Shown here: piece after piece, positions 1 through 64,000 of the stretch
Position numbering within the stretch: position 1 is the stretch's first letter
How the letters are laid out: every line of letters begins with the position of its first letter
Translations under genes and position numbers: made by a program
Notes under the pieces: model-generated
What the model was told of the DNA's origin: nothing
Databases searched by the model: none
What the model saw: the letters and a program-made list of their open reading frames with translations, nothing else
Source of the DNA: Kribbella solani
Lineage (GTDB): Bacteria > Actinomycetota > Actinomycetes > Propionibacteriales > Kribbellaceae
Reading direction: 5' to 3'
Assembly: GCF_014205295.1 (NCBI RefSeq)
Contig: NZ_JACHNF010000001.1
Location: 2,852,001 to 2,916,000 of the forward strand
DNA: 64,000 nt

Positions 1-1392
1 CACTGGGCTAGCGGCATCGAGATCGGCATCCGCTTGATCAGCTGGACCTGGATACGCCGGCTGCTCAACGACTGGCCGGAGATCACCGACCTGTTCGAAC
101 ACAACGAGCTGGCACTACAGCAGATCTACTGGCACCAGCGGTACCTTGCCGCGTTCCAGAGCCGTGGTTCGTCAGCCAACAATCACGTCATCGCAGAGGC
201 AGCAGGTCAGCTGGTAGGAGCCTGTGCGTTCCCGTGGTTCACCAAGAGCAACCGCTGGCGTCAGGACGCGGCTGACCTACTGGAGCAGACGTTCTACGCC
301 AACACCTTCCCGTCCGGAGTGAACCGCGAGCTGGCGACCGACTACCACCGCTTCGTCTCCGAGCTCGTCCTGTACGCCGCTCTGGAAGCAGACAGCGCCG
401 GGCACCCGCTGAGCCAGCAGACCTGGGCGCTGCTCACTCGTACGCTCGACGTTGCCGCGGCCGTCGTCGACAACACCCTCCGCCCGCCGCGGCAAGGTGA
501 CGACGACGAGGGCATGGTACTGGTCCTCGACCCGCCAGACATCAGCACCTGGTCGGCGTACCTGTCGCTCGGTGCTGCTGTGGCCGGCAGTGTCTCTTGG
601 TGGCCGGGCAGCCAACCTACTGCCACCTCCGCACTAGTTGGCTCGCTGGTCAACGGCCGGCAACCGGATCGGCCTGCTGAGCGACCAGAGCACTTCCAGG
701 ACGCCGGTCTGACCGTTCTGCGTAGCCGCGACGCCGGTCCGGAGATCTGGTGCCGTGCCGATGCCGGTCCGCACGGTTTCCTCTCCATAGCGGCCCACGC
801 ACACGCTGACGCGCTCTCATTGGAGGTACGGGTCGACGGCGTCGATGTCCTGGCCGACCCCGGCACGTACTGCTACCACGGTGAAGCGGAGTGGCGGAAC
901 TACTTCCGTTCCACCATCGCGCACAACACCCTGGAGATCGCCCACACTGAGCAGTCCACCTGGGGCGGTCCGTTCCTCTGGCTGCGCGGTGCACGCGGCA
1001 AAGTACTCAGCCACAGCAGTAGTACCTGGGATGCGGAACATGACGGGTACGCACCGATCACGCACCGGCGTACCGCCACGCTGGACCACGGAGTGCTGCA
1101 AGTCGAGGACCGGGTCGATGCAACGGCTGACGTACGCATCGCCTGGCACCTGGGACCGGATGTCACAGCCGAGCTGAACCACTCGATCGGACGGCTCACC
1201 TGGTCGACAGGATCCGCAGTTGTCGAGCTGCCGGCCGGACTGACGTGGACAGCGCATCGCGGCGCCGACGATCCGTTGCTGGGCTGGTACTCACCGCGAT
1301 TCGGCCACAAGGTCCCGATCACCACGCTGATCGGCTCCGGCACGCTGACACCGGACGCGGCAGCTACCAGTACGTTCCGCTTCCGCTCCTGA
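1..1392 (+). CDS. Heparinase II/III-family polysaccharide lyase, 5' end missing
   Basis: The frame is open from base 1, so the gene begins upstream of the window; a TTG at 34 is only an internal codon. The visible 463 residues contain the alpha-helical N-terminal part and then the beta-sandwich domain of heparinase II/III-like proteins. That domain shows an HAHAD motif near visible residue 266, an ADPGTYCYHG segment, and STIAHNTL near residue 303. Family members cleave uronic-acid-containing polysaccharides by elimination. It precedes two chain-length proteins, a ligase-like protein and a glycosyltransferase on the same strand, so it probably trims or releases the polymer made by this locus (inference). 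The fold call is good; the substrate is unknown. Confidence 0.85.
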   Translation, partial: HWASGIEIGIRLISWTWIRRLLNDWPEITDLFEHNELALQQIYWHQRYLAAFQSRGSSANNHVIAEAAGQLVGACAFPWFTKSNRWRQDAADLLEQTFYANTFPSGVNRELATDYHRFVSELVLYAALEADSAGHPLSQQTWALLTRTLDVAAAVVDNTLRPPRQGDDDEGMVLVLDPPDISTWSAYLSLGAAVAGSVSWWPGSQPTATSALVGSLVNGRQPDRPAERPEHFQDAGLTVLRSRDAGPEIWCRADAGPHGFLSIAAHAHADALSLEVRVDGVDVLADPGTYCYHGEAEWRNYFRSTIAHNTLEIAHTEQSTWGGPFLWLRGARGKVLSHSSSTWDAEHDGYAPITHRRTATLDHGVLQVEDRVDATADVRIAWHLGPDVTAELNHSIGRLTWSTGSAVVELPAGLTWTAHRGADDPLLGWYSPRFGHKVPITTLIGSGTLTPDAAATSTFRFRS

Positions 1393-1468
1393 CACCGCGT
1401 GGTGTATCAGAGCCACGGACAGCGCCTCTATTACTCCGTACCGGTAGACGTTCGCCTGGAGGGGGCCT

Positions 1469-2686
1469 GTGAGCGCGCAGCAGTTGGATGTGAAGAAGTC
1501 GTGGCAAGCCATCCGGCGGCATCGCTTCCTGGTGGCAGCAGTGGCTGCGGTCGGCCTGCTGGCCGGAGTCGGATATGGGTTCGTGCAGCCGCCGATGTAC
1601 AACGCGTCCGCCCTCGTCGTGCTCCCACCGCCGCCGCAGTCGTCCGATGGCTCGACCGCCAGCGCGCAGAGCATCGACACCCAGGTGTACATCGCGGAGA
1701 GCGGACCGGTGCTGCTGAGCGCCGGACAGAACGTGTCGCCGCCGCTGACGCCAGACATCGCCCGGGCCCGAGTCAAAGCGACAGCCGTCACCGAGGACGT
1801 CATCCAGATCGACGCGCAGGGCACTACTGCCAAGCAGGCCGTCCAGCTTGCCAACGCGGTCGCACAGGTCTACCTGGTGTTCATCACCACCGACCAGAAG
1901 CTGCCGGGTGACCTAGGCAAGCGCACCGGTGCGCGCATCCTCGAAACAGCCACTGAAGCGCACGGCGGCAGCATGCTCGTACATTCGGTGATCTACGGCG
2001 GTATCGGTGCGCTGCTCGGTGCGATAGCAGGTGCGGTCTTCGTACTCGCCAGGGCACGTGGTGACCGCCGGCTCCGGCTACGCGACGAGATGGCTGACGC
2101 GGTCGGACTTCCAGTACTCGCGTCGGTCTCCTCGTACCGGGCGAATGATCCGTCGGACTGGGCGAACCTACTCGAGCACTACGCGCCGACAGCGGTAGAT
2201 GCGTGGGCGTTGCGCAAGGTACTGCACAACCTCGCACTGGACGTACGCAGCGGCCAGGACGCTTCGCTGACAGTCATTTCGTTCGCGGACGACAACAAGG
2301 CGCGTCCGCTCGGCCCGCAGCTGGCCGCGTTCGCGCACTCGGTCGGCATCCCGACCTCATTGGTGATCGACCAGAACCTCGAGTTCCCGGCCGGTCAGCC
2401 CGCGCTGGAGATACACCTCGTACTGGTCGACCGCGCCGCGCCGCAGCTGACCGGCACCGAGCGGACCACCCGTACCGTCATCGCGCTCTCGGCAGGCACC
2501 GTCACGGCCGAGGAGCTCGCCCGGCTGGCCGTTGCCACGGTCGCCGACGACCGCACGATCGACGGGCTCGTGGTCACCGATCCTGACCCGTTCGACCGGA
2601 CCGTCGGCCGGGTCGCGCAGGCACAGCGCCGGACCGGGCCGCGGCTCCCGACGCTTCTCACCGGCACGGCAAGGCGGACGCGATGA
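1469..2686 (+). CDS. Wzz-type polysaccharide chain-length protein with degenerate kinase-like half
   Basis: Encodes 405 aa from a GTG start preceded by a GGAGGGGG ribosome binding site. A cytoplasmic tail with basic residues leads into a first membrane segment (about residues 20-40), an extracytoplasmic domain, and a second membrane segment (about 173-195), as in Wzz/CapA polysaccharide co-polymerases that set chain length during Wzy-dependent export. The C-terminal 200 residues look like a BY-kinase-like nucleotide-binding fold. No Walker A GxxxxGKS/T is visible and there is no C-terminal tyrosine cluster, so catalytic kinase activity is unlikely. It overlaps the next gene by 4 bp, implying translational coupling. 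Confidence 0.75.
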   Translation: MSAQQLDVKKSWQAIRRHRFLVAAVAAVGLLAGVGYGFVQPPMYNASALVVLPPPPQSSDGSTASAQSIDTQVYIAESGPVLLSAGQNVSPPLTPDIARARVKATAVTEDVIQIDAQGTTAKQAVQLANAVAQVYLVFITTDQKLPGDLGKRTGARILETATEAHGGSMLVHSVIYGGIGALLGAIAGAVFVLARARGDRRLRLRDEMADAVGLPVLASVSSYRANDPSDWANLLEHYAPTAVDAWALRKVLHNLALDVRSGQDASLTVISFADDNKARPLGPQLAAFAHSVGIPTSLVIDQNLEFPAGQPALEIHLVLVDRAAPQLTGTERTTRTVIALSAGTVTAEELARLAVATVADDRTIDGLVVTDPDPFDRTVGRVAQAQRRTGPRLPTLLTGTARRTR

Positions 2687-4341
2687 CGAACCAGCACTTC
2701 GACGACCAGCTTCCAGGCAAGCTCCCGGGCCAGCTGTCGGGACACTCCGGCCAGGTCGGACCGTCGCCGAACGGGTGGGCCGAGGACAACGACGGCCTGT
2801 TCGACGAGCTGTCGCCGTCCTACCCGCCGGACAGCCTGGTCACGTTCCGGTTCCTCCGGGACGCTGTCGTACGGCACGCACGGATCTGGCTCGCGCTGGC
2901 ACTCGTCGGGTTCGTCGGCGGCCTGGCGTCGTACCTGGCCCTGCCGGCACCACATCAGGCAGCGGCCCGGCTACTGATCACCACTCGCGAAGGCGACGAC
3001 CCGGTGAAGGCGATGGCGACGGAGATCAGCCTGGCCACCACCCGCACCGTGGCAGAGCGAGTGATCACGCTGCTGAAGCTACCGGAGTCACCGGACGACC
3101 TGCTGAAGCAGTACTCGGCGACGAAGCTGACCGACCGAGTACTGGAGATCCAGGCGTCTGCCAAGACCGACGAGGAGGCCACCAAGCTGGCCACCATGGT
3201 CGCGCAGACCTACCTGATCTTCCGGCGCGAACAGCTCGGACTGGACGACGCGCCACTGCGCAAGGACCTGACAGCAGCACAGAACGAGGTGACTGTCGCG
3301 CGGCAGGCCGTCGTCGATGCAGGCGACAACCCGGACAATCCGGCACACCCGAGCAGTCCGGAGATGGCCAAGCTCAACGCGGCCGGTGACAAGGTCCGGT
3401 TCGTTCAGCAGCAGTTGCTGGACCAGTCGGTCTCGGCGTCGAAGATGAACGCCAGCCGGATGCTCGACGTCCCCGGACCGGTGATCGTGTCGGCCAAGCG
3501 GGCCATCGTGCTCAAGGCCGGTACCGGCCTGGTCGGCGGACTGTTCCTGGGCATTGGCTTCGTGATCGTACGGGCGCTGATCTCGGACCGGCTGTGGAAA
3601 CGACAGGACATCGCCAACGCACTTGGTGCACGCGTCCGGCTCAGTACTGGCCGCCCGCCCCGCAAGTGGCTGCCGTTCACCCAACAGGTGCGTCCAGCAC
3701 AGGCACCGCACCGGGAGATCCGGTTGCTGTCCCAGCACCTCGGACAACGCATCAGCTGGAGCAGCCTGCCCACTCCGGCCCTGGCAGTGGTCAGCGTGGA
3801 TGACGTACCGTCCTGCGCGCTAGCAGTGGCAGCTCTGGCAGTCAGACTGGCCGACGAGGGCAACCAGGTACTCGTAGCGGACCTGACTAGTACCGGAGTA
3901 CTGGCAAAGAAGCTCGGTGTGAAGGAACAGGGCACGCACACGTCCCAGCTGAGCGAGCCAGGCCGACGGATCGACGTGTACTTGTCCGACCCGAGCGGTC
4001 TACCAGCGGAAGGCTGCTACAACAGCCGCCCGAACGGCTCCGGCGATCCGGAACTCGACGCCGCGTGGGAGTCCGCCGACCTGGTCCTCTCCCTGGCCAC
4101 GCTGACGCCGGCCATCGGCGCCGACCACCTGAGCAGCTGGGCCGCCCAGGCCGCCGTCGTGGTCACGGCCGGCCGGTCCACGGCTGCCAAGGTTCGCGCC
4201 ACCGGCGAGATGCTCCGCCTGGCCGGTCTGGAAATCGACACCGCGATCGTGCTGAACGCCGACCGCACCGACGAAGGCGTCGGCGTCACGGACGCCGAGG
4301 CCGCGGCCACGACGGTCGATCTGGAGATGTTCTCCCGATGA
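2683..4341 (+). CDS. Second Wzz-type protein with degenerate kinase-like C-terminus
   Basis: Encodes 552 aa and overlaps the stop of the preceding gene (ATGA). A polar N-terminus of about 65 residues is followed by a membrane segment at about 67-87, a Wzz periplasmic region with predicted helices, and a second membrane segment at about 275-298. The C-terminal domain starts near 365 with a strand (ALAVVSVDD) where a BY-kinase would carry Walker A, but the P-loop glycines and lysine are absent. It looks like a diverged co-polymerase in which the tyrosine-kinase half has become structural or regulatory (inference). It is a neighbour and likely paralogue of the preceding gene and probably forms one complex with it. 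Confidence 0.7.
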   Translation: MTNQHFDDQLPGKLPGQLSGHSGQVGPSPNGWAEDNDGLFDELSPSYPPDSLVTFRFLRDAVVRHARIWLALALVGFVGGLASYLALPAPHQAAARLLITTREGDDPVKAMATEISLATTRTVAERVITLLKLPESPDDLLKQYSATKLTDRVLEIQASAKTDEEATKLATMVAQTYLIFRREQLGLDDAPLRKDLTAAQNEVTVARQAVVDAGDNPDNPAHPSSPEMAKLNAAGDKVRFVQQQLLDQSVSASKMNASRMLDVPGPVIVSAKRAIVLKAGTGLVGGLFLGIGFVIVRALISDRLWKRQDIANALGARVRLSTGRPPRKWLPFTQQVRPAQAPHREIRLLSQHLGQRISWSSLPTPALAVVSVDDVPSCALAVAALAVRLADEGNQVLVADLTSTGVLAKKLGVKEQGTHTSQLSEPGRRIDVYLSDPSGLPAEGCYNSRPNGSGDPELDAAWESADLVLSLATLTPAIGADHLSSWAAQAAVVVTAGRSTAAKVRATGEMLRLAGLEIDTAIVLNADRTDEGVGVTDAEAAATTVDLEMFSR

Positions 4342-5567
4342 CCACCCCTGTCGCGATCCGGACTCCGGCCGGGCCGAAACCGGGCTTCCGGCCGGTTCCG
4401 GTCGAGCGCCGGCGCCGGCGTCGCGTCCAGCTCGTCTGGGCGATGCTGACGCTGAACGTGCTGACGTTCTTCCCGGACTCACGGCTGCTGCTGCCGATCC
4501 CCGGATCAGTCGGCAAGCTGATCGCCCAGGGCTCCTTGCTGGTCGCCGCGATGCTGGTGCTGTCGGTGAACCGGCCGGTGCGAGTACGCCGCAGTGTGTA
4601 CATGTTCCTGGCCGCACTGCTCGTCTGCGAGGCAGTGGTGTCCAGCATGCACGCCGAGTTCCTGCTCGGTGCGATGTACCGATCGGCGCGGTTGTTCCTG
4701 TTCGTCGCCGTTCTGTGGATGCTGTCGCCCTGGTGGACTCGCAAGGACCTGCTGCTGGTACGTACGCATCTGAAGGTGCTGTGGTTCGTCATCGGCACCA
4801 TCGCCCTCGGACTGCTCGTCTCGCCAGGTACGGCGATGGCCGACAACCGGCTGGCCGGCATCATTTGGCCGATCCCACCGACCCAAGCAGGTCACTACTC
4901 GGCCATGGCCATCGGACTTACCGCAGTGCTGTGGATGTCCGGAGTACTCAAGCGCTGGGTCGCACTGACCAGCGTGGTCGTGTGCGTACCCGTCCTGTTG
5001 CTCACGCACACCCGGACCGCGCTGGTCGCTCTACTGGCCGGAGCACTGATAGCCGGGCTCAGCCTGTTCACGTACCGCTCCCGCGTGCGCAAGGTGTTCG
5101 CGATCGGCATCGGGGTGTTCTCGGTCGGCACGCTGACCCTCAGCTCAGTGGTCACCACCTGGCTGGCCCGTGGACAAGACGCCAGCCAGGTCGCCGCACT
5201 GACCGGACGCCGTGCCGTGTGGGATTCCATCCTCGCTCAGCCGCGTTCGACCTTCGAGACGCTGTTCGGCTTCGGCCTGTCCAACAAGTCGTTCAACGGC
5301 TTGCCGATCGACAGCAACTGGCTGGGCACCTACTACGACGTCGGAGTGCTCGGTGCGGTCTTCTGCATCGCCATGGTGCTCTTCGTACTCATCGCCGCGT
5401 GGTTCACCCCGCAGGGACCACGGCGGGCGCTCGCCCTGTTCCTGGTCGCGTACTGCGTGGTCGCGTCGTTCACCGAGACAGGGCTCAGTGAAGCCTCTTC
5501 GTATCTGCTCGAGCTCACGCTGGCGGCCTCGCTGGTGTACTCGCGGACGCCCCAGGAGGACACGTGA
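4338..5567 (+). CDS. O-antigen ligase/polymerase-like membrane protein
   Basis: The ATG at 4338 overlaps the TGA of the upstream gene and gives 409 aa; the frame is open further upstream, but that stretch lies inside the preceding gene. About ten hydrophobic segments are visible, with the long extracytoplasmic loop typical of the Wzy/WaaL O-antigen ligase family between the later helices (residues near LTGRRAVWDSIL and NSNWLG-like motifs). Such proteins polymerise or transfer undecaprenyl-linked repeat units outside the membrane. Its position next to Wzz-type regulators favours a polymerase role. The basic N-terminus (RRRRRR) is expected to be cytoplasmic. Confidence 0.75.
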   Translation: MTTPVAIRTPAGPKPGFRPVPVERRRRRRVQLVWAMLTLNVLTFFPDSRLLLPIPGSVGKLIAQGSLLVAAMLVLSVNRPVRVRRSVYMFLAALLVCEAVVSSMHAEFLLGAMYRSARLFLFVAVLWMLSPWWTRKDLLLVRTHLKVLWFVIGTIALGLLVSPGTAMADNRLAGIIWPIPPTQAGHYSAMAIGLTAVLWMSGVLKRWVALTSVVVCVPVLLLTHTRTALVALLAGALIAGLSLFTYRSRVRKVFAIGIGVFSVGTLTLSSVVTTWLARGQDASQVAALTGRRAVWDSILAQPRSTFETLFGFGLSNKSFNGLPIDSNWLGTYYDVGVLGAVFCIAMVLFVLIAAWFTPQGPRRALALFLVAYCVVASFTETGLSEASSYLLELTLAASLVYSRTPQEDT

Positions 5568-6760
5568 TGAAGATCCTGTTGGTGCACAACAGGTACAGGT
5601 CCACCGCACCGAGCGGCGAGAACCGTGTCGTCGACCAGGAGCACGCCGCGCTTGCGGAGCTCGGTCATGACGTCCAGCTGTTCGAACGGCGCAGTGACGA
5701 GATCGAAGACTGGTCTGCCTGGCAGAAGGCGACTCTACCGGCCCGCGTGGTCTGGAACCCGACCAGCAAACGCGACCTGACCGCCGTACTGCGCGACTTC
5801 CAGCCGGACGTCGTCCACGTACACAACACGTTCCCAGTACTCAGCCCATCGGTGCTGTACGCGTGCCGCCAGGCCAACGTGCCAGTGGTCATCACTCTGC
5901 ACAACTACAAACTGCTGTGCGCTAGCGGGGACTTCTACCGCGACGGTGCGGTCTGCCACGACTGCGCTACTGGCAGTCCGCTACCTGCCGTGTCGCACAG
6001 TTGCTACCGCGGGTCCAAAGTGGCGACAGCGACCACTGTGCTCAACACCCGCTCCCACCGGCGCAGCTGGCGCAAGCTGGTCTCGGCGTACCTGTTCCTG
6101 TCCGACTCACAGCGCAGTCTGCTGGCAGGCATGGACTTCGACCCGGACCGCAGCTTCGTACGCCACAACTACGTCCCGTACGACGGACCGGTCGGCGGAG
6201 CGAAACAGCATCAGGTCGCGTACGTAGGCCGGCTGGATGCGGCGAAAGGCGCTCCCCTGCTGATGAAGGGCTGGGACGCGTACCGGGCCATCGCCGGTGA
6301 CGATGCACTACGACTGGTCATTGCTGGTGGCGGACCGATGCTGGATGAGGTCACCGCCTGGGCAGCTGCTCGGCCGTCGGTCGACCTGCGCGGTCTGATG
6401 ACCAAGCCGGAGGTGTTCGAGCTGATCGACGCCTCGCGGGCCGTCGTACTCCCGTCCGAGTGGGAGGAGACGTTCGGACTGGTCGTGGTCGAGGCAATGG
6501 CGGTCGGCGTACCGCTACTTGCCTCCGGCCACGGTTCGTTCCCGGAGCTCGTGTCAGACGGAGTGGACGGCGCACTGTTCGATCCACGCCGTCCGGAAGA
6601 GCTGGCGAAGCTCCTGCTCGACGTAGACACCAACCCAGACCGGTACGAAGAGCTGGGCCGCGCGGCGCGCTCGACGTACGAGACCAAGCACCACCCACGG
6701 CACAACCTGGAGCAACTGCTCGACGTGTACCGCTTTGCGATCGCGAACCCGGTGCAGTGA
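5564..6760 (+). CDS. GT4-family glycosyltransferase
   Basis: Encodes 398 aa from GTG 5564, or 397 aa from the adjacent ATG at 5567; AGGAGGA lies directly upstream. The GT-B fold is recognisable. The N-terminal domain has the HVHNTFP motif and a cysteine-rich insert typical of a GT4 subgroup in polysaccharide clusters. The C-terminal domain has a YVGRLDAAKG strand, a GGGPM loop, and the E-x7-E type EETFGLVVVEAMA signature near residue 301. It transfers a sugar from a nucleotide donor to a lipid-linked intermediate in the cytoplasm. The gene overlaps the ligase stop and the next gene's start. The donor and linkage cannot be read from sequence. Confidence 0.9.
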   Translation: MMKILLVHNRYRSTAPSGENRVVDQEHAALAELGHDVQLFERRSDEIEDWSAWQKATLPARVVWNPTSKRDLTAVLRDFQPDVVHVHNTFPVLSPSVLYACRQANVPVVITLHNYKLLCASGDFYRDGAVCHDCATGSPLPAVSHSCYRGSKVATATTVLNTRSHRRSWRKLVSAYLFLSDSQRSLLAGMDFDPDRSFVRHNYVPYDGPVGGAKQHQVAYVGRLDAAKGAPLLMKGWDAYRAIAGDDALRLVIAGGGPMLDEVTAWAAARPSVDLRGLMTKPEVFELIDASRAVVLPSEWEETFGLVVVEAMAVGVPLLASGHGSFPELVSDGVDGALFDPRRPEELAKLLLDVDTNPDRYEELGRAARSTYETKHHPRHNLEQLLDVYRFAIANPVQ

Positions 6761-8337
6761 TGATCAAGCAACACCGCAACCGGCTGGCCGGTGGTGCCGC
6801 TCTGGTGGTTGGCGCGCTGGTCGTGGCCGCACTGGTGACAGACCGGGCGACCTCACACCGGGACGCTGACAACGCACCAGCTCCGACACCGACCGTGAAG
6901 CCGGTCAAGGCACCCACAGCACCACCGGCCAAGATCTGCGACAACGCCAAGGCCCTGGACGGTCCAGCCACCGCTCCAGACGGTGCAGTCGTCGTCACGC
7001 CCAAGCAGGACCTACAGGTACTCACCGCTCAGTCCCCCGCCGGTACTACGTTCTGGCTGGCTCCCGGTCGGCATCGGCTGAGCAACGGTGCGTTCGTCCA
7101 GGTCATCCCGAAGGACGGCAACCACTACATCGGAGCGCCCGGTGCGGTACTGGACGGCGCGAACCGCAACCGGTACGCCTTCACGGGGTACGCGTCGGAT
7201 GTGGTGATCAGCCACCTGACCATCCAGAACTTCGGCACCAAGCGCGGCAACAACGACGAAGGCGTGGTGAACCACAACTCGGCCAGCGGCTGGATGATCG
7301 AGAACAGCACCATCCAGCGCAACGCCGGCGCGGGCGTGATGATCGGCACCAAGAACGTCGTCCGCGGCAACTGCCTGCGCGACAACGGCCAGTACGGGTT
7401 CAACGCGTACAACCCGCAGCGCGTCGCGAGCGTCCTTGTCGAGGGCAACGAGATCACCGCCAACAACACCGACAACTGGGAGGCGCTACGGCCTGGTTGT
7501 GGTTGCACCGGCGGCGGCAAGTTCTGGTCGGTCGCCGGCGCGATCGTGCGCGGCAACTGGATTCACGACAACCACGGTCCGGGGATGTGGGCCGACACCA
7601 ACAACTCGGCGTTCGCGATCGAGGAGAACTACATCTCCAGCAACTTCGCCGAAGGCATCATCTTCGAGACCAGCTACAACGCGTCCATCCGGGGCAACAC
7701 CTTCGTCCGGAACGGGCTCGGCAAGGGCGTGGACAACCAGGGCTTCCCGGTACCCGCGCTGTACATCTCCGAGTCCGGCGCTGACAAGCGCGTACCCGGC
7801 ATGTTCAACCAGACGTTCGAGGTGAGCCAGAACGTCTTCAGCGACAACTGGGCCGGCGTGATCCTGTGGGAGAACGCGGACCGGTTCGCCGGCTCGGCTG
7901 CCAACACCAGTACCGGCTCCGGCACGCTGGTGAACCCGTCTGTCGTCACCACGACCTCCTGCAACGCCACCAACATCCGCAACCCGCCGTACCTGGGTGA
8001 CTGTCGCTGGAAGACCCAGAACATCCGTGTGCACGACAACTTGTTCAGCCTGGACCCCGACAACCTCGGTGACCGCTGTGCGTCCCGGAGCGGCTGTGGC
8101 TACAACGGCATCTTCTCCAACTGGGGTACGTTCCCGGACTGGTCGCCGTACAAGGCCAGGGTGGTGGAGGACGCGATCACCTTCCACCAGGGCAACCGGT
8201 TCTTCTCGAACACCTACAAAGGCCCGTGGAAGTTCATGGTGCACGAACAGGGCAACTCGGTGAACTGGGCCGCCTGGCAGGGCGCGCCGTACGGTCAGGA
8301 CCAGGACAGCGTGATCAAGGTGACCGAGGACCGGTGA
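6760..8337 (+). CDS. Secreted or membrane-anchored parallel beta-helix protein
   Basis: The start is placed at ATG 6760, which overlaps the glycosyltransferase stop, giving 525 aa; the frame remains open further upstream only as a shadow of the glycosyltransferase. An N-terminal hydrophobic segment (AGGAALVVGALVVAALV) after KQHRNR acts as a signal anchor and is followed by a Thr/Pro/Ala-rich linker. The body is a series of right-handed beta-helix coils with Asn ladders and repeated GN-x-I/F patterns (NNDEGVVNHNSASGW, IRGNTFVRNG, NIRVHDNLFS). This fold is used by polysaccharide lyases, hydrolases and epimerases. The setting suggests it modifies or cleaves the locus polysaccharide outside the cell (inference). 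Cysteine pairs near the C-terminal third may form disulfides. Confidence 0.8.
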   Translation: MIKQHRNRLAGGAALVVGALVVAALVTDRATSHRDADNAPAPTPTVKPVKAPTAPPAKICDNAKALDGPATAPDGAVVVTPKQDLQVLTAQSPAGTTFWLAPGRHRLSNGAFVQVIPKDGNHYIGAPGAVLDGANRNRYAFTGYASDVVISHLTIQNFGTKRGNNDEGVVNHNSASGWMIENSTIQRNAGAGVMIGTKNVVRGNCLRDNGQYGFNAYNPQRVASVLVEGNEITANNTDNWEALRPGCGCTGGGKFWSVAGAIVRGNWIHDNHGPGMWADTNNSAFAIEENYISSNFAEGIIFETSYNASIRGNTFVRNGLGKGVDNQGFPVPALYISESGADKRVPGMFNQTFEVSQNVFSDNWAGVILWENADRFAGSAANTSTGSGTLVNPSVVTTTSCNATNIRNPPYLGDCRWKTQNIRVHDNLFSLDPDNLGDRCASRSGCGYNGIFSNWGTFPDWSPYKARVVEDAITFHQGNRFFSNTYKGPWKFMVHEQGNSVNWAAWQGAPYGQDQDSVIKVTEDR

Positions 8338-8343
8338 CAGACG

Positions 8344-8712
8344 ATGATCGGTCCTCCGGAGCACGCGCCGAGTCAGCAGATCGCATTGCTCCGCTCGGTC
8401 GGGTACGCGGCCTTCGGCCGGCATGAGAAGGACCTGGACGTACTGGATGTCGTGTACGACAGCCTGGTCGACGCACCGGACAGCTGCGACCGCCGCGCAC
8501 GCCGACTGCGCTTTGCGGGCCATGGAGTCACGCTGGACGTCGACGTACGCGGCCGGACCGACCTGACCGTTGAACTACGAGTCAGCCCACCCGGCCCGGT
8601 AGTAGTCGAGTCCCGCGGTGATGACACCGGCCGGCCCAAACTGGTCAGCTTCCTGCTCCGCTGGCCCAGCAGCACCCAACAACCGGTCCGGACCGCCTGG
8701 ATCATCCTCTGA
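8344..8712 (+). CDS. Small protein of unknown function beside an ECF sigma factor
   Basis: Encodes 122 aa from ATG 8344, six bases after the beta-helix gene. I do not recognise a named family. The N-terminal 45 residues look helical (QQIALLRSVGYAAFGRH), and the remainder alternates short strands (VTLDVDVRGRTDLTVELRVSPPG), resembling a small beta-sandwich. It converges with the ECF sigma gene, with only 27 bp between the stops. Small beta-rich proteins are often found beside this sigma type in actinobacteria, so a functional link is plausible but not shown. Confidence 0.6.
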   Translation: MIGPPEHAPSQQIALLRSVGYAAFGRHEKDLDVLDVVYDSLVDAPDSCDRRARRLRFAGHGVTLDVDVRGRTDLTVELRVSPPGPVVVESRGDDTGRPKLVSFLLRWPSSTQQPVRTAWIIL

Positions 8713-8739
8713 CCCAACCAGCCCGGACCGGGCACCCTC

Positions 8740-9318
8740 TTAGGAGGCAAGCAGCAGTCTTAGTTTTTCCAGGCAGCGGCCGCGGATCGGGCCGATGCTG
8801 CCGATCGGGATTCCGATCGTGGCGGAGATCTCCGCGTACGGAGCGGGTGGGTCGGCCATCAGCATGCCTAGCAGTTGTTGCCACCGGTCCGGCAGGCTTT
8901 CCAGTGCTCGCCGTACGTCATCTGCCCGCTCGCCGGCGAGTAAGTCGGCGTCCGGCTCCGGCTGGTCACCGGCCACGTCCTCGAACGCGGTCGCCTCGTA
9001 CGTCAGCAGCACCCGCTTCCGGAACGCCAGCACCCGCAGGCACTCCCGCCGCGTCGTCACCACGAGCCACGCGCCGACCCGCTCCGGATCGACCCGGTTG
9101 ATGTGCTCCAGCAACCGCAGCCACACCATCTGCGAGACGTCAGCAGCGTCGCTGTCACTCAACCGGAAGCTTCGCGTCACCGCCCAGACCAACCGCGCGT
9201 AGTGATCGACCAGCCGGCTCCACGCCCCCTGATCCCCCGCCCCGGCCCGCACGACCAGGGTGGCCGCATCGGACCGGACCGCACCTGGACTTTTCACTTC
9301 ATCCACAACGACAGTCAC
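8740..9318 (-). CDS. ECF-type RNA polymerase sigma factor
   Basis: Encodes 192 aa from GTG 9318, chosen because AGGGGGG lies about 5 bases upstream; an in-frame start at 9357 has no such site. The region 2 helix bundle (RLVWAVTRSFRLSDSDAADV then QMVWLRLLEHI) and the region 4 helix-turn-helix (LESLPDRWQQLLGML through IGIPIGSIGPIRGRCLEKL) are both present, with a short acidic linker (about residues 105-118) rich in Asp/Glu/Pro. No anti-sigma factor with a membrane helix or zinc motif is adjacent. It lies between the two halves of the polysaccharide locus and may control it (inference). Confidence 0.88.
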   Translation of the reverse strand: MTVVVDEVKSPGAVRSDAATLVVRAGAGDQGAWSRLVDHYARLVWAVTRSFRLSDSDAADVSQMVWLRLLEHINRVDPERVGAWLVVTTRRECLRVLAFRKRVLLTYEATAFEDVAGDQPEPDADLLAGERADDVRRALESLPDRWQQLLGMLMADPPAPYAEISATIGIPIGSIGPIRGRCLEKLRLLLAS

Positions 9319-9386
9319 AAATTCCCCCCTTGGGAATGCACAGCTTTGAACCAGCACCGCCGTGAAACAACCCCGAACAGCACCGC

Positions 9387-10913
9387 TCAGTACGCGCCGT
9401 CACTCCCCAGTACGGCGCGTGCGGTCTTCCACAGGATCAGCAGGTCCAGCGCGATCGACCAGTTGTCGGCGTACCGCAGGTCGAGCCGCATCGACTCTTC
9501 CCAGGTCAGATCGCTACGACCACTCACCTGCCACAGCCCGGTCAGACCGGGCTTCACGAGCATCCGCCGCGCGTCGTCGAGCGCGTACCGCGCGACCTCC
9601 GCCGGCAGCGGCGGCCGGGGCCCGACCAGTGACATGTCCCCCCGGAGCACGTTCACCAGCTGCGGCAACTCGTCGATCGAGAACCGGCGCAGGTACCGGC
9701 CGATCCTCGTCACCCGCGGATCGTCGCGGAGCTTGAACAGCACCTCGTTGCCCTCGTTGAGCGCGTGCAACTCGGCCTTGCGTTCTTCGGCGTCCACGAC
9801 CATCGTCCGGAACTTCAGCATCCGGAACTGCTCGCCGCCGCGGCCCACCCTGGTCTGCCGGAACAGCACCGGCCCACGGCTGGTGAGCTTCACCAGGACC
9901 GCGGTGACCAGCAGGATCGGTGCGACCCCGAGCAACAGCAGGCAGCCGACCACACGATCGAAGATGTTCTTCAGCACGTGCGGCCCGCCACTCACCGACG
10001 GACGCTCCAGGTGCAGCAGCGACAGCCCGGCGACCGGCCGGATCGAGATCCGCGGACCGGCGACCTCGACGATGCCCGGAGACACGATCAGCTCCACGCC
10101 GCGCTGCTCCAGCGCCCAGGACAGCTTGCGCAGCGAATGCCCCGCCAGCTCCGGGTCAGTGGCCACCGCGACCACGTCGACGCCGTAGTCGTCGACCGCG
10201 GCCAGGATGTCCATCTCGGCCCGGCCCAGGCTCTCCGACCCCGGCTCCTCGAACGCGTCACCGCGCGGCAGACAGCCGGCCACCACCACGTACCCGTCCG
10301 TCGGCCGCTCCTCCAGGTGCCGCCGCAGCGTACGCACCTGGTCGTTGCGCCCGACCACCAGTACCCGGCGCATGCACCGCCCGGCGAACCGCCGCCGGGA
10401 GATCTGCCGGTGCAGCAGCCAGCGGGCGAACATCGCCGCCAGACAGGTGATCGGCACCGCCACCACGACGAAACCACGAGCCACCTGACTCTTGGTCGCG
10501 TACGACGCGATCGCGACCACCGCGGTCAGCGCCACCGCCGCCCGGATGATCGACCGGAACTCCTCCGGGCCGGTGCCGAAGTAGCGGGACTCATAACCCC
10601 GCTCCAGCGCGACACAGACCAGCCACGCGATCGGCAGCGCGGCCCCGAGCAGAACGTAGCCGAGGTTGATCTGGGCCCCGAACCGGATCAGCAACGCCAG
10701 CGAGACGCCGAACAGCGCCGCCGTCAGGTCACCGCCGAGCGCGGCCCACCGGTACTTCGCGACCCAGCGCGCTTCGGTGAACCGGGCCGAGCGCGGCACG
10801 ATCCCCGGCACCACGTCCGGCACCACCCAAACCGGCCGACGACGTTCCCCCGAAGCCGCCGGCCGGAGATCGGCCGGTTCGGCCAACCCCTCGGACATGA
10901 CGAATTCAGTCAC
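9387..10913 (-). CDS. Polyprenyl-phosphate sugar-1-phosphate transferase (priming enzyme)
   Basis: Encodes 508 aa from GTG 10913, with a G-rich site (GGGGGGTG) upstream; ATG 10898 is an alternative. It has four to five N-terminal membrane helices, a central CoA-binding-like Rossmann domain (VLVVGRNDQVRTLRRHL), a fifth helix, and the bacterial sugar-transferase catalytic domain with KFRTM, DELPQLVNVLRGDMS, VGPRPP and KPGLTGLWQVSGRS. These are diagnostic of WbaP/CpsE-type enzymes that load the first sugar phosphate onto undecaprenyl phosphate. It therefore starts repeat-unit assembly for the plus-strand genes at 1-8.3 kb, although it is transcribed in the opposite direction. Confidence 0.93.
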   Translation of the reverse strand: MTEFVMSEGLAEPADLRPAASGERRRPVWVVPDVVPGIVPRSARFTEARWVAKYRWAALGGDLTAALFGVSLALLIRFGAQINLGYVLLGAALPIAWLVCVALERGYESRYFGTGPEEFRSIIRAAVALTAVVAIASYATKSQVARGFVVVAVPITCLAAMFARWLLHRQISRRRFAGRCMRRVLVVGRNDQVRTLRRHLEERPTDGYVVVAGCLPRGDAFEEPGSESLGRAEMDILAAVDDYGVDVVAVATDPELAGHSLRKLSWALEQRGVELIVSPGIVEVAGPRISIRPVAGLSLLHLERPSVSGGPHVLKNIFDRVVGCLLLLGVAPILLVTAVLVKLTSRGPVLFRQTRVGRGGEQFRMLKFRTMVVDAEERKAELHALNEGNEVLFKLRDDPRVTRIGRYLRRFSIDELPQLVNVLRGDMSLVGPRPPLPAEVARYALDDARRMLVKPGLTGLWQVSGRSDLTWEESMRLDLRYADNWSIALDLLILWKTARAVLGSDGAY

Positions 10914-11214
10914 GCACAGTCACCCCCCACAGGTGAAAGCTTGAAACCCGTGACCAACCCACACCCCGTCACGGACCTCACCAAACGCCGCCCCCACAAC
11001 GGCGTGAACCAGAGAGTACTACGTGGACGCGGCGGGCAACAGCACTGACGACGAGTGTTTACCCGCCTGCCAGGAGACTGACAGCAAAGACTCCCGGACC
11101 CCATTTGCGGGGTCCGGGAGTCTCGAATGGCTACTCGAGGTGATCAGCGCCGCCGGGTCGGGGACGGGGTGATCCGAGCAAGGGTTTGCCGGCGGTCAGC
11201 CGCCGATCGAGCTG
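10914..11214. other. Intergenic gap of 301 bases, promoter side of the priming transferase
   Basis: No gene is seen here. It contains the upstream region of the priming transferase and, on the pspAA side, a strong hairpin annotated separately. Short frames on both strands lack a ribosome binding site and have no recognisable composition. Confidence 0.6.
11088..11123 (-). terminator. Intrinsic terminator of the pspA-pspAA operon
   Basis: A perfect 15-bp stem (AGACTCCCGGACCCC and its complement) with a 6-base loop lies downstream of the pspAA stop. Read on the minus strand it is followed by TTTGCT, so it should end transcription from pspAA. Confidence 0.8.
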
Positions 11215-11490
11215 TCAGCCGGCGATCAGGCCGTCGCCGCTGATCAGCTCCCGCATCTCGGCGAGCGAGCTGTCCGACGGCGGCAGGATGGCGTCGGAGT
11301 CGTGCAGCTCGTCGTCCGGCACCTTCTCCCCGGAGCGGACGAAGTCCAGCAGCGCCGCGAAGGCCGCCTGGTAGGCAGCCTCCTCGCCGGACGAGACGGC
11401 CTTCTCCAGGTCGCCGTCGACGGCGTTGAGCGCGTCCAGCTTCTCGTCGGCCAGTCGCCACTGACCTTCACCCATGATGCGAACGATCAC
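11215..11490 (-). CDS. pspAA: PspA-associated protein PspAA
   Basis: Encodes 91 aa from GTG 11490, whose GTGA overlaps the pspA stop. The sequence fits the PspAA family over its whole length: N-terminal IVRIMGEGQW, a helical LNAVDGDLEKAVSSG segment, then LHDSDAILPPSDSSL and the GLIAG end. In actinobacteria PspAA accompanies PspA in a membrane-stress response that does not use PspBC. It is translationally coupled to pspA, with a terminator about 90 bases after the stop. Confidence 0.85.
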   Translation of the reverse strand: MIVRIMGEGQWRLADEKLDALNAVDGDLEKAVSSGEEAAYQAAFAALLDFVRSGEKVPDDELHDSDAILPPSDSSLAEMRELISGDGLIAG

Positions 11491-12338
11491 CGAACATCTC
11501 CGTCCTGAGGTCGCACCGGCTCCGTCACGGGTTGTGCGGCCGGCTGAACTGGCTGCTGGGCGGCCTGCTGGGGCTGGGCGGACTGCTGAGTTTGAGCGGC
11601 TTGGGGTGCCTCACCGGAGATCTCCTTAGGCGCGCTGCCTCCGGACAGCTGGGCCTTCATCGCGGCCAGCTCGTTCTCCACGTCGGAGCCGGACGACATC
11701 CGGTCCAGCTCCAGGCTGATGTTGTCCTTGACCGTACCGCTGGCGTCGTCGAGCGCGCCGGAGGCGAGCAGCTCGTCGATCGCGCCGGCCCGGGCCTGCA
11801 TCTGCTGGGTCTTGTCCTCGGCCCGCTGGACCGCCAGACCGACGTCGCTCATCTCCTCGGAGATGCCGGAGAAGGCCTCGTTGATCCGGGTCTGCGCCTC
11901 GGCCGCCGTGTAGGTGGCCTTGATCGTCTCCTTGCGGGTCCGGAAGGACTCGACCTTCGCCTGCAACCGCTGGGAGGCGAGCGTCAGCTTCTCCTCCTCA
12001 CCCTGCAACTGGGCGTGCTGCGTCTGCAGGTCGTCGATCTGGCCCTGCAGCCCGGACTTGCGGGTCAGAGCCTCCCGGGCCAGGTCCTCGCGGCCCATCG
12101 AGAGCGCCTTCTGCGCCTGCTCCTGCAGCTTGGCCGACTGGGACTGCAGCTGTGACGCCTGCAGCTCCACCCGCTTCCGGCTGGTGGCCACGTCGGCCAC
12201 GCCCCGCCGTACCTTCTGCAGCAGCTCGAGCTGCTTCTGATACGAGTAGTCAAGGGTTTCGCGAGGATCCTCGGCCTTGTCCAGGGCGGAGTTCGCCTTG
12301 GCCTTGAAGATCGTCGACATCCGCTTGAAGATGCTCAT
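11487..12338 (-). CDS. pspA: PspA/IM30-family membrane stress protein
   Basis: The ATG at 12338 gives 283 aa beginning MSIFKRMSTIFKAKAN, the conserved amphipathic N-terminus of the PspA/Vipp1 family; the longer open frame is non-coding. Residues about 25-220 form a continuous coiled coil rich in Gln, Glu, Lys and Ala. The C-terminal 60 residues are a Gln/Pro/Ala-rich tail (QTQQSAQPQQAAQQ) absent from E. coli PspA but common in actinobacterial forms. It binds stressed membranes on the cytoplasmic side as ESCRT-III-like oligomers. A TAGGGT hexamer on the minus strand at 12392-12397 is a candidate -10 box. Confidence 0.92.
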   Translation of the reverse strand: MSIFKRMSTIFKAKANSALDKAEDPRETLDYSYQKQLELLQKVRRGVADVATSRKRVELQASQLQSQSAKLQEQAQKALSMGREDLAREALTRKSGLQGQIDDLQTQHAQLQGEEEKLTLASQRLQAKVESFRTRKETIKATYTAAEAQTRINEAFSGISEEMSDVGLAVQRAEDKTQQMQARAGAIDELLASGALDDASGTVKDNISLELDRMSSGSDVENELAAMKAQLSGGSAPKEISGEAPQAAQTQQSAQPQQAAQQPVQPAAQPVTEPVRPQDGDVR

Positions 12339-12505
12339 CGATATCCGTACCCCTTCTGTGCCGGACTGACGACCCGGCGTGCGTGCCATCCACCCTATGT
12401 CCCTATGGGTCACCACACCATCAGGACAGGCCCCGATAAAGTGGTATATGAGTCCGGGGACCACCCCGACCCGCGACCTGCCCTTGCGAATGAGGTTCTG
12501 ACCCC

Positions 12506-13093
12506 GTGTTCCGTCGTACCAAGACTGAGACAGCTACCACCGTACCCGCCGAGCCCCAGGGCAAGCCGGGCGGGAAGGGCCGCCCGACGCCGAGCCGCAA
12601 GGACGCGGAGGCGGCCCGGAAGGCGAGCTTCAAGAAACCACGTAACCGCAAGGAGGCCTCGGCGATCCGCCGGGACAAGGTCCGGACCGAGCGGGCCAAG
12701 ATGCAGCAGGCGATGCAGACCGGCGACGACCGGTACCTGCCGGCCGCCGACAAGGGCCCGATCCGGCGGTTCGCCCGCGACTACGTGGACGCCCGGTACT
12801 CGGTGATGGAGTTCGCGCTGCCGATCCTGCTGGTGGTGTCACTGGTCGGCGTGGTGTTCTCCTCCCAGTTCCTCTGGCTGGCCGGCGTCGTCAACCTGCT
12901 CTTCCTGGCGATGATCCTGCTGATCGCGGCGGACTGGTTCCTGCTCACCGCCGGGCTGAAGAAGCTGATCGCGATCAAGTTCCCGAAGGAGTCCACCAAG
13001 GGCATCGCGTTCTACGCGGTCCGGCGGACCATGCAGATGCGCCGCTGGCGGCTGCCCAAGCCGATGGTGAAGCGCGGCGAGAAGCCGAGCTGA
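12506..13093 (+). CDS. DUF3043 integral membrane protein
   Basis: Encodes 195 aa from GTG 12506. The first 95 residues are a highly charged, Lys/Arg-rich cytoplasmic region (GKPGGKGRPTPSRKDAE, FKKPRNRKEASAIRRDKVR), the signature of actinobacterial DUF3043. Two membrane helices follow at about residues 100-147 and the C-terminus is basic. It diverges from pspA across a 167-bp gap, a neighbourhood often seen in actinobacteria. The molecular role is not established. Confidence 0.85.
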   Translation: MFRRTKTETATTVPAEPQGKPGGKGRPTPSRKDAEAARKASFKKPRNRKEASAIRRDKVRTERAKMQQAMQTGDDRYLPAADKGPIRRFARDYVDARYSVMEFALPILLVVSLVGVVFSSQFLWLAGVVNLLFLAMILLIAADWFLLTAGLKKLIAIKFPKESTKGIAFYAVRRTMQMRRWRLPKPMVKRGEKPS

Positions 13094-13103
13094 CCGCAGG
13101 CAG

Positions 13104-13109
13104 TAGGGT
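13104..13109 (+). promoter_or_regulatory. -10 hexamer TAGGGT for a leaderless transcript
   Basis: TAGGGT is followed by six bases and then the ATG of the aldo/keto reductase at 13116, so transcription should begin at or next to the start codon. No ribosome binding site is seen. Confidence 0.5.
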
Positions 13110-13115
13110 CGGGTC

Positions 13116-14126
13116 ATGGACTTCCGCTATCTGGGCAACAGTGGTTTGAAGGTCAGCGAGATCTCGTACGGCAACTGGCTGACGCACGGCTCGCAGGTGG
13201 AGAACGACCAGGCCAAGGCCTGCGTACGGGCCGCGCTCGAGGCCGGCATCACCACGTTCGACACCGCCGACGTGTACGCCAACACCAAGGCCGAGTCGGT
13301 GCTCGGTGAGGCGCTGGCCGGCGAGCGGCGCGAGTCGCTGGAGATCTTCACCAAGGTGTACTGGCCGACCGGTCCGGGTGGACCGAACGACACCGGCCTG
13401 TCCCGCAAGCACATCCACGAGTCGGTGAACGCGTCGCTCAAGCGGCTCGGCACCGACTACGTCGACCTCTACCAGGCGCACCGGTACGACACCGAGACGC
13501 CGCTGGAGGAGACGATGGAGGCGTTCGCCGACGTCGTCCGGCAGGGCAAGGCGCTGTACATCGGAGTGTCCGAGTGGACCGCCGAGCAGCTCCAGGAGGG
13601 CCACCGGCTGGCCCGTGAGCTGCGCATCCCGTTCGTCTCGAACCAGCCGCAGTACAGCATGCTCTGGCGGGTGATCGAGGCCGAGGTCGTACCGGCGTCG
13701 GAGGAGCTCGGGATCGGCCAGGTGGTGTTCTCACCGATCGCGCAGGGTGTGCTCACCGGCAAGTACGTGCCCGGTCAGCAGCCGCCGGAGGGCTCCCGGG
13801 CCACCGACGCCAACGGGGCGAACTTCATCAAGCGGTTCCTCACCGACGACGTGCTGACCCGGGTGCAGGAGCTGAAGCCGCTGGCGGCGGAGGCCGGGCT
13901 GTCGCTGTCCCAGCTGGCCGTCGCCTGGGTGCTGCAGAACCAGAACGTCTCCTCGGCCATCATCGGCGCCTCCCGGCCCGAGCAGGTCACCGAGAACGTC
14001 AAGGCGTCCGGAGTGAAGCTGGACGACGGCCTGCTGAAGCGGATCGACGAGGTGCTCGGTCACACTGTCGAGCGCGACCCGGCGAAGACCGTGCAGAACT
14101 CCCCGCAGACTCGGCCGGGCTCATGA
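13116..14126 (+). CDS. Aldo/keto reductase, potassium-channel beta-subunit type
   Basis: Encodes 336 aa. The (alpha/beta)8 AKR fold is clear: MDFRYLGNSGLKVSEISYG at the start, FDTADVYAN with the catalytic Asp and Tyr, lysine in the EIFTKVYWPTG strand, DLYQAHRYD with the catalytic His, and the NADPH-binding end GASRPEQVTENVKASG. The closest family type is the Kv-beta/YghZ-like group, which reduces small aldehydes with NADPH. Its stop overlaps the start of the next small gene (ATGA). The start is supported by a -10 hexamer six bases upstream. The substrate is unknown. Confidence 0.9.
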   Translation: MDFRYLGNSGLKVSEISYGNWLTHGSQVENDQAKACVRAALEAGITTFDTADVYANTKAESVLGEALAGERRESLEIFTKVYWPTGPGGPNDTGLSRKHIHESVNASLKRLGTDYVDLYQAHRYDTETPLEETMEAFADVVRQGKALYIGVSEWTAEQLQEGHRLARELRIPFVSNQPQYSMLWRVIEAEVVPASEELGIGQVVFSPIAQGVLTGKYVPGQQPPEGSRATDANGANFIKRFLTDDVLTRVQELKPLAAEAGLSLSQLAVAWVLQNQNVSSAIIGASRPEQVTENVKASGVKLDDGLLKRIDEVLGHTVERDPAKTVQNSPQTRPGS

Positions 14127-14332
14127 GCTGGAGCTGGCGGTTCGAGACCGCTACCGGAGCCGTCGTCGACCCCGGAGAGGTCGGCGGCGCCGAGTTCTCC
14201 GCCCAGGGCGACGCGGAGAGCTGGCTGGGCGAGGTCTGGCGGGACCTGGCCGACCACGGCGTCGGTCAGGTGTACTTGCTGGAGGACAACCGTGAGGTGT
14301 ACGGGCCGATGAGTCTGTCGTCGGCGGAGTAG
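14123..14332 (+). CDS. Small conserved-type protein coupled to the aldo/keto reductase
   Basis: Encodes 69 aa, acidic and tryptophan-rich (MSWSWRFETATG, ESWLGEVWRDLADHG). It begins inside the stop codon of the aldo/keto reductase, and its pattern (strand, helix with W-x-x-L-A-D, strand VGQVYLLEDNREVYG) looks like a compact alpha/beta domain. I cannot name a function. The coupling and codon composition make it a real gene. The riboswitch of the next operon starts about ten bases after its stop. Confidence 0.75.
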   Translation: MSWSWRFETATGAVVDPGEVGGAEFSAQGDAESWLGEVWRDLADHGVGQVYLLEDNREVYGPMSLSSAE

Positions 14333-14344
14333 AGTTCGGTCGAA

Positions 14345-14470
14345 CCAAACGCCCGCGTCACAGGGAAGCCGGTCCGAGTCCGGCGCTGACCCGCAACCGT
14401 AGGCCACCATGCAGCAGCTGAACGGCGACTGCATGGTGGCGAGCCGGAACACTGTGCCGCAGGCGGTCAG
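14345..14470 (+). promoter_or_regulatory. Cobalamin (AdoCbl) riboswitch
   Basis: The conserved core reads GGGAAGCCGGT, then CGAGTCCGGCGCTGACCCGC and AACCGT, matching the B12-box family. A peripheral hairpin (CCACCATGCAG pairing with CTGCATGGTGG) and the 3' element GAGCCGGAACAC follow. Downstream, a CCTCCTCC stretch near 14531 can pair with the GAGG ribosome binding site at 14558-14561, suggesting translational shut-off when cobalamin is bound (inference). The genes that follow take up and salvage cobamides, which fits. Confidence 0.9.
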
Positions 14471-14567
14471 GCTCACCTACCCGCCGTGGCCCGCGGGTGG
14501 AGCCCCCACCCTGCCGGTTGCAGGCGGGACCTCCTCCACCGGGCCGTGGCCCGACCGAGGACACCAC

Positions 14568-15287
14568 ATGACTGCACACCGGACCAAGCACCTGGCGAGG
14601 CTGGTTCTCAGCTTGCTGGCGGGTTTCCTGCTGGCTGGAACCGTCGCCACCACCGCCGGAGCGAGTACGACCGAGGACGGCTACCGCTTCTGGGGCTACT
14701 ACCAATGGAGCAACGGCCAGTGGGCCTTCTCACAGAAGGGCGCTGACGCCTTCGTACCGGCCGACGGCGGCGTGGAGGGCTGGCGGTTCGCCCTCGGCGG
14801 CGCGAAGCCCCGCGTACCGCGGGCAGCGGGCGACTTCGAGGCGATCTGCGGCAAGACCCCGGCCGAGTCCGGCAAGAAGCGTGTCGCCCTGGTGATCGAT
14901 CCGGGTACGCCGGAGGACGCGCTCGCCGGCGAAACGCCAGGCGAAGCCACCGGTACGTGTGTGGTGACCGCACCGAAGTCGACGGGCGCACAGGTACTGG
15001 CCGCGGCCGGACCGGTCCGGATCGAGAAGGGCCTCACCTGCGGCGTCTCCGGCTATCCGGCGAAGGGCTGCGGCGACCAGGTCAAGAACATCAAGGTACC
15101 GGCCACGGATGCGCAGGTGACGCTGAAGATCGACGCTGCTGTCGGCTCCAGCGCCCCCGCCTCCGCACCGGCGAAGCAGGACGAGAGCAGCGGGCCGTGG
15201 GCTGTTCTGATCATCGCCGCGGCCGTGGTCGTTCTGCTGGCCGGCGGTGGCCTCCTCCTCAACCGGCGTCGGTCCGCGGTCAAGTAA
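14568..15287 (+). CDS. SCO2322-family secreted, membrane-anchored protein of a B12 operon
   Basis: The ATG at 14568 with GAGG seven bases upstream gives 239 aa; the frame is open into the riboswitch but that part is not translated. There is a signal peptide (LVLSLLAGFLLAGTVATTAGA), then a domain with YRFWGYYQWSNGQWAF and GGVEGWRFALGG, the hallmark of SCO2322-family proteins, two Cys-containing loops (residues near 93 and 131, and 150-157), and a C-terminal membrane helix with a basic stop-transfer (NRRRSAVK). It is the first gene behind the cobalamin riboswitch and sits directly before EcfT, so it may present corrinoids to the ECF importer (inference; function unproven). Confidence 0.8.
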   Translation: MTAHRTKHLARLVLSLLAGFLLAGTVATTAGASTTEDGYRFWGYYQWSNGQWAFSQKGADAFVPADGGVEGWRFALGGAKPRVPRAAGDFEAICGKTPAESGKKRVALVIDPGTPEDALAGETPGEATGTCVVTAPKSTGAQVLAAAGPVRIEKGLTCGVSGYPAKGCGDQVKNIKVPATDAQVTLKIDAAVGSSAPASAPAKQDESSGPWAVLIIAAAVVVLLAGGGLLLNRRRSAVK

Positions 15288-16403
15288 GTGCGCGCTGTCA
15301 ACCGCCTCACACTCCCCCGGGCACTCCACCCGGGGGCCTGGTGGTTGTGGGCGCTCTGCATGGCCGTGGCCGCCAGCCGGACCCGCAACCCGGTGCTGCT
15401 GGTGCTGATCCTCGCAGTGACCGGGTTCGTGGTTTCGGCTCGCCGCAGCGACGCACCGTGGGCACACAGCTTCACAGCGTTCTTGAAGCTCGGGCTGCTG
15501 GTCATCGGCGTCCGGGTGGTTCTGCAGGCCTTGCTGTCGACCCGCTCGCAGGGCAACACGATTCTGTTCACGCTGCCACAGATTCCGTTGCCGGACTGGG
15601 CCGCGGGCGTCAAGCTCGGCGGTGACGTGACGGCTGAGGCTTTGATCACCGCCCTGTACGACGGTGGTCAGCTGGCTGTGATGCTCTGCTGTGTTGGCGC
15701 GGCCAATGCACTGGCCAGCCCACGCCGGCTGCTCAAGTCGTTGCCAGGAGCCCTCTACGAGATGGGGGTTGCCTGTGTGGTCGCGCTGACCTTCGCGCCC
15801 CAGCTGGTGACCGACGGCCGCCGGATTCGTGCCGCCAGGCGATTGCGCGGCCGTACGCGCGCCTCCTTCCGTACGACGGCCATGCCCGTACTGGAAGGCG
15901 CACTGGACCGATCCGTCGAGCTGGCTGCAGCGATGGACTCCCGGGGCTACGGGCGTACGGCGCAGGCTCCACGAGCGCAGCGTCGTCTCACAGCCGCTTG
16001 CGTACTACTGGGCCTGCTGGGCATCCTCCTCGGCGTCTACGCCCTGCTGACCGACTCCATGGCCTTCCCGTTCGCCGCCGGCGCCCTGGCGATCGGTGTA
16101 CTACTAGCAGTCGGCGCCATGGCAGTTGGACGGCAACGAGTCAGCCGTACGCGCTACCGCCCGGACCCGTGGGCGCTACCCGAGTGGCTGGTAGTAGGGG
16201 CCGGAGTGGTTGCCGCAGGTGCCATGGTGACCGCAGCAGTCCGTGGAGTGAACGGACTGCTCCTGGCTGGGCCGCTGGTCGTCCCGCCGGTGCCAGTGCT
16301 CCCGATGATCGGGGTACTGGTCGGACTGGTGCCCGCACTGGTCGCACCTCCGTTGAAGAAGCCGACGTTGAAGCAGGCGGAGCTGAGGAAGGCGGCGGCA
16401 TGA
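15288..16403 (+). CDS. ECF transporter transmembrane protein EcfT/CbiQ
   Basis: Encodes 371 aa from a GTG immediately after the upstream stop. Several hydrophobic segments flank a cytoplasmic stretch containing ALASPRRLLKSLP and, later, the coupling motifs ARRLRGR and AAAMDSRGYGR. These Ala-Arg-Gly coupling helices of the EcfT/CbiQ family contact the ATPases. It is longer than typical EcfT proteins because of additional C-terminal helices. With the following ATPase and S component it forms an energy-coupling-factor importer, here most likely for cobalamin because of the riboswitch. Confidence 0.88.
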   Translation: MRAVNRLTLPRALHPGAWWLWALCMAVAASRTRNPVLLVLILAVTGFVVSARRSDAPWAHSFTAFLKLGLLVIGVRVVLQALLSTRSQGNTILFTLPQIPLPDWAAGVKLGGDVTAEALITALYDGGQLAVMLCCVGAANALASPRRLLKSLPGALYEMGVACVVALTFAPQLVTDGRRIRAARRLRGRTRASFRTTAMPVLEGALDRSVELAAAMDSRGYGRTAQAPRAQRRLTAACVLLGLLGILLGVYALLTDSMAFPFAAGALAIGVLLAVGAMAVGRQRVSRTRYRPDPWALPEWLVVGAGVVAAGAMVTAAVRGVNGLLLAGPLVVPPVPVLPMIGVLVGLVPALVAPPLKKPTLKQAELRKAAA

Positions 16404-18010
16404 TCGAGTTCGACCGGGTGACAGTCAGGTACGACGGCACGCCCGCGCCCGCGCTGCAGGACGTCAGCTTCGCGGTGCCGGAGGGTGAGCTCGCGCTGGT
16501 GATCGGGCGGACCGGCTCCGGCAAGTCGACGTTGCTGCGAGCAATCAACGGCCTGGTCCCGCATTTCACCGGTGGCACGCTGTCCGGTCGCGTGCTGGTC
16601 AGCGGGCGGGACACCCGTGAGTACCGGCCGCGTGACCTCGCGGACGTGGTCGGAATGGTCGGACAGGACCCGATGGCCGGTTTCGTCACGGACACCGTCG
16701 AGGACGAGCTGGCGTACAGCATGGAGTCGTTGGGGATCGCACCGGATGTCATGCGGCGCCGCGTCGAGGAAACCCTCGACCTGTTGGGCTTGGCCGACGT
16801 ACGCGACCGGGCGCTGACCTCGTTGTCCGGTGGACAGCGCCAGCGCACCGCCATCGGCGCCGCCCTCACCTCACATCCCGCTGTGCTCGTACTGGACGAA
16901 CCCACCTCAGCACTGGACCCACAGGCAGCCGAGGAAGTACTAGCGGCACTGCAGCGGCTCGTACACGACCTGGGCGTCACTGTGGTCATGGCAGAGCACC
17001 GGTTGGAGCGCGTGATCCAGTACGCCGACCGCGTGATCGAAGTACCAGGCGGAGCCGCTGCTGTGTCGACCGGCTTGCCAGCTGAGCGCATGGTGACTGC
17101 ACCTGTCGCTCCCCCAGTGGTAGAGCTCGGCCGACTGGCCGGCTGGTCACCACTCCCCTTGTCTGTAAGGGATGCGCGGCGAGCCGCGGTTGCGCTACGC
17201 AACCAGCTGGACTCCACAGCGCCACTGCGAGCCACTACTGCGCTAGGCGCCGAGCTGGCACGCTGCAGTGACCTGGTAGTTGGCTACGGCAACGTCACCG
17301 CACTGCGCGGAGTGTCCCTCAGCATCAAGGCCGGGGAGGTTGTCGCACTGATGGGCCGCAACGGCGCCGGCAAGTCGACACTGCTCAACGCACTGGTGGG
17401 AATCGTGCCAACCCGCTCCGGGACCGCTGTCGCGGCCGGAGCTGACCCGCGTCATACCAAACCCTCCCAGCTGGTCAAAGCGGTAGGCCTGGTCCCACAA
17501 GAACCCGCAGACCTGTTGTACGCGGCCACTGTCGCCGATGAATGCGCTGCAGCCGACTCCGACTTCAAAGTGCCCGCAGGAAGCTGCCGTGCCCTACTCG
17601 AACGGCTGGCACCAGATGTCGTACTGGACCGGCATCCGCGGGACCTGTCGGAAGGACAACGGCTCTGCTTGGCGCTGGCAGTCGTACTGTGTGGTGCCCC
17701 GCCCTTGCTGTTGCTGGACGAGCCGACACGAGGACTGGACTACGGCGCCAAACGCCGACTGGTAGCGATCCTGCGTGAGCTAGCCGCAACGGGCCACGCT
17801 GTCGTGCTGTCGACCCACGACGTCGAGATGGTCGCGGAGGTGGCCAGCCGGGTGATGGTACTGGCAGACGGCGAGCTGGTGAGCGACGGCGCGACCGCTG
17901 AGGTGATCGCCGGGTCTCCGGCGTTCGCACCGCAGGTGGCGAAGATCCTTGCCCCGCTGCCCTTCCTGACCGTCGGCGAAGTCGCTGACGCACTGGACCG
18001 CGCCTCATGA
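16400..18010 (+). CDS. Double ECF transporter ATPase (EcfA-A' fusion)
   Basis: The ATG at 16400 overlaps the EcfT stop (ATGA) and gives 536 aa. There are two ABC domains in tandem. The first has the Walker A GRTGSGKST, signature LSGGQRQR, and Walker B VLVLDEPTSALD. The second has GRNGAGKST, a weaker signature LSEGQRLCLA, and LLLLDEPTRGLD. Each half has a switch His (AEHR, STHD). The fused arrangement is usual for actinobacterial ECF systems. It powers the importer made of the flanking membrane proteins. It overlaps the S-component gene by 4 bp. Confidence 0.93.
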   Translation: MIEFDRVTVRYDGTPAPALQDVSFAVPEGELALVIGRTGSGKSTLLRAINGLVPHFTGGTLSGRVLVSGRDTREYRPRDLADVVGMVGQDPMAGFVTDTVEDELAYSMESLGIAPDVMRRRVEETLDLLGLADVRDRALTSLSGGQRQRTAIGAALTSHPAVLVLDEPTSALDPQAAEEVLAALQRLVHDLGVTVVMAEHRLERVIQYADRVIEVPGGAAAVSTGLPAERMVTAPVAPPVVELGRLAGWSPLPLSVRDARRAAVALRNQLDSTAPLRATTALGAELARCSDLVVGYGNVTALRGVSLSIKAGEVVALMGRNGAGKSTLLNALVGIVPTRSGTAVAAGADPRHTKPSQLVKAVGLVPQEPADLLYAATVADECAAADSDFKVPAGSCRALLERLAPDVVLDRHPRDLSEGQRLCLALAVVLCGAPPLLLLDEPTRGLDYGAKRRLVAILRELAATGHAVVLSTHDVEMVAEVASRVMVLADGELVSDGATAEVIAGSPAFAPQVAKILAPLPFLTVGEVADALDRAS

Positions 18011-18816
18011 GACTCATCAGGCTCAAGCCACGAAGCACCGCGGCACTGATAGTCGCATCGCTGGTCGGCGTACTCGCGTTCGCCTGGCCGCTGTTCTTTC
18101 AGACTTCGCAGGCGAGTGAGTCCGCGATCGGACACACCACTGACGCGCCGTGGCTGTTCGTCCTGTTGCTGCCGTTGCTGGTCGGCGTAGTACTCGCGGA
18201 GCTGTCCGAGTCGGGCATCGACGCGAAGGTCATCTCACTCGTCGGCATGCTCGCAGCAGTCGGTGCGGCGCTGCGTGCACTCGGACCAGGTACGGCCGGA
18301 CTGGAACCAGGGTTCTTCCTCTTGGTCCTCGCTGGTCGAGCGTTCGGCGCCGGGTTCGGTTTCGTACTAGGTGCGGTCTCACTGCTCGGCGGTGCGTTGA
18401 TCAGTGGCGGCGTCGGCCCCTGGATGCCGTTCCAGATGTTCGCCTGTGCCTGGGTGGGCTGTCTAGCCGGCCTACTGCCCCGCCTGGGCGGACGGCTCGA
18501 ACTACTACTGCTGGCCGCGTACTCCATCGTCTCCGGCGTCCTGTACGGCGTGGTGATGAACATGTGGTTCTGGCCGTACGCGACGTTCGGCAGCGACTTC
18601 TCGTACATCCCCGGCGACGCGCTGGCCGACAACCTGCACCGGTACTTCCTGTTCGTGGTGGCGACCTCACTGGGTTGGGACATTCCACGCGGCATCCTGT
18701 CCGCCGTACTGGTGCTGCTGCTCGGTAGGCCGATCCTGAACGCGTTCCGCCGTACTGCCCGCAAGGCGGCCTTCGAAGCACCGGTGATCTTCGAGCCTGG
18801 GAGGGCTGATGGCTGA
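18007..18816 (+). CDS. ECF transporter S component, probable cobalamin-specific
   Basis: Encodes 269 aa with about six hydrophobic helices, starting in the overlap with the ATPase stop. The sequence includes GRAFGAGFGFVLGAVSLLGGAL and PFQMFACAWVGCLAGLLP, patterns typical of ECF S components of the CbrT/HtsT-like group. The S component binds the vitamin. The assignment to cobalamin rests on the riboswitch and on cobU and cobS in the same operon, not on residues. The C-terminal tail is basic then acidic and overlaps the cobU start by eight bases. Confidence 0.85.
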   Translation: MRLIRLKPRSTAALIVASLVGVLAFAWPLFFQTSQASESAIGHTTDAPWLFVLLLPLLVGVVLAELSESGIDAKVISLVGMLAAVGAALRALGPGTAGLEPGFFLLVLAGRAFGAGFGFVLGAVSLLGGALISGGVGPWMPFQMFACAWVGCLAGLLPRLGGRLELLLLAAYSIVSGVLYGVVMNMWFWPYATFGSDFSYIPGDALADNLHRYFLFVVATSLGWDIPRGILSAVLVLLLGRPILNAFRRTARKAAFEAPVIFEPGRADG

Positions 18817-19336
18817 TCGGACATTGCTCCTCGGAGGTGCTCGCTCCGGCAAGTCCATGGCCGCCGAGCGCCTGCTGGCCGACGTACCGGACGTCCTGTA
18901 CGTCGCGACCGGTGGCGACGACTCCGGTGACGCCGAATGGGCAGAGCGGGTCGCCAAGCACCAGGCCCGCCGCCCGGCCACTTGGGGCCTGGCCGAGACG
19001 ATCGAGCTGGTTCCGCTGCTCGAGTCAGCTGGTCCCCCACTACTGATCGACTGCCTGACCCTGTGGCTGTCGCGCACTATGGACGCCGTAGGCGTCTGGT
19101 CCGACCTGTCCCGCACCGACCTCGTCGAACAACGCATCACTGCACTAGCCGACGCGTGGTCGGCCACTCCGCGCAGAGTGGTCGCCGTGAGCAACGACGT
19201 CGGTTCCGGCATTGTGCCTGCAGACCCCGGTACGCGGATGTTCCGCGACCTGATGGGCCGTCTCAACACCACCATCTCCCTCGCGTCCGACCAGGTCCTG
19301 TGGACAGTCGCCGGCCGGACACTCCCCCTGACATGA
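18809..19336 (+). CDS. cobU: Adenosylcobinamide kinase / adenosylcobinamide-phosphate guanylyltransferase
   Basis: Encodes 175 aa. The P-loop is LGGARSGKS at residues 8-16, followed by the VAKHQARRP...W...E motif that contains the guanylylated histidine, IDCLTLWLSR, and the C-terminal VSNDVGSGIVPADPGTRMFR characteristic of CobU/CobP. It phosphorylates cobinamide and then forms AdoCbi-GDP in the nucleotide-loop assembly pathway. Coupled to the ECF genes, it suggests salvage of imported cobinamide. It overlaps cobS by 4 bp. Confidence 0.95.
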   Translation: MADRTLLLGGARSGKSMAAERLLADVPDVLYVATGGDDSGDAEWAERVAKHQARRPATWGLAETIELVPLLESAGPPLLIDCLTLWLSRTMDAVGVWSDLSRTDLVEQRITALADAWSATPRRVVAVSNDVGSGIVPADPGTRMFRDLMGRLNTTISLASDQVLWTVAGRTLPLT

Positions 19337-20100
19337 AGCTCGACTCCGTTCGACTCGCCCTGGGCACCCTGACGGTCCTGCCGGCCGGTGTACCGACGCG
19401 GGTGGACCGGGAGGTCGGTAAGCGTGCCATGGTGCTCGCACCGGCCGTCGGACTGCTGGTAGGCGGCCTCGCAGCAGCTGTGGTTGCAGTAGTGCACCTG
19501 ATCCGCCCTGACGCAGATCTGCTGGCCGCAGCGCTCGGCGTACTGGTAGTCGCCGGGCTGTCAGGTGGCCTGCATCTCGATGGCATGGCCGACTTCGCCG
19601 ACGCGCTCGCCTCCCGGCGGGACCGCGAGACGATGCTGCGGATCATGAAGCAGAGCGACATCGGCCCGTTCGGCGTTGTCGCGATCGTCGGCGTGCTGAT
19701 ACTCGACGTCGCCGCGCTCACCGCTTGCCTGCAATCCGGCCGTGGCTGGCAGGCCATCCTGATCGCGACCACTGTGAGCCGTCTCACGCTGCCCTGGTCC
19801 TGCCGTACGTCGGTCCCCGCCGCGCGCCCCGGCGGCCTCGGCTCGTACGTCGCCGCGACCGTCCGCCCGATCACGGCAACGTTCGTCAGCGTCGTAGTAC
19901 TGGCCGTCGTGCTCGTTCTCAGTTGGCTCTCATCCGCCCACGTCATCGGCGCCGCGGCGGCAGTACTGCTTGCGGTCGCGGTCGCCTTCGTGGTCTCGCG
20001 TCGCGCCCGGACCGCACTCGGCGGAACCACCGGCGACGTACTCGGTGCCACCGTCGAACTGGCGCTCCCGGTCGCCCTGCTGGCGCTCGCGCTCGGTTGA
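19333..20100 (+). CDS. cobS: Adenosylcobinamide-GDP ribazoletransferase
   Basis: The ATG at 19333 overlaps the cobU stop and gives 255 aa. Strongly hydrophobic, with the motif GGLHLDGMADFADAL (conserved DG-x-x-D-x-x-D) near residue 76 and several predicted helices. CobS joins AdoCbi-GDP with alpha-ribazole to make adenosylcobalamin at the membrane. The cobT and cobC partners are not in the window. It is the last gene of the riboswitch-led operon; about 85 bases follow before an unrelated secreted protein gene. Confidence 0.93.
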   Translation: MKLDSVRLALGTLTVLPAGVPTRVDREVGKRAMVLAPAVGLLVGGLAAAVVAVVHLIRPDADLLAAALGVLVVAGLSGGLHLDGMADFADALASRRDRETMLRIMKQSDIGPFGVVAIVGVLILDVAALTACLQSGRGWQAILIATTVSRLTLPWSCRTSVPAARPGGLGSYVAATVRPITATFVSVVVLAVVLVLSWLSSAHVIGAAAAVLLAVAVAFVVSRRARTALGGTTGDVLGATVELALPVALLALALG

Positions 20101-20185
20101 CGCGACCCCTGTCAGTACTACCGTCCTGAATGGGCTAGTTGCCTTTAGCACCTATTTCAACCAGGATCGAAAGGCTTGACAAACG

Positions 20186-20761
20186 ATGAATTGGAAGATT
20201 CCGGGAACTCGCCGGACCCGCGCCATCGGGGCCGGCGCGGTCGTCACCACCGCGGCACTGGTAGCCGGCGGCGTGGCGGTCGCCAACAGCGCCGGCGCGG
20301 CGGAAGCCAGTACCACCAAGGCCACGGCCTCGACCCGGGCCCAGCTGATCGAGATGCGCACGGCCGGCGCCAAGGGCTACTTCTACACGAGTAACCAGGC
20401 GGAGTTCCTGCGCGCGAAGAAGCTCGCGTTCAAGTTCAGCGGTCAGGTTCCGGGGTACGTCTCGACAGTCGCCGCTCGCGGCACGGTTCCGCTGTTCCGG
20501 CTGCGGATGAAGTCCGGGTCGTCGTACCTGCTGACGGTTTCGACCGCGGAGCGGAACAAGCTCGCCGCCTCCGGCTCGTGGGTGTACGAGGGTGTCATCG
20601 GGCGGATCCCCCTCGCCAACGCCGCCGGCCGGGTGAAGGTGTACCGGGTCTCGAAGAACGGTGTCGGCTGGCGGGTACTGCGGACCGCGGACGCGTCGGC
20701 GGCCGCGCGGGCCGGCTGGCGGGTGGACGGCATCCTCGGCTACCTGTGGACCTCCAAGTGA
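20186..20761 (+). CDS. Secreted protein with DUF5648-like repeats
   Basis: Encodes 191 aa with a signal peptide (RAIGAGAVVTTAALVAGGVAVANSAGAAEA). The mature part contains three degenerate copies of a YxTxxxAE...G-x-V-x-G-Y/I unit: KGYFYTSNQAEFLRAKK to VPGYV, SYLLTVSTAERNKLAASGS to VIGRI, and WRVLRTADASAAARAGWR to ILGYL. This matches the DUF5648 repeat style found in extracellular and cell-wall proteins. No catalytic residues are evident. An AAAGG sequence lies upstream of the start. The function is unknown. Confidence 0.7.
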   Translation: MNWKIPGTRRTRAIGAGAVVTTAALVAGGVAVANSAGAAEASTTKATASTRAQLIEMRTAGAKGYFYTSNQAEFLRAKKLAFKFSGQVPGYVSTVAARGTVPLFRLRMKSGSSYLLTVSTAERNKLAASGSWVYEGVIGRIPLANAAGRVKVYRVSKNGVGWRVLRTADASAAARAGWRVDGILGYLWTSK

Positions 20762-20817
20762 GCCGAAGCACCGGACCAGAGCTCAGCTGACCCACCGCAT
20801 CACAGCCGGACACGAGA

Positions 20818-20845
20818 AAGCCCCCGTCGCCATTGACGGGGGCTT
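20818..20845. terminator. Terminator between the DUF5648-like gene and the peptide transporter operon
   Basis: An 11-bp stem (AAGCCCCCGTC and complement) with a six-base loop lies between convergent genes. On the minus strand it is followed by TTTCTC, so it should end the transporter operon; it may act in both directions. Confidence 0.8.
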
Positions 20846-20854
20846 GCTCGGCTT

Positions 20855-21925
20855 TCAGGCGGTGGCGGCGGTCAGGTCGACCTTCGGCTCCGCGAAGTGG
20901 CAGGCGGCGGTGTGGCCGGGCGTGGACTGCGGCTTGATCTCCAGCAGCGGCTCCTGCGTGCTGCAGATGTCCTCCGCCTTCCAGCAGCGGGTCCGGAACC
21001 GGCAGCCGCTCGGCGGGTCGATCGGCGAGGGTACGTCGCCGACCAGCCGGATCCGCTCCTTCGGCGGCACCCCACGAATGGTGCCCAGGTCCGGAGCGGC
21101 GGACAGCAGCGCCTGCGTGTACGGGTGCTGCGGCTCGTTGTAGATCTGGTCCCGGCTGCCCTGCTCGACGATCTTGCCGAGGTACATCACCGCGACCTCG
21201 TCACAGAAGTGCCGGACCACGCCCAGGTCGTGCGCGATGAACACGAACGCGATACCGAGGTCGCGGCGCAGGTCCTCCAGCAGGTTCATCACCTGGGCCT
21301 GGATGGACACGTCCAGCGCGGACACCGGCTCGTCGGCGATGATCACCTCGGGCTCGACCGCGAGCGCTCGGGCGATCCCGATCCGCTGCCGCTGACCGCC
21401 GGAGAACTCGTTCGGGTACCGGTTGTGGTGCTCCGGGTTCAGACCGACCCGCTCCAGCAGCTCCTGGACCCGCTCGAGCTCCTTGCCCTTCTTGACCAGG
21501 TTGTGCACCCGCAGCGGCGTACTGATGATGTTGCTGACCGTCTGCCGCGGGTTCAGCGAGCTGTACGGGTCCTGGAAGACGATCTGCAACTGCCGGCGGA
21601 ACGGGCGCAGGTCCCGCTCCTTCAGCTGCGCGATGTCGGTGCCCTTGAACATGATCTTGCCGCTGGTCGGCGTCAGCAGCCGGGTGATCATCCGGCCAGT
21701 GGTCGACTTGCCGCAGCCGGACTCGCCGACCAGGCCGAGGCTGGCGCCGGCCTTCAGGTCGAAGTCGACGCCGTCGACGGCCTGGACGACCTTCTTGGTC
21801 CGGCCCAGGCCGGCCGCCTCCTTGATCGGGAAGTGCATCTTCAGGTCCCGGACCTGAAGCAGCGTCTCGCCTTTGGGGGCCACCACGTCGACCGGTCGGG
21901 TCGCGTCGGTTGGGGTCTCGCTCAT
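20855..21925 (-). CDS. Peptide ABC transporter ATP-binding protein, OppF/DppF type
   Basis: Encodes 356 aa with Walker A GESGCGKST, Q-loop FQDPYSSLNPR, signature FSGGQRQRIGIARAL, Walker B VIIADEPVSALD and switch AHDLGVV. The C-terminal oligopeptide-family extension (PHPYTQALLSAAP-like, then CRFRTRCWKAEDIC) has the conserved cysteine pattern of the iron-sulfur-type extension. It is the last gene of a five-gene minus-strand operon and pairs with the OppD-type ATPase upstream. It probably imports di- or oligopeptides. Confidence 0.93.
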   Translation of the reverse strand: MSETPTDATRPVDVVAPKGETLLQVRDLKMHFPIKEAAGLGRTKKVVQAVDGVDFDLKAGASLGLVGESGCGKSTTGRMITRLLTPTSGKIMFKGTDIAQLKERDLRPFRRQLQIVFQDPYSSLNPRQTVSNIISTPLRVHNLVKKGKELERVQELLERVGLNPEHHNRYPNEFSGGQRQRIGIARALAVEPEVIIADEPVSALDVSIQAQVMNLLEDLRRDLGIAFVFIAHDLGVVRHFCDEVAVMYLGKIVEQGSRDQIYNEPQHPYTQALLSAAPDLGTIRGVPPKERIRLVGDVPSPIDPPSGCRFRTRCWKAEDICSTQEPLLEIKPQSTPGHTAACHFAEPKVDLTAATA

Positions 21926-21945
21926 GTCTCTCCTCAGTCCCCTCG

Positions 21946-23070
21946 TCAGCCCAGTCTCGGCGCGACCTCGGCCTCGTACACCGAGGCCTTGTCGTGCAGG
22001 TGACAGCGGGACGTGTGCGTGCCGGCGCCGTCGACCGGCAGCAGGTCGGGCAGCTCGGTGGTGCAGCGCTCCCCCTTGACCCGGTCCACGTACGGGCAGC
22101 GCGGGTTGAACGAGCAGCCGCCGGGCAGGTTCAGCAGGCTCGGCGGCAGGCCCTTGATCGGGCGCAGCCGCTCGTTCGCCGCGGACACGGTCGGGATCGA
22201 CTCGAGCAGGCCCCAGGTGTAGGGCATCCGCGGGTTCGCCAGTACGTCCTCGGCGGTGCCGTACTCGACGCAGCGGCCGGCGTACATCACCAGTACGTCG
22301 TCGGCCATCTCGGCGACCACGCCGAGGTCGTGCGTGATCAGGACGATCGCGGAGCCGAACTCCTTCTGCAGGTTGTTCAGCAGGTCCAGGATCTGGGCCT
22401 GGACGGTGACGTCGAGCGCGGTGGTCGGCTCGTCGGCGATCACCAGCTTCGGGTCGTTGATCAGGCTCATCGCGATCATCGCGCGCTGCCGCATACCGCC
22501 GGAGAACTCGTGCGGGTACTGGGCGAACCGGCGCGGCGGGTTCGGGATGCCGACCAGGTCGAGCATCTCCAGCGCGCGCTTCTTGGCGACGTCCTTGGAG
22601 ACCTTGTGATGCACCCGGTACGCCTCGACCAGCTGGTTGCCGATCGTGTACAGCGGGTGCAGCGACGACTGCGGGTCCTGGAAGACCATCGAAACGGCCT
22701 CGCCGCGGATCTTCATCAGGTCGCTCTCGGACAGGCCGACGATCTCGTCGCCGCCGAGCCGGATCGAGCCGGTGATCTTGGTCCGCTTGCGGTCGTGCAG
22801 GCCCATCACGGCCATGCTCGACACCGACTTGCCGGAGCCGGACTCGCCGACGATCGCCAGCGTCCGCCCGAGCGGCACCGAATAGCTCAGCCCGTTCACC
22901 GCGCTGACCTCGCCGTCGGCGGTCGGGAACCGGACGGCCAGATCCTCGACCACCAGGTACGGCGTCTCGCCGCTGGGGTTGAGGGCGCCCTGGCGGCGTT
23001 CCCGGGTGGCGACCGACGGACCGTGCTTGCCGGTCGCGGCGGCCGCCGGCGCTCCTGCGCTCTCGGCCAT
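21946..23070 (-). CDS. Peptide ABC transporter ATP-binding protein, OppD/DppD type
   Basis: The ATG at 23070 with GGAAGGA upstream gives 374 aa. A GTG at 23106 that overlaps the permease stop (GTGA) would add 12 residues and is a real alternative. Walker A GESGSGKSV, Q-loop FQDPQSSLHPLY, signature FSGGMRQRAMIAMSL, Walker B LVIADEPTTALD and the C-terminal CSFNPRCPYVDRV extension are present. It is the first of two ATPases for the peptide importer. Confidence 0.93.
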   Translation of the reverse strand: MAESAGAPAAAATGKHGPSVATRERRQGALNPSGETPYLVVEDLAVRFPTADGEVSAVNGLSYSVPLGRTLAIVGESGSGKSVSSMAVMGLHDRKRTKITGSIRLGGDEIVGLSESDLMKIRGEAVSMVFQDPQSSLHPLYTIGNQLVEAYRVHHKVSKDVAKKRALEMLDLVGIPNPPRRFAQYPHEFSGGMRQRAMIAMSLINDPKLVIADEPTTALDVTVQAQILDLLNNLQKEFGSAIVLITHDLGVVAEMADDVLVMYAGRCVEYGTAEDVLANPRMPYTWGLLESIPTVSAANERLRPIKGLPPSLLNLPGGCSFNPRCPYVDRVKGERCTTELPDLLPVDGAGTHTSRCHLHDKASVYEAEVAPRLG

Positions 23071-23102
23071 GGAGTCCTTCCGGTCTTCTGGGGCGGGATT
23101 GG

Positions 23103-24095
23103 TCACGACAGCCTCACTCGCGGGTCGATCAGGCTGTAGCCGATGTCCACCAGGAAGTTCATCACCACGATGATCACCGAAGCGACCAGTACGGTGCCCA
23201 TGATCACGGGCAGGTCGTAGTTGTTCAAGCTGTCCAGCACCAGCTGCCCGAGGCCGGGGAGGTCGAAGATCCGCTCGGTGAAGATCGCGCCGCCGAGACT
23301 GCCGGCGACGTCCAGACCGAAGATCGTCACGACCGGGATCAACCCGGACCGGAGCGCGTGCTTGTAGGTGACCACCCGGTCGGACAGGCCCTTGGCCCGC
23401 GCGGTCCGGATGAAGTCCTCGCTCAGGGTCTCGACCATCGACCCGCGCGAATACCGTGCGTACGACGTGCAGTTGTAGATGCCCAGCACCAGCCAGGGTG
23501 TTATCAGGCCGGCTATCCATTTCCCTGGACTGTCGAGGGGTGACGTCCAGGAACCGCGGGGCAGGATCGGGTACTGGATGGTGAGGTACAGCGCGACCAT
23601 CAGCGCGACGATGTAGTACGGCACCGAGCTGATCACCAGCGTGCTGGTCATCAGGCCGCGGTCGCCGAGCGTGCCTCTTCGTTTGGCTGCCATCGACCCG
23701 ACGAACACGCCTATCGTCAGGACCAGCACCGCGTACCCGAGCACCAGTGACACGGTGACCGGGAATCTGGTCGAGATCATGTCGGTGACCGGGCGGTTGT
23801 TCTTGAACGAGAAGCCCAGGCAGGGCGCGTCACAGTGCTGCGTCACACCGGACGTGGTGAAGTCCCGGCCGGTGAAGATGCCGCCCGCGTAGTCCGCGAA
23901 CTGCTGAACCTTCGGCTTGTCGAGGTTCAGGTTCCGCTTGATCTCGTTGTACCGCTGCTGGGTGCAGTTGCGGTCACCGCAGATCGCGCCGGCCGGGTCC
24001 GTCGGCGCGATGAAGAACAGCGCGAAGGTCGCGATGAGTGTCGCCAGCACGACGCTGAGCGCGCTGACCAGGCGACGCGCCACGAAGTAGAGCAC
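23103..24095 (-). CDS. Peptide ABC transporter permease, DppB/OppB type
   Basis: Encodes 330 aa. It starts with the classic MLYFVARRLVSALSVVLATLI first helix of DppB-family permeases. A long periplasmic loop contains unusual cysteines (CGDRNCTQQ, QHCDAPCLGF), then five more helices and the EAA-type coupling loop (RTARAKGLSDRVVTYKHALRSGL). The four cysteines in the external loop may form two disulfides. An unusual intercistronic hairpin separates it from the upstream binding-protein gene. Confidence 0.92.
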   Translation of the reverse strand: MLYFVARRLVSALSVVLATLIATFALFFIAPTDPAGAICGDRNCTQQRYNEIKRNLNLDKPKVQQFADYAGGIFTGRDFTTSGVTQHCDAPCLGFSFKNNRPVTDMISTRFPVTVSLVLGYAVLVLTIGVFVGSMAAKRRGTLGDRGLMTSTLVISSVPYYIVALMVALYLTIQYPILPRGSWTSPLDSPGKWIAGLITPWLVLGIYNCTSYARYSRGSMVETLSEDFIRTARAKGLSDRVVTYKHALRSGLIPVVTIFGLDVAGSLGGAIFTERIFDLPGLGQLVLDSLNNYDLPVIMGTVLVASVIIVVMNFLVDIGYSLIDPRVRLS

Positions 24096-24116
24096 GGAAC
24101 TGTCTCCTCACCGATC

Positions 24117-24151
24117 GGAGTGGTGCCCGGAGATGATCCGGGCACCACTCC
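24117..24151 (-). terminator. Intra-operon hairpin after the binding-protein gene
   Basis: A perfect 14-bp stem (GGAGTGGTGCCCGG and complement) with a 7-base loop lies between the binding-protein stop (24192) and the permease start (24095). It has no run of Ts. It may cause partial termination or protect the upstream mRNA, giving more binding protein than permease. Confidence 0.65.
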
Positions 24152-24191
24152 ACCGATTCACGGGGTGATTACTGCTTCAGGACGAGCCCGG

Positions 24192-25952
24192 TCAGGGCTG
24201 CTTCAGGTAGATCGAGGTGAACTCGGGCATACCCTGTGTCGGGTCGTTGATCGCGTGCCCGATGTTCTTACCGACCGGCGAGTTGGTGCCGGCGTAGTAG
24301 AGCGGCAGGACCGGAAGGTAGTTCTCCAGGATGTCCTTGTCGATCTTCGACCATTCCTTCAGCTGCTCTTCCGGCGACTTGGCGACGACCGCGTCGATCT
24401 TCGCGTCCAGCGCCTTGTCCTGCAGCTGACCGACGCTGTTGCCGAGCGCGATCGCGTCCGACTTGAACAGCACCGGGAACCAGCTGGTACCGGACGGCCA
24501 GTCGGAGCACCAGCCGGCCGGCGTCTTGCCGATGTTGACCGGAGCGTCCTGGTTGCCGACGAAGGTACGCAGCTTGGCCTTCGGGACACCGATCGCCTTG
24601 ACCGTGAAGCCGGCCTTCTCGTACGCCTGCTGACGCAGCTGGCTGACCTGGGACGCGATCTTGTCGTCGATCGAGAAGTACCAGGAGAGCTGGAAGCCGG
24701 ACTTGCCCAGCTTGGCGAGCTCGTCCTTGACCTGCTGCGCGACGGCCGGGTCCTCGGCGCCCTTACCGGTACCGTTCAGGCCCGGCAGCTCGTACTTCTC
24801 GAAGCCCGGGACGGCCGGCGGCAGGATGGTGGAAGCCGGCGGGCTGTCCTTCGGGTTCAGACCGGCGACCTTGCGCCACGAGTCGTACGGGTACGACTTG
24901 GCGATCAGCTTGCGGACCTCGAGGGGGATCTTCCGGCTGTCCATCGTGTACATCTGGTTGCACGGGCCGGGGCCGGTCACGAGCTGCGACTGGTCCTTGA
25001 CCTCGGGCAGCAGCGAGACGTCCAGGTTGCTGTAGTTCAGCGCGTTGGCGTCCGGGCCGGCGCTGGCCAGCACCTGGCGCTGCACCTTGATGGTGTCCTG
25101 GGCGAACTTGAAGTCCCAGCCGTCGACGTACTGGTGCCGCACCGGGTCGGTGTTCGGGTCCCAGTTCGGGTTCTTCGTCAGCTTGAGCTCGTTGCCGGGG
25201 TTGTACGACGCGACCTGGTACGGGCCGGTCGCCATCGGCTTCTGCTCGTAGTTCTTCTGGGTGTCCTTCGCCTGCGGGATCGGCGTGAACATCGGGAACG
25301 CACCGTAGAACGGCAGGTCGTCGAACTTCTTCGCCAGCTTGATGACCAGGGTGTGGTCGTCCGGCGTCTCGACACCGCGGTAGTTGGCGCCACCCGGGCC
25401 GTACGGGCCCTTGTACTTGTCGCCGTCCAGGAAGAACTGCTGCTGGTACGTCGGTCCGGCGTCGTACAGGTCGTGCGCGAAGGAGCGCTTGATCGAGTAC
25501 GCGAAGTCGGCCGCCTTCACCGGCGTGCCGTCCATGTACTTGATGCCCTGCTTGAGCTTGAACGTCCAGGTCAGACCGTCGGCGGACTTCGTACCCAGGT
25601 CCTCGGCGAGGTCCGGAACCAGCACCGGCTTGTGGTCCGGGCCGTCCAGGCGGTACTGCGTCAGCGCCCGGTAGAACAGCTTGCCGATCTGGTTACCGTC
25701 GACGTAGTAGATGTTCGTCGGGTCGAACGTGTCCGGCGTGACGTCGGACAGCACCGTGACGGTGCCACCCTTCTTCGCACCGTCCACCTCGGCGGCAGGG
25801 CCCTTGGCAGTGGGGTCAGTGGCCTTTACCTGAGCGCTGCCCAGTTCGCCGTTGCCACCACTGTTGTTGCCGTTCTTCGAGGACGGGCTGCCACAGGCCG
25901 CGGCGGCAACCATCACCGTCGCCGCGACCGCGGTTATCCGTTTCCACTGCAT
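24192..25952 (-). CDS. Peptide ABC transporter substrate-binding lipoprotein
   Basis: The ATG at 25952, after AAGGAG, gives 586 aa. The lipobox VAAAACGS places the lipidated Cys at about residue 20. An Asn/Gly/Ser linker follows, then the SBP_bac_5 fold: VTPDTFDPTNIYY, a conserved TWTFKLKQGIKYMDGTPVKA loop, ATGPYQVASYNPG, and the C-terminal half ending YYAGTNSPVGKNIGHAIND. It captures peptides at the cell surface. An A/T-richer 387-base gap lies upstream of the first operon gene. Confidence 0.95.
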   Translation of the reverse strand: MQWKRITAVAATVMVAAAACGSPSSKNGNNSGGNGELGSAQVKATDPTAKGPAAEVDGAKKGGTVTVLSDVTPDTFDPTNIYYVDGNQIGKLFYRALTQYRLDGPDHKPVLVPDLAEDLGTKSADGLTWTFKLKQGIKYMDGTPVKAADFAYSIKRSFAHDLYDAGPTYQQQFFLDGDKYKGPYGPGGANYRGVETPDDHTLVIKLAKKFDDLPFYGAFPMFTPIPQAKDTQKNYEQKPMATGPYQVASYNPGNELKLTKNPNWDPNTDPVRHQYVDGWDFKFAQDTIKVQRQVLASAGPDANALNYSNLDVSLLPEVKDQSQLVTGPGPCNQMYTMDSRKIPLEVRKLIAKSYPYDSWRKVAGLNPKDSPPASTILPPAVPGFEKYELPGLNGTGKGAEDPAVAQQVKDELAKLGKSGFQLSWYFSIDDKIASQVSQLRQQAYEKAGFTVKAIGVPKAKLRTFVGNQDAPVNIGKTPAGWCSDWPSGTSWFPVLFKSDAIALGNSVGQLQDKALDAKIDAVVAKSPEEQLKEWSKIDKDILENYLPVLPLYYAGTNSPVGKNIGHAINDPTQGMPEFTSIYLKQP

Positions 25953-25993
25953 GGTCGGGTTTCTCCTTTTCTGCCGCTGGGGCAATCGCCGAA

Positions 25994-27001
25994 CTACCGG
26001 CGAGTCTTGGGGTCGAAGGCGTCCCGGATCGCGTCTCCGAGCAGGGCCAGCGCGAGCACCAGTGCGGTGATCCCGATGACCGGCAGCCAGAGGTAGATCG
26101 GGTCGGCCTTGAAATAGTTGGTGGCGACCGAGATCGTCTGACCCCACGAGGGGATCGGCTCGACCAGTCCGACACCGAGGAAGGACAGCCCGGCCTCGGC
26201 GGTGACGTAGGCCGGCAGCGCCAGGGACGCGGAGATCACGATCGGGGCCACCAGGTTGGGCAGCAGTTCCTTGAACAGGACCTGTCCGGTCGGCACGCCG
26301 ATCGCCTTGGCGGCGAGCACGAACTCGCGCTCCCGCAGCGACAGCACCTCACCGCGGATGATCCGGGCCAGGCCGGCCCAGCCGAAGAACGAGAGCACGA
26401 AGATCAGCACCTGGAACCGGATCGACGCCTGCGCGTCCGGGGTCAGGTTGAACGAACCGCCGCGCATCGACTCGACGATCGGCACCAGCGCGATCGCGAA
26501 CAGCAGGTACGGCAGGCTCAGCACGAAGTCGATCAGCCAGGAGATCACCCGGTCGACCCAGCCGCCGAGGAAGCCGGCCAGCAGGCCCATCACGACGCCG
26601 ATCGCGGTTCCGACGACGGTGGCCAGGAAGGCGATGATCAGCGACGGGCGGGCGCCGTAGACCCAGCGCGCGAAGTTGTCCCGGCCGGTCTTCGGCTCGA
26701 CGCCGAACCAGTGCTGGGCGTTGATGCTGATGGTCGGGAACCCGTACTCGTCGACCAGGTCGGTGTTGAAGCTGCTGTAGTCCTGGCCCTCGAGCTTGGC
26801 CAGCACCGGCGCCAGGATCGCGATCAGGATGAAGAACAGCACGATCGACGCGCAGACCACCGCGACCTTGTCCTTGCGCAGGCGGTCGAAGGCGATCCGG
26901 CTCGGGGACTTGCCGTGCGGCGTCGCCGACGTCCGTACCGGCTCCGCCGACGCCGGGTGTTCTTCGACCCCTACGGTCGAGTCGGGCGACCCAATACTCA
27001 T
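25994..27001 (-). CDS. Peptide ABC transporter permease, DppC/OppC type, first gene of the operon
   Basis: The ATG at 27001 has GGAG 5-8 bases upstream; a GTG at 27007 is an alternative. It is a 335-aa protein with a polar N-terminus of about 45 residues, a first helix (VAVVCASIVLFFILIAILAP), the OppC external loop WFGVEPKTGRDNFARWVYGARPSL, five further helices and the coupling loop REFVLAAKAIGVPTGQVLFKELLPN. Having the DppC-type gene before the binding protein is uncommon but functional. The AfsR-type gene lies upstream on the same strand. Confidence 0.92.
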   Translation of the reverse strand: MSIGSPDSTVGVEEHPASAEPVRTSATPHGKSPSRIAFDRLRKDKVAVVCASIVLFFILIAILAPVLAKLEGQDYSSFNTDLVDEYGFPTISINAQHWFGVEPKTGRDNFARWVYGARPSLIIAFLATVVGTAIGVVMGLLAGFLGGWVDRVISWLIDFVLSLPYLLFAIALVPIVESMRGGSFNLTPDAQASIRFQVLIFVLSFFGWAGLARIIRGEVLSLREREFVLAAKAIGVPTGQVLFKELLPNLVAPIVISASLALPAYVTAEAGLSFLGVGLVEPIPSWGQTISVATNYFKADPIYLWLPVIGITALVLALALLGDAIRDAFDPKTRR

Positions 27002-27388
27002 TCGCACTCCGTCAGCTCAGTCGGCCGGTTTTCGGTCCGTGGATCCGGCACCCCGTCGGTGGACAGCGTGCCGAGCCTTTGCTCTCTGGTGGGCTGGCGC
27101 CAAATCCCCTTGACAGGGCGCTTCCCCCACAACCGCGCGCTAGCCTGCCTGAGACTGTGACACCAAACCAGCGGTGTTCGGCAGCAGTGCACAAATCGTT
27201 ACCGGAACGGGTACTGGAACGGAACATTTCCCCCATTTCGTCACTCTTGGCAGTCAATTCTTCGCAATGCGCGTCGGCACAGCACCGACAGTGGCCATTT
27301 TGTGCCAAGTTCTCACGCAATGTAACGAAAAGACACATTCCGCCGTCGGCGGTGCCAGTGCCGTGAACTGCCTCACTTCACCCGTTCT
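27002..27388. other. Intergenic gap upstream of the peptide transporter, with lower-GC core
   Basis: No gene is seen. The stretch 27171-27330 is visibly richer in A and T than its surroundings. On the minus strand, TTGGTG, 18 bases and TAGCGC near 27135-27165 is a weak candidate promoter for the transporter operon. A 13-base palindrome (CCGCCGTCGGCGG) lies near 27340. The region also carries the 3' side of the AfsR-type gene's transcription unit. Confidence 0.5.
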
Positions 27389-30265
27389 TCACCCGTTCGA
27401 GGGGTCTTTCGTCCGATGCGTGGACGCGGAGTCGAGGCCGAGGGCCTGACTGTGCATAGCCAGCTCGTACTTGGCGACACCGGTCGGCGGAAGCTTGCCG
27501 AGGGCCTCGGCCAGGACCCGCCGGGCGTCCGCCGGCCGGCCCGTGGCGACGTACAGCCGGGCCCAGCCGGCCGCGTTGGCGCTCTCGCCGTTGGTGTCCG
27601 GCCGGCGGGTCAGGATGCCGGCCGCGCGACGGAGCCTGGTCTCGGCTCCGGCCAGGTCCCCGGTCAGCACCAGGAGTTGCGCCTCGGTGTTGTCGACGTG
27701 CGCGCTCCCGAGCTCGTCGCCGATCCGCTCGACGATCTCGCGGGCCTCGGCAAGCACCGCGGTCAGTTCCGGGATGTGCGCGGCGCCCAGGCCGTCGCCG
27801 GCCAGCAGCGACTCCGCCAGCAGGACGAGGCGAATCGCGTGCAGGCGCGTCCCGGCCGGGCTCAGCGCAGCCGCCTCGCGGCGCGCCTGCCGGCCTTCGT
27901 CGATCCGCCCGGAGAGAAAGTACCCGCCGCCGACCTGATCCAGCGCCCGGGCTCGTTCCGGCTCGGCCTCGGGGTTCGCGTCGACCGCGGCGAGCATCGC
28001 CTCGCCCACTCGACTCATGCCGGCGAAGTCGCCGACCTGGGCGGTCAGCCAGCCCTGCTGGCTGAGGGTGGCCATCCGCAGCCGCACGTTTCCGGTCTGT
28101 TCGGCCAACGCGTCCGCTCGGTCGGTGAGCGGCCGCATCACCTCCACCGCTGCTCCGGCCTGCGCGAGAGCACCGAACAGGCACCGGCTGAGGTCGGCCT
28201 CGAGCTCGATCTCCCCGGCCGTCGCGGCGGCAGCGCGGGCCGCGTCGAGGACGGAGTGCCGTACTTCGCGGTCGTCGCGTACCGCGAGGTAGCCGGCGAA
28301 CCTGAGCGCCAGCATGCCGCCGAGCCGCGGCCATTTCGGCAGCGCGCGTTCGACCGCGGCCCGGACCACCGGGCCTTCCACGTCCAGCCAGCCGGCCCCG
28401 GCGGCGGCCAGCGCTTCGGTCGCCGGTAGCGCGAAGCTGCCGCCGCGATCGAGCTCGATGATCACCGCCGCGTGATCGACGTGTTCGTCGGCGATCGTCA
28501 CCAGCCGGAGGACGGTGTCCAGGTAGCGCAGCTCGTCGTCGTCCGCGGCCGCGTACTGCTCGACCGCCAGCGCGCGGACCATGCCGTGCAAACCGTACCG
28601 AGGCGGACTGATCCGGCGTTGCTGTACGAGTCCGAGCGCGACGAGGTTCTCGAAGACAACCGCTGCCGCGTCCTCGTCCAGGTCGAGCAGCGGCGCGGCC
28701 ACCCACGCGGCGAACTCGTCCGCGCCGACCAGAGCCAGCCGAGCGAACAGGTCCCGAGTGAGTGAGTCGGCCACCCGGAGGGTCAGATCAAGGCTGGCTC
28801 GAACCGCCCGGTCACCTGCGACCAGGTAGTCGAGGCGCAACGACTCGTCCGCGAGTGTCTTCACCACGTGACCGACGTCTTCGCGTACGACGGCCAGCCG
28901 CGCCCCGACGATGCGCAGGGCCAGCGGTAGACCAGCGCAGTGTGGAACCAGGTCATTGACCCGCTCGGCGCCGAGACCGGACAGCAGGCCGAGCAGCTCG
29001 GCACTTGTGCCATCCGGCAGTGGCTCGAGCTCACGGTGTAGCGCGTCCTCCAGACCGAGCAGCGGGCGACGCGACGTGGTGATCACCGCGCAGCTGCCAT
29101 TCGCCGGAAGCAACGGCCGGAGCTGTCCGGCATCGATGGCGTCGTCGAACACCATCAGTACGGCCCTGTCGGCCAGGCGGCTTCGTAGCAGGGCGGACCG
29201 GGCATCCACCTCATCCGGGATCTCGCCGCTGTCCAGACCGAGCGAGCGAAGCAGTCGGCCCAGTACTACCCCTGGCGGTACGGCATCACCGGCGACGTCT
29301 TGGAGGCGTACGAACAGTTGTCCATCTGGGTACTCGCTGGCGAGCTGATGACCTAGTCGAACCGCAGCGGCTGACTTACCCGTTCCAGCTGCGCCGTACA
29401 AGCAGACCGCAGCTGGTACGCCTGTCTGTCGCCCGGAATCGAGCAATACCTGAGCAGCTTCGGCTAATAGCTCGTCACGGCCGAGAAGTACGCCGACGTC
29501 CGCCGGGATCTCACGTGGTACGCCGCTTGCTGTGGCGAGGTCCAGGACCGGGTCCTGGCGGAGGATCGCCACTTGGAGCTCTCGGGCCTCGGTGCCTGGT
29601 CCTACACCTAGTTCTTCGTCGAGATGGCGGACCAGTTCGCCGTACGCGGCCAGGGCGTCCGCCTGCCGACCAGAACGGTACAGAGCGAGCATGTGGGCAA
29701 CAGCAAAGGTCTCGCGCTCGGGCTGGAGGGCAGTGAGCTGCGCGAGGTCGGGTAGTAGTTCCTGGTGGTGGCCCAGGGCAAGCTCCGTTGCCAGGCGCAG
29801 CTCTTCCGCCGCCCAGCGTGACTCTTCGAGGCTTCCGCACAGCCGGCGCCGTACGTCCTCGGCTGTGACGCCAGACAGCGCTGGACCGCGCCACAGCTGC
29901 AGTGCCTCCGTCAGCAGCTTGCTGCGGCGGTCCAAGTCCTCCTGGCGTCGCGCCTGCTCCACCAGCGACTTGAACCGCTCAGCGTCGACCTGTCCGGGCT
30001 CCGCGTGGATCGCGTAGCCCTCGGTACCGCTTGTCACTTCGGGGTCCAGAACAGCGCGCAGCCGGGACATGTACACCTGCAGTGCGCGCCGCGGGTTGGC
30101 CGGCAAAGCGTCTGGCCAGAGCAGGTCGATCAGACGCTCGGCCGGCACCGGCTTGCTTGGTTCGAGCAGTAGTACAGCCAGCAGGAGCCGCTCCTGGCGA
30201 CGGCGTAACGGGAGTTGCTCGCCTTTCGACCAGATCTGGACCGGACCGAGCAGGCGGAACTCCAT
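27389..30265 (-). CDS. AfsR/SARP-family transcriptional regulator (BTAD, NB-ARC, TPR)
   Basis: Encodes 958 aa from ATG 30265; ATG 30277 would add four residues but lies within the likely -10 box. The winged-helix DNA-binding domain is at about residues 1-90 (MEFRLLGPVQIW to YMSRLRAVL), followed by the bacterial activation domain (about 95-240). The NB-ARC ATPase has a P-loop GAAGTGKSAA near 290, VLMVFDDA, ITTSRR and CAGLPLALR. A long C-terminal TPR-like helical region completes it. SARPs activate secondary-metabolite genes by binding direct repeats; NB-ARC/TPR members are ligand- or phosphorylation-gated. A divergent 8-codon ORF lies immediately upstream. Confidence 0.93.
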   Translation of the reverse strand: MEFRLLGPVQIWSKGEQLPLRRRQERLLLAVLLLEPSKPVPAERLIDLLWPDALPANPRRALQVYMSRLRAVLDPEVTSGTEGYAIHAEPGQVDAERFKSLVEQARRQEDLDRRSKLLTEALQLWRGPALSGVTAEDVRRRLCGSLEESRWAAEELRLATELALGHHQELLPDLAQLTALQPERETFAVAHMLALYRSGRQADALAAYGELVRHLDEELGVGPGTEARELQVAILRQDPVLDLATASGVPREIPADVGVLLGRDELLAEAAQVLLDSGRQTGVPAAVCLYGAAGTGKSAAAVRLGHQLASEYPDGQLFVRLQDVAGDAVPPGVVLGRLLRSLGLDSGEIPDEVDARSALLRSRLADRAVLMVFDDAIDAGQLRPLLPANGSCAVITTSRRPLLGLEDALHRELEPLPDGTSAELLGLLSGLGAERVNDLVPHCAGLPLALRIVGARLAVVREDVGHVVKTLADESLRLDYLVAGDRAVRASLDLTLRVADSLTRDLFARLALVGADEFAAWVAAPLLDLDEDAAAVVFENLVALGLVQQRRISPPRYGLHGMVRALAVEQYAAADDDELRYLDTVLRLVTIADEHVDHAAVIIELDRGGSFALPATEALAAAGAGWLDVEGPVVRAAVERALPKWPRLGGMLALRFAGYLAVRDDREVRHSVLDAARAAAATAGEIELEADLSRCLFGALAQAGAAVEVMRPLTDRADALAEQTGNVRLRMATLSQQGWLTAQVGDFAGMSRVGEAMLAAVDANPEAEPERARALDQVGGGYFLSGRIDEGRQARREAAALSPAGTRLHAIRLVLLAESLLAGDGLGAAHIPELTAVLAEAREIVERIGDELGSAHVDNTEAQLLVLTGDLAGAETRLRRAAGILTRRPDTNGESANAAGWARLYVATGRPADARRVLAEALGKLPPTGVAKYELAMHSQALGLDSASTHRTKDPSNG

Positions 30266-30272
30266 GGCGCTG

Positions 30273-30278
30273 AGCATA
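30273..30278 (-). promoter_or_regulatory. -10 hexamer TATGCT for a leaderless AfsR-type transcript
   Basis: On the minus strand TATGCT is followed by seven bases and then ATG 30265. No ribosome binding site is visible. This spacing decides the start codon and argues for leaderless translation. Confidence 0.5.
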
Positions 30279-30298
30279 CGGCTGCCGCGGGTGCGGAT

Positions 30299-30327
30299 GG
30301 TAAGCGCGCGGTAACAGCCCCGGGTCA
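30299..30327 (+). promoter_or_regulatory. SARP-like direct repeats between AfsR-type gene and tiny ORF
   Basis: GGTAAGC (30299-30305) and GGTAACA (30310-30316) are spaced 11 bp start to start; a third, weaker copy CGGGTCA is at 30321-30327, again 11 bp on. SARPs bind heptamer direct repeats with this pitch next to a promoter -10 region. The sites lie between the regulator and the divergent 8-codon ORF, so autoregulation or control of the ORF is possible. Confidence 0.4.
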
Positions 30328-30366
30328 GTCTTCGGGCATCAACCCGCCCCGACGGAAGGACTGGCC

Positions 30367-30393
30367 ATGAAGCGAGCCTGGGACTGGGGCTGA
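30367..30393 (+). CDS. Candidate 8-codon ORF (MKRAWDWG) upstream of the AfsR-type regulator
   Basis: ATG to TGA encodes MKRAWDWG. GGAAGGA at 30354-30360 sits six bases before the ATG, a strong ribosome binding site with no other gene to serve. The ORF ends two bases before the gcvT stop on the other strand. Two of eight residues are Trp, in the order W-D-W. Nothing but the ribosome binding site and position supports translation. It could be a regulatory peptide, a leader peptide or chance. Confidence 0.4.
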   Translation: MKRAWDWG

Positions 30394-30395
30394 GG

Positions 30396-31502
30396 TCAGG
30401 CCTCCCGGACGTTCACCGTGACGAAGGGAGGCTTCACCACGTCGAACAGCTCCTGCCGGCCGCGGATGTCGACGGTGACCTGGTCGCCTTCCTTGACCGT
30501 CGCGTCCAGCAGCGCCAGGGCGACACCCTTCTTCAGCGTCGGCGAGAAGGTGCCGGACGTGACCTCACCGAGCGCCGTACCGGCCTGGTCCAGCACCGAC
30601 ATGTGCGGCCTGGGGATGCCACGGCCGGCGGCGCGCAAACCACGCAGGATGCGGGCCGGGCCACGCTCCTTCTCGGCCCGGAGCGCCGCGTCGCCCCAGA
30701 AGTGCTCCTTCTTCCAGCCGACGGCCCAGCCGGACCGCGCCTGGACAGGCGTGATGTCAGGCGAGATGTCCTGGCCGTGCAGTGGGTAGCCCATCTCGGT
30801 ACGCAGCGTGTCGCGGGCACCGAGTCCAGCCGGGACGATGCCGTACTGCGCACCCGCTTCGAGTAGCGCATCAAAGACGGGTAGTGCGGCCGCGTTCGGT
30901 ACGACCAGCTCGTACCCACGCTCTCCGGTGTAACCGGTGCGGCAGACCACCACCGGCGTACCGTTGAAGTCTGCCGTGGCGAACGACATGTAGTCGTGTC
31001 CGATCGGTAGCCCGATCGCCGCCACCACCTCGTCGCTGTGGGTTCCCTGGACCGCGAGGATCGCGTAGTCGTCGTGCACGTTCGTCACCTCGACACCTGC
31101 CGGCGCATCCGCCTGCAGCAGCCGCACCACCTCGGCCGTGTTCGCCGCGTTCGGGATCAGGAACACGTCGTCGTCGGCGTGCAGGTACGCGATCAGGTCG
31201 TCGACCACTCCCCCGCGCTCGTTGCAGCACAGGGTGTACTGCGCCTGGCCGGCCGCGATCTTGCCCAGGTCGTTGGTCAGGCAAGCGTTCACGTACGCCG
31301 CCGCGCCCGGGCCCTTGACGGTCGCCTTGCCGAGGTGACTGACGTCGAAGACGCCGACCGACGTCCGGACCGCGGTGTGCTCGGCCACCACGCCGGCGTA
31401 CTCCAGTGGCATCTCCCAGCCGCCGAACTCGGCGAACTTGGCGCCGAGCGCGACGTGGCGCTCGTGCAACGGGGACTTCTTCAACTCGTGCGACGTGGTC
31501 AT
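30396..31502 (-). CDS. gcvT: Glycine cleavage system T protein (aminomethyltransferase)
   Basis: Encodes 368 aa from ATG 31502. The folate-binding fold shows [20 protein letters not shown] at the N-terminus, [31 protein letters not shown], the catalytic-region [10 protein letters not shown] and [18 protein letters not shown], and the C-terminal barrel ending [12 protein letters not shown] and [12 protein letters not shown]. It transfers the methylene group from the lipoyl H protein to tetrahydrofolate. H and P proteins are not in the window; its lipoate dependence ties it to lpdA, lipA and lipB nearby. No ribosome binding site, but a TAGTTT seven bases upstream suggests a leaderless mRNA. Confidence 0.95.
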
Positions 31503-31509
31503 GGAGGGG

Positions 31510-31515
31510 AAACTA
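31510..31515 (-). promoter_or_regulatory. -10 hexamer TAGTTT for a leaderless gcvT transcript
   Basis: On the minus strand TAGTTT, seven bases, then ATG of gcvT. The upstream sequence CCCCTCC has no Shine-Dalgarno character. Confidence 0.55.
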
Positions 31516-31599
31516 CCCGACGCGTAGCATGCGGAGGCAGCTTGCACGTACCGTGACGACCGGCCCGCTGCCCGCCGGTCAAGGAGGACTGAGGATTTC

Positions 31600-33102
31600 G
31601 TGACCACCATCACCCTGAGCAAGTCCGATGCCGCCGGCGTCAAGACCGACGCCGTGGTCATCGGCGTGGTCAAGCTCGGCGGCGGCGTCGCTCTGCCGGC
31701 CGGCACCGAGTCGCTGAACGCCGCATACGGCGGGAAGCTGGTGGAGGTGCTGTCCGGACTCGGCGCCACCGGCAAGACCGGCGAGGTGACCAAGGTGCCC
31801 GGGCCGCTGCTGACCAAGCCGGGCAAGTCGGCGACGCTGATCGCCGTCGGCCTCGGCGCCGCCCCGGACGGCGAGCTGAAGACCGAGGACCTGCGGACCG
31901 CCGCGGGGACCGGTGTCCGCGCCGCCAAGTTCACCCAGTCGGTCGCGTTCGCGCTGCCGGCGCCGGACGCCGAGTGCGTCCGGGCCGTGGCCGAAGGCGC
32001 CCTGATGGGGCGGTACGCGTTCACGGCGTACAAGTCGGCCGACAGCGCCGACGAGCCGGGCGCGCTGACCGTGCTCACCGACCTGGCCCGGAACAAGGAC
32101 GCCAAGGCCGCGCTCGAGCGCGCCCAGGTGACCGCCGAGGCGGTCGCGCAGGTCCGGGACTGGGTGAACACGCCGCCGTCCGACCTGCACCCGGCCGAGT
32201 TCGCGGCCGACGCGGTCAAGCTCGGCAAGGAGTACGGCGTCAAGGTCGAGGTGCTCGACGAGAAGGCGCTCGGCAAGGGCGGGTACGGCGGCATCCTCGG
32301 CGTCGGCCAGGGCTCGGCCAACCCGCCGCGGCTGGTCCGGCTGACCTACACGCCGCGCAAGCCGGTGACGCATCTGGCGTTCGTCGGGAAGGGCATCACC
32401 TTCGACTCCGGCGGCCTGTCGCTGAAGACGTCGAACGGCATGGTCAGCATGAAGTCCGACATGGCCGGCGCGGCCGCGGTGATCGGCGCGACGATCGCCA
32501 TCGCCCGGCTCGGGCTGCCGGTGCAGGTGACGACGTACGCCGCGATGGCCGAGAACATGCCGTCCGGTTCGGCGGCCCGGCCGTCCGACGTGCTGACCAT
32601 GTACGGCGGCAAGACCGTCGAGGTGCTGAACACCGACGCCGAGGGCCGGCTGGTACTCGGCGACGCGCTGGTCCGCGCCTCCGAGGACGCGCCCGACCTG
32701 ATCGTCGACGTGGCCACCCTGACCGGTGCCTGTGTCGTTGCCCTGGGCACCAAGGTGGCCGGCGCGTTCGCGAACACCGACACCGCCCGGGACCGGGTCG
32801 TGGAGGCCGCGATCACGGCCGGCGAGGCGATCTGGCCGCTGCCGATCCCGGCCGAGATGCTGGACAAGCTGAAGTCCCACTCGAAGGTCGCCGACCTGGC
32901 CAACATCACCGGCGAGCCGTGGGGCGGCGCGCTCGCGGCGGCCGCCTTCCTCGGCGATTTCGTTGCCGATGGCATCGACTGGGTGCACCTGGACGTGGCC
33001 GGGCCGGCCTTCAACGACGGCGGCGCGGCGGGGTACAACCCCACCGGCGGCACCGGGTACGCGGTCCGTACGCTGGTGGAGCTTGCCGCTTCAGCTAGCT
33101 GA
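31600..33102 (+). CDS. pepA: Leucyl aminopeptidase
   Basis: Encodes 500 aa from GTG 31600, with AAGGAGG upstream. An N-terminal macrodomain-like region is followed by the M17 catalytic domain: [11 protein letters not shown] near residue 263 with the metal-binding Lys and Asp, [11 protein letters not shown], and [14 protein letters not shown] near residue 343. It is a two-metal exopeptidase that removes N-terminal residues in the cytoplasm. Divergent from gcvT across 97 bases. Its 3' end overlaps the convergent cupin gene by 12 bases. Confidence 0.97.
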
Positions 33103-33423
33103 GTAACGCGTTTCCAGCATGGTGCAGCCGACGGTCGTCCGGTAAGGACCGTGCGGCATCCCCGGCGGCCGGCAGGCATAGTCGCCGGGGCGGAACGTCC
33201 GCTCGAGGGTGAGATCGGTGAGCTCGCCCTCGAGCAGGTACACCTCTTCTACGTACTCGTGCGTGATCACCTCGGCGCCTGATGCCGTACCGGGTGCCCA
33301 GCGGGCCAGGCGGGTCAGCGTGCCGTCACCGGCGTCCGCGCTGAGGACCTTCTCGGCGATACCGCCACCCGCATCGACCCAGTCGAGGTCGCCGGTGGCG
33401 AAGAATTCGTGTTCGGCCTTCAT
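33091..33423 (-). CDS. Small cupin-domain protein
   Basis: The ATG at 33423 gives 110 aa; a longer frame reaches 33531 but its extra residues come from repeated DNA and the neighbouring gene's end. The cupin barrel is visible: ITHEYVEEVYLLEGELTD and RTFRPGDYACRPPGMPHGPY, with metal-ligand His/Glu/His residues. The fold resembles ChrR-type and other single-domain cupins. It lies 53 bases downstream of the DUF2848 gene on the same strand. A 33-base direct repeat is in the spacer. The metal or reaction is unknown. Confidence 0.75.
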   Translation of the reverse strand: MKAEHEFFATGDLDWVDAGGGIAEKVLSADAGDGTLTRLARWAPGTASGAEVITHEYVEEVYLLEGELTDLTLERTFRPGDYACRPPGMPHGPYRTTVGCTMLETRYSAS

Positions 33424-33426
33424 CGT

Positions 33427-33483
33427 CAGTCCCGTCTCGTGGTCGGTCCCGGCTTGTGTCGGTCCCGTCTCGTGGTCAGTCCC
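33427..33483. repeat. Two-copy 33-base-period direct repeat before the cupin gene
   Basis: GTCCCGTCTCGTGGTC occurs at 33429-33444 and again at 33462-33477. It covers the spacer and the last codons of the DUF2848 gene, and explains the extra DHETG-type residues of the longer frame. Confidence 0.7.
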
Positions 33484-34147
33484 AGGCCGGGGCGAGCTGC
33501 TCGACGTTGTAGACAATCCTACTGACGACATTCCGCGGATCGGCGAGCTCGACCCGCCAGCCGTCGGCGAACTGGTCGACGCCCGCGATCATCGGAATCG
33601 TCCCGCTCAGCAGCACGGTTCCCGGTACCAACCGGTCGCCCAGCTCCTTGATCCAGTACGACGGCGGCAACAGCTGTGCCAGCGTGCCGTCCTGGATCAG
33701 CGTTTCGGTGTCACCGTGCCGAACCCAGGCCTTCAGCGTGAACTGGTCCAGCTCATGCTCGATCTCACCGAGCGGCCAAGCGACATCGCCAAGCAGGTCC
33801 GGCGCGGACTGCTTGCTCCACGCGACTCCGTGCACCTCGAGCGCACGATCGGTGTGATCGCAGGCGACGGTGAGAAGTAGGTCGTCCTCGCCGACGACCA
33901 GCGCCCACTCCGCCTCGCCGGACGTCCTGGCGTGCGGGACCTGGACCATCTCCGGCCGGCCGACGAGTGACGCGGACAGCGGGTACAGAGTCGGGATTCG
34001 CGAGGGCGCCGGGACTCCGAGCTCGGCCAGCTCGTCCACGTGGTGCTGGACCTGCAGGGTGTCGCGCCCGGCGTACCCCGCGTTCAGGGCGTAGCGGACC
34101 GTGACCGTCCGCTCACTGCCATCGGGCAGGGTGAACTGCAGGCTCAT
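33476..34147 (-). CDS. DUF2848 family protein
   Basis: Encodes 223 aa from ATG 34147, with GGAGGA upstream. It has the pattern of DUF2848: MSLQFTLPDGSERTVTV, VRYALNAGYAGRD, HVDELAELGVPAPS near residue 45, then EWALVVGEDDLLLTVACDHTDRALE and SWAKQ-like segments. Family members lie in catabolic operons and have a fold linked to fumarylacetoacetate-hydrolase-like proteins (family knowledge, moderate certainty). It is divergent from an MHS transporter with a GTATAC site between, and upstream of a cupin gene. A shared pathway with the transporter, GntR regulator and nitrilase is inferred. Confidence 0.75.
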   Translation of the reverse strand: MSLQFTLPDGSERTVTVRYALNAGYAGRDTLQVQHHVDELAELGVPAPSRIPTLYPLSASLVGRPEMVQVPHARTSGEAEWALVVGEDDLLLTVACDHTDRALEVHGVAWSKQSAPDLLGDVAWPLGEIEHELDQFTLKAWVRHGDTETLIQDGTLAQLLPPSYWIKELGDRLVPGTVLLSGTIPMIAGVDQFADGWRVELADPRNVVSRIVYNVEQLAPAWD

Positions 34148-34180
34148 GGAATTCCTCCGGCTGTCGGTCTTGCGTGAACA

Positions 34181-34194
34181 CGTCGTATACAACG
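34181..34194 (+). promoter_or_regulatory. Candidate FadR/GntR operator (GTATAC site 1)
   Basis: CGTCGTATACAACG is a near-perfect 14-base palindrome centred on GTATAC, between the DUF2848 start and the MHS transporter start. It fits the T-N-GTATAC-N-A type pattern described for FadR/FCD-group regulators. A second GTATAC is at 36159, before the GntR gene. Confidence 0.6.
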
Positions 34195-34227
34195 AGTATG
34201 GAGCAACCGCTCAAGGAGGTCCACCCG

Positions 34228-35526
34228 ATGTCCAGCTCTCCCCCGGAACGCCGCGCGCTCTACAAGGCGTTCGCCGCCAGCCTGTCCGGCACCTCGCTTG
34301 AGTGGTACGACTTCGCCGTCTACAGCTCCGCCGCCGCACTGGTCTTCGGCGACCTGTTCTTCCCCGGCAGCGAGCCGCTCACCGGCACCCTCCAAGCGTT
34401 CGCGACGTACGCGGTCGGGTACGTCGCGCGGCCGCTCGGCGGCATCTTCTTCGGCCGGCTCGGCGACGTGATCGGCCGCAAACGCGTACTGGTCGCGACG
34501 CTGTTGCTGATCGGCGTGGCCACCTTCTGCATCGGACTGCTGCCGACGCACGCCCAGGCCGGCGCGTTCGCCCCGGCGATGCTGGTGCTGTTGCGCTTCG
34601 CTCAGGGCGTTGGTGTCGGTGGCGAGTGGGGCGGCGCGGTGTTGCTGAGCAGTGAGTTCAGTCAAGAAGGGCAGCGCGGGTTCTGGGCATCCGCCGCACA
34701 GGTCGGTCCGCCGCTCGGTACGTTGCTCGCGAACGGCGTGCTCGCCGTACTGGCCGGACTGACCTCGGAGGAGGCGTTCCTCAGCTGGGGATGGCGGATC
34801 GCGTTCCTGTTGTCGGCAGTACTGGTGGCGTTCGGGCTGTTGATCCGAAGCAAGCTGGAAGAGACACCGGTGTTCCTCGAACTGGAGGCGAAGGGCGATC
34901 GGCCTACGGCTCCGGTGTCCGAAGTACTGCGAACCGAGACGCGGCCGTTGGTCGCCGCGATCCTGGCCCGGGTCGGACCGGACGTGCTGTACGCGTTGTT
35001 CGCTGTGTTCGTACTGACGTACGCGACCAAAGAGCTGGGGATGAGTCGCGGTCAGGCTGTCACTTGCGTACTGGTCGGATCGGCGCTGCAGGTCGGCATG
35101 ATTCCGTGGTCCGGGTGGCTCTCCGACCGGTACGGACGGCGACGGATCTACGCGATCGGCGCTGTCGGCGGCGCGATCTGGAGCATCACCTTCTTCGCCA
35201 CAGCCTCGTCACTTGCCACCCTGTTGCCGGGAGTCGTGATCGGCTTGGTCTTCCACTCGTTGATGTACGGACCGCAGGCCGCCTTCGTGTCGGAGCAGTT
35301 CACGGCACGACTGCGCTACACCGGCAGCTCATTGGCGTACACGTTCGCGGGTGTGATCGGTGGTGCACTCGCGCCGTTGGCCTTCACCTACTTCTTGGCG
35401 AAGACCGGTACTGGGTATGTGATCGCGGCGTACATCGTGGTGGCGTGCGCGGTGACACTGGTCGGGCTGCGACTCGGCCGCGCGGTACGGGATGAGCCGA
35501 GCGATGCGCTGGTCAGCCCTGCATGA
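34228..35526 (+). CDS. MHS-family MFS transporter (metabolite:H+ symporter)
   Basis: Encodes 432 aa from ATG 34228; AAGGAGG eight bases upstream decides the start over an earlier in-frame ATG. Twelve membrane helices are predicted. The MHS signatures are GTSLEWYDFAVYSSAA at the first helix, the GRLGDVIGRKR loop between helices 2 and 3, and RFAQGVGVGGEWGGA. The family imports carboxylic acids such as citrate, shikimate or osmolytes. With the GntR regulator, nitrilase, cupin and DUF2848 it forms a probable small-acid catabolic set. It overlaps the convergent GntR gene by 14 bases. Confidence 0.88.
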   Translation: MSSSPPERRALYKAFAASLSGTSLEWYDFAVYSSAAALVFGDLFFPGSEPLTGTLQAFATYAVGYVARPLGGIFFGRLGDVIGRKRVLVATLLLIGVATFCIGLLPTHAQAGAFAPAMLVLLRFAQGVGVGGEWGGAVLLSSEFSQEGQRGFWASAAQVGPPLGTLLANGVLAVLAGLTSEEAFLSWGWRIAFLLSAVLVAFGLLIRSKLEETPVFLELEAKGDRPTAPVSEVLRTETRPLVAAILARVGPDVLYALFAVFVLTYATKELGMSRGQAVTCVLVGSALQVGMIPWSGWLSDRYGRRRIYAIGAVGGAIWSITFFATASSLATLLPGVVIGLVFHSLMYGPQAAFVSEQFTARLRYTGSSLAYTFAGVIGGALAPLAFTYFLAKTGTGYVIAAYIVVACAVTLVGLRLGRAVRDEPSDALVSPA

Positions 35527-36151
35527 GGAGGGAGCCGGTGGAGTCGAGGTGGCGGAGGATCGCCTTCTCGGCGGTATCCGGCTTGCCCGCCGCCAGTCCG
35601 TCCACGATCGCCTGGTGTTCGTCCAGGACCTCCTGCCGGCGGGTCGAGCTGCGCTGCAGTGCGACCACTCCGAGCAGTACGTGCCGCGCGCGGAGGCTCT
35701 CGTACAACCGGCCGAGCACCGAGTTGCCGGCCGCCTCGACCAGCAGCGCGTGGAACTGGCTGTCCAGCTCGATGAAGTCCTTGGCGTCCGACTTGTCAAC
35801 AATCGCCCGCTGCTGGCCGAGAACCTCGGCCATCGCGTCCACCGGCGCGCGACCGGCCGCCAGCGAGGTGGTCGCCGCCCAGGTCTCGATCACCCCGCGG
35901 GCCTGCATCATCTCCGCGATCTCCCGGCCGGGCACCGGCGCGACGAACGCGCCCCGATGCGGAACCAGCTGGACCAGGTCCTCGGCCGCGAGCATCAGCA
36001 GCGCCTCGCGGACCGGGGTCCGGGAAATCCCCACCTCGGTCGCGACCGCCTGCTCGTTGATGAACGTCCCCGACACGGCCGGATCACTGAGCACCGTGCC
36101 GCGAAGGTACTGATAGGCGCGGTCGCGGCCGGAGTCCCCACTCAATCGCAT
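35513..36151 (-). CDS. GntR regulator of the FadR/FCD group
   Basis: Encodes 212 aa from ATG 36151 (a TTG at 36157 is a poor alternative). The winged helix-turn-helix (residues about 10-70) includes NEQAVATEVGISRTPVREAL and a recognition helix of the FadR type. The FCD effector domain follows with MQARGVIETWAA and a metal-binding-type segment FIELDSQFHALLVEAAGN. It diverges from the nitrilase gene, and its start is next to a GTATAC site. It most likely represses the flanking transporter and enzyme genes until an acid ligand binds. Confidence 0.9.
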   Translation of the reverse strand: MRLSGDSGRDRAYQYLRGTVLSDPAVSGTFINEQAVATEVGISRTPVREALLMLAAEDLVQLVPHRGAFVAPVPGREIAEMMQARGVIETWAATTSLAAGRAPVDAMAEVLGQQRAIVDKSDAKDFIELDSQFHALLVEAAGNSVLGRLYESLRARHVLLGVVALQRSSTRRQEVLDEHQAIVDGLAAGKPDTAEKAILRHLDSTGSLLMQG

Positions 36152-36155
36152 ACCC

Positions 36156-36167
36156 AACGTATACAGC
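36156..36167 (+). promoter_or_regulatory. Candidate FadR/GntR operator (GTATAC site 2)
   Basis: CAACGTATACAGC between the divergent GntR and nitrilase genes shares TGTATACG (minus strand, 36158-36165) with the site at 34181 and lies in the same orientation. It covers the predicted start region of the GntR gene, which suggests autoregulation. Confidence 0.45.
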
Positions 36168-36180
36168 CTTGGAGAGCCAG

Positions 36181-36951
36181 ATGACAGTCCTGTGCGTCGC
36201 CGCCGGACAGCTCCTGGCCGGACCCGATCCGGCCACCAACCTGATCACCGCGACCGAGACCATCGTCCGGGCCGCGGCCGCCGGCGCCGAACTGGTCGCC
36301 CTCCCCGAAGCCACCATGGCCTGCTTCGGCACCGAGCCGCGCGCGATCGCCGAACCACTCGACGGCCCGTTCGCCACCGGTCTGCGCAAGGTCGCCGCGG
36401 ACCTCGGCGTCGTGGTCGTAGCGGGTCTGTTCGAACCGGCGGACGACGGGCGCGTACACAACACTCTGCTGGCGACCGGGCCGGGCGTCGAGGCAACATA
36501 CCGGAAGATCCACCTGTACGACGCGTTCGGCTCGCGAGAATCGGATGTCGTTGCCCCCGGCAATCAGCTGACGACGTTCCGGTTCGGCGGCGTACGGATC
36601 GGGTTGGCCACCTGCTACGACCTCCGCTTCGCCGCGCAGTTCACCGACCTCGGCCGCCTCGGCGCGGAGCTGATCGTCGTACCGGCGTCGTGGGGTGCGG
36701 GCCCCGGCAAGGAGGACCAGTGGGACCTCCTGACCCGAGCCCGCGCCGCCGACGCCCAGGCCTGGCTGCTCGCCTGCGACCAGGCCTACACGGCCCCGCG
36801 CGGCACCGACCCACTCGGCATCGGCCGCAGCGCCCTGATCACCCCGACCGGGCATCCAAGAGCCCGCCTCGCCGCGACCCCTGACGTACTCATCGCGACC
36901 ATCGACACCGAAACAGTCACCGACACCCGCGGCCGGATACCTATTCTTTAG
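36181..36951 (+). CDS. Nitrilase-superfamily carbon-nitrogen hydrolase
   Basis: The ATG at 36181, with GGAG seven to ten bases upstream, gives 256 aa. The catalytic triad Glu-Lys-Cys is present: ALPEATM near residue 40, YRKIHLYD near 110, and ATCYDLRF near 145. The sequence is a C-N hydrolase/omega-amidase-like type, which hydrolyses amide bonds of small acids. Divergent from the GntR gene; the stop codon overlaps that of the small protein on the other strand (TTAG). It probably belongs to the GntR-controlled set. Confidence 0.9.
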   Translation: MTVLCVAAGQLLAGPDPATNLITATETIVRAAAAGAELVALPEATMACFGTEPRAIAEPLDGPFATGLRKVAADLGVVVVAGLFEPADDGRVHNTLLATGPGVEATYRKIHLYDAFGSRESDVVAPGNQLTTFRFGGVRIGLATCYDLRFAAQFTDLGRLGAELIVVPASWGAGPGKEDQWDLLTRARAADAQAWLLACDQAYTAPRGTDPLGIGRSALITPTGHPRARLAATPDVLIATIDTETVTDTRGRIPIL

Positions 36952-37265
36952 GCCTGGCCGTTCTTCTTCATGCGGGCGTTGTACTCGCGCATGCGGGGTG
37001 GGTAACCGACCACGGCGGCGTCGTACGACGGGATGCCGAGGCGGTTGGCGAAGTCGTGGGCCCACTTCACCGACGGGACACGGCGGCGAGTCCATTCGCC
37101 GTCGATCGCCACCAGCAGCAGGGTGTAGTCGGTGACCGCCGTGCGTGGCTCGACGAAGCCCTCCACGCCTTGGCGAGACTGGGCGAAATCCCGCAGGTGC
37201 GCCTGGTCCGGGGTGTCCGCCCGGCGCATCGTTCCGGCCTTCTGCCGGCGACCGAACCACTTCAT
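36948..37265 (-). CDS. Small basic protein upstream of lpdA
   Basis: Encodes 105 aa from ATG 37265; the longer frame lacks a plausible start. It has a basic N-terminus (MKWFGRRQKAG), a helix DQAHLRDFAQSRQGVEGFVEPRTA, a strand DYTLLLVAIDGEWTRRRVPS and a C-terminal helix with YPPRMREYNARMKK. Similar small proteins are commonly found divergent from lpdA in actinobacteria, sometimes labelled oxidoreductase without evidence. I see no cofactor motif. Lies 185 bases from the lpdA start. Confidence 0.75.
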   Translation of the reverse strand: MKWFGRRQKAGTMRRADTPDQAHLRDFAQSRQGVEGFVEPRTAVTDYTLLLVAIDGEWTRRRVPSVKWAHDFANRLGIPSYDAAVVGYPPRMREYNARMKKNGQA

Positions 37266-37449
37266 GGCGCAATTGTCCACTATGTGTGCAACTCGCCACC
37301 TGAATCCTGGATAACGGTTCCGGCCGGAAGCAGGCAGCGCGCCGGGACCGGCCCGGGCGTGGATCCGGGGGCGATCGGTGAAAGGATGACGGCGGGCCGG
37401 AACCGCGATCCGGGACCGCCTGCCTTGGACCAGACCCACGGAGGAACCT

Positions 37450-38841
37450 GTGACTGACAGCGGCACTGCAGCTGGTACGACGTACGACCTGGTGATTCTC
37501 GGTGGCGGCAGTGGTGGCTACGCCGCCGGACTGCGTGCCGCGACGCTCGGCCTGTCGGTGGCGCTGGTGGAGAAGGACAAGGTCGGCGGGACCTGTCTGC
37601 ACCGTGGCTGCATCCCGACCAAGGCGCTGCTGCACGCCGCCGAGGTCGCCGACTCGGCCCGCGAGGGCGAGCAGTTCGGGGTCCGGACGACGCTCGAAGG
37701 CGTCGACATGGGCGGCGTGAACAAGTACAAGGACGGCGTCGTCGACCGGCTGTTCAAGGGTCTGCAGGGTCAGTTGAAGGCGCGCGGCATCACCGTGATC
37801 GAGGGCGAGGGACGACTCACCTCCCCGACCACCGTGCAGGTCGGCGACACCACGTACACCGGCCGCAACGTCGTCCTTGCCTCCGGCTCCTACTCGAAGT
37901 CGCTGCCCGGCCTGGAGCTCGACGGCCGGCGGGTGATCGCCAGCGAGCACGCGCTGACGCTGGACCGGGTGCCGGAGTCCGCCGTGATCCTCGGCGGCGG
38001 CGTGATCGGCGTCGAGTTCGCCTCCGCCTGGACCTCCTTCGGTACCAAGGTGACGATCGTCGAGGCGCTGCCCCGGCTCGTCCCGGCCGAGGACGCGGAC
38101 TGCAGCAAGACCCTCGAGCGGGCGTTCCGGAAGCGGAAGATCGGCTTCAAGACCGGCACCCGCTTCGAGTCCGTCGAGGTGACCGGCAACGGCGTCCGCG
38201 TCACCGTCGCCGGTGGTGAGGTGATCGAGGCCGAGGTACTGCTCGTCGCCGTCGGCCGTGGTCCCAACACCGCGGGCCTCGGGTACGAGGAAGCCGGCGT
38301 CGCGCTGGATCGTGGCTTCGTCACCGTCGACGCGACCCTGCAGACCAGCGTGCCGGGCGTGTACGCCGTCGGTGACATCGTGCCGGGGCTGCAGCTCGCG
38401 CACCGCGGCTTCCAGCAGGGCATCTTCGTCGCCGAGCAGGTCGCCGGCCTCGCGCCGACCCCGATCGACGAAACCGGCATCCCGCGGGTGACGTACTCCG
38501 AGCCGGAGGTCGCGTCGGTCGGGCTGACCGAGGAGCAGGCCCGGGAGAAGTACGGCGAGGTCGAGGTGCTCAACTACAACCTCGGCGGCAACGGTAAGAG
38601 CCAGATCCTGAAGACCGCCGGTTTCGTCAAGCTCGTCCGCGCCAAGGACGGCGCCGTGGCCGGCCTGCACATGGTCGGCTCCCGGGTCGGCGAACTGATC
38701 GGTGAAGCACAGCTGATCTACAACTGGGAGGCGTACCCGGCCGACGTCGCGCCGCTCGTCCACGCCCACCCGACCCAGAACGAGGCGCTCGGCGAAGCCC
38801 ACCTGGCGCTGGCCGGGAAGCCTCTGCACTTCCATGACTGA
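37450..38841 (+). CDS. lpdA: Dihydrolipoyl dehydrogenase (E3)
   Basis: Encodes 463 aa from GTG 37450, with GGAGG just upstream. FAD motif LGGGSGGYAAGLRA, the redox disulfide GGTCLHRGCIPTK near residues 47-52, the NAD motif VILGGGVIGVEFAS, and the catalytic dyad in HAHPTQNEALGEAHLAL are all present. It reoxidises dihydrolipoyl groups on E2 of 2-oxoacid dehydrogenases and on the glycine cleavage H protein. It is followed after 142 bases by sucB. Confidence 0.97.
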   Translation: MTDSGTAAGTTYDLVILGGGSGGYAAGLRAATLGLSVALVEKDKVGGTCLHRGCIPTKALLHAAEVADSAREGEQFGVRTTLEGVDMGGVNKYKDGVVDRLFKGLQGQLKARGITVIEGEGRLTSPTTVQVGDTTYTGRNVVLASGSYSKSLPGLELDGRRVIASEHALTLDRVPESAVILGGGVIGVEFASAWTSFGTKVTIVEALPRLVPAEDADCSKTLERAFRKRKIGFKTGTRFESVEVTGNGVRVTVAGGEVIEAEVLLVAVGRGPNTAGLGYEEAGVALDRGFVTVDATLQTSVPGVYAVGDIVPGLQLAHRGFQQGIFVAEQVAGLAPTPIDETGIPRVTYSEPEVASVGLTEEQAREKYGEVEVLNYNLGGNGKSQILKTAGFVKLVRAKDGAVAGLHMVGSRVGELIGEAQLIYNWEAYPADVAPLVHAHPTQNEALGEAHLALAGKPLHFHD

Positions 38842-38983
38842 AACTGTTCGCCGGCCTGCTGGACCATCCGAGTAGGTTTGAGCTGCCGAGAGCGAGACGG
38901 GACGCCCGTGACCCGGATCTCGTCCGCTCCGGCGGCACCGTAGGCTGACACTCGACCGATCAGACGAAGGAGCAACGACCGTC

Positions 38984-40951
38984 ATGCCGACCTCTGTATC
39001 CCTGCCGGCCCTCGGGGAGAGCGTCACCGAAGGAACCGTCACCCGCTGGCTCAAGCAGGTCGGTGACACGGTTGCCGTCGACGAGCCCCTGCTGGAGGTC
39101 TCGACCGACAAGGTCGACACCGAGATCCCCTCGCCGGTGGCCGGCACCCTGCTGGAGATCAAGGCCGCCGAGGACGAAACCGTCGAGGTCGGCGCCGAAC
39201 TGGCCGTAATCGGCGACGCCGGCGAATCCACCGCCACCCCCGCCGCCGACGCTCCGTCCCAAGAGGCCCCAGCCGCACAGCCCCCGGCCCAAGAGGCCCC
39301 CGCTGCGGCCCCCGCCAACGCAGCCCCAGCCGCCGCACCCGCGCCGGCCGCCGCCCCGGCTCCTGCCTCAGCTCCGGCAGCCGCTCCGGCTCCCGCCGCC
39401 GCGCCCGCCCCGGCTGCTGCTGAAGCGCCCTCTGCTTCTACTCCGGCCGCCGCGGCCTCAGCCCCCGCCGCATCCGAGGCTGCCTCCGGTGGTTCAGGCA
39501 CGTCGGTCACGCTCCCCGCGCTGGGTGAGAGTGTCACCGAGGGAACCGTCACCCGCTGGCTCAAGCAGGTCGGCGACGACGTGGCAGTAGACGAGCCCCT
39601 CCTCGAGGTCTCCACCGACAAGGTAGACACCGAGATCCCCAGCCCGGTCGCCGGCAAGCTCCTGGAGATCAAGGTCGCCGAGGACGAAACCGTAGAGGTA
39701 GGAGCCGAGCTCGCAGTCGTAGGCTCCGGCACCCCCGCCTCCGCACCCGCCGCCACCCCGGCCCCCGAGGCCGCCCCCGCTGCTCCGGCCCAGGCCGCCG
39801 CCCCGGCACAAGCACCTGCCCCGGCACCAGCTTCCGCACCCGCCGCAGCCCCGGCCGCAGCGCCAGCCCCGGCTGCAGCCCCCGCCCCGCAGGCCGCACC
39901 GCCGGCTCAGGCACCCGCCGCTCAAGCACCCGCCGCTGCTCCGGCCGCAGCCGCTCCGGCTCCGGCCGCCGCGCCGGTCCAGGCTGCCCCGGCTGCTGCT
40001 GCCGCGCAGAACGGTGCTGCCTCCGACGGGCCGAACTACGTCACCCCGCTGGTCCGCAAGCTCGCGGCTGAGCACCAGGTCGACCTCGGCGCCGTACAGG
40101 GCACCGGCGTCGGCGGCCGGATCCGCAAGCAGGACGTGATCGCCGCCGCCGAGGCCAAGAAGGCCGCCGCGGCCGCACCCGCCGCTGCTCCGGCGTCGGC
40201 GGGGGCACCGGCCGCCGCCAAGGCTCCGGTGATCAGCCCGCTGCGCGGCACCACCGAGAAGATGAGCCGGATCCGCAAGGCGATCGCCGCCCACATGGTC
40301 AACTCGCTGAAGGTCTCGGCGCAGCTGACCACCGTGGTCGAGGTCGACGTCACCGAGATCGCCAAGCTGCGGAACAAGAAGAAGGCCGAGTTCGAGGCCC
40401 GCGAGGGCGTCAAGCTGTCCTTCCTGCCGTTCTTCGCCCTCGCCGCGGTCGACGCGCTGAAGCAGTACCCGAAGCTGAACGCGTCGATCGACGAGGAGAA
40501 GGGCGAGATCACGTACCACGCCGCCGAGCACCTCGGCATCGCGGTGGACGTGGAGCGCGGCCTGATGGTCCCGGTCGTGCACAACGCCGGCGACCTGAAC
40601 ATCGCCGGCCTGGCGAAGAAGATCGCCGACCTCGCCGACCGGACCCGGAACAACAAGGTGCTGCCGGACGAGATGGCGGGCGGTACGTTCACCATCACCA
40701 ACACCGGTAGCCGGGGCGCGCTGTTCGACACCCCGATCCTGAACCAGCCGCAGGTCGGCATGCTCGGGACCGGTGCCGTGGTGAAGCGCCCGGTCGTCAT
40801 CACCCACCCGGAACTCGGCGAGACGATCGCGATCCGGCAGATGGTGTACCTCGCGCTGACCTACGACCACCGCCTGGTCGACGGCGCCGACGCGGCCCGC
40901 TACCTGACGGCCGTCAAGCAGCGGCTCGAAGAGGCCCAGTTCGACGTCTGA
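38984..40951 (+). CDS. sucB: 2-oxoglutarate dehydrogenase E2, dihydrolipoamide succinyltransferase
   Basis: Encodes 655 aa. Two lipoyl domains (about residues 1-78 and 175-250) are nearly identical and each carries [15 protein letters not shown] with the lipoylated Lys. Each is followed by an Ala/Pro linker of 80-90 residues. A peripheral E3-binding domain is at [17 protein letters not shown] (near 355), and the acyltransferase domain ends with the catalytic [17 protein letters not shown]. The second-lipoyl-domain DNA is a close copy of the first. Cytoplasmic multi-enzyme complex core; uses lpdA and needs LipA/LipB for lipoylation. Confidence 0.96.
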
Positions 40952-40965
40952 GCCGACGGACACCG

Positions 40966-41010
40966 GCGCCGGTGCTTGTCTCCCCGCGGAGATGGGCACC
41001 GGCGCTTTCG
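40966..41010 (+). terminator. Terminator after sucB
   Basis: A 10-bp stem (GCGCCGGTGC and GCACCGGCGC) flanks an inner small hairpin (TCTCC with GGAGA) and is followed by TTTCG. It lies 15 bases after the sucB stop. Confidence 0.75.
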
Positions 41011-41065
41011 TCTTCACCGCTAGGACAGCAAGCGGCGCAAGCAACCCGAGAAGGAGCTGAGCGGG

Positions 41066-41953
41066 ATGAAGTACGTGCTGGCCGGGGCTTCCGGTTTCCT
41101 GGGCAAGGCGCTCGCCCGCGACCTGGTTGCCGATGGCCATCAGATCGTGCGGCTGGTCCGGCGTACGCCGGCGGCTCCGGACGAGGTGCGCTGGAATCCG
41201 GCCGAGGGTGAGCTCGACGCGGCGGCACTCGGCGACCCCGACGTACTGGTCAATCTGGCCGGGGCGAACATCGGCCGGCCGTGGACCCCGACGTACCGGA
41301 ACACGATCCGGGAGAGCCGGGTCAGCACGACCGCGACCCTCGCCGCGGTCGCGTCGCGGCTGGAGCGGCCGCCGGTGCTCATCACCCAAAGCGGCATCGG
41401 CGGGTACGGGATGGACCTGGGCGATCAGATCCTGACCGAGGACTCCCAGTTGGGCGAAGGATTCCTCTCCGATGTGGTCCGGCTCTGGGAAGGCGCGCTG
41501 GAACCCGCCAAGGAGGCCGGCAGCAGAGTCGCGGCGCTGCGTACCGGGGTCGTGCTTGATCGCTATGCTCCGGCGTTTCAACTTCTCTCACTTCCTTTCC
41601 GGGTCGGTCTTGGTGGACGGCTCGGGTCCGGCAAGCAGTACTTCCCGGTGGTCTCGTTGACCGATTGGCTGCGCGCCGTACGTTTCGTGGCCGAGCACGA
41701 TGCGGTGAGCGGTCCGGTGAACATCTCGCTGCCCGCGCCGGCGACCAACGAGGAGTTCACGGCGGCGTTGGCGACGGCGCTGCATCGGCCGGCGTTCGTA
41801 CCCGTGCCTGGGGTGCTGATGAAGGTTGCGTTGGGCGAATTCGTGTGGGAGCTGATCGGGAGCAAGCGCGCGCTGCCCAGCCGGCTGCAGTCGAACGGGT
41901 TCACGTTCCACTACCCCACTGTCGCCACTGCCCTCTCTGCTGCTCTCAACTAG
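41066..41953 (+). CDS. TIGR01777-family NAD(P)-binding epimerase/oxidoreductase
   Basis: Encodes 295 aa from ATG 41066, preceded by GAGAAGGAG. An extended-SDR Rossmann motif (LAGASGFLGKALARDLVADGH) and the family hallmark LVNLAGANIGRPWT are followed by RESRVSTT and QSGIGGYGMDLGD. The C-terminal half includes NISLPAPATNEEFT and FVPVPGVLMKVALGEF, seen in SDR39U1-type proteins. Its reaction is unknown, although the family is common next to the sucB-lip genes in actinobacteria. It overlaps the convergent kinase-like gene by 8 bases. Confidence 0.9.
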   Translation: MKYVLAGASGFLGKALARDLVADGHQIVRLVRRTPAAPDEVRWNPAEGELDAAALGDPDVLVNLAGANIGRPWTPTYRNTIRESRVSTTATLAAVASRLERPPVLITQSGIGGYGMDLGDQILTEDSQLGEGFLSDVVRLWEGALEPAKEAGSRVAALRTGVVLDRYAPAFQLLSLPFRVGLGGRLGSGKQYFPVVSLTDWLRAVRFVAEHDAVSGPVNISLPAPATNEEFTAALATALHRPAFVPVPGVLMKVALGEFVWELIGSKRALPSRLQSNGFTFHYPTVATALSAALN

Positions 41954-43922
41954 CAGCGTTGGTGATTGCGATGATGCGCCACGGGTGATCGGGCTGGGTG
42001 GTGGTCAGGGTGATCAGTCGGGTCGTGGGGATGCCAGGGGGAAGGCGAGTGGTCGTGCCGGCGCGGTCGACTGCTTCGCCGGCGGTGAGGTGGTCGGTCG
42101 TCTTGAGGGTGATCGTGGTCGGGGTACGGCGGATGATGGTCGTTTTGTCGAGCTGAATCCGGAGGCCTTTGACTCGGAGTTGCTGATCGCGGTAGCTGGA
42201 GAGCAGCGCCCGGTCAGCCCGCCAGGGTGAGCTGCCGGGGACGTACACCTGGTCAAGGATGTTGAGATCGAGCGTCCAGAAAGCGCGTGCGCGGACCGCG
42301 TCGAGCGATTGCAGGGTCTGCGTCCAGGTGATCTCGTCCGCCGTCGCCGTACGCGGCATGGCCGACGTGGCTGGATGGCTGGGCGTCGGTTGGTGGGCCT
42401 GGGGCTGTTGGGTCTGAGGCTGTCGGTTCTGCGGTCGTCGGGTCTGCGGCTGTTGGGTCTGCGGCTGTTGGGTCTCAGCTGCTTGGGTGTGCGGCGCTTG
42501 GGTCTGTGGCGATTGGGTGTCGGGTGGTTCGGGTTGGGGTGGTTGAGTCTGGGCTCGGTGGGGTTGGGCGGTGGCGGAGGTGTTGAGGGTTTTGATGGTT
42601 GCCGCGCCGATCGCGAGGACGATGACGGCGCCGAGGGCGGTTGCGGTCAGGACGCCGTGCGGCGCTGGTAGGAGGCGGCGAGGGGTGCGTCGGCGGCGGA
42701 AGCTCCTGGCTCGGCGAGAACGGGATCGGCGGGGTTTGCCGCGGCGTTGCGGGCGGGGGCGTTTCGTGCGGGCGGTTGCGGTGGGTGGGGATTGCGGTGA
42801 TTGACGGAACGCGGCGGTCGGCGGACGTACCGGTGGGCTCGGTGGAAGCGCCGCGAGTCGATCGCGAGGACTCGAACCGACTGCGGGCGAGTCGGTGCTG
42901 GTCGCAGGTGAGGGCGCGCCGACGGACGTCGCCGGGCGCTCGTCGGTAGACGCTGATGCGCGCACGTCGCTGGATGCTGGTGCGCGCACGTCGGCAGACG
43001 CTGGTACGCGCACGTCGGTAGACGCTGGTGCGCGGACGTCGCCGGACGCTGGTACCTGCACGTCGGCAGACGCTGGTACGCGGACGTCAGTAGACGCTGG
43101 TGGGCGCCCGTCGCTGGACGCTGGTCTGGGCACGTCGGCGGACGCTGGTGGACGCATCTCGATGGACGTTTGTGGATGCACCTCGATGGACGGCGGCGTA
43201 TGGGTGTCGGTGGATGCCGGTGGATGCGCGTCGATGGATGTCGGGTCGGCGGTGTTGGCGGTGGGTGTGGTGGGAGGTTGTGGGGGCGAGGTGGGGTTTG
43301 TTGTGGGTGGGGTGGGGATTGGGAGGGCGAGGTCTATGAGGATGGCGGGGGGTGGTGGGTGGATGGGTTGGGGTGTGGTTGGTGGGGAGGTGGGTTGGGA
43401 GTGGGGAAGGGTGCCTAGGTGGTGGGTGAGGGTGGTCAGGGCTTCCAGGTCGGATTGCGGGGTGCTGGGGTGGAGAGTCGCGTCGGTGAGGACTGGGCGG
43501 CCGGAGGCGTCGAAGAGGATGTTTTGTTGGGTGATGGAGCCGTGGGTCAGGCCAATGGAATGGAGGTGATTCACGGCGCTGGTTATGGGGGCCAGGAGGG
43601 TGACTAGTTCGCCTGGGCTCAGTGGCGGGCGGCGGCGGAGAAGGGACTTCAGGCTGCCGGCCACCAGGTATTGGGTGATCAGCAGGAACTCGGTGTCGGA
43701 TTCATGGAAGGTGGTCAGGCGGGCCAGGTGTGGGTGATGGATGCGGGTGAGGCGGGTCAGGGTTCGGCGGAACTGGGCTGGGCTCGGGACGGCGTTGATC
43801 GGGATGCGTTTGAGGGCGGCGTTGCGGCCGGAGGCGCGGTCGCGGACCTGCCAGACGGTGCCGAGCGGTCCGGATCCGAGCAACCGGCGCGGGCTGTAGC
43901 CGGCGAGGTCTTCGGGGTCCAT
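41946..43922 (-). CDS. Membrane pseudokinase-like protein with tandem repeats
   Basis: Encodes 658 aa. The N-terminal Ser/Thr kinase-like domain (about residues 8-155) has a glycine loop [10 protein letters not shown] and the lysine AALK (38). However, the HRD catalytic loop is THGSITQQN (126-134), lacking the catalytic Asp, and DFG is LTDAT (145-149). It is probably not active as a kinase. A long Pro/Thr linker with about thirteen 8-residue S-x-D-V-R-x-P-A repeats (DNA 42937-43247) leads to a basic RRRRTPRR stretch, a membrane helix (about 424-448), a second Gln/Thr/Pro repeat linker, and an extracytoplasmic NTF2-like domain. Start ATG 43922. Confidence 0.8.
42937..43247. repeat. 24-bp minisatellite inside the pseudokinase gene
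   Basis: Twelve to thirteen imperfect units of 24 bp, starting CGTCG at 42941, 42965, 42989, 43013, 43037 and onward. They encode the 8-residue Ser-x-Asp-Val-Arg-x-Pro-Ala repeats of the linker. The 24-bp length keeps the reading frame, so copy number can vary freely between strains. Confidence 0.85.
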
Positions 43923-44045
43923 GCCCAAGAGGATGCACCGATCGCAACCAAGGCCGCCGAAGTTATCCACAGCCCGCGGCCCCGCACCCGGCGCTCCCGC
44001 CGCGAGCCCCGGCCCGGCGACGGCTCGCCACACCCCACAAACCTC

Positions 44046-44104
44046 ACTTTGAGAAGCCACCGCGCGCTTCGACGGCAGAAAAACGCGCGGTGGCTTCTCA
44101 AAGT
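44046..44104. repeat. Palindromic repeat element, 21-bp perfect arms
   Basis: Arms of 21 bp at 44046-44066 and 44084-44104 (ACTTTGAGAAGCCACCGCGC and one more G, then the complement) with a 17-base loop rich in A. It sits between divergent genes, so it is not an operon terminator. A degenerate copy lies at 63581-63637. Confidence 0.85.
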
Positions 44105-44164
44105 TGGGTCGGCCGCCGGGCGGAGGGCGGGCGGAGGGCGTGGAGGGCGTGGGATGGGGGCGCC

Positions 44165-44170
44165 TACACT
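44165..44170 (+). promoter_or_regulatory. -10 hexamer TACACT for a leaderless lipB transcript
   Basis: TACACT, seven bases, then GTG 44178. The intervening CGAAGGT is too close to the GTG to work as a normal ribosome binding site. Confidence 0.5.
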
Positions 44171-44177
44171 CGAAGGT

Positions 44178-44894
44178 GTGAGTGCTATCGAGTATGTGGA
44201 AGCTGGGTTCGGGGCCGGGGCGGTTGACTACGAGGCGGCTTGGGCTGAGCAGCGGCGGTTGCATGCGGGGGTTGTCGCGGGCACCGCGACGGACACGGTG
44301 ATCTTGCTCGAGCACCCACCCGTGTACACGGCGGGCAAACGCACCGAGCCGCACGAGCGGCCGCTGGACGGTACGCCGGTGGTGGATGTCGATCGTGGCG
44401 GGAAGATCACCTGGCACGGACCTGGGCAACTGGTCGGGTACCCGATCGTGAAGCTGGCCTCACATGTGTACGTCGTGGACTACGTACGGCGGCTGGAGGA
44501 GGCGCTGATCGGTGTCTGCACCGAGCTCGGGGTGAAGACCGGGCGGGTGAAGGGCCGCAGCGGGGTTTGGGTGGCGGCGGACGATCGCGGGCGGGAGCGG
44601 AAGATCGCCGCGATCGGGATCCGCGTAGCGCAGGGCGTGACGATGCACGGGTTCTCGCTGAACTGCAACAACGACCTGACCTGGTACGACCGGATCGTGC
44701 CGTGCGGGATCTCCGACGCGGACGTGACCACGCTGTCCCAGGAGCTGGGGCGCGAGGTCACTGTCACGGAGGTGCTGGAATCGGTGCGGCGGCACCTGGA
44801 CGTGCTGCTCGCCTGGGACGAGTACGAGCGCAGCGCGGACATCAGCCAGCACGAGGAGCCGCCGACCGCGATCACCTACGGGCTGACGGTCTGA
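44178..44894 (+). CDS. lipB: Octanoyl-[ACP]:protein octanoyltransferase
   Basis: The GTG at 44178 gives 238 aa; the frame is open further upstream through the palindrome, without ribosome site. Motifs are [27 protein letters not shown], the catalytic lysine in [20 protein letters not shown] and the catalytic Cys in IVPCGI. LipB moves octanoyl groups from ACP to lipoyl domains of SucB, and GcvH; LipA then inserts sulfur. It overlaps the convergent sulfatase by 19 bases at the 3' end. Confidence 0.95.
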
Positions 44895-46264
44895 TCCTGC
44901 GCGGGCAGACCAACGGCTGAACGCCACGACCGGTGCTGGCCGTGCAGGTCGTTCACTACGTCTGGGTGCGCGTCGATGAGGTTGGTCTGCTCGCCGATGT
45001 CGTCCGCGAGGTTGGACAGGAACCAGCCCGCACCCATCGGCGCATGCTCGTAGGACCTCAGATGCTGCGTGTTGGCGTCGTCGCCTACCCAACTGAGCTT
45101 CCAGTCGCCGGCACGGACCGCCCACTGGAATCCACAGTCCCAGTGCAGCGCTTCGTGCGCCGATTCGGACGTACCCGACAGAGTCGGCAGGATGTTTAAG
45201 CCGTCGGTGTCCTCGACGGTCGCACCCGCGGCCGCGGCCAGCGTGGGAACCAGGTCCAGTGTGCTGACCAGGGCATCCGTGCTGCGGCCCGCAGGTAGTT
45301 GCCCAGGCCAACGCCAGAGCATCGGGATGCGGACACCACCCTCCCAGAGCGTGTACTTGGTGCCGCGCAACGGAGCGTTGTCGCCGAAGTTGCAGGTGGA
45401 ACCACCGTTGTCGGTGATGTACACGACCAGAGTGTCCTCGCCCGCCACGTCCAGCAGCCGGCCGATCTCGGCGTCCATCAGCTCCAGCTGGGCCAGGTAG
45501 TACTCGCGGCCGTGTGGCAGGTTCGGCACGATCACGTCGTCGTACCACTCCATGAACGGCTTGTCGGTGTCCGGCGCCCAGTCCCGGTAGGCGGGTAGGC
45601 CGCGGGCCTTCAGCTCGGCGTCGGGCAGTTGCCAACAGAAGTTGTGTACGGCGTTGAACGCGACCATGCAGAAGTACGGCCGCTCATCCGGCGTACGCAT
45701 GAACTCCGTCGCGCGCTGACCGAACTCGGTGGTCAGGAAGCCCTCATGATCAACCGGTTCGTCTCCGGAGAGCAACGGCTGTACGGCCATGTGGTGCGCG
45801 GCCGGCTGCCCGTACGAAGCGACGGCGTCCTCCGAATGGTGGAGGTAGTTCAGCCGTCCGAACGACTGCCCAGCCAGGCCGTACAGCGTCTCTTCGAAGC
45901 CGTGGTGCGGCGGACATGCCCTGTCTCCCACGTCCTCCTTGCCGTAGTGCACCTTGCCGAAGTAGCCAGTCCGGTAGCCCTGGTTGCCCAGCACCTCAGC
46001 CAGCGACGGCACGTCGTCCGGTGGGAACGCGGAGGTGTCGAACCATTGACCGCCCCACCGCTGCTGGTACTGGCCGGAGATGATCGCGGACCGGGACGGA
46101 CTGCAGATCGGCGCGGTCACGTACGCGTCGGTGCAGGTCACTCCCTCAGTCGCCAGCCGGTCCAGGTTCGGAGTGCGTACGTCAGGGTGAATTCCGAGCC
46201 CACCACGGTCGGCGTACCCGTGGTCGTCGGAAACGATCAGCAGAATGTTCGGCGGACGGTCCAT
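44876..46264 (-). CDS. Type I sulfatase
   Basis: Encodes 462 aa from ATG 46264. N-terminal [14 protein letters not shown] carries metal ligands; the active-site motif CSPSR places the Cys that becomes formylglycine at residue 54. FGKVHYG, ITDNGG and the [16 protein letters not shown] segment complete the sulfatase fold. No signal peptide is visible, so it is cytoplasmic or uses another route. The maturation enzyme (FGE) is not in the window. The substrate may be a sulfated sugar or arylsulfate. It overlaps lipB at the 3' end. Confidence 0.93.
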
Positions 46265-46270
46265 CAGGAC

Positions 46271-46276
46271 AGCCTA
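46271..46276 (-). promoter_or_regulatory. -10 hexamer TAGGCT for a leaderless sulfatase transcript
   Basis: TAGGCT on the minus strand, six bases (GTCCTG), then the sulfatase ATG. The same layout occurs before the RDD gene and, with eight bases, before the histidine kinase gene. Confidence 0.5.
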
Positions 46277-46349
46277 GGCAAACGGTTGCTATCCGTCTCC
46301 CTGTCCGGTTGTGCCGAAGTGTCTGCAGGGCGTGACGGCAGATCGTCGC

Positions 46350-46355
46350 TACCTT
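46350..46355 (+). promoter_or_regulatory. -10 hexamer TACCTT for a leaderless transcript
   Basis: TACCTT, six bases, then GTG 46362 of the repeat-rich membrane protein gene. It supports this start over the longer frame. Confidence 0.45.
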
Positions 46356-46361
46356 GGTGGT

Positions 46362-47795
46362 GTGTCCAAATTTCTTGGGTTCTTGCTCGGCGTAGCCGTT
46401 GCCCTGGCCGGTCCGGCCGTGTTCGGAGTCCTCGCGGCGCCGGGTGGTATCGAGCTGAACGCGAAGGAGATGGCGCTTGCCTTCGGCATCGGCGCGCTGA
46501 TCTTCTGGGCCGTCGTGTCGTACTTCTCCGGCGCCGGCGCGCTCGGGGCGTTCGTCGCGTTCGGGACGCTGGTCTACTGCTGGCTCTGGATCCCGAACCG
46601 GACCACGAACTTCCTGAACGACGTGCCCGGGGTGACGTCGGGGATGATCGACGGGTCCAAGCAGTACACGCTGAACGGTGTGGTGCCGCTGCTCGGGGTG
46701 ATCTCGCTGGTGTACGCCGTCCAGCTGATCGTCCGTGGAGTCCAGCGCAGGCGCCGTGAGCGGGTCGACGCCGAGCGGCTGCAGCGCGAGCAGGAGGCGG
46801 CGCAGGCGCAGCAGGAGGCGGATGCCGCGGCGGTGTACCCGGTTGCCGGAAGCACCTATCCGGCACCGCCGCCGTACGAGAGCCACACGTCGTACGACGA
46901 CCTGTTCGACGAGCCCGAGCCGGAGCCGGTCAAGCCGCGGAACCAGGCGGATGAGCAGACCGCGTTGTTCCCGGTTGGTGGTGCGGGCGAGGGAGAGCAG
47001 ACCGCGCAGTTCCCGGGGGCTGGTGCTGGGGGCAACGAGTCGGGCGACGAGACGGTGGTGGCGCAGGCGCCGACCACAGACGAGCAGGAACAGAAGCCAG
47101 AGCCGGCACAAGACCCGGAGGCACCGCGGGAGCCCACCACACCAAACGCAACTGGCGACGCTGATCGTGATGCGGCCGGAGCTGGTGCGGCTGCGGCGGC
47201 CGGTGGTGCTGCGGTTGGTGGTGCTGCGGTTGGTGGTAGTGCGCCGGCAGAGGCAGCGGTGCAGGCGGACGCCGGCGCAGGGCAGGCGGCCGCTGGCGCT
47301 GAGCGGCCGGAGGCTGGTGCTGGGCAGGCGGAGGCTGGTGCGGAGCGGGCGGATGAGCCTGTGGCTGCGGCGTCGGGTGAGCCGGTGCAGGAGGAGCAGT
47401 CTGCTGATGGGAGCTCGGATGAGACTCGGGCGGTGCCGGCTCAGGGTGGGGCTGACGAGACACAGGTGATGCCGGCCGGGTCGCCGGTTGATGCTGCGGG
47501 CAAGGGTCAACAGCAAGCGACTGAGGCAAATGGCAATCAGGTGGCCGACGCGAAGGATCAGCAGGTGGCCGACGCGAAGGATCAGCAGGTGGCCGACGTG
47601 AACGGCCAGCAAGCGGCTGACGGGAAAGCGCAGCAGGTGGATGGCGTCAGTGGTCAGCGGCAAGAGGACAAGGGTGAGCGGCGGGTGGGGCCGCAGGAGA
47701 AGGTGGGGGCTCAGTATCGGGAGCGGATGGAGGACCCCGAGGACACCGGGGAGTTTCATCTGGCGTTCGAGAAGCCGATAGTTCGGCCCGCCTGA
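46362..47795 (+). CDS. Four-helix membrane protein with a long repeat-rich acidic tail
   Basis: The GTG at 46362 gives 477 aa. Four membrane helices (about residues 3-26, 36-58, 60-80 and 105-126) precede a charged helix (RRRRERVDAERLQREQEA). The remaining 330 residues are Ala/Gly/Glu/Gln-rich and low in complexity, including GGAAVGGAAVGG, three 8-residue VADAKDQQ units and E/T-rich stretches with TALFP and TAQFP repeats. I do not recognise a family. The tail may be a cytoplasmic, disordered, phosphorylatable extension. A terminator follows at 47871-47901. Divergent from the sulfatase. Confidence 0.65.
   Translation: MSKFLGFLLGVAVALAGPAVFGVLAAPGGIELNAKEMALAFGIGALIFWAVVSYFSGAGALGAFVAFGTLVYCWLWIPNRTTNFLNDVPGVTSGMIDGSKQYTLNGVVPLLGVISLVYAVQLIVRGVQRRRRERVDAERLQREQEAAQAQQEADAAAVYPVAGSTYPAPPPYESHTSYDDLFDEPEPEPVKPRNQADEQTALFPVGGAGEGEQTAQFPGAGAGGNESGDETVVAQAPTTDEQEQKPEPAQDPEAPREPTTPNATGDADRDAAGAGAAAAAGGAAVGGAAVGGSAPAEAAVQADAGAGQAAAGAERPEAGAGQAEAGAERADEPVAAASGEPVQEEQSADGSSDETRAVPAQGGADETQVMPAGSPVDAAGKGQQQATEANGNQVADAKDQQVADAKDQQVADVNGQQAADGKAQQVDGVSGQRQEDKGERRVGPQEKVGAQYRERMEDPEDTGEFHLAFEKPIVRPA
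47541..47612. repeat. Three-copy 24-bp tandem repeat in the membrane protein gene
   Basis: Two identical units (47541-47564 and 47565-47588) and a third diverged one encode VADAKDQQ-type octapeptides. Confidence 0.85.
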
Positions 47796-47801
47796 CCAAG
47801 T

Positions 47802-47901
47802 ACGAAAGAACCCCGGCTGCTACCACCAAGCACCGAAAGAAACCCCGGCTGCAAACCAATCAAGCACGAAAGAACCCCGGCTGTTACCAGCCGGGGTTCT
47901 T
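47802..47901. terminator. Bidirectional terminator with two extra copies of its left arm
   Basis: A 12-bp stem (AGAACCCCGGCT and complement, 47871-47900) with a GTTACC loop lies between convergent genes. Two additional copies of CGAAAGAACCCCGGCTG-like sequence lie at 47802 and 47833, spaced 31-33 bases, without a matching right arm. The full hairpin should stop transcription in both directions. Confidence 0.75.
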
Positions 47902-47906
47902 ATCTG

Positions 47907-48875
47907 TCAGGCGACGTGCATCCGCTGCTGGTGCTGGTCTCGACGAGCTTGTTCGGTGATCGCCTCGTTGTACGCCACCGTAGCCATCTGTAAGACGTCA
48001 GCCGCCATCTGCGCCCGCGGTGAATCGCTGCTCCACGCCAGCACCAGCTTCCGATGAATCGGATCACCAACGAGCGTACGAGTGGTCACGTCGCTGGACA
48101 GCATCCGGTAAGACGTAGGCGAGATCAGCGCCACCCCCTGACCACTGGTGACAAACCCCATCAGCACCGACGTATCCACCGAATGGTGCTCCACCTTCGG
48201 CTGGAACCCCGCCGACTCGCACGCTGCCCGGAACAGCACGTGGAACCCGCTGTCGTCCGGCGGCTCCCCGATCCACTCCTCGTCGCACAGCGACCCCAGG
48301 TCGACCTCACCGCGGGTACGGGACGCGATCGCCACCGGATGATCCGCCGACAGCGCGACGTACGCCGGCTCGGACTCGACAACCGTGGTCGACTCCACGC
48401 CGGCGGGCAGCCGCAGCTCGAAGCCGGGGAACTCGCGTAGCAGCGCGAAGTCCAGCCGCCCGCTCTCCAGCTGCTGCAGCAGCACGCTGGACGACCACTC
48501 GACCTCGATGCTGACCTGCTCGATCTCACCGTGGTTGCGGAGCCGGGAGGCAATTCCGGACATCGGCGCGGTCGGGAACCCACCGAGCCGGACAGCGGAC
48601 GATTCCACCGCGGTCATCGCGGACACGGTCGCCGCGAGGTGGTCGACGTCGACCAGGATGGCTCGCGCGCGGTCCACCGCGTACCGGCCGAGTGGGGTCG
48701 GCGTGACGCCGGTGCGGGAGCGTTCGAACAGCTCACCGCCGAACGCTGCCTCGATCCGTTTCAGCTGCGCGGTCAGGCTCGGTTGGCTGACCTTGAGCCA
48801 GCGGGCGGCCCGGCCGACGGACCCCGCTTCTGCTACCAGGACAACCACCCTCAGGTGGCGCAGCTCGACGTTCAT
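47907..48875 (-). CDS. LysR-family transcriptional regulator
   Basis: The ATG at 48875 gives 322 aa beginning MNVELRHLRVVVLVAEAGS. The helix-turn-helix SVGRAARWLKVSQPSLTAQL is followed by the periplasmic-binding-protein-like effector domain (SVEWSS-type start, YVALSADHPVAIASR, MGFVTSGQGVALISPTSYR). No obvious partner gene sits next to it: the gene upstream is on the same strand beyond 109 bases with a hairpin between. A TACGGT hexamer eight bases before the ATG may be its -10 box. Confidence 0.9.
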   Translation of the reverse strand: MNVELRHLRVVVLVAEAGSVGRAARWLKVSQPSLTAQLKRIEAAFGGELFERSRTGVTPTPLGRYAVDRARAILVDVDHLAATVSAMTAVESSAVRLGGFPTAPMSGIASRLRNHGEIEQVSIEVEWSSSVLLQQLESGRLDFALLREFPGFELRLPAGVESTTVVESEPAYVALSADHPVAIASRTRGEVDLGSLCDEEWIGEPPDDSGFHVLFRAACESAGFQPKVEHHSVDTSVLMGFVTSGQGVALISPTSYRMLSSDVTTRTLVGDPIHRKLVLAWSSDSPRAQMAADVLQMATVAYNEAITEQARRDQHQQRMHVA

Positions 48876-48932
48876 GCGTTGAGACCGTACGCGACGGGTA
48901 CGCACAGCACACAGGCGCCCTACATTGCGGTT

Positions 48933-48980
48933 TCGTCACAGCCGGGCCTGCCCCTGTAACGCCAGGCCCGGATGTGACGA
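48933..48980 (-). terminator. Long terminator hairpin after the ABC exporter genes
   Basis: TCGTCACA and TGTGACGA, separated by one mismatch from CCGGGCCTG and CAGGCCCGG, form a 17-bp interrupted stem with a 12-base loop. It follows the exporter permease stop at 48985 by 5 bases on the minus strand. Confidence 0.75.
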
Positions 48981-48984
48981 TGTG

Positions 48985-50157
48985 CTATGACGCCTTGAGC
49001 GCGATCGCCTCACGGTAGCCGAGCCGCCGGCCGGTCTGCAGCAGGGTCCGCTCGTACAGCCGCGCGCCGAGCCGGATGATCAGTACGGTCGCCAGGAGCA
49101 GGATCAGGATCGCCAGCAGCGGCTCCCAGACCGGTACGTCCTCGGTCAGCATCCGGCCCGGCATCGACATCGACGACGCGATCGGTACGAAGGACGCGAT
49201 CTTGGTCGCCGACCCGCCGGCGAAGACCGAGAAGAAGAACGGGATCATCAGGATCATCTGCCCCGGCAAGGTGGTGGAACCGAGGTCCTCCTGCCGGGTG
49301 GCCAGCGATCCGGCGACCGCCCACAACCCGGCCAGCGCCACGAACCCGAGCACGAAGAAGACCACGAACCAGCCGGCCACCGGCGCGACCACTTCGAGTA
49401 CGGCGGCCTGGTCCGTGACCAGCAACCCGATCAGCGCGGCACCCGCGATCACCACGATCTGGGTCAGCGCCAGCACGGTGTTGCCGAGCACCTTGCCCCA
49501 CAGCAGCGACCGGATCGGTACCGAAGCGGCCAGGATCTCGACGACCCGGCTCTCCTTCTCCTGGACGACGCTTTGCGCGATCATCATGCCGAAGCCGAGC
49601 GCGGTCATGTAGAACACCAGCGCCAGCCCGATCTTGACGAAGTGCGACACCAGATCCGGCAACGGCCCGGGCTTCAGCAACTGCAGCTCGACCTTCGTAC
49701 CGGCGTGCAGCTCGGCCGGGGTGAGCCCTGCCTTGGCGGCGTTCGCCTGGGTACCGACGGTCGCGGCCGCCTCGCGCAGCCCGCTCTCGATCCCGGAGTC
49801 GACCTGGTCCTTGCCGAGCACCACATAGCCGTCGGTCCCGGGCAGCAGCGCCGCCTTCACGTCGCCGTCGGTGACGAGCTTCTCCGCGGCCGGGCGGTCA
49901 GCGGCGCGGACGGTCTCGTACCCCTTGCCGCCCTTCGTCGTGGACGCCTGCTGGACCACCTTCGTCGCGGCCTCGTCGACCACCGCGATCTTGTCCGCGC
50001 CACCCTTGCCGATGATCAGCGCCGGCAGAATCGTCGCGACCATCACGATCAGCAGCATCACCAGCGTCGAGCCGACGAAGGTCTTGTCCCGCAGCTTGGT
50101 GGTGATCTCCCGCTCGGCGATCAGCAGCCAGGGGCGGTCGAGGGTCTTGCCGTTCAT
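48985..50157 (-). CDS. ABC-2-type exporter permease (NatB-like)
   Basis: Encodes 390 aa. The first helix (TLVMLLIVMVATILPALI) follows a cytoplasmic ERE-x-x-T-K-L-R motif, then a large extracytoplasmic domain (residues about 60-165), then five helices and the conserved EKESRVVEILAASVPIRSLLWGK coupling region. This is the layout of NatB/ABC-2 sodium or drug exporters. Its start overlaps the ATPase stop by 4 bp. The two-component system next to it is a likely regulator. Confidence 0.9.
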   Translation of the reverse strand: MNGKTLDRPWLLIAEREITTKLRDKTFVGSTLVMLLIVMVATILPALIIGKGGADKIAVVDEAATKVVQQASTTKGGKGYETVRAADRPAAEKLVTDGDVKAALLPGTDGYVVLGKDQVDSGIESGLREAAATVGTQANAAKAGLTPAELHAGTKVELQLLKPGPLPDLVSHFVKIGLALVFYMTALGFGMMIAQSVVQEKESRVVEILAASVPIRSLLWGKVLGNTVLALTQIVVIAGAALIGLLVTDQAAVLEVVAPVAGWFVVFFVLGFVALAGLWAVAGSLATRQEDLGSTTLPGQMILMIPFFFSVFAGGSATKIASFVPIASSMSMPGRMLTEDVPVWEPLLAILILLLATVLIIRLGARLYERTLLQTGRRLGYREAIALKAS

Positions 50158-51035
50158 CGGGTCGCCTCCCGGAAGACGTCGCTGAGCGCCACCCGCTCCG
50201 GCCCGAACTCGCGGACCGGACCACGGCTGATCGCCTGTCGAAGGATCTCCTGCTCGCCGACGCCGTCCTCGACGTCGAACAGTGCGGTGCCGCCGGCCAC
50301 GTCGCGTACGCGGATGCCGCGGACGTCCCGCAGCCAGCCGGCGTCACCGTCGACCACCAGCCGGTACGTCGTGGTCGGCCCGGACGCGAGATCGGACACC
50401 GCCCCGGCGGCGACGACCTTGCCGCGGGACAGTACGACCAGGTCGTCGCACAACCGCTCGACCAGGTCGAGCTGATGACTGGAGAACAGCACCGGCACCT
50501 CCGGCGTGACCTCCTCGCGGAGCAGATCCACCATCGCGTCCACCGCGAGCGGGTCGAGCCCGCTGAACGGCTCGTCGAGTACGAGCGCGATCGGCTCGTG
50601 GACCAGCGCGGCCGCGATCTGTACGCGTTGCTGATTGCCCAGCGACAACGTCTCGAGTACGTCGGTGGCGCGCTCGCCGAGACCGAGGCGTTCGAGGATC
50701 TTGTCGGTCCGTTCGGCGGCCCGGTTCTGGTCCAGCCCGTGCAGGCGGCCGAAGAAGACCAGCTGGTCGCGGATCTTCATCTTCGGATACAGCCCGCGCT
50801 CCTCCGGCATGTACCCGAAGTCCTGGCGTACGTCCGGCGTCAGCGGCGCGCCTTTCCAGTGCACCGTACCCGCGGACGCACCCAGTACGCCGAGGATGAT
50901 CCGCATCGTCGTCGTCTTCCCGGCACCGTTCGCCCCGACGAATCCGGTCATCCGTCCCGGTACGACGTCGAAGGTCACGTCGTCCAGCGCCAGATGATCA
51001 CCGAACCGCCGGGTGAGGCCATCCACCCTCAGCAT
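50154..51035 (-). CDS. ABC exporter ATP-binding protein (NatA-like)
   Basis: Encodes 293 aa with Walker A GANGAGKTTT, Q-loop FGYMPEERGLYPKM, signature LSLGNQQRVQIAAAL, Walker B LVLDEPFSGLDPLA and switch SSHQLDLVE. The PEERGLYP motif is typical of NatA/ABC-2 ATPases. The C-terminal 80 residues are an accessory domain. It couples to the permease downstream and lies 141 bases from the response regulator upstream on the same strand. Confidence 0.95.
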   Translation of the reverse strand: MLRVDGLTRRFGDHLALDDVTFDVVPGRMTGFVGANGAGKTTTMRIILGVLGASAGTVHWKGAPLTPDVRQDFGYMPEERGLYPKMKIRDQLVFFGRLHGLDQNRAAERTDKILERLGLGERATDVLETLSLGNQQRVQIAAALVHEPIALVLDEPFSGLDPLAVDAMVDLLREEVTPEVPVLFSSHQLDLVERLCDDLVVLSRGKVVAAGAVSDLASGPTTTYRLVVDGDAGWLRDVRGIRVRDVAGGTALFDVEDGVGEQEILRQAISRGPVREFGPERVALSDVFREATR

Positions 51036-51176
51036 GTGTCACCGTTCCCATCAGCATCAGCCCCCGGCCGGACGCTCGCCCGACACTGCCAAAGCTAGTG
51101 AGAACCGGTCTGCGCGCACGTCGCCCGCGCGGCTGATCGGCCACGTCATCCGCGCGGTGGAGCCGGCGTGGGGGTT

Positions 51177-51851
51177 CTACGCCCCGGCGTCGTCCCCGGG
51201 GGTGACCAGGCCGCACTCGTACGCGAACACGACCGCCTGGACGCGGTCCCGCAGGCCGAGTTTCAGCAGCACCCGGGAGACGTGCGTCTTCACCGTCGCC
51301 TCGCCGACGAACAGCTGGGTGGCGATCTCGGTATTCGTCAGGCCGCGCGCGATCAGGCTCAGCACCTCGCGTTCCCGCTCGGTCAGCTCGGCGAGCAGAT
51401 CCGGCCGGTAGACCCGCTCGCCGCCGCCCGCGAACCGCTTGATCACCCGCCGGGTCACCTCCGGCGCGAGCAGCGCGTGCCCGGAGTGCACGATCTGGAT
51501 CGCCTCGACCAGGTCCTCGGGCGCGGTGTTCTTGAGCAGGAAGCCACTCGCGCCGGCGCCGAGCGACTCGAACAGGTAGTCGTCCCGGTCGAACGTGGTC
51601 AGGATGACGACCTTCCCGGCGTCCTCCGCGACGATCCGCTGGGTAGCGGTGATGCCGTCCATCCCAGGCATTTGTACGTCCATCAGCACCACGTCCGGCC
51701 GGAGCGCGAGCGCCAGCTGGATCGCCTTCTCGCCGTCGGCCGCCTCGCCGACGACCTGGATGTCCGGCTCGACCGACAGGATCATCCGGAACCCGGCCCG
51801 GACCAGGTCCTGGTCGTCGACCAGCAGCACCCGCATCGGTTCGTCGGTCAC
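51177..51851 (-). CDS. NarL/LuxR-family response regulator
   Basis: Encodes 224 aa. The receiver domain has MRVLLVDDQDLVRAGFRM and the phosphoacceptor in VVLMDVQMPGMDG near residue 56; the Lys lies in GFLLKNTAPEDL. The C-terminal LuxR helix-turn-helix reads LTEREREVLSLIARGLTNTEIA. It overlaps the histidine kinase stop. It probably controls the NatAB-like exporter downstream. Confidence 0.95.
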   Translation of the reverse strand: MTDEPMRVLLVDDQDLVRAGFRMILSVEPDIQVVGEAADGEKAIQLALALRPDVVLMDVQMPGMDGITATQRIVAEDAGKVVILTTFDRDDYLFESLGAGASGFLLKNTAPEDLVEAIQIVHSGHALLAPEVTRRVIKRFAGGGERVYRPDLLAELTEREREVLSLIARGLTNTEIATQLFVGEATVKTHVSRVLLKLGLRDRVQAVVFAYECGLVTPGDDAGA

Positions 51852-53146
51852 GCTTCTCCCCCGGTCAGTGGACGGTTCTGTGGGTTCAGCGGAATCCGGA
51901 CCCGGACCCGGAATCCTGTCACGGGCCGCGGCCCGATCTCGCTTTCGCCGCCGAGCAGGCCGACCCGTTCCCGGATGCCGACGTGGCCGAGCCGGCTGCC
52001 GACCGGCGCGTGCTTCGGGCGGCCGTCGTCGAGCACCTCCAGCTCCACCGAGTCACCGAGGTAACGCAGGGTGAGGTGCGCGCTCCGCGCCGTCGAGTGC
52101 TTGCGGACGTTCGACAGTGCCTCCTGGGCGATCCGGTACACCGAGACCGACACCGTCTTGGGCAGTTCCTCGACCGCCCCGATCTGGTGGAAACCGACCT
52201 CCAGACCGAGCCCGTTCGCCTCCGCGATCAGCGCCGGCAGCCGGTCCGCGTCCGCCTGCGGCGCCTTCTCGTCCGGCGTACTGACGTCCAGGTCGGGGTC
52301 GGCCGCCCGGAGCATCCCGAGCAGCTGGCGCATCTCGTTCACCGCGCTCCGGCTGGACTCCTCGATCACGTTCAGCGCGTTCTTCGCCGCGTCCGGATCG
52401 GTGTCCATCACCCGCCGCGCGCCGCCGGCCTGGACACCGATGCTGCTGATGTGGTGGGCGACCACGTCGTGCAGTTCGCGGGAGATCCGCAGCCGCTCGT
52501 CGATCACCGCGCGCCGGGCATTCGCCTCCTGCTGCGCGGCCAGTTCGACCGCCTGGGCCTCCAGTTCGTACTGCTGCCGCGCGATCCCCCAGGCGGTACG
52601 CCCCCAGAAGTACGCGCCGAAGAAATAGAGAACGTTCAGCGCGACCGTCATCAGCACATTGGACACGTACGGCGAGAACAGCCCGTGGTTCGGGCCTTCG
52701 ATCGAGTTGTTCTGGAGCGCCTTGACGAAGTTCAGGCTGAGCCAGCCGAACATCGCGATGAACACCAGACCCACCGCTGCCTTCATCAGCCGCCGGTCCC
52801 GCGACCACGCCACCGCCGAGTAGATCGACATGAACATCGCCGCCTGGGTGACCAGGTTGCCGGCGAACGCCCACACCGTCCGCTCGCCGATCACCACGAA
52901 CAGGACGGCGACCCCGATCAGTACCGGGATCGGCCACCGCCGCCGTAAGCACAGCAGCAGCGCGATCAGCACCCCCAGCACGTACGGCTCGACGCCGCCG
53001 ATGCCGAGATCCGCGCGGGTCGGAAAGGCGCCACGGGCCAGCTCCGTGCCGAGCACGCTGGCGAGCGCCATCCCGACGCCGAGCAGGAGGTCGTAGCGCT
53101 GCTCGCGTGCGGTCGGCGCGGGCCGGGACCATGGTGCCTGGGACAT
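51848..53146 (-). CDS. Sensor histidine kinase, NarX/DesK-like HisKA_3 type
   Basis: Encodes 432 aa. Five or six N-terminal helices (residues about 20-190, with few loops) form a membrane-embedded sensor domain. A coiled coil leads to the HisKA_3 box ISRELHDVVAHHI with the phospho-His near residue 224, then the ATPase with IAQEALSNVRKHS, LEVLDDG and GHVGIRERV. It senses membrane- or envelope-related cues (inference) and pairs with the overlapping response regulator. TAGGCT lies eight bases before ATG 53146. Confidence 0.95.
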   Translation of the reverse strand: MSQAPWSRPAPTAREQRYDLLLGVGMALASVLGTELARGAFPTRADLGIGGVEPYVLGVLIALLLCLRRRWPIPVLIGVAVLFVVIGERTVWAFAGNLVTQAAMFMSIYSAVAWSRDRRLMKAAVGLVFIAMFGWLSLNFVKALQNNSIEGPNHGLFSPYVSNVLMTVALNVLYFFGAYFWGRTAWGIARQQYELEAQAVELAAQQEANARRAVIDERLRISRELHDVVAHHISSIGVQAGGARRVMDTDPDAAKNALNVIEESSRSAVNEMRQLLGMLRAADPDLDVSTPDEKAPQADADRLPALIAEANGLGLEVGFHQIGAVEELPKTVSVSVYRIAQEALSNVRKHSTARSAHLTLRYLGDSVELEVLDDGRPKHAPVGSRLGHVGIRERVGLLGGESEIGPRPVTGFRVRVRIPLNPQNRPLTGGEA

Positions 53147-53189
53147 GACTCATCAGCCTACGGGTGAAACGCTGCTGAACGGCTACGCG

Positions 53190-53195
53190 TACCCT
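53190..53195 (+). promoter_or_regulatory. -10 hexamer TACCCT for a leaderless lipA transcript
   Basis: TACCCT, seven bases, then GTG 53203. GGAGG lies only two bases from the GTG, too close for normal initiation, so leaderless translation is likely. Confidence 0.5.
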
Positions 53196-53202
53196 GGAGG
53201 GC

Positions 53203-54141
53203 GTGACCATCGCCCCAGAAGGACGGAAACTGCTCAGGCTCGAGGTGCGTAACGCGGAGACCCCGATCGAGCGCAAACCCGAGTGGATCAAGACCCGCGC
53301 CAAGATGGGCCCGGAGTACCAGGCGCTGCAGAAGCTGGTGAAGTCCGAAGGACTGCACACGGTGTGCCAGGAAGCCGGCTGCCCGAACATCTTCGAATGC
53401 TGGGAAGACCGCGAAGCGACGTTCCTGATCGGCGGCGATCAGTGCACCCGGCGCTGCGACTTCTGCAACATCGACACCGGCAAGCCCGAGGCGCTGGACC
53501 GCGACGAACCGCGCCGGGTGGCCGAATCGGTCCGGACCATGGGCCTGCGGTACGCGACCGTGACCGGCGTCGCCCGGGACGACCTGGACGACGGCGGCGC
53601 CTGGCTGTACGCGGAGACGATCCGCCAGATCCACGAGCTGAACCCGGGCACCGGCGTGGAGATGCTGGCGCCGGACTTCAACGCGATCCCCGAGCAACTG
53701 GCCGAGGTGTTCTCCTCCCGGCCGGAGGTGTTCGCGCACAACGTCGAGACGGTGCCGCGGATCTTCCGCCGGATCCGTCCCGGTTTCCGGTACGAGCGCT
53801 CACTCGACGTGATCACCCAGGCGCGCGACTACGGCCTGGTGACCAAGTCGAACCTGATTCTCGGCATGGGCGAGACCCGTGACGAGGTCAGTCAGGCACT
53901 GACGGAACTGCACGCGGCCGGCTGCGAGATCATCACCATCACCCAGTACCTGCGCCCGTCCGTACGGCACCACCCGGTCGAGCGCTGGGTGCAGCCGGAG
54001 GAGTTCGTCGAGCTGGACGCGGAAGCGCAGGCAATCGGTTTCGCCGGAGTGATGTCCGGTCCGCTGGTACGGTCCTCGTACCGCGCCGGACGGCTGTACC
54101 GTCAGGCGATCGAGTCACGTATGAACGCCACCCAGGCATGA
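53203..54141 (+). CDS. lipA: Lipoyl synthase
   Basis: Encodes 312 aa from GTG 53203. The auxiliary cluster cysteines are C55, C60 and C66 ([13 protein letters not shown]), and the radical-SAM CTRRCDFC is near residues 81-88. [13 protein letters not shown]-like strands and the C-terminal RSSYRAG motif that holds the sacrificed cluster serine are visible. It inserts two sulfurs into octanoyl groups made by LipB. It is 16 bases upstream of the DUF4191 gene. Confidence 0.97.
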
Positions 54142-54157
54142 ACCAGGACGGGTAGAG

Positions 54158-54853
54158 ATGGCCAAGAACGACGCGCCCGAGGAGAAGACCAGCCGGCTGA
54201 AGCAGATCCGGCAGGCGTACCAGATGACCAAGAAGTCCGACCCCAAGGTCGGGCTGGTGCTCGCCGGGATCTTCCTCGGCATCACCGCGGTGTTCGTCGC
54301 CGTGGCGCTGCTGGTCGGACCACTGCTGGTCTGGCTGCCGCTCGGGGTCGCGGTGGCGTTCCTGGTCACCACGATCATCTTCGGCCGCAAGGTCGAGAAG
54401 GCGGCCTACAGCCAGATCGAGGGTCAGGCCGGCGCCGCCGCGTCCGCGCTGCAGACCCTGCGCCGCGGCTGGAACGTGACGCCCGCGGTCGCGGTGACGA
54501 AGAACTCCGACATCGTGCACCGGGTGGTCGGCAAGCCGGGCATCGTGCTGGTCGGCGAAGGCCAGGCCAGCCGGGTGAAGAACCTGCTGCAGGCCGAGGC
54601 CAAAAAGCACGGCCGGGTGGCCGGTGGCGCGCCGGTGACGCAGATCATCGCCGGTCAGGGCGAGGGCGAGATCGACATCCGCAAGCTGACGAAGCACGTG
54701 ATGAAACTCCCGGCCGTACTGCAACCGTCCGAGATCACCGATCTGCTGCAGCGGCTGAAGGCACTGGACGCGGTCCGCCCGCAGGTGCCGATGCCGAAGG
54801 GCCCGGTGCCGAGCAGCCTGAAGGGCGCCCGGCAGGCGATGCGCGGCCGGTGA
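54158..54853 (+). CDS. DUF4191 integral membrane protein
   Basis: Encodes 231 aa. A basic cytoplasmic N-terminus (NDAPEEKTSRLKQIRQAYQMTKK) leads to two helices (about residues 28-70, VLAGIFLGITAVFVAVALLVG, then LPLGVAVAFLVTTIIF), then a soluble domain with RGWNVTPAVAVTKN and HRVVGKPGIVLVGEG. The pattern matches DUF4191, which follows lipA in many actinobacteria. Its function is unknown. Confidence 0.85.
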   Translation: MAKNDAPEEKTSRLKQIRQAYQMTKKSDPKVGLVLAGIFLGITAVFVAVALLVGPLLVWLPLGVAVAFLVTTIIFGRKVEKAAYSQIEGQAGAAASALQTLRRGWNVTPAVAVTKNSDIVHRVVGKPGIVLVGEGQASRVKNLLQAEAKKHGRVAGGAPVTQIIAGQGEGEIDIRKLTKHVMKLPAVLQPSEITDLLQRLKALDAVRPQVPMPKGPVPSSLKGARQAMRGR

Positions 54854-54965
54854 CCAAACGGTAACCAAGCGGCATGCTCGACAGTTGATCTGTTCAGACA
54901 TGCGCCGTGGGGAGGCTGGTTGCCCTTAGGGTGCGACCAGGACGGATTACAGGGGACGAGCAGAG

Positions 54966-56261
54966 ATGACGGATCTGATGCCGCCGATGCAGCATCCCGT
55001 ACACGAACCGGCGACCGAGACGTGGCCGACACTGGCTCGCCCACGCTCGAACCCGGTCCGCCGGTACGGTGCGGCGACGGCGATCCGTCTGGTCGCCAAG
55101 GACCTGCCGGCCACCATCCACCTGGACAGCAACCGCTCGTACGGGCTCGGTGGGCCGGCCATGCGGGTGCACCGGACGGCGGCGTTCCTGGATCGGCTCG
55201 GCCAGGACGCCGGATCCGGTTTCGGCGAGGCGTACCTGGCCGGTGACTGGGATCCGGAGCCGGGCACCGACTTGGCCGACCTGCTGGTGCCGTTCGCGGA
55301 GCGGTTCTCGAACGAGGAGACCCGGCACCTGTTGCCGAAGTGGGCGCAGTCGCTGCGCTGGCTGGTGACCCGGTCGCAGCCGGGCGAGCAGGAGAACGAC
55401 CGGGCCGGCGCCCGCGAGAACATCAGCCGGCACTACGACCTGAGCAACGCGATGTTCTCGGAGTTCCTCGATCCGACCCTGACGTACTCGGCGGCGTACT
55501 TCGGTACGCCCGACCCGGTCGCCGACCTGGCCACCGCGTCGTACGACGAACTCACCGACGCCCAGCTGCGGAAGCTCGACTCGATCCTGGACGCGGCCGG
55601 CGTACGCTCCGGATCGCGGGTACTGGACATCGGCTGTGGCTGGGCGAGCCTCGCCGTCCGGGCCGCGCAACGCGGCGCGTGGGTGACCGCGATCACGATC
55701 GCGTCGCAGCAGGCACTGCTGGCCCAGCGGCGGATCGCCGAGGCCGGGGTCGGTGACCGCGTACAGGTCGCGCTGCGCGATTACCGGGATCAGATCGGCG
55801 AGTTCGACGCGGTGCTGAGCGTGGAGATGATCGAGGCGGTCGGCGAGAAGTACTGGCCGGTGTACTTCGACGCGATCGAGCGGCGGCTCGCGCCCGGCGG
55901 CGTCGGTGTCGTGCAGGCGATCGTGATGCCGCACGAGCGGATGCTGGCGACCCGGAACACGTTCACCTGGGTACAGAAGTACATCTTCCCCGGCGGCCTG
56001 ATCCCGTCGACCAAGGTGATCGAGGACGTGACCACGGCGCACACGGGTCTGCGTACGGAGGTGGTCCGGCATCTCGGCGCGGACTACGCGCGGACGCTGC
56101 GGATCTGGCGGAACCGGTTCGTCGAACGCTGGCCGGAGATTTCGGGGCTCGGGTTCGACGACACGTTCAAGCGGATGTGGGAGTTCTACCTGGCGTACTC
56201 GGAGGCGGGGTTCCGCACCGGGTACCTGGACGACGTGCAGCTGCTGCTGACCAAGCGTTAA
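54966..56261 (+). CDS. Cyclopropane-fatty-acyl-phospholipid synthase-like methyltransferase
   Basis: Encodes 431 aa. The N-terminal CFA domain (residues about 30-130) is followed by SAM-binding motifs VLDIGCGWASLAVRAA, HYDLSNAMFSEFLDPTLTYS, and the signature EMIEAVGEKYWPVYFDAI, QAIVMPHERM and KYIFPGGLIPS. Enzymes of this family methylenate or methylate unsaturated acyl chains in membrane phospholipids. It ends with a TTAA that also holds the convergent RDD gene's stop. GGGGA lies upstream of the ATG. Confidence 0.9.
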   Translation: MTDLMPPMQHPVHEPATETWPTLARPRSNPVRRYGAATAIRLVAKDLPATIHLDSNRSYGLGGPAMRVHRTAAFLDRLGQDAGSGFGEAYLAGDWDPEPGTDLADLLVPFAERFSNEETRHLLPKWAQSLRWLVTRSQPGEQENDRAGARENISRHYDLSNAMFSEFLDPTLTYSAAYFGTPDPVADLATASYDELTDAQLRKLDSILDAAGVRSGSRVLDIGCGWASLAVRAAQRGAWVTAITIASQQALLAQRRIAEAGVGDRVQVALRDYRDQIGEFDAVLSVEMIEAVGEKYWPVYFDAIERRLAPGGVGVVQAIVMPHERMLATRNTFTWVQKYIFPGGLIPSTKVIEDVTTAHTGLRTEVVRHLGADYARTLRIWRNRFVERWPEISGLGFDDTFKRMWEFYLAYSEAGFRTGYLDDVQLLLTKR

Positions 56262-56719
56262 CGGCGTACCACGACTGTCTTCGCGGCGAGGTCGTGCAGG
56301 CCACGGCGGTCGCGGTCGAAGACGACGGCGGGCAGTACGACGCAGATCAGGAACGACCGGATCACGCCGGCGATCAGGCCGGCCGGCGCGATGATGACCT
56401 TCTGGTCGCGGACCGGCACCACCCGGAGCCCGCAGATCCGGTGACCGATGGTGCCGCCGGCCAGGCCGGTCAGGATCGCGCTCATCACGAAGAAGAGCCC
56501 CAGGTGCGACGTGTTGTAGTCGTTGCCGCCCGCCCACATCGGTTTCCCGGTCACCGCGGAGGCGATCAGGCCCGCGATCAGCCAGTCCAGCAGCAGGGCG
56601 AGCACCCGCCGGCCCCAGCCGGCCACCGAGCCCGGGCCGTCCTCGGCCAGGCCCAGCCGGTTACCCGGAAAACGGAATTCTTCGGAGGGTCCTGTGCCCG
56701 GCTGTGCCGACGATGCCAT
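56258..56719 (-). CDS. RDD-family membrane protein
   Basis: Encodes 153 aa. The RDD motif is visible as RRVLALLLDWLIAGLIA; two more hydrophobic stretches (GLFFVMSAILTGLAGGTIGHRICGL and FLICVVLPAVVF), and a C-terminal DRRGLHDLAAKTVVV motif follow. RDD proteins are small transport-like or accessory membrane proteins. It lies next to glnA in the opposite direction. A TAGGCT six bases before the ATG suggests a leaderless mRNA. Confidence 0.88.
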   Translation of the reverse strand: MASSAQPGTGPSEEFRFPGNRLGLAEDGPGSVAGWGRRVLALLLDWLIAGLIASAVTGKPMWAGGNDYNTSHLGLFFVMSAILTGLAGGTIGHRICGLRVVPVRDQKVIIAPAGLIAGVIRSFLICVVLPAVVFDRDRRGLHDLAAKTVVVRR

Positions 56720-56725
56720 GATGAC

Positions 56726-56731
56726 AGCCTA
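56726..56731 (-). promoter_or_regulatory. -10 hexamer TAGGCT for a leaderless RDD transcript
   Basis: On the minus strand TAGGCT, six bases, then ATG 56719. Confidence 0.5.
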
Positions 56732-56820
56732 CGGAAGTGCCCTGACGCGACCGGCAACGGACCGGGATCTCTCAGGGCGTCACCGCCGTACACCAGTGGG
56801 TCAGCGCGGACACGCTGGGC

Positions 56821-56858
56821 GTAACATCCGCGAAACATCAGGGTCACGACCGAGAAAC
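56821..56858 (+). promoter_or_regulatory. GlnR box upstream of glnA
   Basis: GTAAC-n6-GAAAC-n6-GTCAC-n6-GAAAC (56821-56858) matches the actinobacterial GlnR consensus in all four half-elements and spacing. It ends ten bases before a TACGTT hexamer (56869-56874), a candidate -10. GlnR would control glnA by nitrogen status. Confidence 0.85.
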
Positions 56859-56907
56859 CGGCAGGCCCTACGTTCAGATGAATCTCTGAGCCACCCTAGG
56901 AGTACGT

Positions 56908-58332
56908 ATGTTTTCCAGCGCTGAGGAGCTGCTCGCCTACGTCAAGGACGAGGGCGTCGAGATCGTCGACATCCGGTTCTGTGACCTGCCGGGCATCATG
57001 CAGCACTTCACCGTCCCGGTCTCGTCGTTCGGTCCCGAGGTCTTCGAGGAGGGCCTGGCCTTCGACGGTTCGTCGGTCCGCGGGTTCCAGCAGATCCACG
57101 AGTCGGACATGAAGCTGCTGCCGGACCCGACCAGCGCGTTCATCGACGAGTTCCGGTCCGCGAAGACGCTGGTGGTCAACTTCTTCGTCCACGACCCGCT
57201 GACCGGTGAGGCGTACTCGCGGGACCCGCGCAACATCGCCCGCAAGGCGCAGGAGTACCTGAAGTCGACCGGGATCGCGGACACCGCGTTCTTCGCGCCG
57301 GAGGCCGAGTTCTACGTCTTCGACGACGTCCGGTTCGAGACCAAGGCGAACTCGGCGCACTACTCGATCGACTCCGTGGCCGGCGCCTGGAACACCGGGC
57401 GGGTCGAGGACGGCGGCAACCGCGGCTACAAGGTCCGCTACAAGGGTGGGTACTTCCCGGTCGCGCCGACCGACCACTTCGGCGAGCTGCGCGACGACAT
57501 CACGCTGGCGCTGGAGCGGTCCGGCCTGATCGTCGAGCGCGCCCACCACGAGGTCGGCACCGCCGGCCAGGCGGAGATCAACTTCCGCTTCGACGAGCTG
57601 CTCAAGGCCGCCGACGACGTGATGAAGTTCAAGTACATCGTCAAGAACACCGCCTGGCAGGCCGGCAAGACCGCGACCTTCATGCCGAAGCCGATCTTCG
57701 GTGACAACGGTTCGGGGATGCACTGCCACCAGTCGCTGTGGAGCAACGGCGACCCGCTGTTCTACGACGAGTCCGGGTACGGCGGCCTGTCCGACATGGC
57801 CCGCTGGTACATCGGCGGCCTGCTCAAGCACGCCCCGTCGCTGCTGGCCTTCACCAACCCGACGGTGAACTCGTACCACCGCCTGGTCCCCGGCTTCGAG
57901 GCGCCGGTCAACCTGGTGTACTCGTCCCGGAACCGCTCCGCCTGCATCCGGATCCCGATCACCGGTTCGAACCCGAAGGCGAAGCGGATCGAGTTCCGCT
58001 GCCCCGACCCGTCGGCGAACCCGTACCTGGCCTTCGCGGCCCAGCTGCTGGCCGGCCTGGACGGTATCCGCAACAAGATCGAGCCCGCCGACCCGGTCGA
58101 CAAGGACCTCTACGAGCTGCCGCCGGAGGAGCACGCCGGCATTGCGCAGGTCCCGACGTCCCTCCCGGCCGTCATCGACGCCCTGGAAGCCGACCACGAC
58201 TTCCTGCTCGAAGGCGACGTCTTCACCGCCGACCTGATCGAAACCTGGATCGATCTCAAGCGCGAGCAGGAAATCGCCCCGATCCAGCTCCGCCCGCACC
58301 CGCACGAGTTCGAGCTCTACTACGACGTCTGA
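56908..58332 (+). CDS. glnA: Type I glutamine synthetase
   Basis: Encodes 474 aa with AGGAG six bases before the ATG. Conserved elements are [45 protein letters not shown] with metal and substrate ligands, and [26 protein letters not shown]. Tyr402 in KDLYELP is the conserved adenylylation site of the I-beta type. It makes glutamine from glutamate, ammonia and ATP. Controlled by the GlnR box upstream; a terminator follows. Confidence 0.98.
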
Positions 58333-58348
58333 GCCGTCTAGTCAGCTA

Positions 58349-58379
58349 ACAGCCCACCCGGTCCGTCCGGGTGGGCTGT
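58349..58379 (+). terminator. Terminator after glnA
   Basis: A perfect 13-bp stem (ACAGCCCACCCGG and complement) with a 5-base loop, followed by TTTG. It lies between glnA and the convergent regulator gene. Confidence 0.9.
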
Positions 58380-58385
58380 TTGCGT

Positions 58386-59231
58386 TCAGGCGAAGGTTTG
58401 GGTGCCGATCACTTGGAGGAGGGCCAGTTTGTCTCGGGTTTCGGTGCCTTCCAAGGGGAGGAAGGCTCGGACCCGGAGGTCGGCTTCGGGGGTGAGGAGG
58501 ACCTCGCAGGACAGGTCGAGGGTGCCTACCTCTGGGTTCAGTACGCGTTTGCGAGGTAGGCGGTGGACGGCGACCTCATGGGACTCCCACAAGGTGCGGA
58601 ACTCCTTGCTGCTGTCCAGGAGTGCGGTGACCAGCTCGGCCACGTCCGAGTCGCCGTTGCGGCGGGTGTGGGTGGCGCGGAGTTCGGCGACATGGGATGC
58701 CGAGTGGGCGGGCCAGTCCTCCTCGGGGAAGATCTGGCGGGTCCGGGGGTCGGTGAACCATCGCCAGGTCAGATTGCGTTCCAGACCGTGGCCGGAGGGT
58801 ACGCCGAGGATCACGTCGCTGAGGTGGTTCTGCCACAGGACCTCTTCGATATCCGTACAGATGCAGACCGGGATGTCTGTGAGGCGTTCGACCAGGCCGA
58901 GCAGTCCTGGGCTGATGTGGCGACCGGCGCGGCGCAGCGGTGGCGCGAAGCCGGCTAGGTGGTACAGGTGGTCCCGCTCGTCCAGATCGCAGCGCAGCGC
59001 GCGGGACAGGCTCGCGATGATCGGCTCCGACGGGTTCGCGCCGCGGGACTGCTCCAGCCGCGAGTAGTAGTCGGTCGACATCTGCGCGAGTTGCGCGACC
59101 TCCTCGCGGCGCAGACCCGGCGTACGCCGCCGCGCGCCGTCCGGCAGACCTACATCGGCAGGACTCAACAGCTCCCGGCGCCGGCGGAGGAAGTCGGCCA
59201 GGCCGTCACGATCGATCACACGTTCCATCAT
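58386..59231 (-). CDS. XRE regulator with MmyB-type ligand domain
   Basis: Encodes 281 aa from ATG 59231 (59228 is an equal alternative). The N-terminal helix-turn-helix is LADFLRRRRELLSPADVG then TPGLRREEVAQLAQMSTDYYSRLEQSRG. The rest is the MmyB-like ligand-binding fold with CICTDIEEVLWQN, FPEEDWPAHSASHVAELRA and VLNPEVGTLDLSCEVLL. Members control secondary metabolism or adjacent oxidoreductase genes and may bind fatty acids. It diverges from an aldo/keto reductase, which it probably regulates. Confidence 0.92.
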   Translation of the reverse strand: MMERVIDRDGLADFLRRRRELLSPADVGLPDGARRRTPGLRREEVAQLAQMSTDYYSRLEQSRGANPSEPIIASLSRALRCDLDERDHLYHLAGFAPPLRRAGRHISPGLLGLVERLTDIPVCICTDIEEVLWQNHLSDVILGVPSGHGLERNLTWRWFTDPRTRQIFPEEDWPAHSASHVAELRATHTRRNGDSDVAELVTALLDSSKEFRTLWESHEVAVHRLPRKRVLNPEVGTLDLSCEVLLTPEADLRVRAFLPLEGTETRDKLALLQVIGTQTFA

Positions 59232-59339
59232 GCGTGCCGCGGTGGCGCCGATCCAGGGACAACCTGTCCGTGGATGACGTGGGCCTTCTCCCGGCGGTTC
59301 GAGCCGGTCAGGGTGGAGGCACACCCCAAGGAGGAATCC

Positions 59340-60386
59340 ATGCAGTACCGCACGCTCGGACGGACCGGTATCAAGGTCAGCCCGTACGCCCTCGGCGCGA
59401 TGATGTTCGGTGCCGTCGGCAACAGTGATCACGGCGACTCGATCCGGATCATCCACAAGGCACTCGATGCCGGGATCAACTTCGTCGACACCGCTGACAT
59501 GTACTCGGCCGGTGAGTCCGAGGAGATTGTCGGCAAAGCACTCGCTGGTCGCCGCGACCGGGTCGTACTCGCCACCAAGTCGCACCTGCCGATGGGCGAC
59601 GACCCGAACCAGCGCGGCAACTCCCGGCGCTGGATCATCACCGCGGTCGAGAACTCGCTGCGCCGGCTGGGGACCGACTACATCGACCTGTTCCAGATGC
59701 ATCGCCCGGACCCGGACACGGACATCGACGAAACCTTGTCGGCACTGACCGATCTGATCCGGAGCGGAAAAGTGCGAACAATAGGATCGTCGACAATGCC
59801 GGCGAGCGAGATCGTCGAGGCGCAGTGGGTCGCCGATCGGCGCGGCTTCGAACGCTTCCGCACCGAGCAGCCGCCGTACTCGATCCTGAACCGTGGCATC
59901 GAACGCGAGGTGCTGCCGATGGTCCAGAAGTACGGAATGGGCGCCCTCGTCTGGAGCCCCCTCGCCGGCGGCCAACTCACCGGCCGAATCCGCCAACCCC
60001 AGTCATCGGACCCACGGCAAACCCAGTCGGATTTGCGGCGGGCGGAGATGTTCGGGTTCATGAGGGACGAGCGACGGCTCGAGGTGGTCGAGCAGTTGAT
60101 CCCAATCGCCGAAGCAGCCGGGATCAAGCTGACGCACCTGGCGCTGGCGTTCGCGATCGCGCATCCGGCAGTCACGTCGGCGATCATCGGACCACGCACC
60201 ATGGAACACCTGGACGACGCCCTGGCCGGCCTGGATGTCGTCCTCGACGACGACCTCCTCGACACGATCGACAAACTCGTCCCACCAGGCACCGACTTCG
60301 GCCGCCTGGACATGGACTACAACACCCCACCCATCCTCACCCCCACCCTCCGCCGCCGCCCCCTCGACAACCGCTCAGCCGCCTAA
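59340..60386 (+). CDS. Aldo/keto reductase, MmyB-regulator neighbour
   Basis: The ATG at 59340 with AAGGAGG ten bases upstream gives 348 aa; the longer frame runs through the regulator gene on the other strand and is a shadow. Motifs are MQYRTLGRTGIKVSPYALGA, FVDTADMYSAGES with the catalytic Asp and Tyr, LATKSHLPMG with the Lys, LFQMHRPDPDTD with the His, and IIGPRTMEHLDDALAG at the NADPH site. It is distinct from the first aldo/keto reductase at 13.1 kb. The pairing with an MmyB regulator is a common module. Substrate unknown. Confidence 0.92.
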   Translation: MQYRTLGRTGIKVSPYALGAMMFGAVGNSDHGDSIRIIHKALDAGINFVDTADMYSAGESEEIVGKALAGRRDRVVLATKSHLPMGDDPNQRGNSRRWIITAVENSLRRLGTDYIDLFQMHRPDPDTDIDETLSALTDLIRSGKVRTIGSSTMPASEIVEAQWVADRRGFERFRTEQPPYSILNRGIEREVLPMVQKYGMGALVWSPLAGGQLTGRIRQPQSSDPRQTQSDLRRAEMFGFMRDERRLEVVEQLIPIAEAAGIKLTHLALAFAIAHPAVTSAIIGPRTMEHLDDALAGLDVVLDDDLLDTIDKLVPPGTDFGRLDMDYNTPPILTPTLRRRPLDNRSAA

Positions 60387-60408
60387 ACCCCCAGGGTGAG
60401 GTGGTGGG

Positions 60409-60990
60409 TTAGTGGCGTACCTGGTAGCGGAGGTGGAGGACCCGATCGGACTGGAGTACGACGTCGGGGTCCTCCAAGAGATGTTGTGCGTGGACTGAGC
60501 CGAAGTAGCGTTTGCCGGCGCCGAAGATGACGGGGACAACGTCCATGCGGACCTCGTCGACCAGTCCGGCCGCGAGTACCTGGCCGCCGACGTCGCCGGC
60601 CGCGACCTCGACCAGACGGTCGCCGGCGAGCTCCTGCGCCTTGGCTACGGCTGCCTCGATCCCGTCGACGAAGTGAAACGGTGCGTCGGGGTCCCAGCCG
60701 TCGGGCGCCGGGCGGTGGGTCACGACGACCAGGTGATCCATCCCGCCCGGCGGCTTCCCGTCCCAGCCGTCGGTCAGGTCGAAGACGTGACGCCCGACGA
60801 CCGTCACCCCGATCTGATCCCAGTACGGCCGGATGTAGTCGTACGACGCCCGCGACACCTTCAGTACACCGCTCTCGTCCAACGCGACGTCACCGCTGGT
60901 CAGCCAGTCGAACAGCGGTCCGGGCTGATCGTTCTCGTCCGCGACGAAGCCGTCCACCGACACCGAGCTGTACATGATCACCTTGCCCAC
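60409..60990 (-). CDS. Dihydrofolate-reductase-like (RibD C-terminal) oxidoreductase
   Basis: Encodes 193 aa from GTG 60990, where GGAGGAGGG lies seven bases upstream; GTG 61005 is less likely. Typical features are MYSSVSVDGFVADENDQPGP at the start, VTVVGRHVFDLTDGW, VVVTHRPAPDGW and the DVGGQVLAAGLVDE NADPH-binding stretch. It is a member of the RibD C-terminal domain superfamily, often found beside AraC or MerR regulators. Overlaps the AraC-like gene by 13 bases. Substrate unknown. Confidence 0.9.
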   Translation of the reverse strand: MGKVIMYSSVSVDGFVADENDQPGPLFDWLTSGDVALDESGVLKVSRASYDYIRPYWDQIGVTVVGRHVFDLTDGWDGKPPGGMDHLVVVTHRPAPDGWDPDAPFHFVDGIEAAVAKAQELAGDRLVEVAAGDVGGQVLAAGLVDEVRMDVVPVIFGAGKRYFGSVHAQHLLEDPDVVLQSDRVLHLRYQVRH

Positions 60991-61766
60991 AGGGCCCTCC
61001 TCCACGTTGGGGTGGCCTCAAATTGGCGTCTCGCGAGCTGTCCTTCTTGTAAGAAATCAATCGGCACCGGCCAGTTGTCCAGCACGTGCCCGGGATGCTC
61101 CCGCAGAAACCGCCGCCGGACCTCGACGTACTGGGTCGGCGTCAGCCCGGTGAACGCCCGGAACTCGTGGCTGAAGTGTGCTTGGTCGAAGTAGCCGGCG
61201 CCTCCGGCGACGTCGCCCCAGTCGATCGGTTCGGCGGGATCGATCGAGAGCACCGTCGCCGCGATGACGCTGCTCGTGTGGCGTACGAGAGCCAGGCCGG
61301 CGGTCTCGGTCAGCCGCCGCATCAACTCGTCCTCGAGCACGGTCAGCATCTCGTCCGGACCACCCGCCGCGGCCAATCGGTCTTGCAGCTCAGCGACAGC
61401 AGCGCGGCCCCAAACCTGCTCGATGGTCACCGGCCGGTCGCACAGCTCGGCCGCCGGCATCGGCAGGAACGGCGCCAGGCCCCACGCCTTGACGTGCACA
61501 CCGACCGACCGGGTCTGGAGCGGATAGCCGAACTCCAGCGCGCGGCTGGGTGTGGTGATCACGCAACCATCGGCGTACTCGGCTGACGAAAGGTCAGCGC
61601 CACCGCGGATGCGAAACGGGTCCCCGAGGATGACTATCAGCAACGCCCCCGGCATCGGCGGCAGCATCAGCCGGGCGTACGGCGGCGTGCCCTCCAGGTA
61701 ATAGAGGTCGTCGATCAGCCCGTCCAGCGGCGGCCGCGGCACTCTGGACACGTACTCCACGTCCAC
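60978..61766 (-). CDS. AraC-like regulator with shortened DNA-binding domain
   Basis: Encodes 262 aa. The N-terminal half (residues about 1-150) is the effector part seen in AraC-family regulators paired with RibD-type reductases. The C-terminal part retains the second helix-turn-helix, GDVAGGAGYFDQAHFSHEF and RAFTGLTPTQYVEVRRRF. The first helix-turn-helix expected between VRHTSSVIAAT and IDPAEPIDW is missing, about 35-40 residues shorter than usual, with the frame kept. DNA binding may be weakened. Start ATG 61766. Same operon as the reductase downstream. Confidence 0.82.
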   Translation of the reverse strand: MDVEYVSRVPRPPLDGLIDDLYYLEGTPPYARLMLPPMPGALLIVILGDPFRIRGGADLSSAEYADGCVITTPSRALEFGYPLQTRSVGVHVKAWGLAPFLPMPAAELCDRPVTIEQVWGRAAVAELQDRLAAAGGPDEMLTVLEDELMRRLTETAGLALVRHTSSVIAATVLSIDPAEPIDWGDVAGGAGYFDQAHFSHEFRAFTGLTPTQYVEVRRRFLREHPGHVLDNWPVPIDFLQEGQLARRQFEATPTWRRALWAR

Positions 61767-61792
61767 AGCATCCCCGATACCCGGGGCGGTTG

Positions 61793-63241
61793 TCAGATGC
61801 CGGATCGTGCCTGGATTCGGCCGGCGCCGACGGCTGCGATCAGGGCCTTGTGGTCCTGGATGGTCTGGTCCGCGTATTTTTCGGAGAAATCGGTGATTGC
61901 CTGGTCGAAGCGGGTGGATTTGCCCAGGTATCCGGCGAGGGCGAAGCGGTCGCCGGAGCGGGCGTGGGCTCGGGCCAAGGTCCAGCCGCAGAGTTGTGCG
62001 TACAACGTCATCGCCGCGGGGTTGAGCGCGTCGATGTCGGCGGACATTTTCCAGTCGCGCAATTGGCGTACGTAATAGTCCTGCTCGCCGTCGGTGGTAT
62101 CAGCGCGCAACCAGCCGAGGAAAATGTCACTTGCGGCCTGCATCATTCGTTGCCCGACCACCACCCGCTCCCCCTGGTTCGCGTGTCTCGCGTGGTTCGG
62201 GACAGCCGGAACGTACGCGGACAACGCGGACTGACCCGCCTGCTTCGCCTGTAGCAGGAGTGCCTCGTCCGCGACGGTTGACTCCAGCAACATGATCCAT
62301 GCGCGCGTCCCGACGCTGCCGACGCCGACGACCTTGTGGCCGACGTCGGCCAGGCGGAAGTTGTCGAGCAGCCGCCGCCGGTCCTCCTGCAACGTCCCGC
62401 GGTACTCGGCGATCAGCCGCCGCAATTGCGCAAGCAGCTGATCGGAATCGACATCGGTCAGCTCGTCGATCGGTACGACCAGCGGCGGCTGCGACACGAT
62501 CCGGCGGTGCCCGTCGACCATCGTGGTGAGTTTCCCGATCGCCTGCATGCTGTTGCGCGTGTACGCCTTGGCGAGCTTTCCCTCGGCCACCTTCACTTCT
62601 TTGCGTTTCCGCTGCCCCGACGAAAGGGTCGCCTTGTACCGCGCGGCAAGATCCTCCATGTCCATTCGCGCGTACCACACCGCGAGAATCGGCTGCCGGG
62701 CGAATTCACGCAATGCTTCGCGATAGTGGCGTACGACCGTCGCCGTCACTTCCCGGCACTGCTTCACCGTGAATCCGTTGTCCCGCCCGGCCACGACGAA
62801 ACTCGCCGCCAGCCGTTTGACATCCCATTCGAACGGGCCCAGAAAGGTCTCGTCGAAGTCGTTGATGTCGAAAACCAGACGGCGCTCGGGAGACGCGTAC
62901 GCGCCGAAGTTCGACAGGTGCGCGTCGCCACAGACTTGCACCGTGAGGCCGGTCGGCGCGCTTTGCGCGAGGTCGGCTGCCATCACCAGGGCAGCGCCAC
63001 GGTAGAAGGTGAACGGTGAGACAAGCATCCGTCCGTACCGGATCGGCACCAGGTCAGGTACCCGATCGGCATCCTGACTGATCAGCAGCCCGACCGGATC
63101 ACGATCGGAGCTCAGTCGCACTTCGGCGTGCGACTCGAGCGGAACCTGCTTCCGAACGGCCTTGCCACGCGCCGCCCGCTCCTTCGCGCTCAGCTCGTCC
63201 GGCACCGAACCCCCGGACCCGACCCCCCGCTCGTCTGCCAT
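61793..63241 (-). CDS. DUF2252 family protein
   Basis: The ATG at 63241 gives 482 aa; the longer frame (to 63418) passes through an intergenic region. Features of DUF2252 are VPIRYGRMLVSPFTFYRGAA, QVCGDAHLSNFGAYASPERRLVFDINDFDET (kinase-like CGDxHxxNFG and DxNDFDE motifs), and FEWDVKRLAAS. The fold is related to aminoglycoside phosphotransferase-like kinases (family knowledge). The C-terminal half has RALARAHARSGD-like motifs (TLARAHARSGDRFALAGYLG). Its substrate is unknown. Confidence 0.9.
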   Translation of the reverse strand: MADERGVGSGGSVPDELSAKERAARGKAVRKQVPLESHAEVRLSSDRDPVGLLISQDADRVPDLVPIRYGRMLVSPFTFYRGAALVMAADLAQSAPTGLTVQVCGDAHLSNFGAYASPERRLVFDINDFDETFLGPFEWDVKRLAASFVVAGRDNGFTVKQCREVTATVVRHYREALREFARQPILAVWYARMDMEDLAARYKATLSSGQRKRKEVKVAEGKLAKAYTRNSMQAIGKLTTMVDGHRRIVSQPPLVVPIDELTDVDSDQLLAQLRRLIAEYRGTLQEDRRRLLDNFRLADVGHKVVGVGSVGTRAWIMLLESTVADEALLLQAKQAGQSALSAYVPAVPNHARHANQGERVVVGQRMMQAASDIFLGWLRADTTDGEQDYYVRQLRDWKMSADIDALNPAAMTLYAQLCGWTLARAHARSGDRFALAGYLGKSTRFDQAITDFSEKYADQTIQDHKALIAAVGAGRIQARSGI

Positions 63242-63385
63242 ACAGCCAGCGTCACCCACCCACCAACCTTTTACCAGCACCACCGCGACATACCATACGG
63301 CAAGAAGTTTTGTGCACGGTGCCGGAAAGTTCCGTGAGCGGTGGCCTGATGCGGAGCCGCCGGCCGCTGTCTTGCCTGCTCGGAT

Positions 63386-63433
63386 GCAGGGTTGCCTCCT
63401 GAAGATTCGAGGGGCCAACCCTGCACTTCAGGC
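63386..63433. repeat. Overlapping alternative stems in the right-end spacer
   Basis: GCAGGGTTG (63386-63394) pairs with CAACCCTGC (63416-63424), and CCTGAAG (63398-63404) pairs with CTTCAGG (63426-63432). The two stems interleave, so they could alternate or form a pseudoknot. No gene is downstream that they could serve within the window. Confidence 0.4.
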
Positions 63434-63580
63434 GATACCCCGTCAGATGGAGGGTTCGCCCCGCTCACCACACCGGGCCCACACACTGGCCCCACGTCGG
63501 CCCCACGAAGTACACCCAGCGGGCGCTCCCCGAAACGACGGCCACTGTCCGGGGTGATGGTGCTCCTGTCCACCCCGCGG

Positions 63581-63637
63581 CTTTGAGAACCCACCGTGCA
63601 TTGCCGCGGCCGATGGGTACGCGGTGGCTTCCCAAAG
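63581..63637. repeat. Degenerate copy of the palindromic element at 44046
   Basis: CTTTGAGAACCCACCG (63581-63596) and CGGTGGCTTCCCAAAG (63622-63637) pair at 14 of 16 positions. The arms share TTTGAGAA, CCACCG and CGGTGGCTTC with the element at 44046-44104. Confidence 0.7.
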
Positions 63638-63843
63638 CGCGCCGGACGGCGGGTACACGGGACGGAGCCGACGGAAGCGGGTACCGGCGGGGCAGCCGGG
63701 GGGGGGTGAGTAGCAGCTGGCCGTCATGGATATCGGCGGGGGACAGTACGTAGATGCCCACTGCGGGAGATCGAATGGGTTGCCGGCGCGCGACTGCGGG
63801 GTGCTATCCGTATACGGCAGAAGAGCCGGATATCCACCCGTCT

Positions 63844-63879
63844 TGTGGGTTCTCTACCCGCACACCAGTAGAGAACCCA
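63844..63879. repeat. Third palindrome with 13-bp arms
   Basis: GTGGGTTCTCTAC (63844-63856) and GTAGAGAACCCAC (63867-63879) are perfect complements with a ten-base loop. GAGAACCCACC is shared with the element at 63581. A partial further copy of the right arm is at 63884-63897. Confidence 0.7.
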
Positions 63880-64000
63880 CCACGCCAGTGGAGAACCCCA
63901 GCCGGGAAGTAGCACCGCCCGCTCGCGAAACGCCCGCCAAACGGCCGGTGATGCAACCTGTTGCGGCGAGGTGACCAGTTGGCGAGACTTGGAATGTTGA

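Follow-up and report, generated by a model that had tools for sequence, protein, structure and literature searches.

The window, meaning the whole analysed 64-kb stretch of DNA from Kribbella, a bacterium of soil, contains the gene of a large AfsR-like SARP regulator. Divergent from this gene is an 8-codon open reading frame (ORF), the end of which is separated from gcvT by a gap of 2 bp. The features of the region are as follows:

20855-27007, minus strand: oligopeptide ABC transporter (Opp) operon with two ATPases, two permeases and SBP_bac_5, a neighbour
27389-30265, minus strand: large SARP of 958 aa (stop included in the coordinates) with BTAD, NB-ARC and, in the predicted fold, a C-terminal TPR-like superhelix
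30273-30278, minus strand: predicted SARP -10, TATGCT, 7 nt upstream of the putative leaderless start at 30265
30299-30316, plus strand: SARP-type box GGTAAGC-N4-GGTAACA, an 11-bp direct repeat with heptamers at 30299-30305 and 30310-30316
30326-30331, plus strand: predicted peptide-gene -10, CAGTCT (xAnnnT), 9 nt past the box
30354-30360, plus strand: Shine–Dalgarno (SD) sequence GGAAGGA, 6 nt before the ATG at 30367
30367-30393, plus strand: 8-codon ORF MKRAWDWG with stop TGA, ATGAAGCGAGCCTGGGACTGGGGCTGA; MTRAWDWG, MARAWDWG and MIRTWDWG in three relatives
30396-31502, minus strand: gcvT, present in all 38 genomes and outside the module

The ORF and its SD sequence six bases upstream had been claimed in the original prediction and are present as stated. 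A comparison with relatives had been proposed as a check, and it shows that the start, SD and stop are retained in four genomes. The tiny ORF is intact at 4/13 SARP1 loci and decayed at a fifth, and an SD-like stretch was seen by eye upstream of it in G001, G005 and G020. The changes between the relatives are mostly synonymous. Across the four genomes, the pairwise identity of codons 3-9 is 71-95% vs 34-59% in the 5′ leader. The ORFs of G005 and G000 differ by 5 nt and 1 aa (P=0.0054 by simulation); a pair with only a single change carries no information (P about 0.18). One origin for the 8-codon class receives weak support (57/94).

Short SD-preceded ORFs are frequent, with 42 of 5-20 codons on the two strands of the window; by our own arithmetic, roughly 0.09 would therefore be expected in the SARP-gcvT gap. 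This frequency would favour a fortuitous ORF in so short a gap, and a single tiny ORF is indeed unremarkable alone. It is the conservation that exceeds chance. With the ORF conserved in four diverged genomes and the WDWG ending recurring, a chance origin is scarcely credible.

The ORF had been described as isolated, a description that no longer applies, since other regulators also have ORFs with the WDWG ending beside them. The pattern xWDWG followed by a stop yields 27 matches in 20/38 Kribbella genomes, and the reversed pattern yields 0. Regulators adjoin 23 of these matches (4 SARP1, 16 LuxR-B, 2 XRE and 1 other SARP); one more lies at a contig edge and three are chance-like. The latter were set aside by judgement: the end of a long frame in G010, the second G022 site, which has no start codon, and a match in another gene's start on contig 5 of G004. 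In the 2 genomes with an XRE match, the partner is an XRE-NB-ARC-TPR regulator, and the other SARP is a second one present in G020. At two XRE sites, both WDWG and GWC are absent. LuxR-B seems to be broken in five genomes, namely G002, G023, G029 and G032, which retain the WDWG ORF, and G027; the LuxR-B match of G014 also contains a stop. In G021 the LuxR-site peptide is frameshifted and LuxR-B is open.

Loci L004-L010, L023-L040 and L091-L119, other-genus relatives included, hold no SD-preceded WDWG ORF, with one loose match at L096. The sites of genomes with LuxR-A only were searched for WDWG-type ORFs; WDWG is absent at the 11 sites examined, with two loose Trp-containing matches (L185 and L191). 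RxWDWG followed by a stop occurs in 1/396 of a phylum sample, in the own genome only. Viral contigs give 11 such matches, 0 with an SD start, and several are near-copies of one another.

The conserved stretch could in principle act as a DNA or RNA element where gene ends converge, with no peptide gene. Across 16 genomes, the LuxR-site sequence TGGGACTGGGGCTRA (15 nt) differs only in the stop, and a nucleotide-level function would give the same near-invariance of the WDWG core. CGA, which is rare among the Arg codons of eight window genes (9%), recurs, and in three of the four types of site the motif is found at a gene's 3′ end. Some of the invariance is nevertheless to be expected from codon usage, since GAC represents 92% of Asp codons and GGC 61% of Gly codons. 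The SARP site contains synonymous changes (GAC/GAT, GGC/GGT and CGA/CGG, with the stop as TGA/TAA), and 15/16 LuxR-site copies have an SD and an in-frame start. Relatives have longer protein-coding ORFs in the same slot, and downstream of the second SARP of G020 there is no gene of at least 80 aa for 1.6 kb according to a crude caller. These observations render a nucleotide element improbable. Rfam reports zero families at the gathering threshold in the region 27000-34000.

The repeats GGTAAGC and GGTAACA, predicted at an 11-bp pitch, are both found. The third repeat that had been claimed is unconvincing, as the 11-bp steps on either side read CGGGTGC (30288) and CGGGTCA (30321). The exact box GGTARGY-N4-GGTAACA is present in 11/38 Kribbella genomes, always at the SARP1 locus, with two more genomes at one mismatch. 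It occurs in 0/353 non-Kribbella genomes of the order, and the reversed pattern, used as a control, has 7 matches across the same 391 genomes. In the own genome, 30299-30316 is the only box match at 0-1 mismatch; at up to 2 mismatches there are 33 matches vs 54 for the reversed control, so weak box matches are meaningless.

The distance from the box to the -10-like hexamer of the peptide ORF is 9 nt in 13/13 loci, and that from the box to the SARP start ranges from 8 to 33 nt. An xAnnnT hexamer, a pattern recognised after the fact, lies 9 nt past the box and reads toward the peptide at 15/15 boxes. The repeats thus behave like a SARP box that points at the tiny ORF, in line with their original reading as a SARP binding site. 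The fixed spacing and the orientation of the hexamer also favour the earlier suggestion that the tiny peptide gene is probably the target of the adjacent SARP. Published SARP promoters are described with direct repeats 11 or 22 bp apart and a 3′ repeat 8 bp from the -10, and the -10 of afsS is CACTGT (PMC10936776). The layout predicted here for the putative SARP binding site (11 bp, with 9 nt from heptamer end to -10) is within 1 bp of these promoters. The leaderless start of the SARP, as first assigned, is plausible: in addition to TATGCT in the window, TANNNT stands 5-7 nt upstream of the SARP start in 13/13 SARP loci, the own locus included. A scan of 30200-30500 for the sigma-70 consensus and terminators returned nothing. 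The conservation of the ORF, the box and the promoter geometry and the recurrence beside regulators are seen directly in the genomes, and the tiny peptide gene and its promoter are well supported as sequence features.

All 13 SARP1 loci carry the box (2 with one mismatch) together with a peptide slot. The remaining 25/38 genomes have zero SARP matches at the locus and zero exact boxes. The slot contains WDWG in 4 cases, a decayed ORF in 1 and longer ORFs in 8. These 8 species have a signal-peptide-like ORF instead of the WDWG ORF, the signal having been judged by eye, and pN/pS is 0.18-0.71 in six pairs. A longer signal-peptide-like ORF also occupies the LuxR-B slot in 3 genomes, with one ambiguous start. 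The other SARP copies examined have zero WDW ORFs within 450 bp upstream on the divergent strand. This exchange of slot contents bears on the proposal that translation of the Trp-rich minigene is itself what matters, through sensing of Trp-tRNA or an arrest of the ribosome close to the stop, with a product that has no role. The motif by definition places two Trp codons directly ahead of the stop. The same-strand sequence downstream in the window is antisense gcvT, however, which leaves nothing obvious to attenuate, and the slot of relatives holds the longer ORF instead. A minigene of this type is very improbable.

The SARP matches BTAD, Trans_reg_C and NB-ARC in Pfam and has the N-terminal architecture of the AfsR type. 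Its best sequence match in the PDB is AfsR (8k60; 1e-79 over residues 2-609). The score against the NCBIfam AfsR equivalog NF053617 is 337 of 1430 bits, below the cut-off, and PADLOC gives no result for the SARP. The TPR repeats originally attributed to the regulator are found in the predicted fold, where the C-terminal half is a TPR superhelix, but not in Pfam, which detects no TPR family at E 0.001. In the predicted structure, residues 630-940 have a pLDDT of mostly 75-97 and align with TPR proteins. The best fold matches of this half are LGN proteins (Z 22.9) and not peptide pheromone receptors, with Rap, NprR and AimR behind at Z about 17-22. TPR folds are common, and a shared predicted fold shows no function. 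The TPR half is missing from 4/13 SARP1 proteins (G004, G018, G030 and G031; 402-429 aa). Three of these four still accompany a longer-type peptide gene, which indicates that the TPR half is not obligatory.

It is proposed that the stretch would constitute a two-gene divergent module, in which the large SARP controls the 8-codon gene via one box. The SARP would combine a DNA-binding BTAD, an NB-ARC switch and the TPR-like half. A dimer bound to the 11-bp repeats may bring RNA polymerase to the weak -10 on the side of the peptide gene, and the transcript would have little coding content beyond xRxWDWG. Since the box and the SARP -10 also overlap in G001, G004 and G020, the SARP should damp its own expression in those three relatives. 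The peptide could act as a signal or ligand that is read by the adjacent regulator, perhaps after release and re-uptake; MKRAWDWG has no export signal, and its 8 residues leave no room for a Sec signal. We infer SARP binding, translation, release, import, peptide binding and feedback as the steps of this loop. By analogy with the leaderless SIP-RopB system, a regulator-linked peptide signal with a feedback loop is a plausible reading, with about as much in its favour as against it.

The presence of WDWG peptides beside several unrelated regulators suggests an unrecognised peptide signalling system. The Kribbella peptides would form a family with a common WDWG C-terminus and a variable N-terminus, beside regulators of three classes. 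Tentatively, Kribbella could have a signalling mode of its own, in which leaderless peptides with a WDWG address each pair with a different regulator class (SARP-NB-ARC-TPR, XRE-NB-ARC-TPR or LuxR-type), the slots of some species hold secreted GWC peptides, and the whole is an Actinobacteria counterpart of RRNPP.

The same family pattern would also suit a shared processing enzyme acting at several loci. The peptide would then be an output under local SARP control. It might serve as an effector or be the starting material of a RiPP, a modified peptide, in which case WDWG would be where a tailoring enzyme common to the loci, and encoded elsewhere, acts. SARPs are known to activate antibiotic biosynthesis (PMC10936776), and an 18-bp precursor gene has a precedent in the biarylitides (PMC13417212). 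The SARP additionally matches the RiPP-system TPR families HaaT and FxSxx in NCBIfam, far below the cut-off. Biarylitides resemble the present case in that a very short peptide gene was overlooked by automatic annotation, as far as their published description goes, but they have five residues and dedicated P450 enzymes. In a Pfam scan of the 13 proteins around MKRAWDWG there is no obvious tailoring enzyme and none is a P450, and the neighbours at the other WDWG loci are regulators. An output peptide is possible but unlikely.

For the reading as a regulator-linked signal, several known systems offer partial parallels, and the analogy to peptide-sensing systems drawn in the original prediction is a reasonable hypothesis. 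In Streptomyces coelicolor, afsS is a small gene near afsR. AfsR is likewise a large SARP with NB-ARC/NOD and TPR, acting at a weak promoter whose -35 region is overlapped by 11-bp direct repeats (PMC10936776). The Kribbella target is instead a divergent gene of 8 codons, too short for comparison with AfsS; the box GGTARGY/GGTAACA is found in one genus, and the SARP falls below the AfsR cut-off. In Streptococcus pyogenes, the genes of SIP and RopB are adjacent, and RopB is an Rgg-type regulator with TPRs. SIP is a leaderless peptide of eight residues with an intracellular receptor that regulates genes (PMC6565748). SIP is secreted and then re-imported, however, steps that are presumed in Kribbella, and the peptide sequence, regulator family and phylum differ.

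In RRNPP systems (Rap, Rgg, NprR, PlcR, PrgX and AimR), a small peptide gene adjoins a TPR regulator, as the peptide slot does at 13/13 SARP1 loci (one decayed), and the predicted TPR half of the SARP aligns with Rap, NprR and AimR. The RRNPP definition describes a receptor of 250-500 aa with TPRs and a propeptide with a Sec signal, or PptAB as alternative export (PMC10075063). The Kribbella receptor has 958 aa, with SARP and NB-ARC ahead of the TPR, and the peptide has 8 aa without a Sec signal in an Actinobacteria host. For NosP, another SARP, the nosiheptide precursor is described as the source of peptidyl ligands to which it responds (PMC10972967). Response to a gene-encoded peptide would be common to both, although the NosP response is described there as one to a metabolite together with its intermediates, and no such product is known in Kribbella. 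A search of the literature, with subscription papers and preprints largely outside its scope, turned up neither WDWG peptides nor a SARP that has a signal peptide as its neighbour.

The Opp operon was considered as the cognate importer and dropped. Its permeases and SBP adjoin gcvT in 38/38 genomes, with or without the SARP, so that proximity is no evidence, and including the operon in the module would be speculation.

Kribbella has many SARP and NB-ARC-TPR regulators, and for few proteins of these kinds is the input known. With an adjacent peptide gene and only one strong operator in the genome, a regulator of this type would provide a testable ligand. Enzyme-made small molecules are the typical signals of Actinobacteria according to a 2023 RRNPP paper, and search tools for peptide signalling have a default minimum of 10 aa (PMC10075063). 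If the proposal is true, there exist working eight-codon genes that such tools miss. One of the box-bearing Kribbella genomes holds an additional copy of the box elsewhere; a secreted-looking protein of 144 aa in G030 is preceded by a second box, spaced identically.

In the window, gcvT and the gene of the 958-aa SARP regulator (SARP1) both lie on the minus strand, while the gap between them has, on the opposite (plus) strand, direct repeats 11 bp apart, a hexamer resembling a −10, a Shine–Dalgarno sequence and the ORF MKRAWDWG (30367-30393). A 9.5-kb stretch spanning the gcvT end and the sequence downstream of it was compared in the 37 other genomes of the genus Kribbella. A SARP resides between gcvT and the oligopeptide transporter operon in 13 of 38 genomes, the own genome (G000) included, and in four of these the facing strand reads MKRAWDWG, MTRAWDWG, MARAWDWG or MIRTWDWG. 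The copy in G004 is cut by a premature stop, leaving VVTESWD. Variation is free at codon 2 and in the leader, whereas the differences in codons 3 to 9 are CGA/CGG, GCC/GCT/ACG, GAC/GAT, GGC/GGT and TGA/TAA, with Ala to Thr as the sole amino-acid change. The eight-codon ORF of the original prediction is very probably a genuine gene.

The remaining eight SARP1 genomes have a longer ORF at the peptide's position, comprising a signal peptide (judged by eye), then a GRGWC or similar core and usually HCRG. Its pN/pS is 0.18-0.71 across six aligned pairs. In all but one of these eight genomes the frame continues past the point where gcvT stops, antisense to that gene; one of the seven, G031, has no stop within the fetched stretch.

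The repeat, a SARP-type box of the form GGTARGY-N4-GGTAACA, has an exact match in 11 of 38 genomes, always at the SARP1 locus; G018 has an additional exact copy within that gap, and G030 has one far away. The boxes of G014 and G037 are one base off. The box was absent from 353 other genomes of the order, and the pattern read backward as a control gave seven matches in 391 genomes. In the own genome, no site other than the SARP1 box comes within one mismatch of the pattern, and two-mismatch matches are fewer for the box than for the backward pattern. Each of the 15 boxes is followed, nine nucleotides past the second repeat, by a hexamer whose second base is A and whose sixth is T, a pattern recognised after looking and so a description as opposed to a test. 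This layout equals, within 1 bp, that of SARP promoters in the literature (PMC10936776). Since the distance from the box to the SARP start varies (8 to 33 nt), the box looks, on sequence, to be set for the promoter of the peptide gene, which is probably a target of the adjoining SARP. In G001, G004 and G020 the box and the −10 of the SARP gene itself overlap. In G028, G030, G031 and G009 an ATG lies 6 to 8 nt past the hexamer, a spacing like that of leaderless mRNAs. Two boxes share the single gcvT-SARP gap of G018 (L072; L numbers denote fetched stretches with their own positions), with no clear ORF behind the one nearer gcvT. At a site in G030 remote from the SARP locus (L127:3846-4346), a second SARP-type box, again spaced by 9 nt, stands before the gene of a 144-aa protein that looks secreted.

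The family was searched as WDWG and a stop after Ser, Pro, Thr or Ala, a pattern which other variants escape. Read forward it matched 27 times, in 20 of 38 genomes; read backward it did not match at all. Four are SARP1 loci, and 16 face a LuxR-type regulator (LuxR-B) near its 3′ end, with an in-frame Shine–Dalgarno start in 15, mostly TTG (e.g., MPCPPSPPRAWDWG and MSCLTKPLSRAWDWG); the G021 copy is frameshifted. One lies at a contig edge, three are chance-like, and the others are:

L166:6074-6127, G000: WDWG ORF MAGATDPDCPSLAWDWG, facing the end of an XRE-NB-ARC-TPR regulator
G004: WDWG ORF MPSNNRRKAWDWG, likewise facing the end of an XRE-NB-ARC-TPR regulator
L168:6293-6364, G020: WDWG ORF, divergent from a second, different SARP

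The G020 ORF is flanked by copies of GCAGAAACCTGCAAG at 6193 and 6412 (L168:6193-6426). Relatives read MPFNNRRKPWDSGWG (G001), MQDDTGWG (G030) and MRDTSWGRLSGH (G028) at the XRE site, the G030 reading (L188:1285-1311) being another eight-codon ORF with a Shine–Dalgarno sequence facing the regulator. At the LuxR site of G010, G014 and G027 there is instead a signal-peptide-like frame with GWCI or GWCT at its end, its start unclear in G014. With the SARP and LuxR sites pooled, no genome combines the WDWG type (19 genomes) with the longer, GWC type (10). This mutual exclusion is weak, as both sites occur only in G001 (through the contig-edge match), G004 (where the SARP-site copy is decayed), G005 and G014.

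The C-terminal half of the SARP is predicted to fold as a TPR superhelix (whole-model mean pLDDT 71.8, pTM 0.44). Among solved structures it is matched best by LGN TPR domains (Z 22.9) and, after these, by the peptide receptors, among others, Rap, NprR and AimR (Z about 17-22). In AfsR, the SARP domain is restrained by NOD and TPR domains (PMC10936776). In the simplest loop, a peptide from the SARP's own target gene would relieve or impose a restraint of this type. Such a loop would work like SIP-RopB, SIP being an eight-residue leaderless peptide that is secreted, then re-imported (PMC6565748). A signalling role for MKRAWDWG is a reasonable reading, with its chances about evenly balanced. The nearness of the transporter proves nothing, as it adjoins gcvT in every genome examined, and receptor length and the Sec criterion both place the SARP-peptide pair outside RRNPP.

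Against a signal stand four SARP1 proteins of only 402-429 aa, in G004 (L062), G018 (L072), G030 (L074) and G031 (L071), which all end within NB-ARC at roughly one position; three of these genomes retain the longer-type peptide gene. The tree pairs the short SARPs of G004 and G030 with long sister copies (G001 and G028, respectively), so that loss of the C-terminal half seems to have happened on more than one occasion. LuxR-B likewise looks interrupted or split in G002, G023, G027, G029 and G032, with the facing peptide frame retained. The WDWG core is nucleotide-invariant across the LuxR set, for which codon bias accounts in part. A second SARP lies past the oligopeptide transporter in G001, G004, G018, G020, G028 and G030 (L120-L125), all of which also have SARP1.
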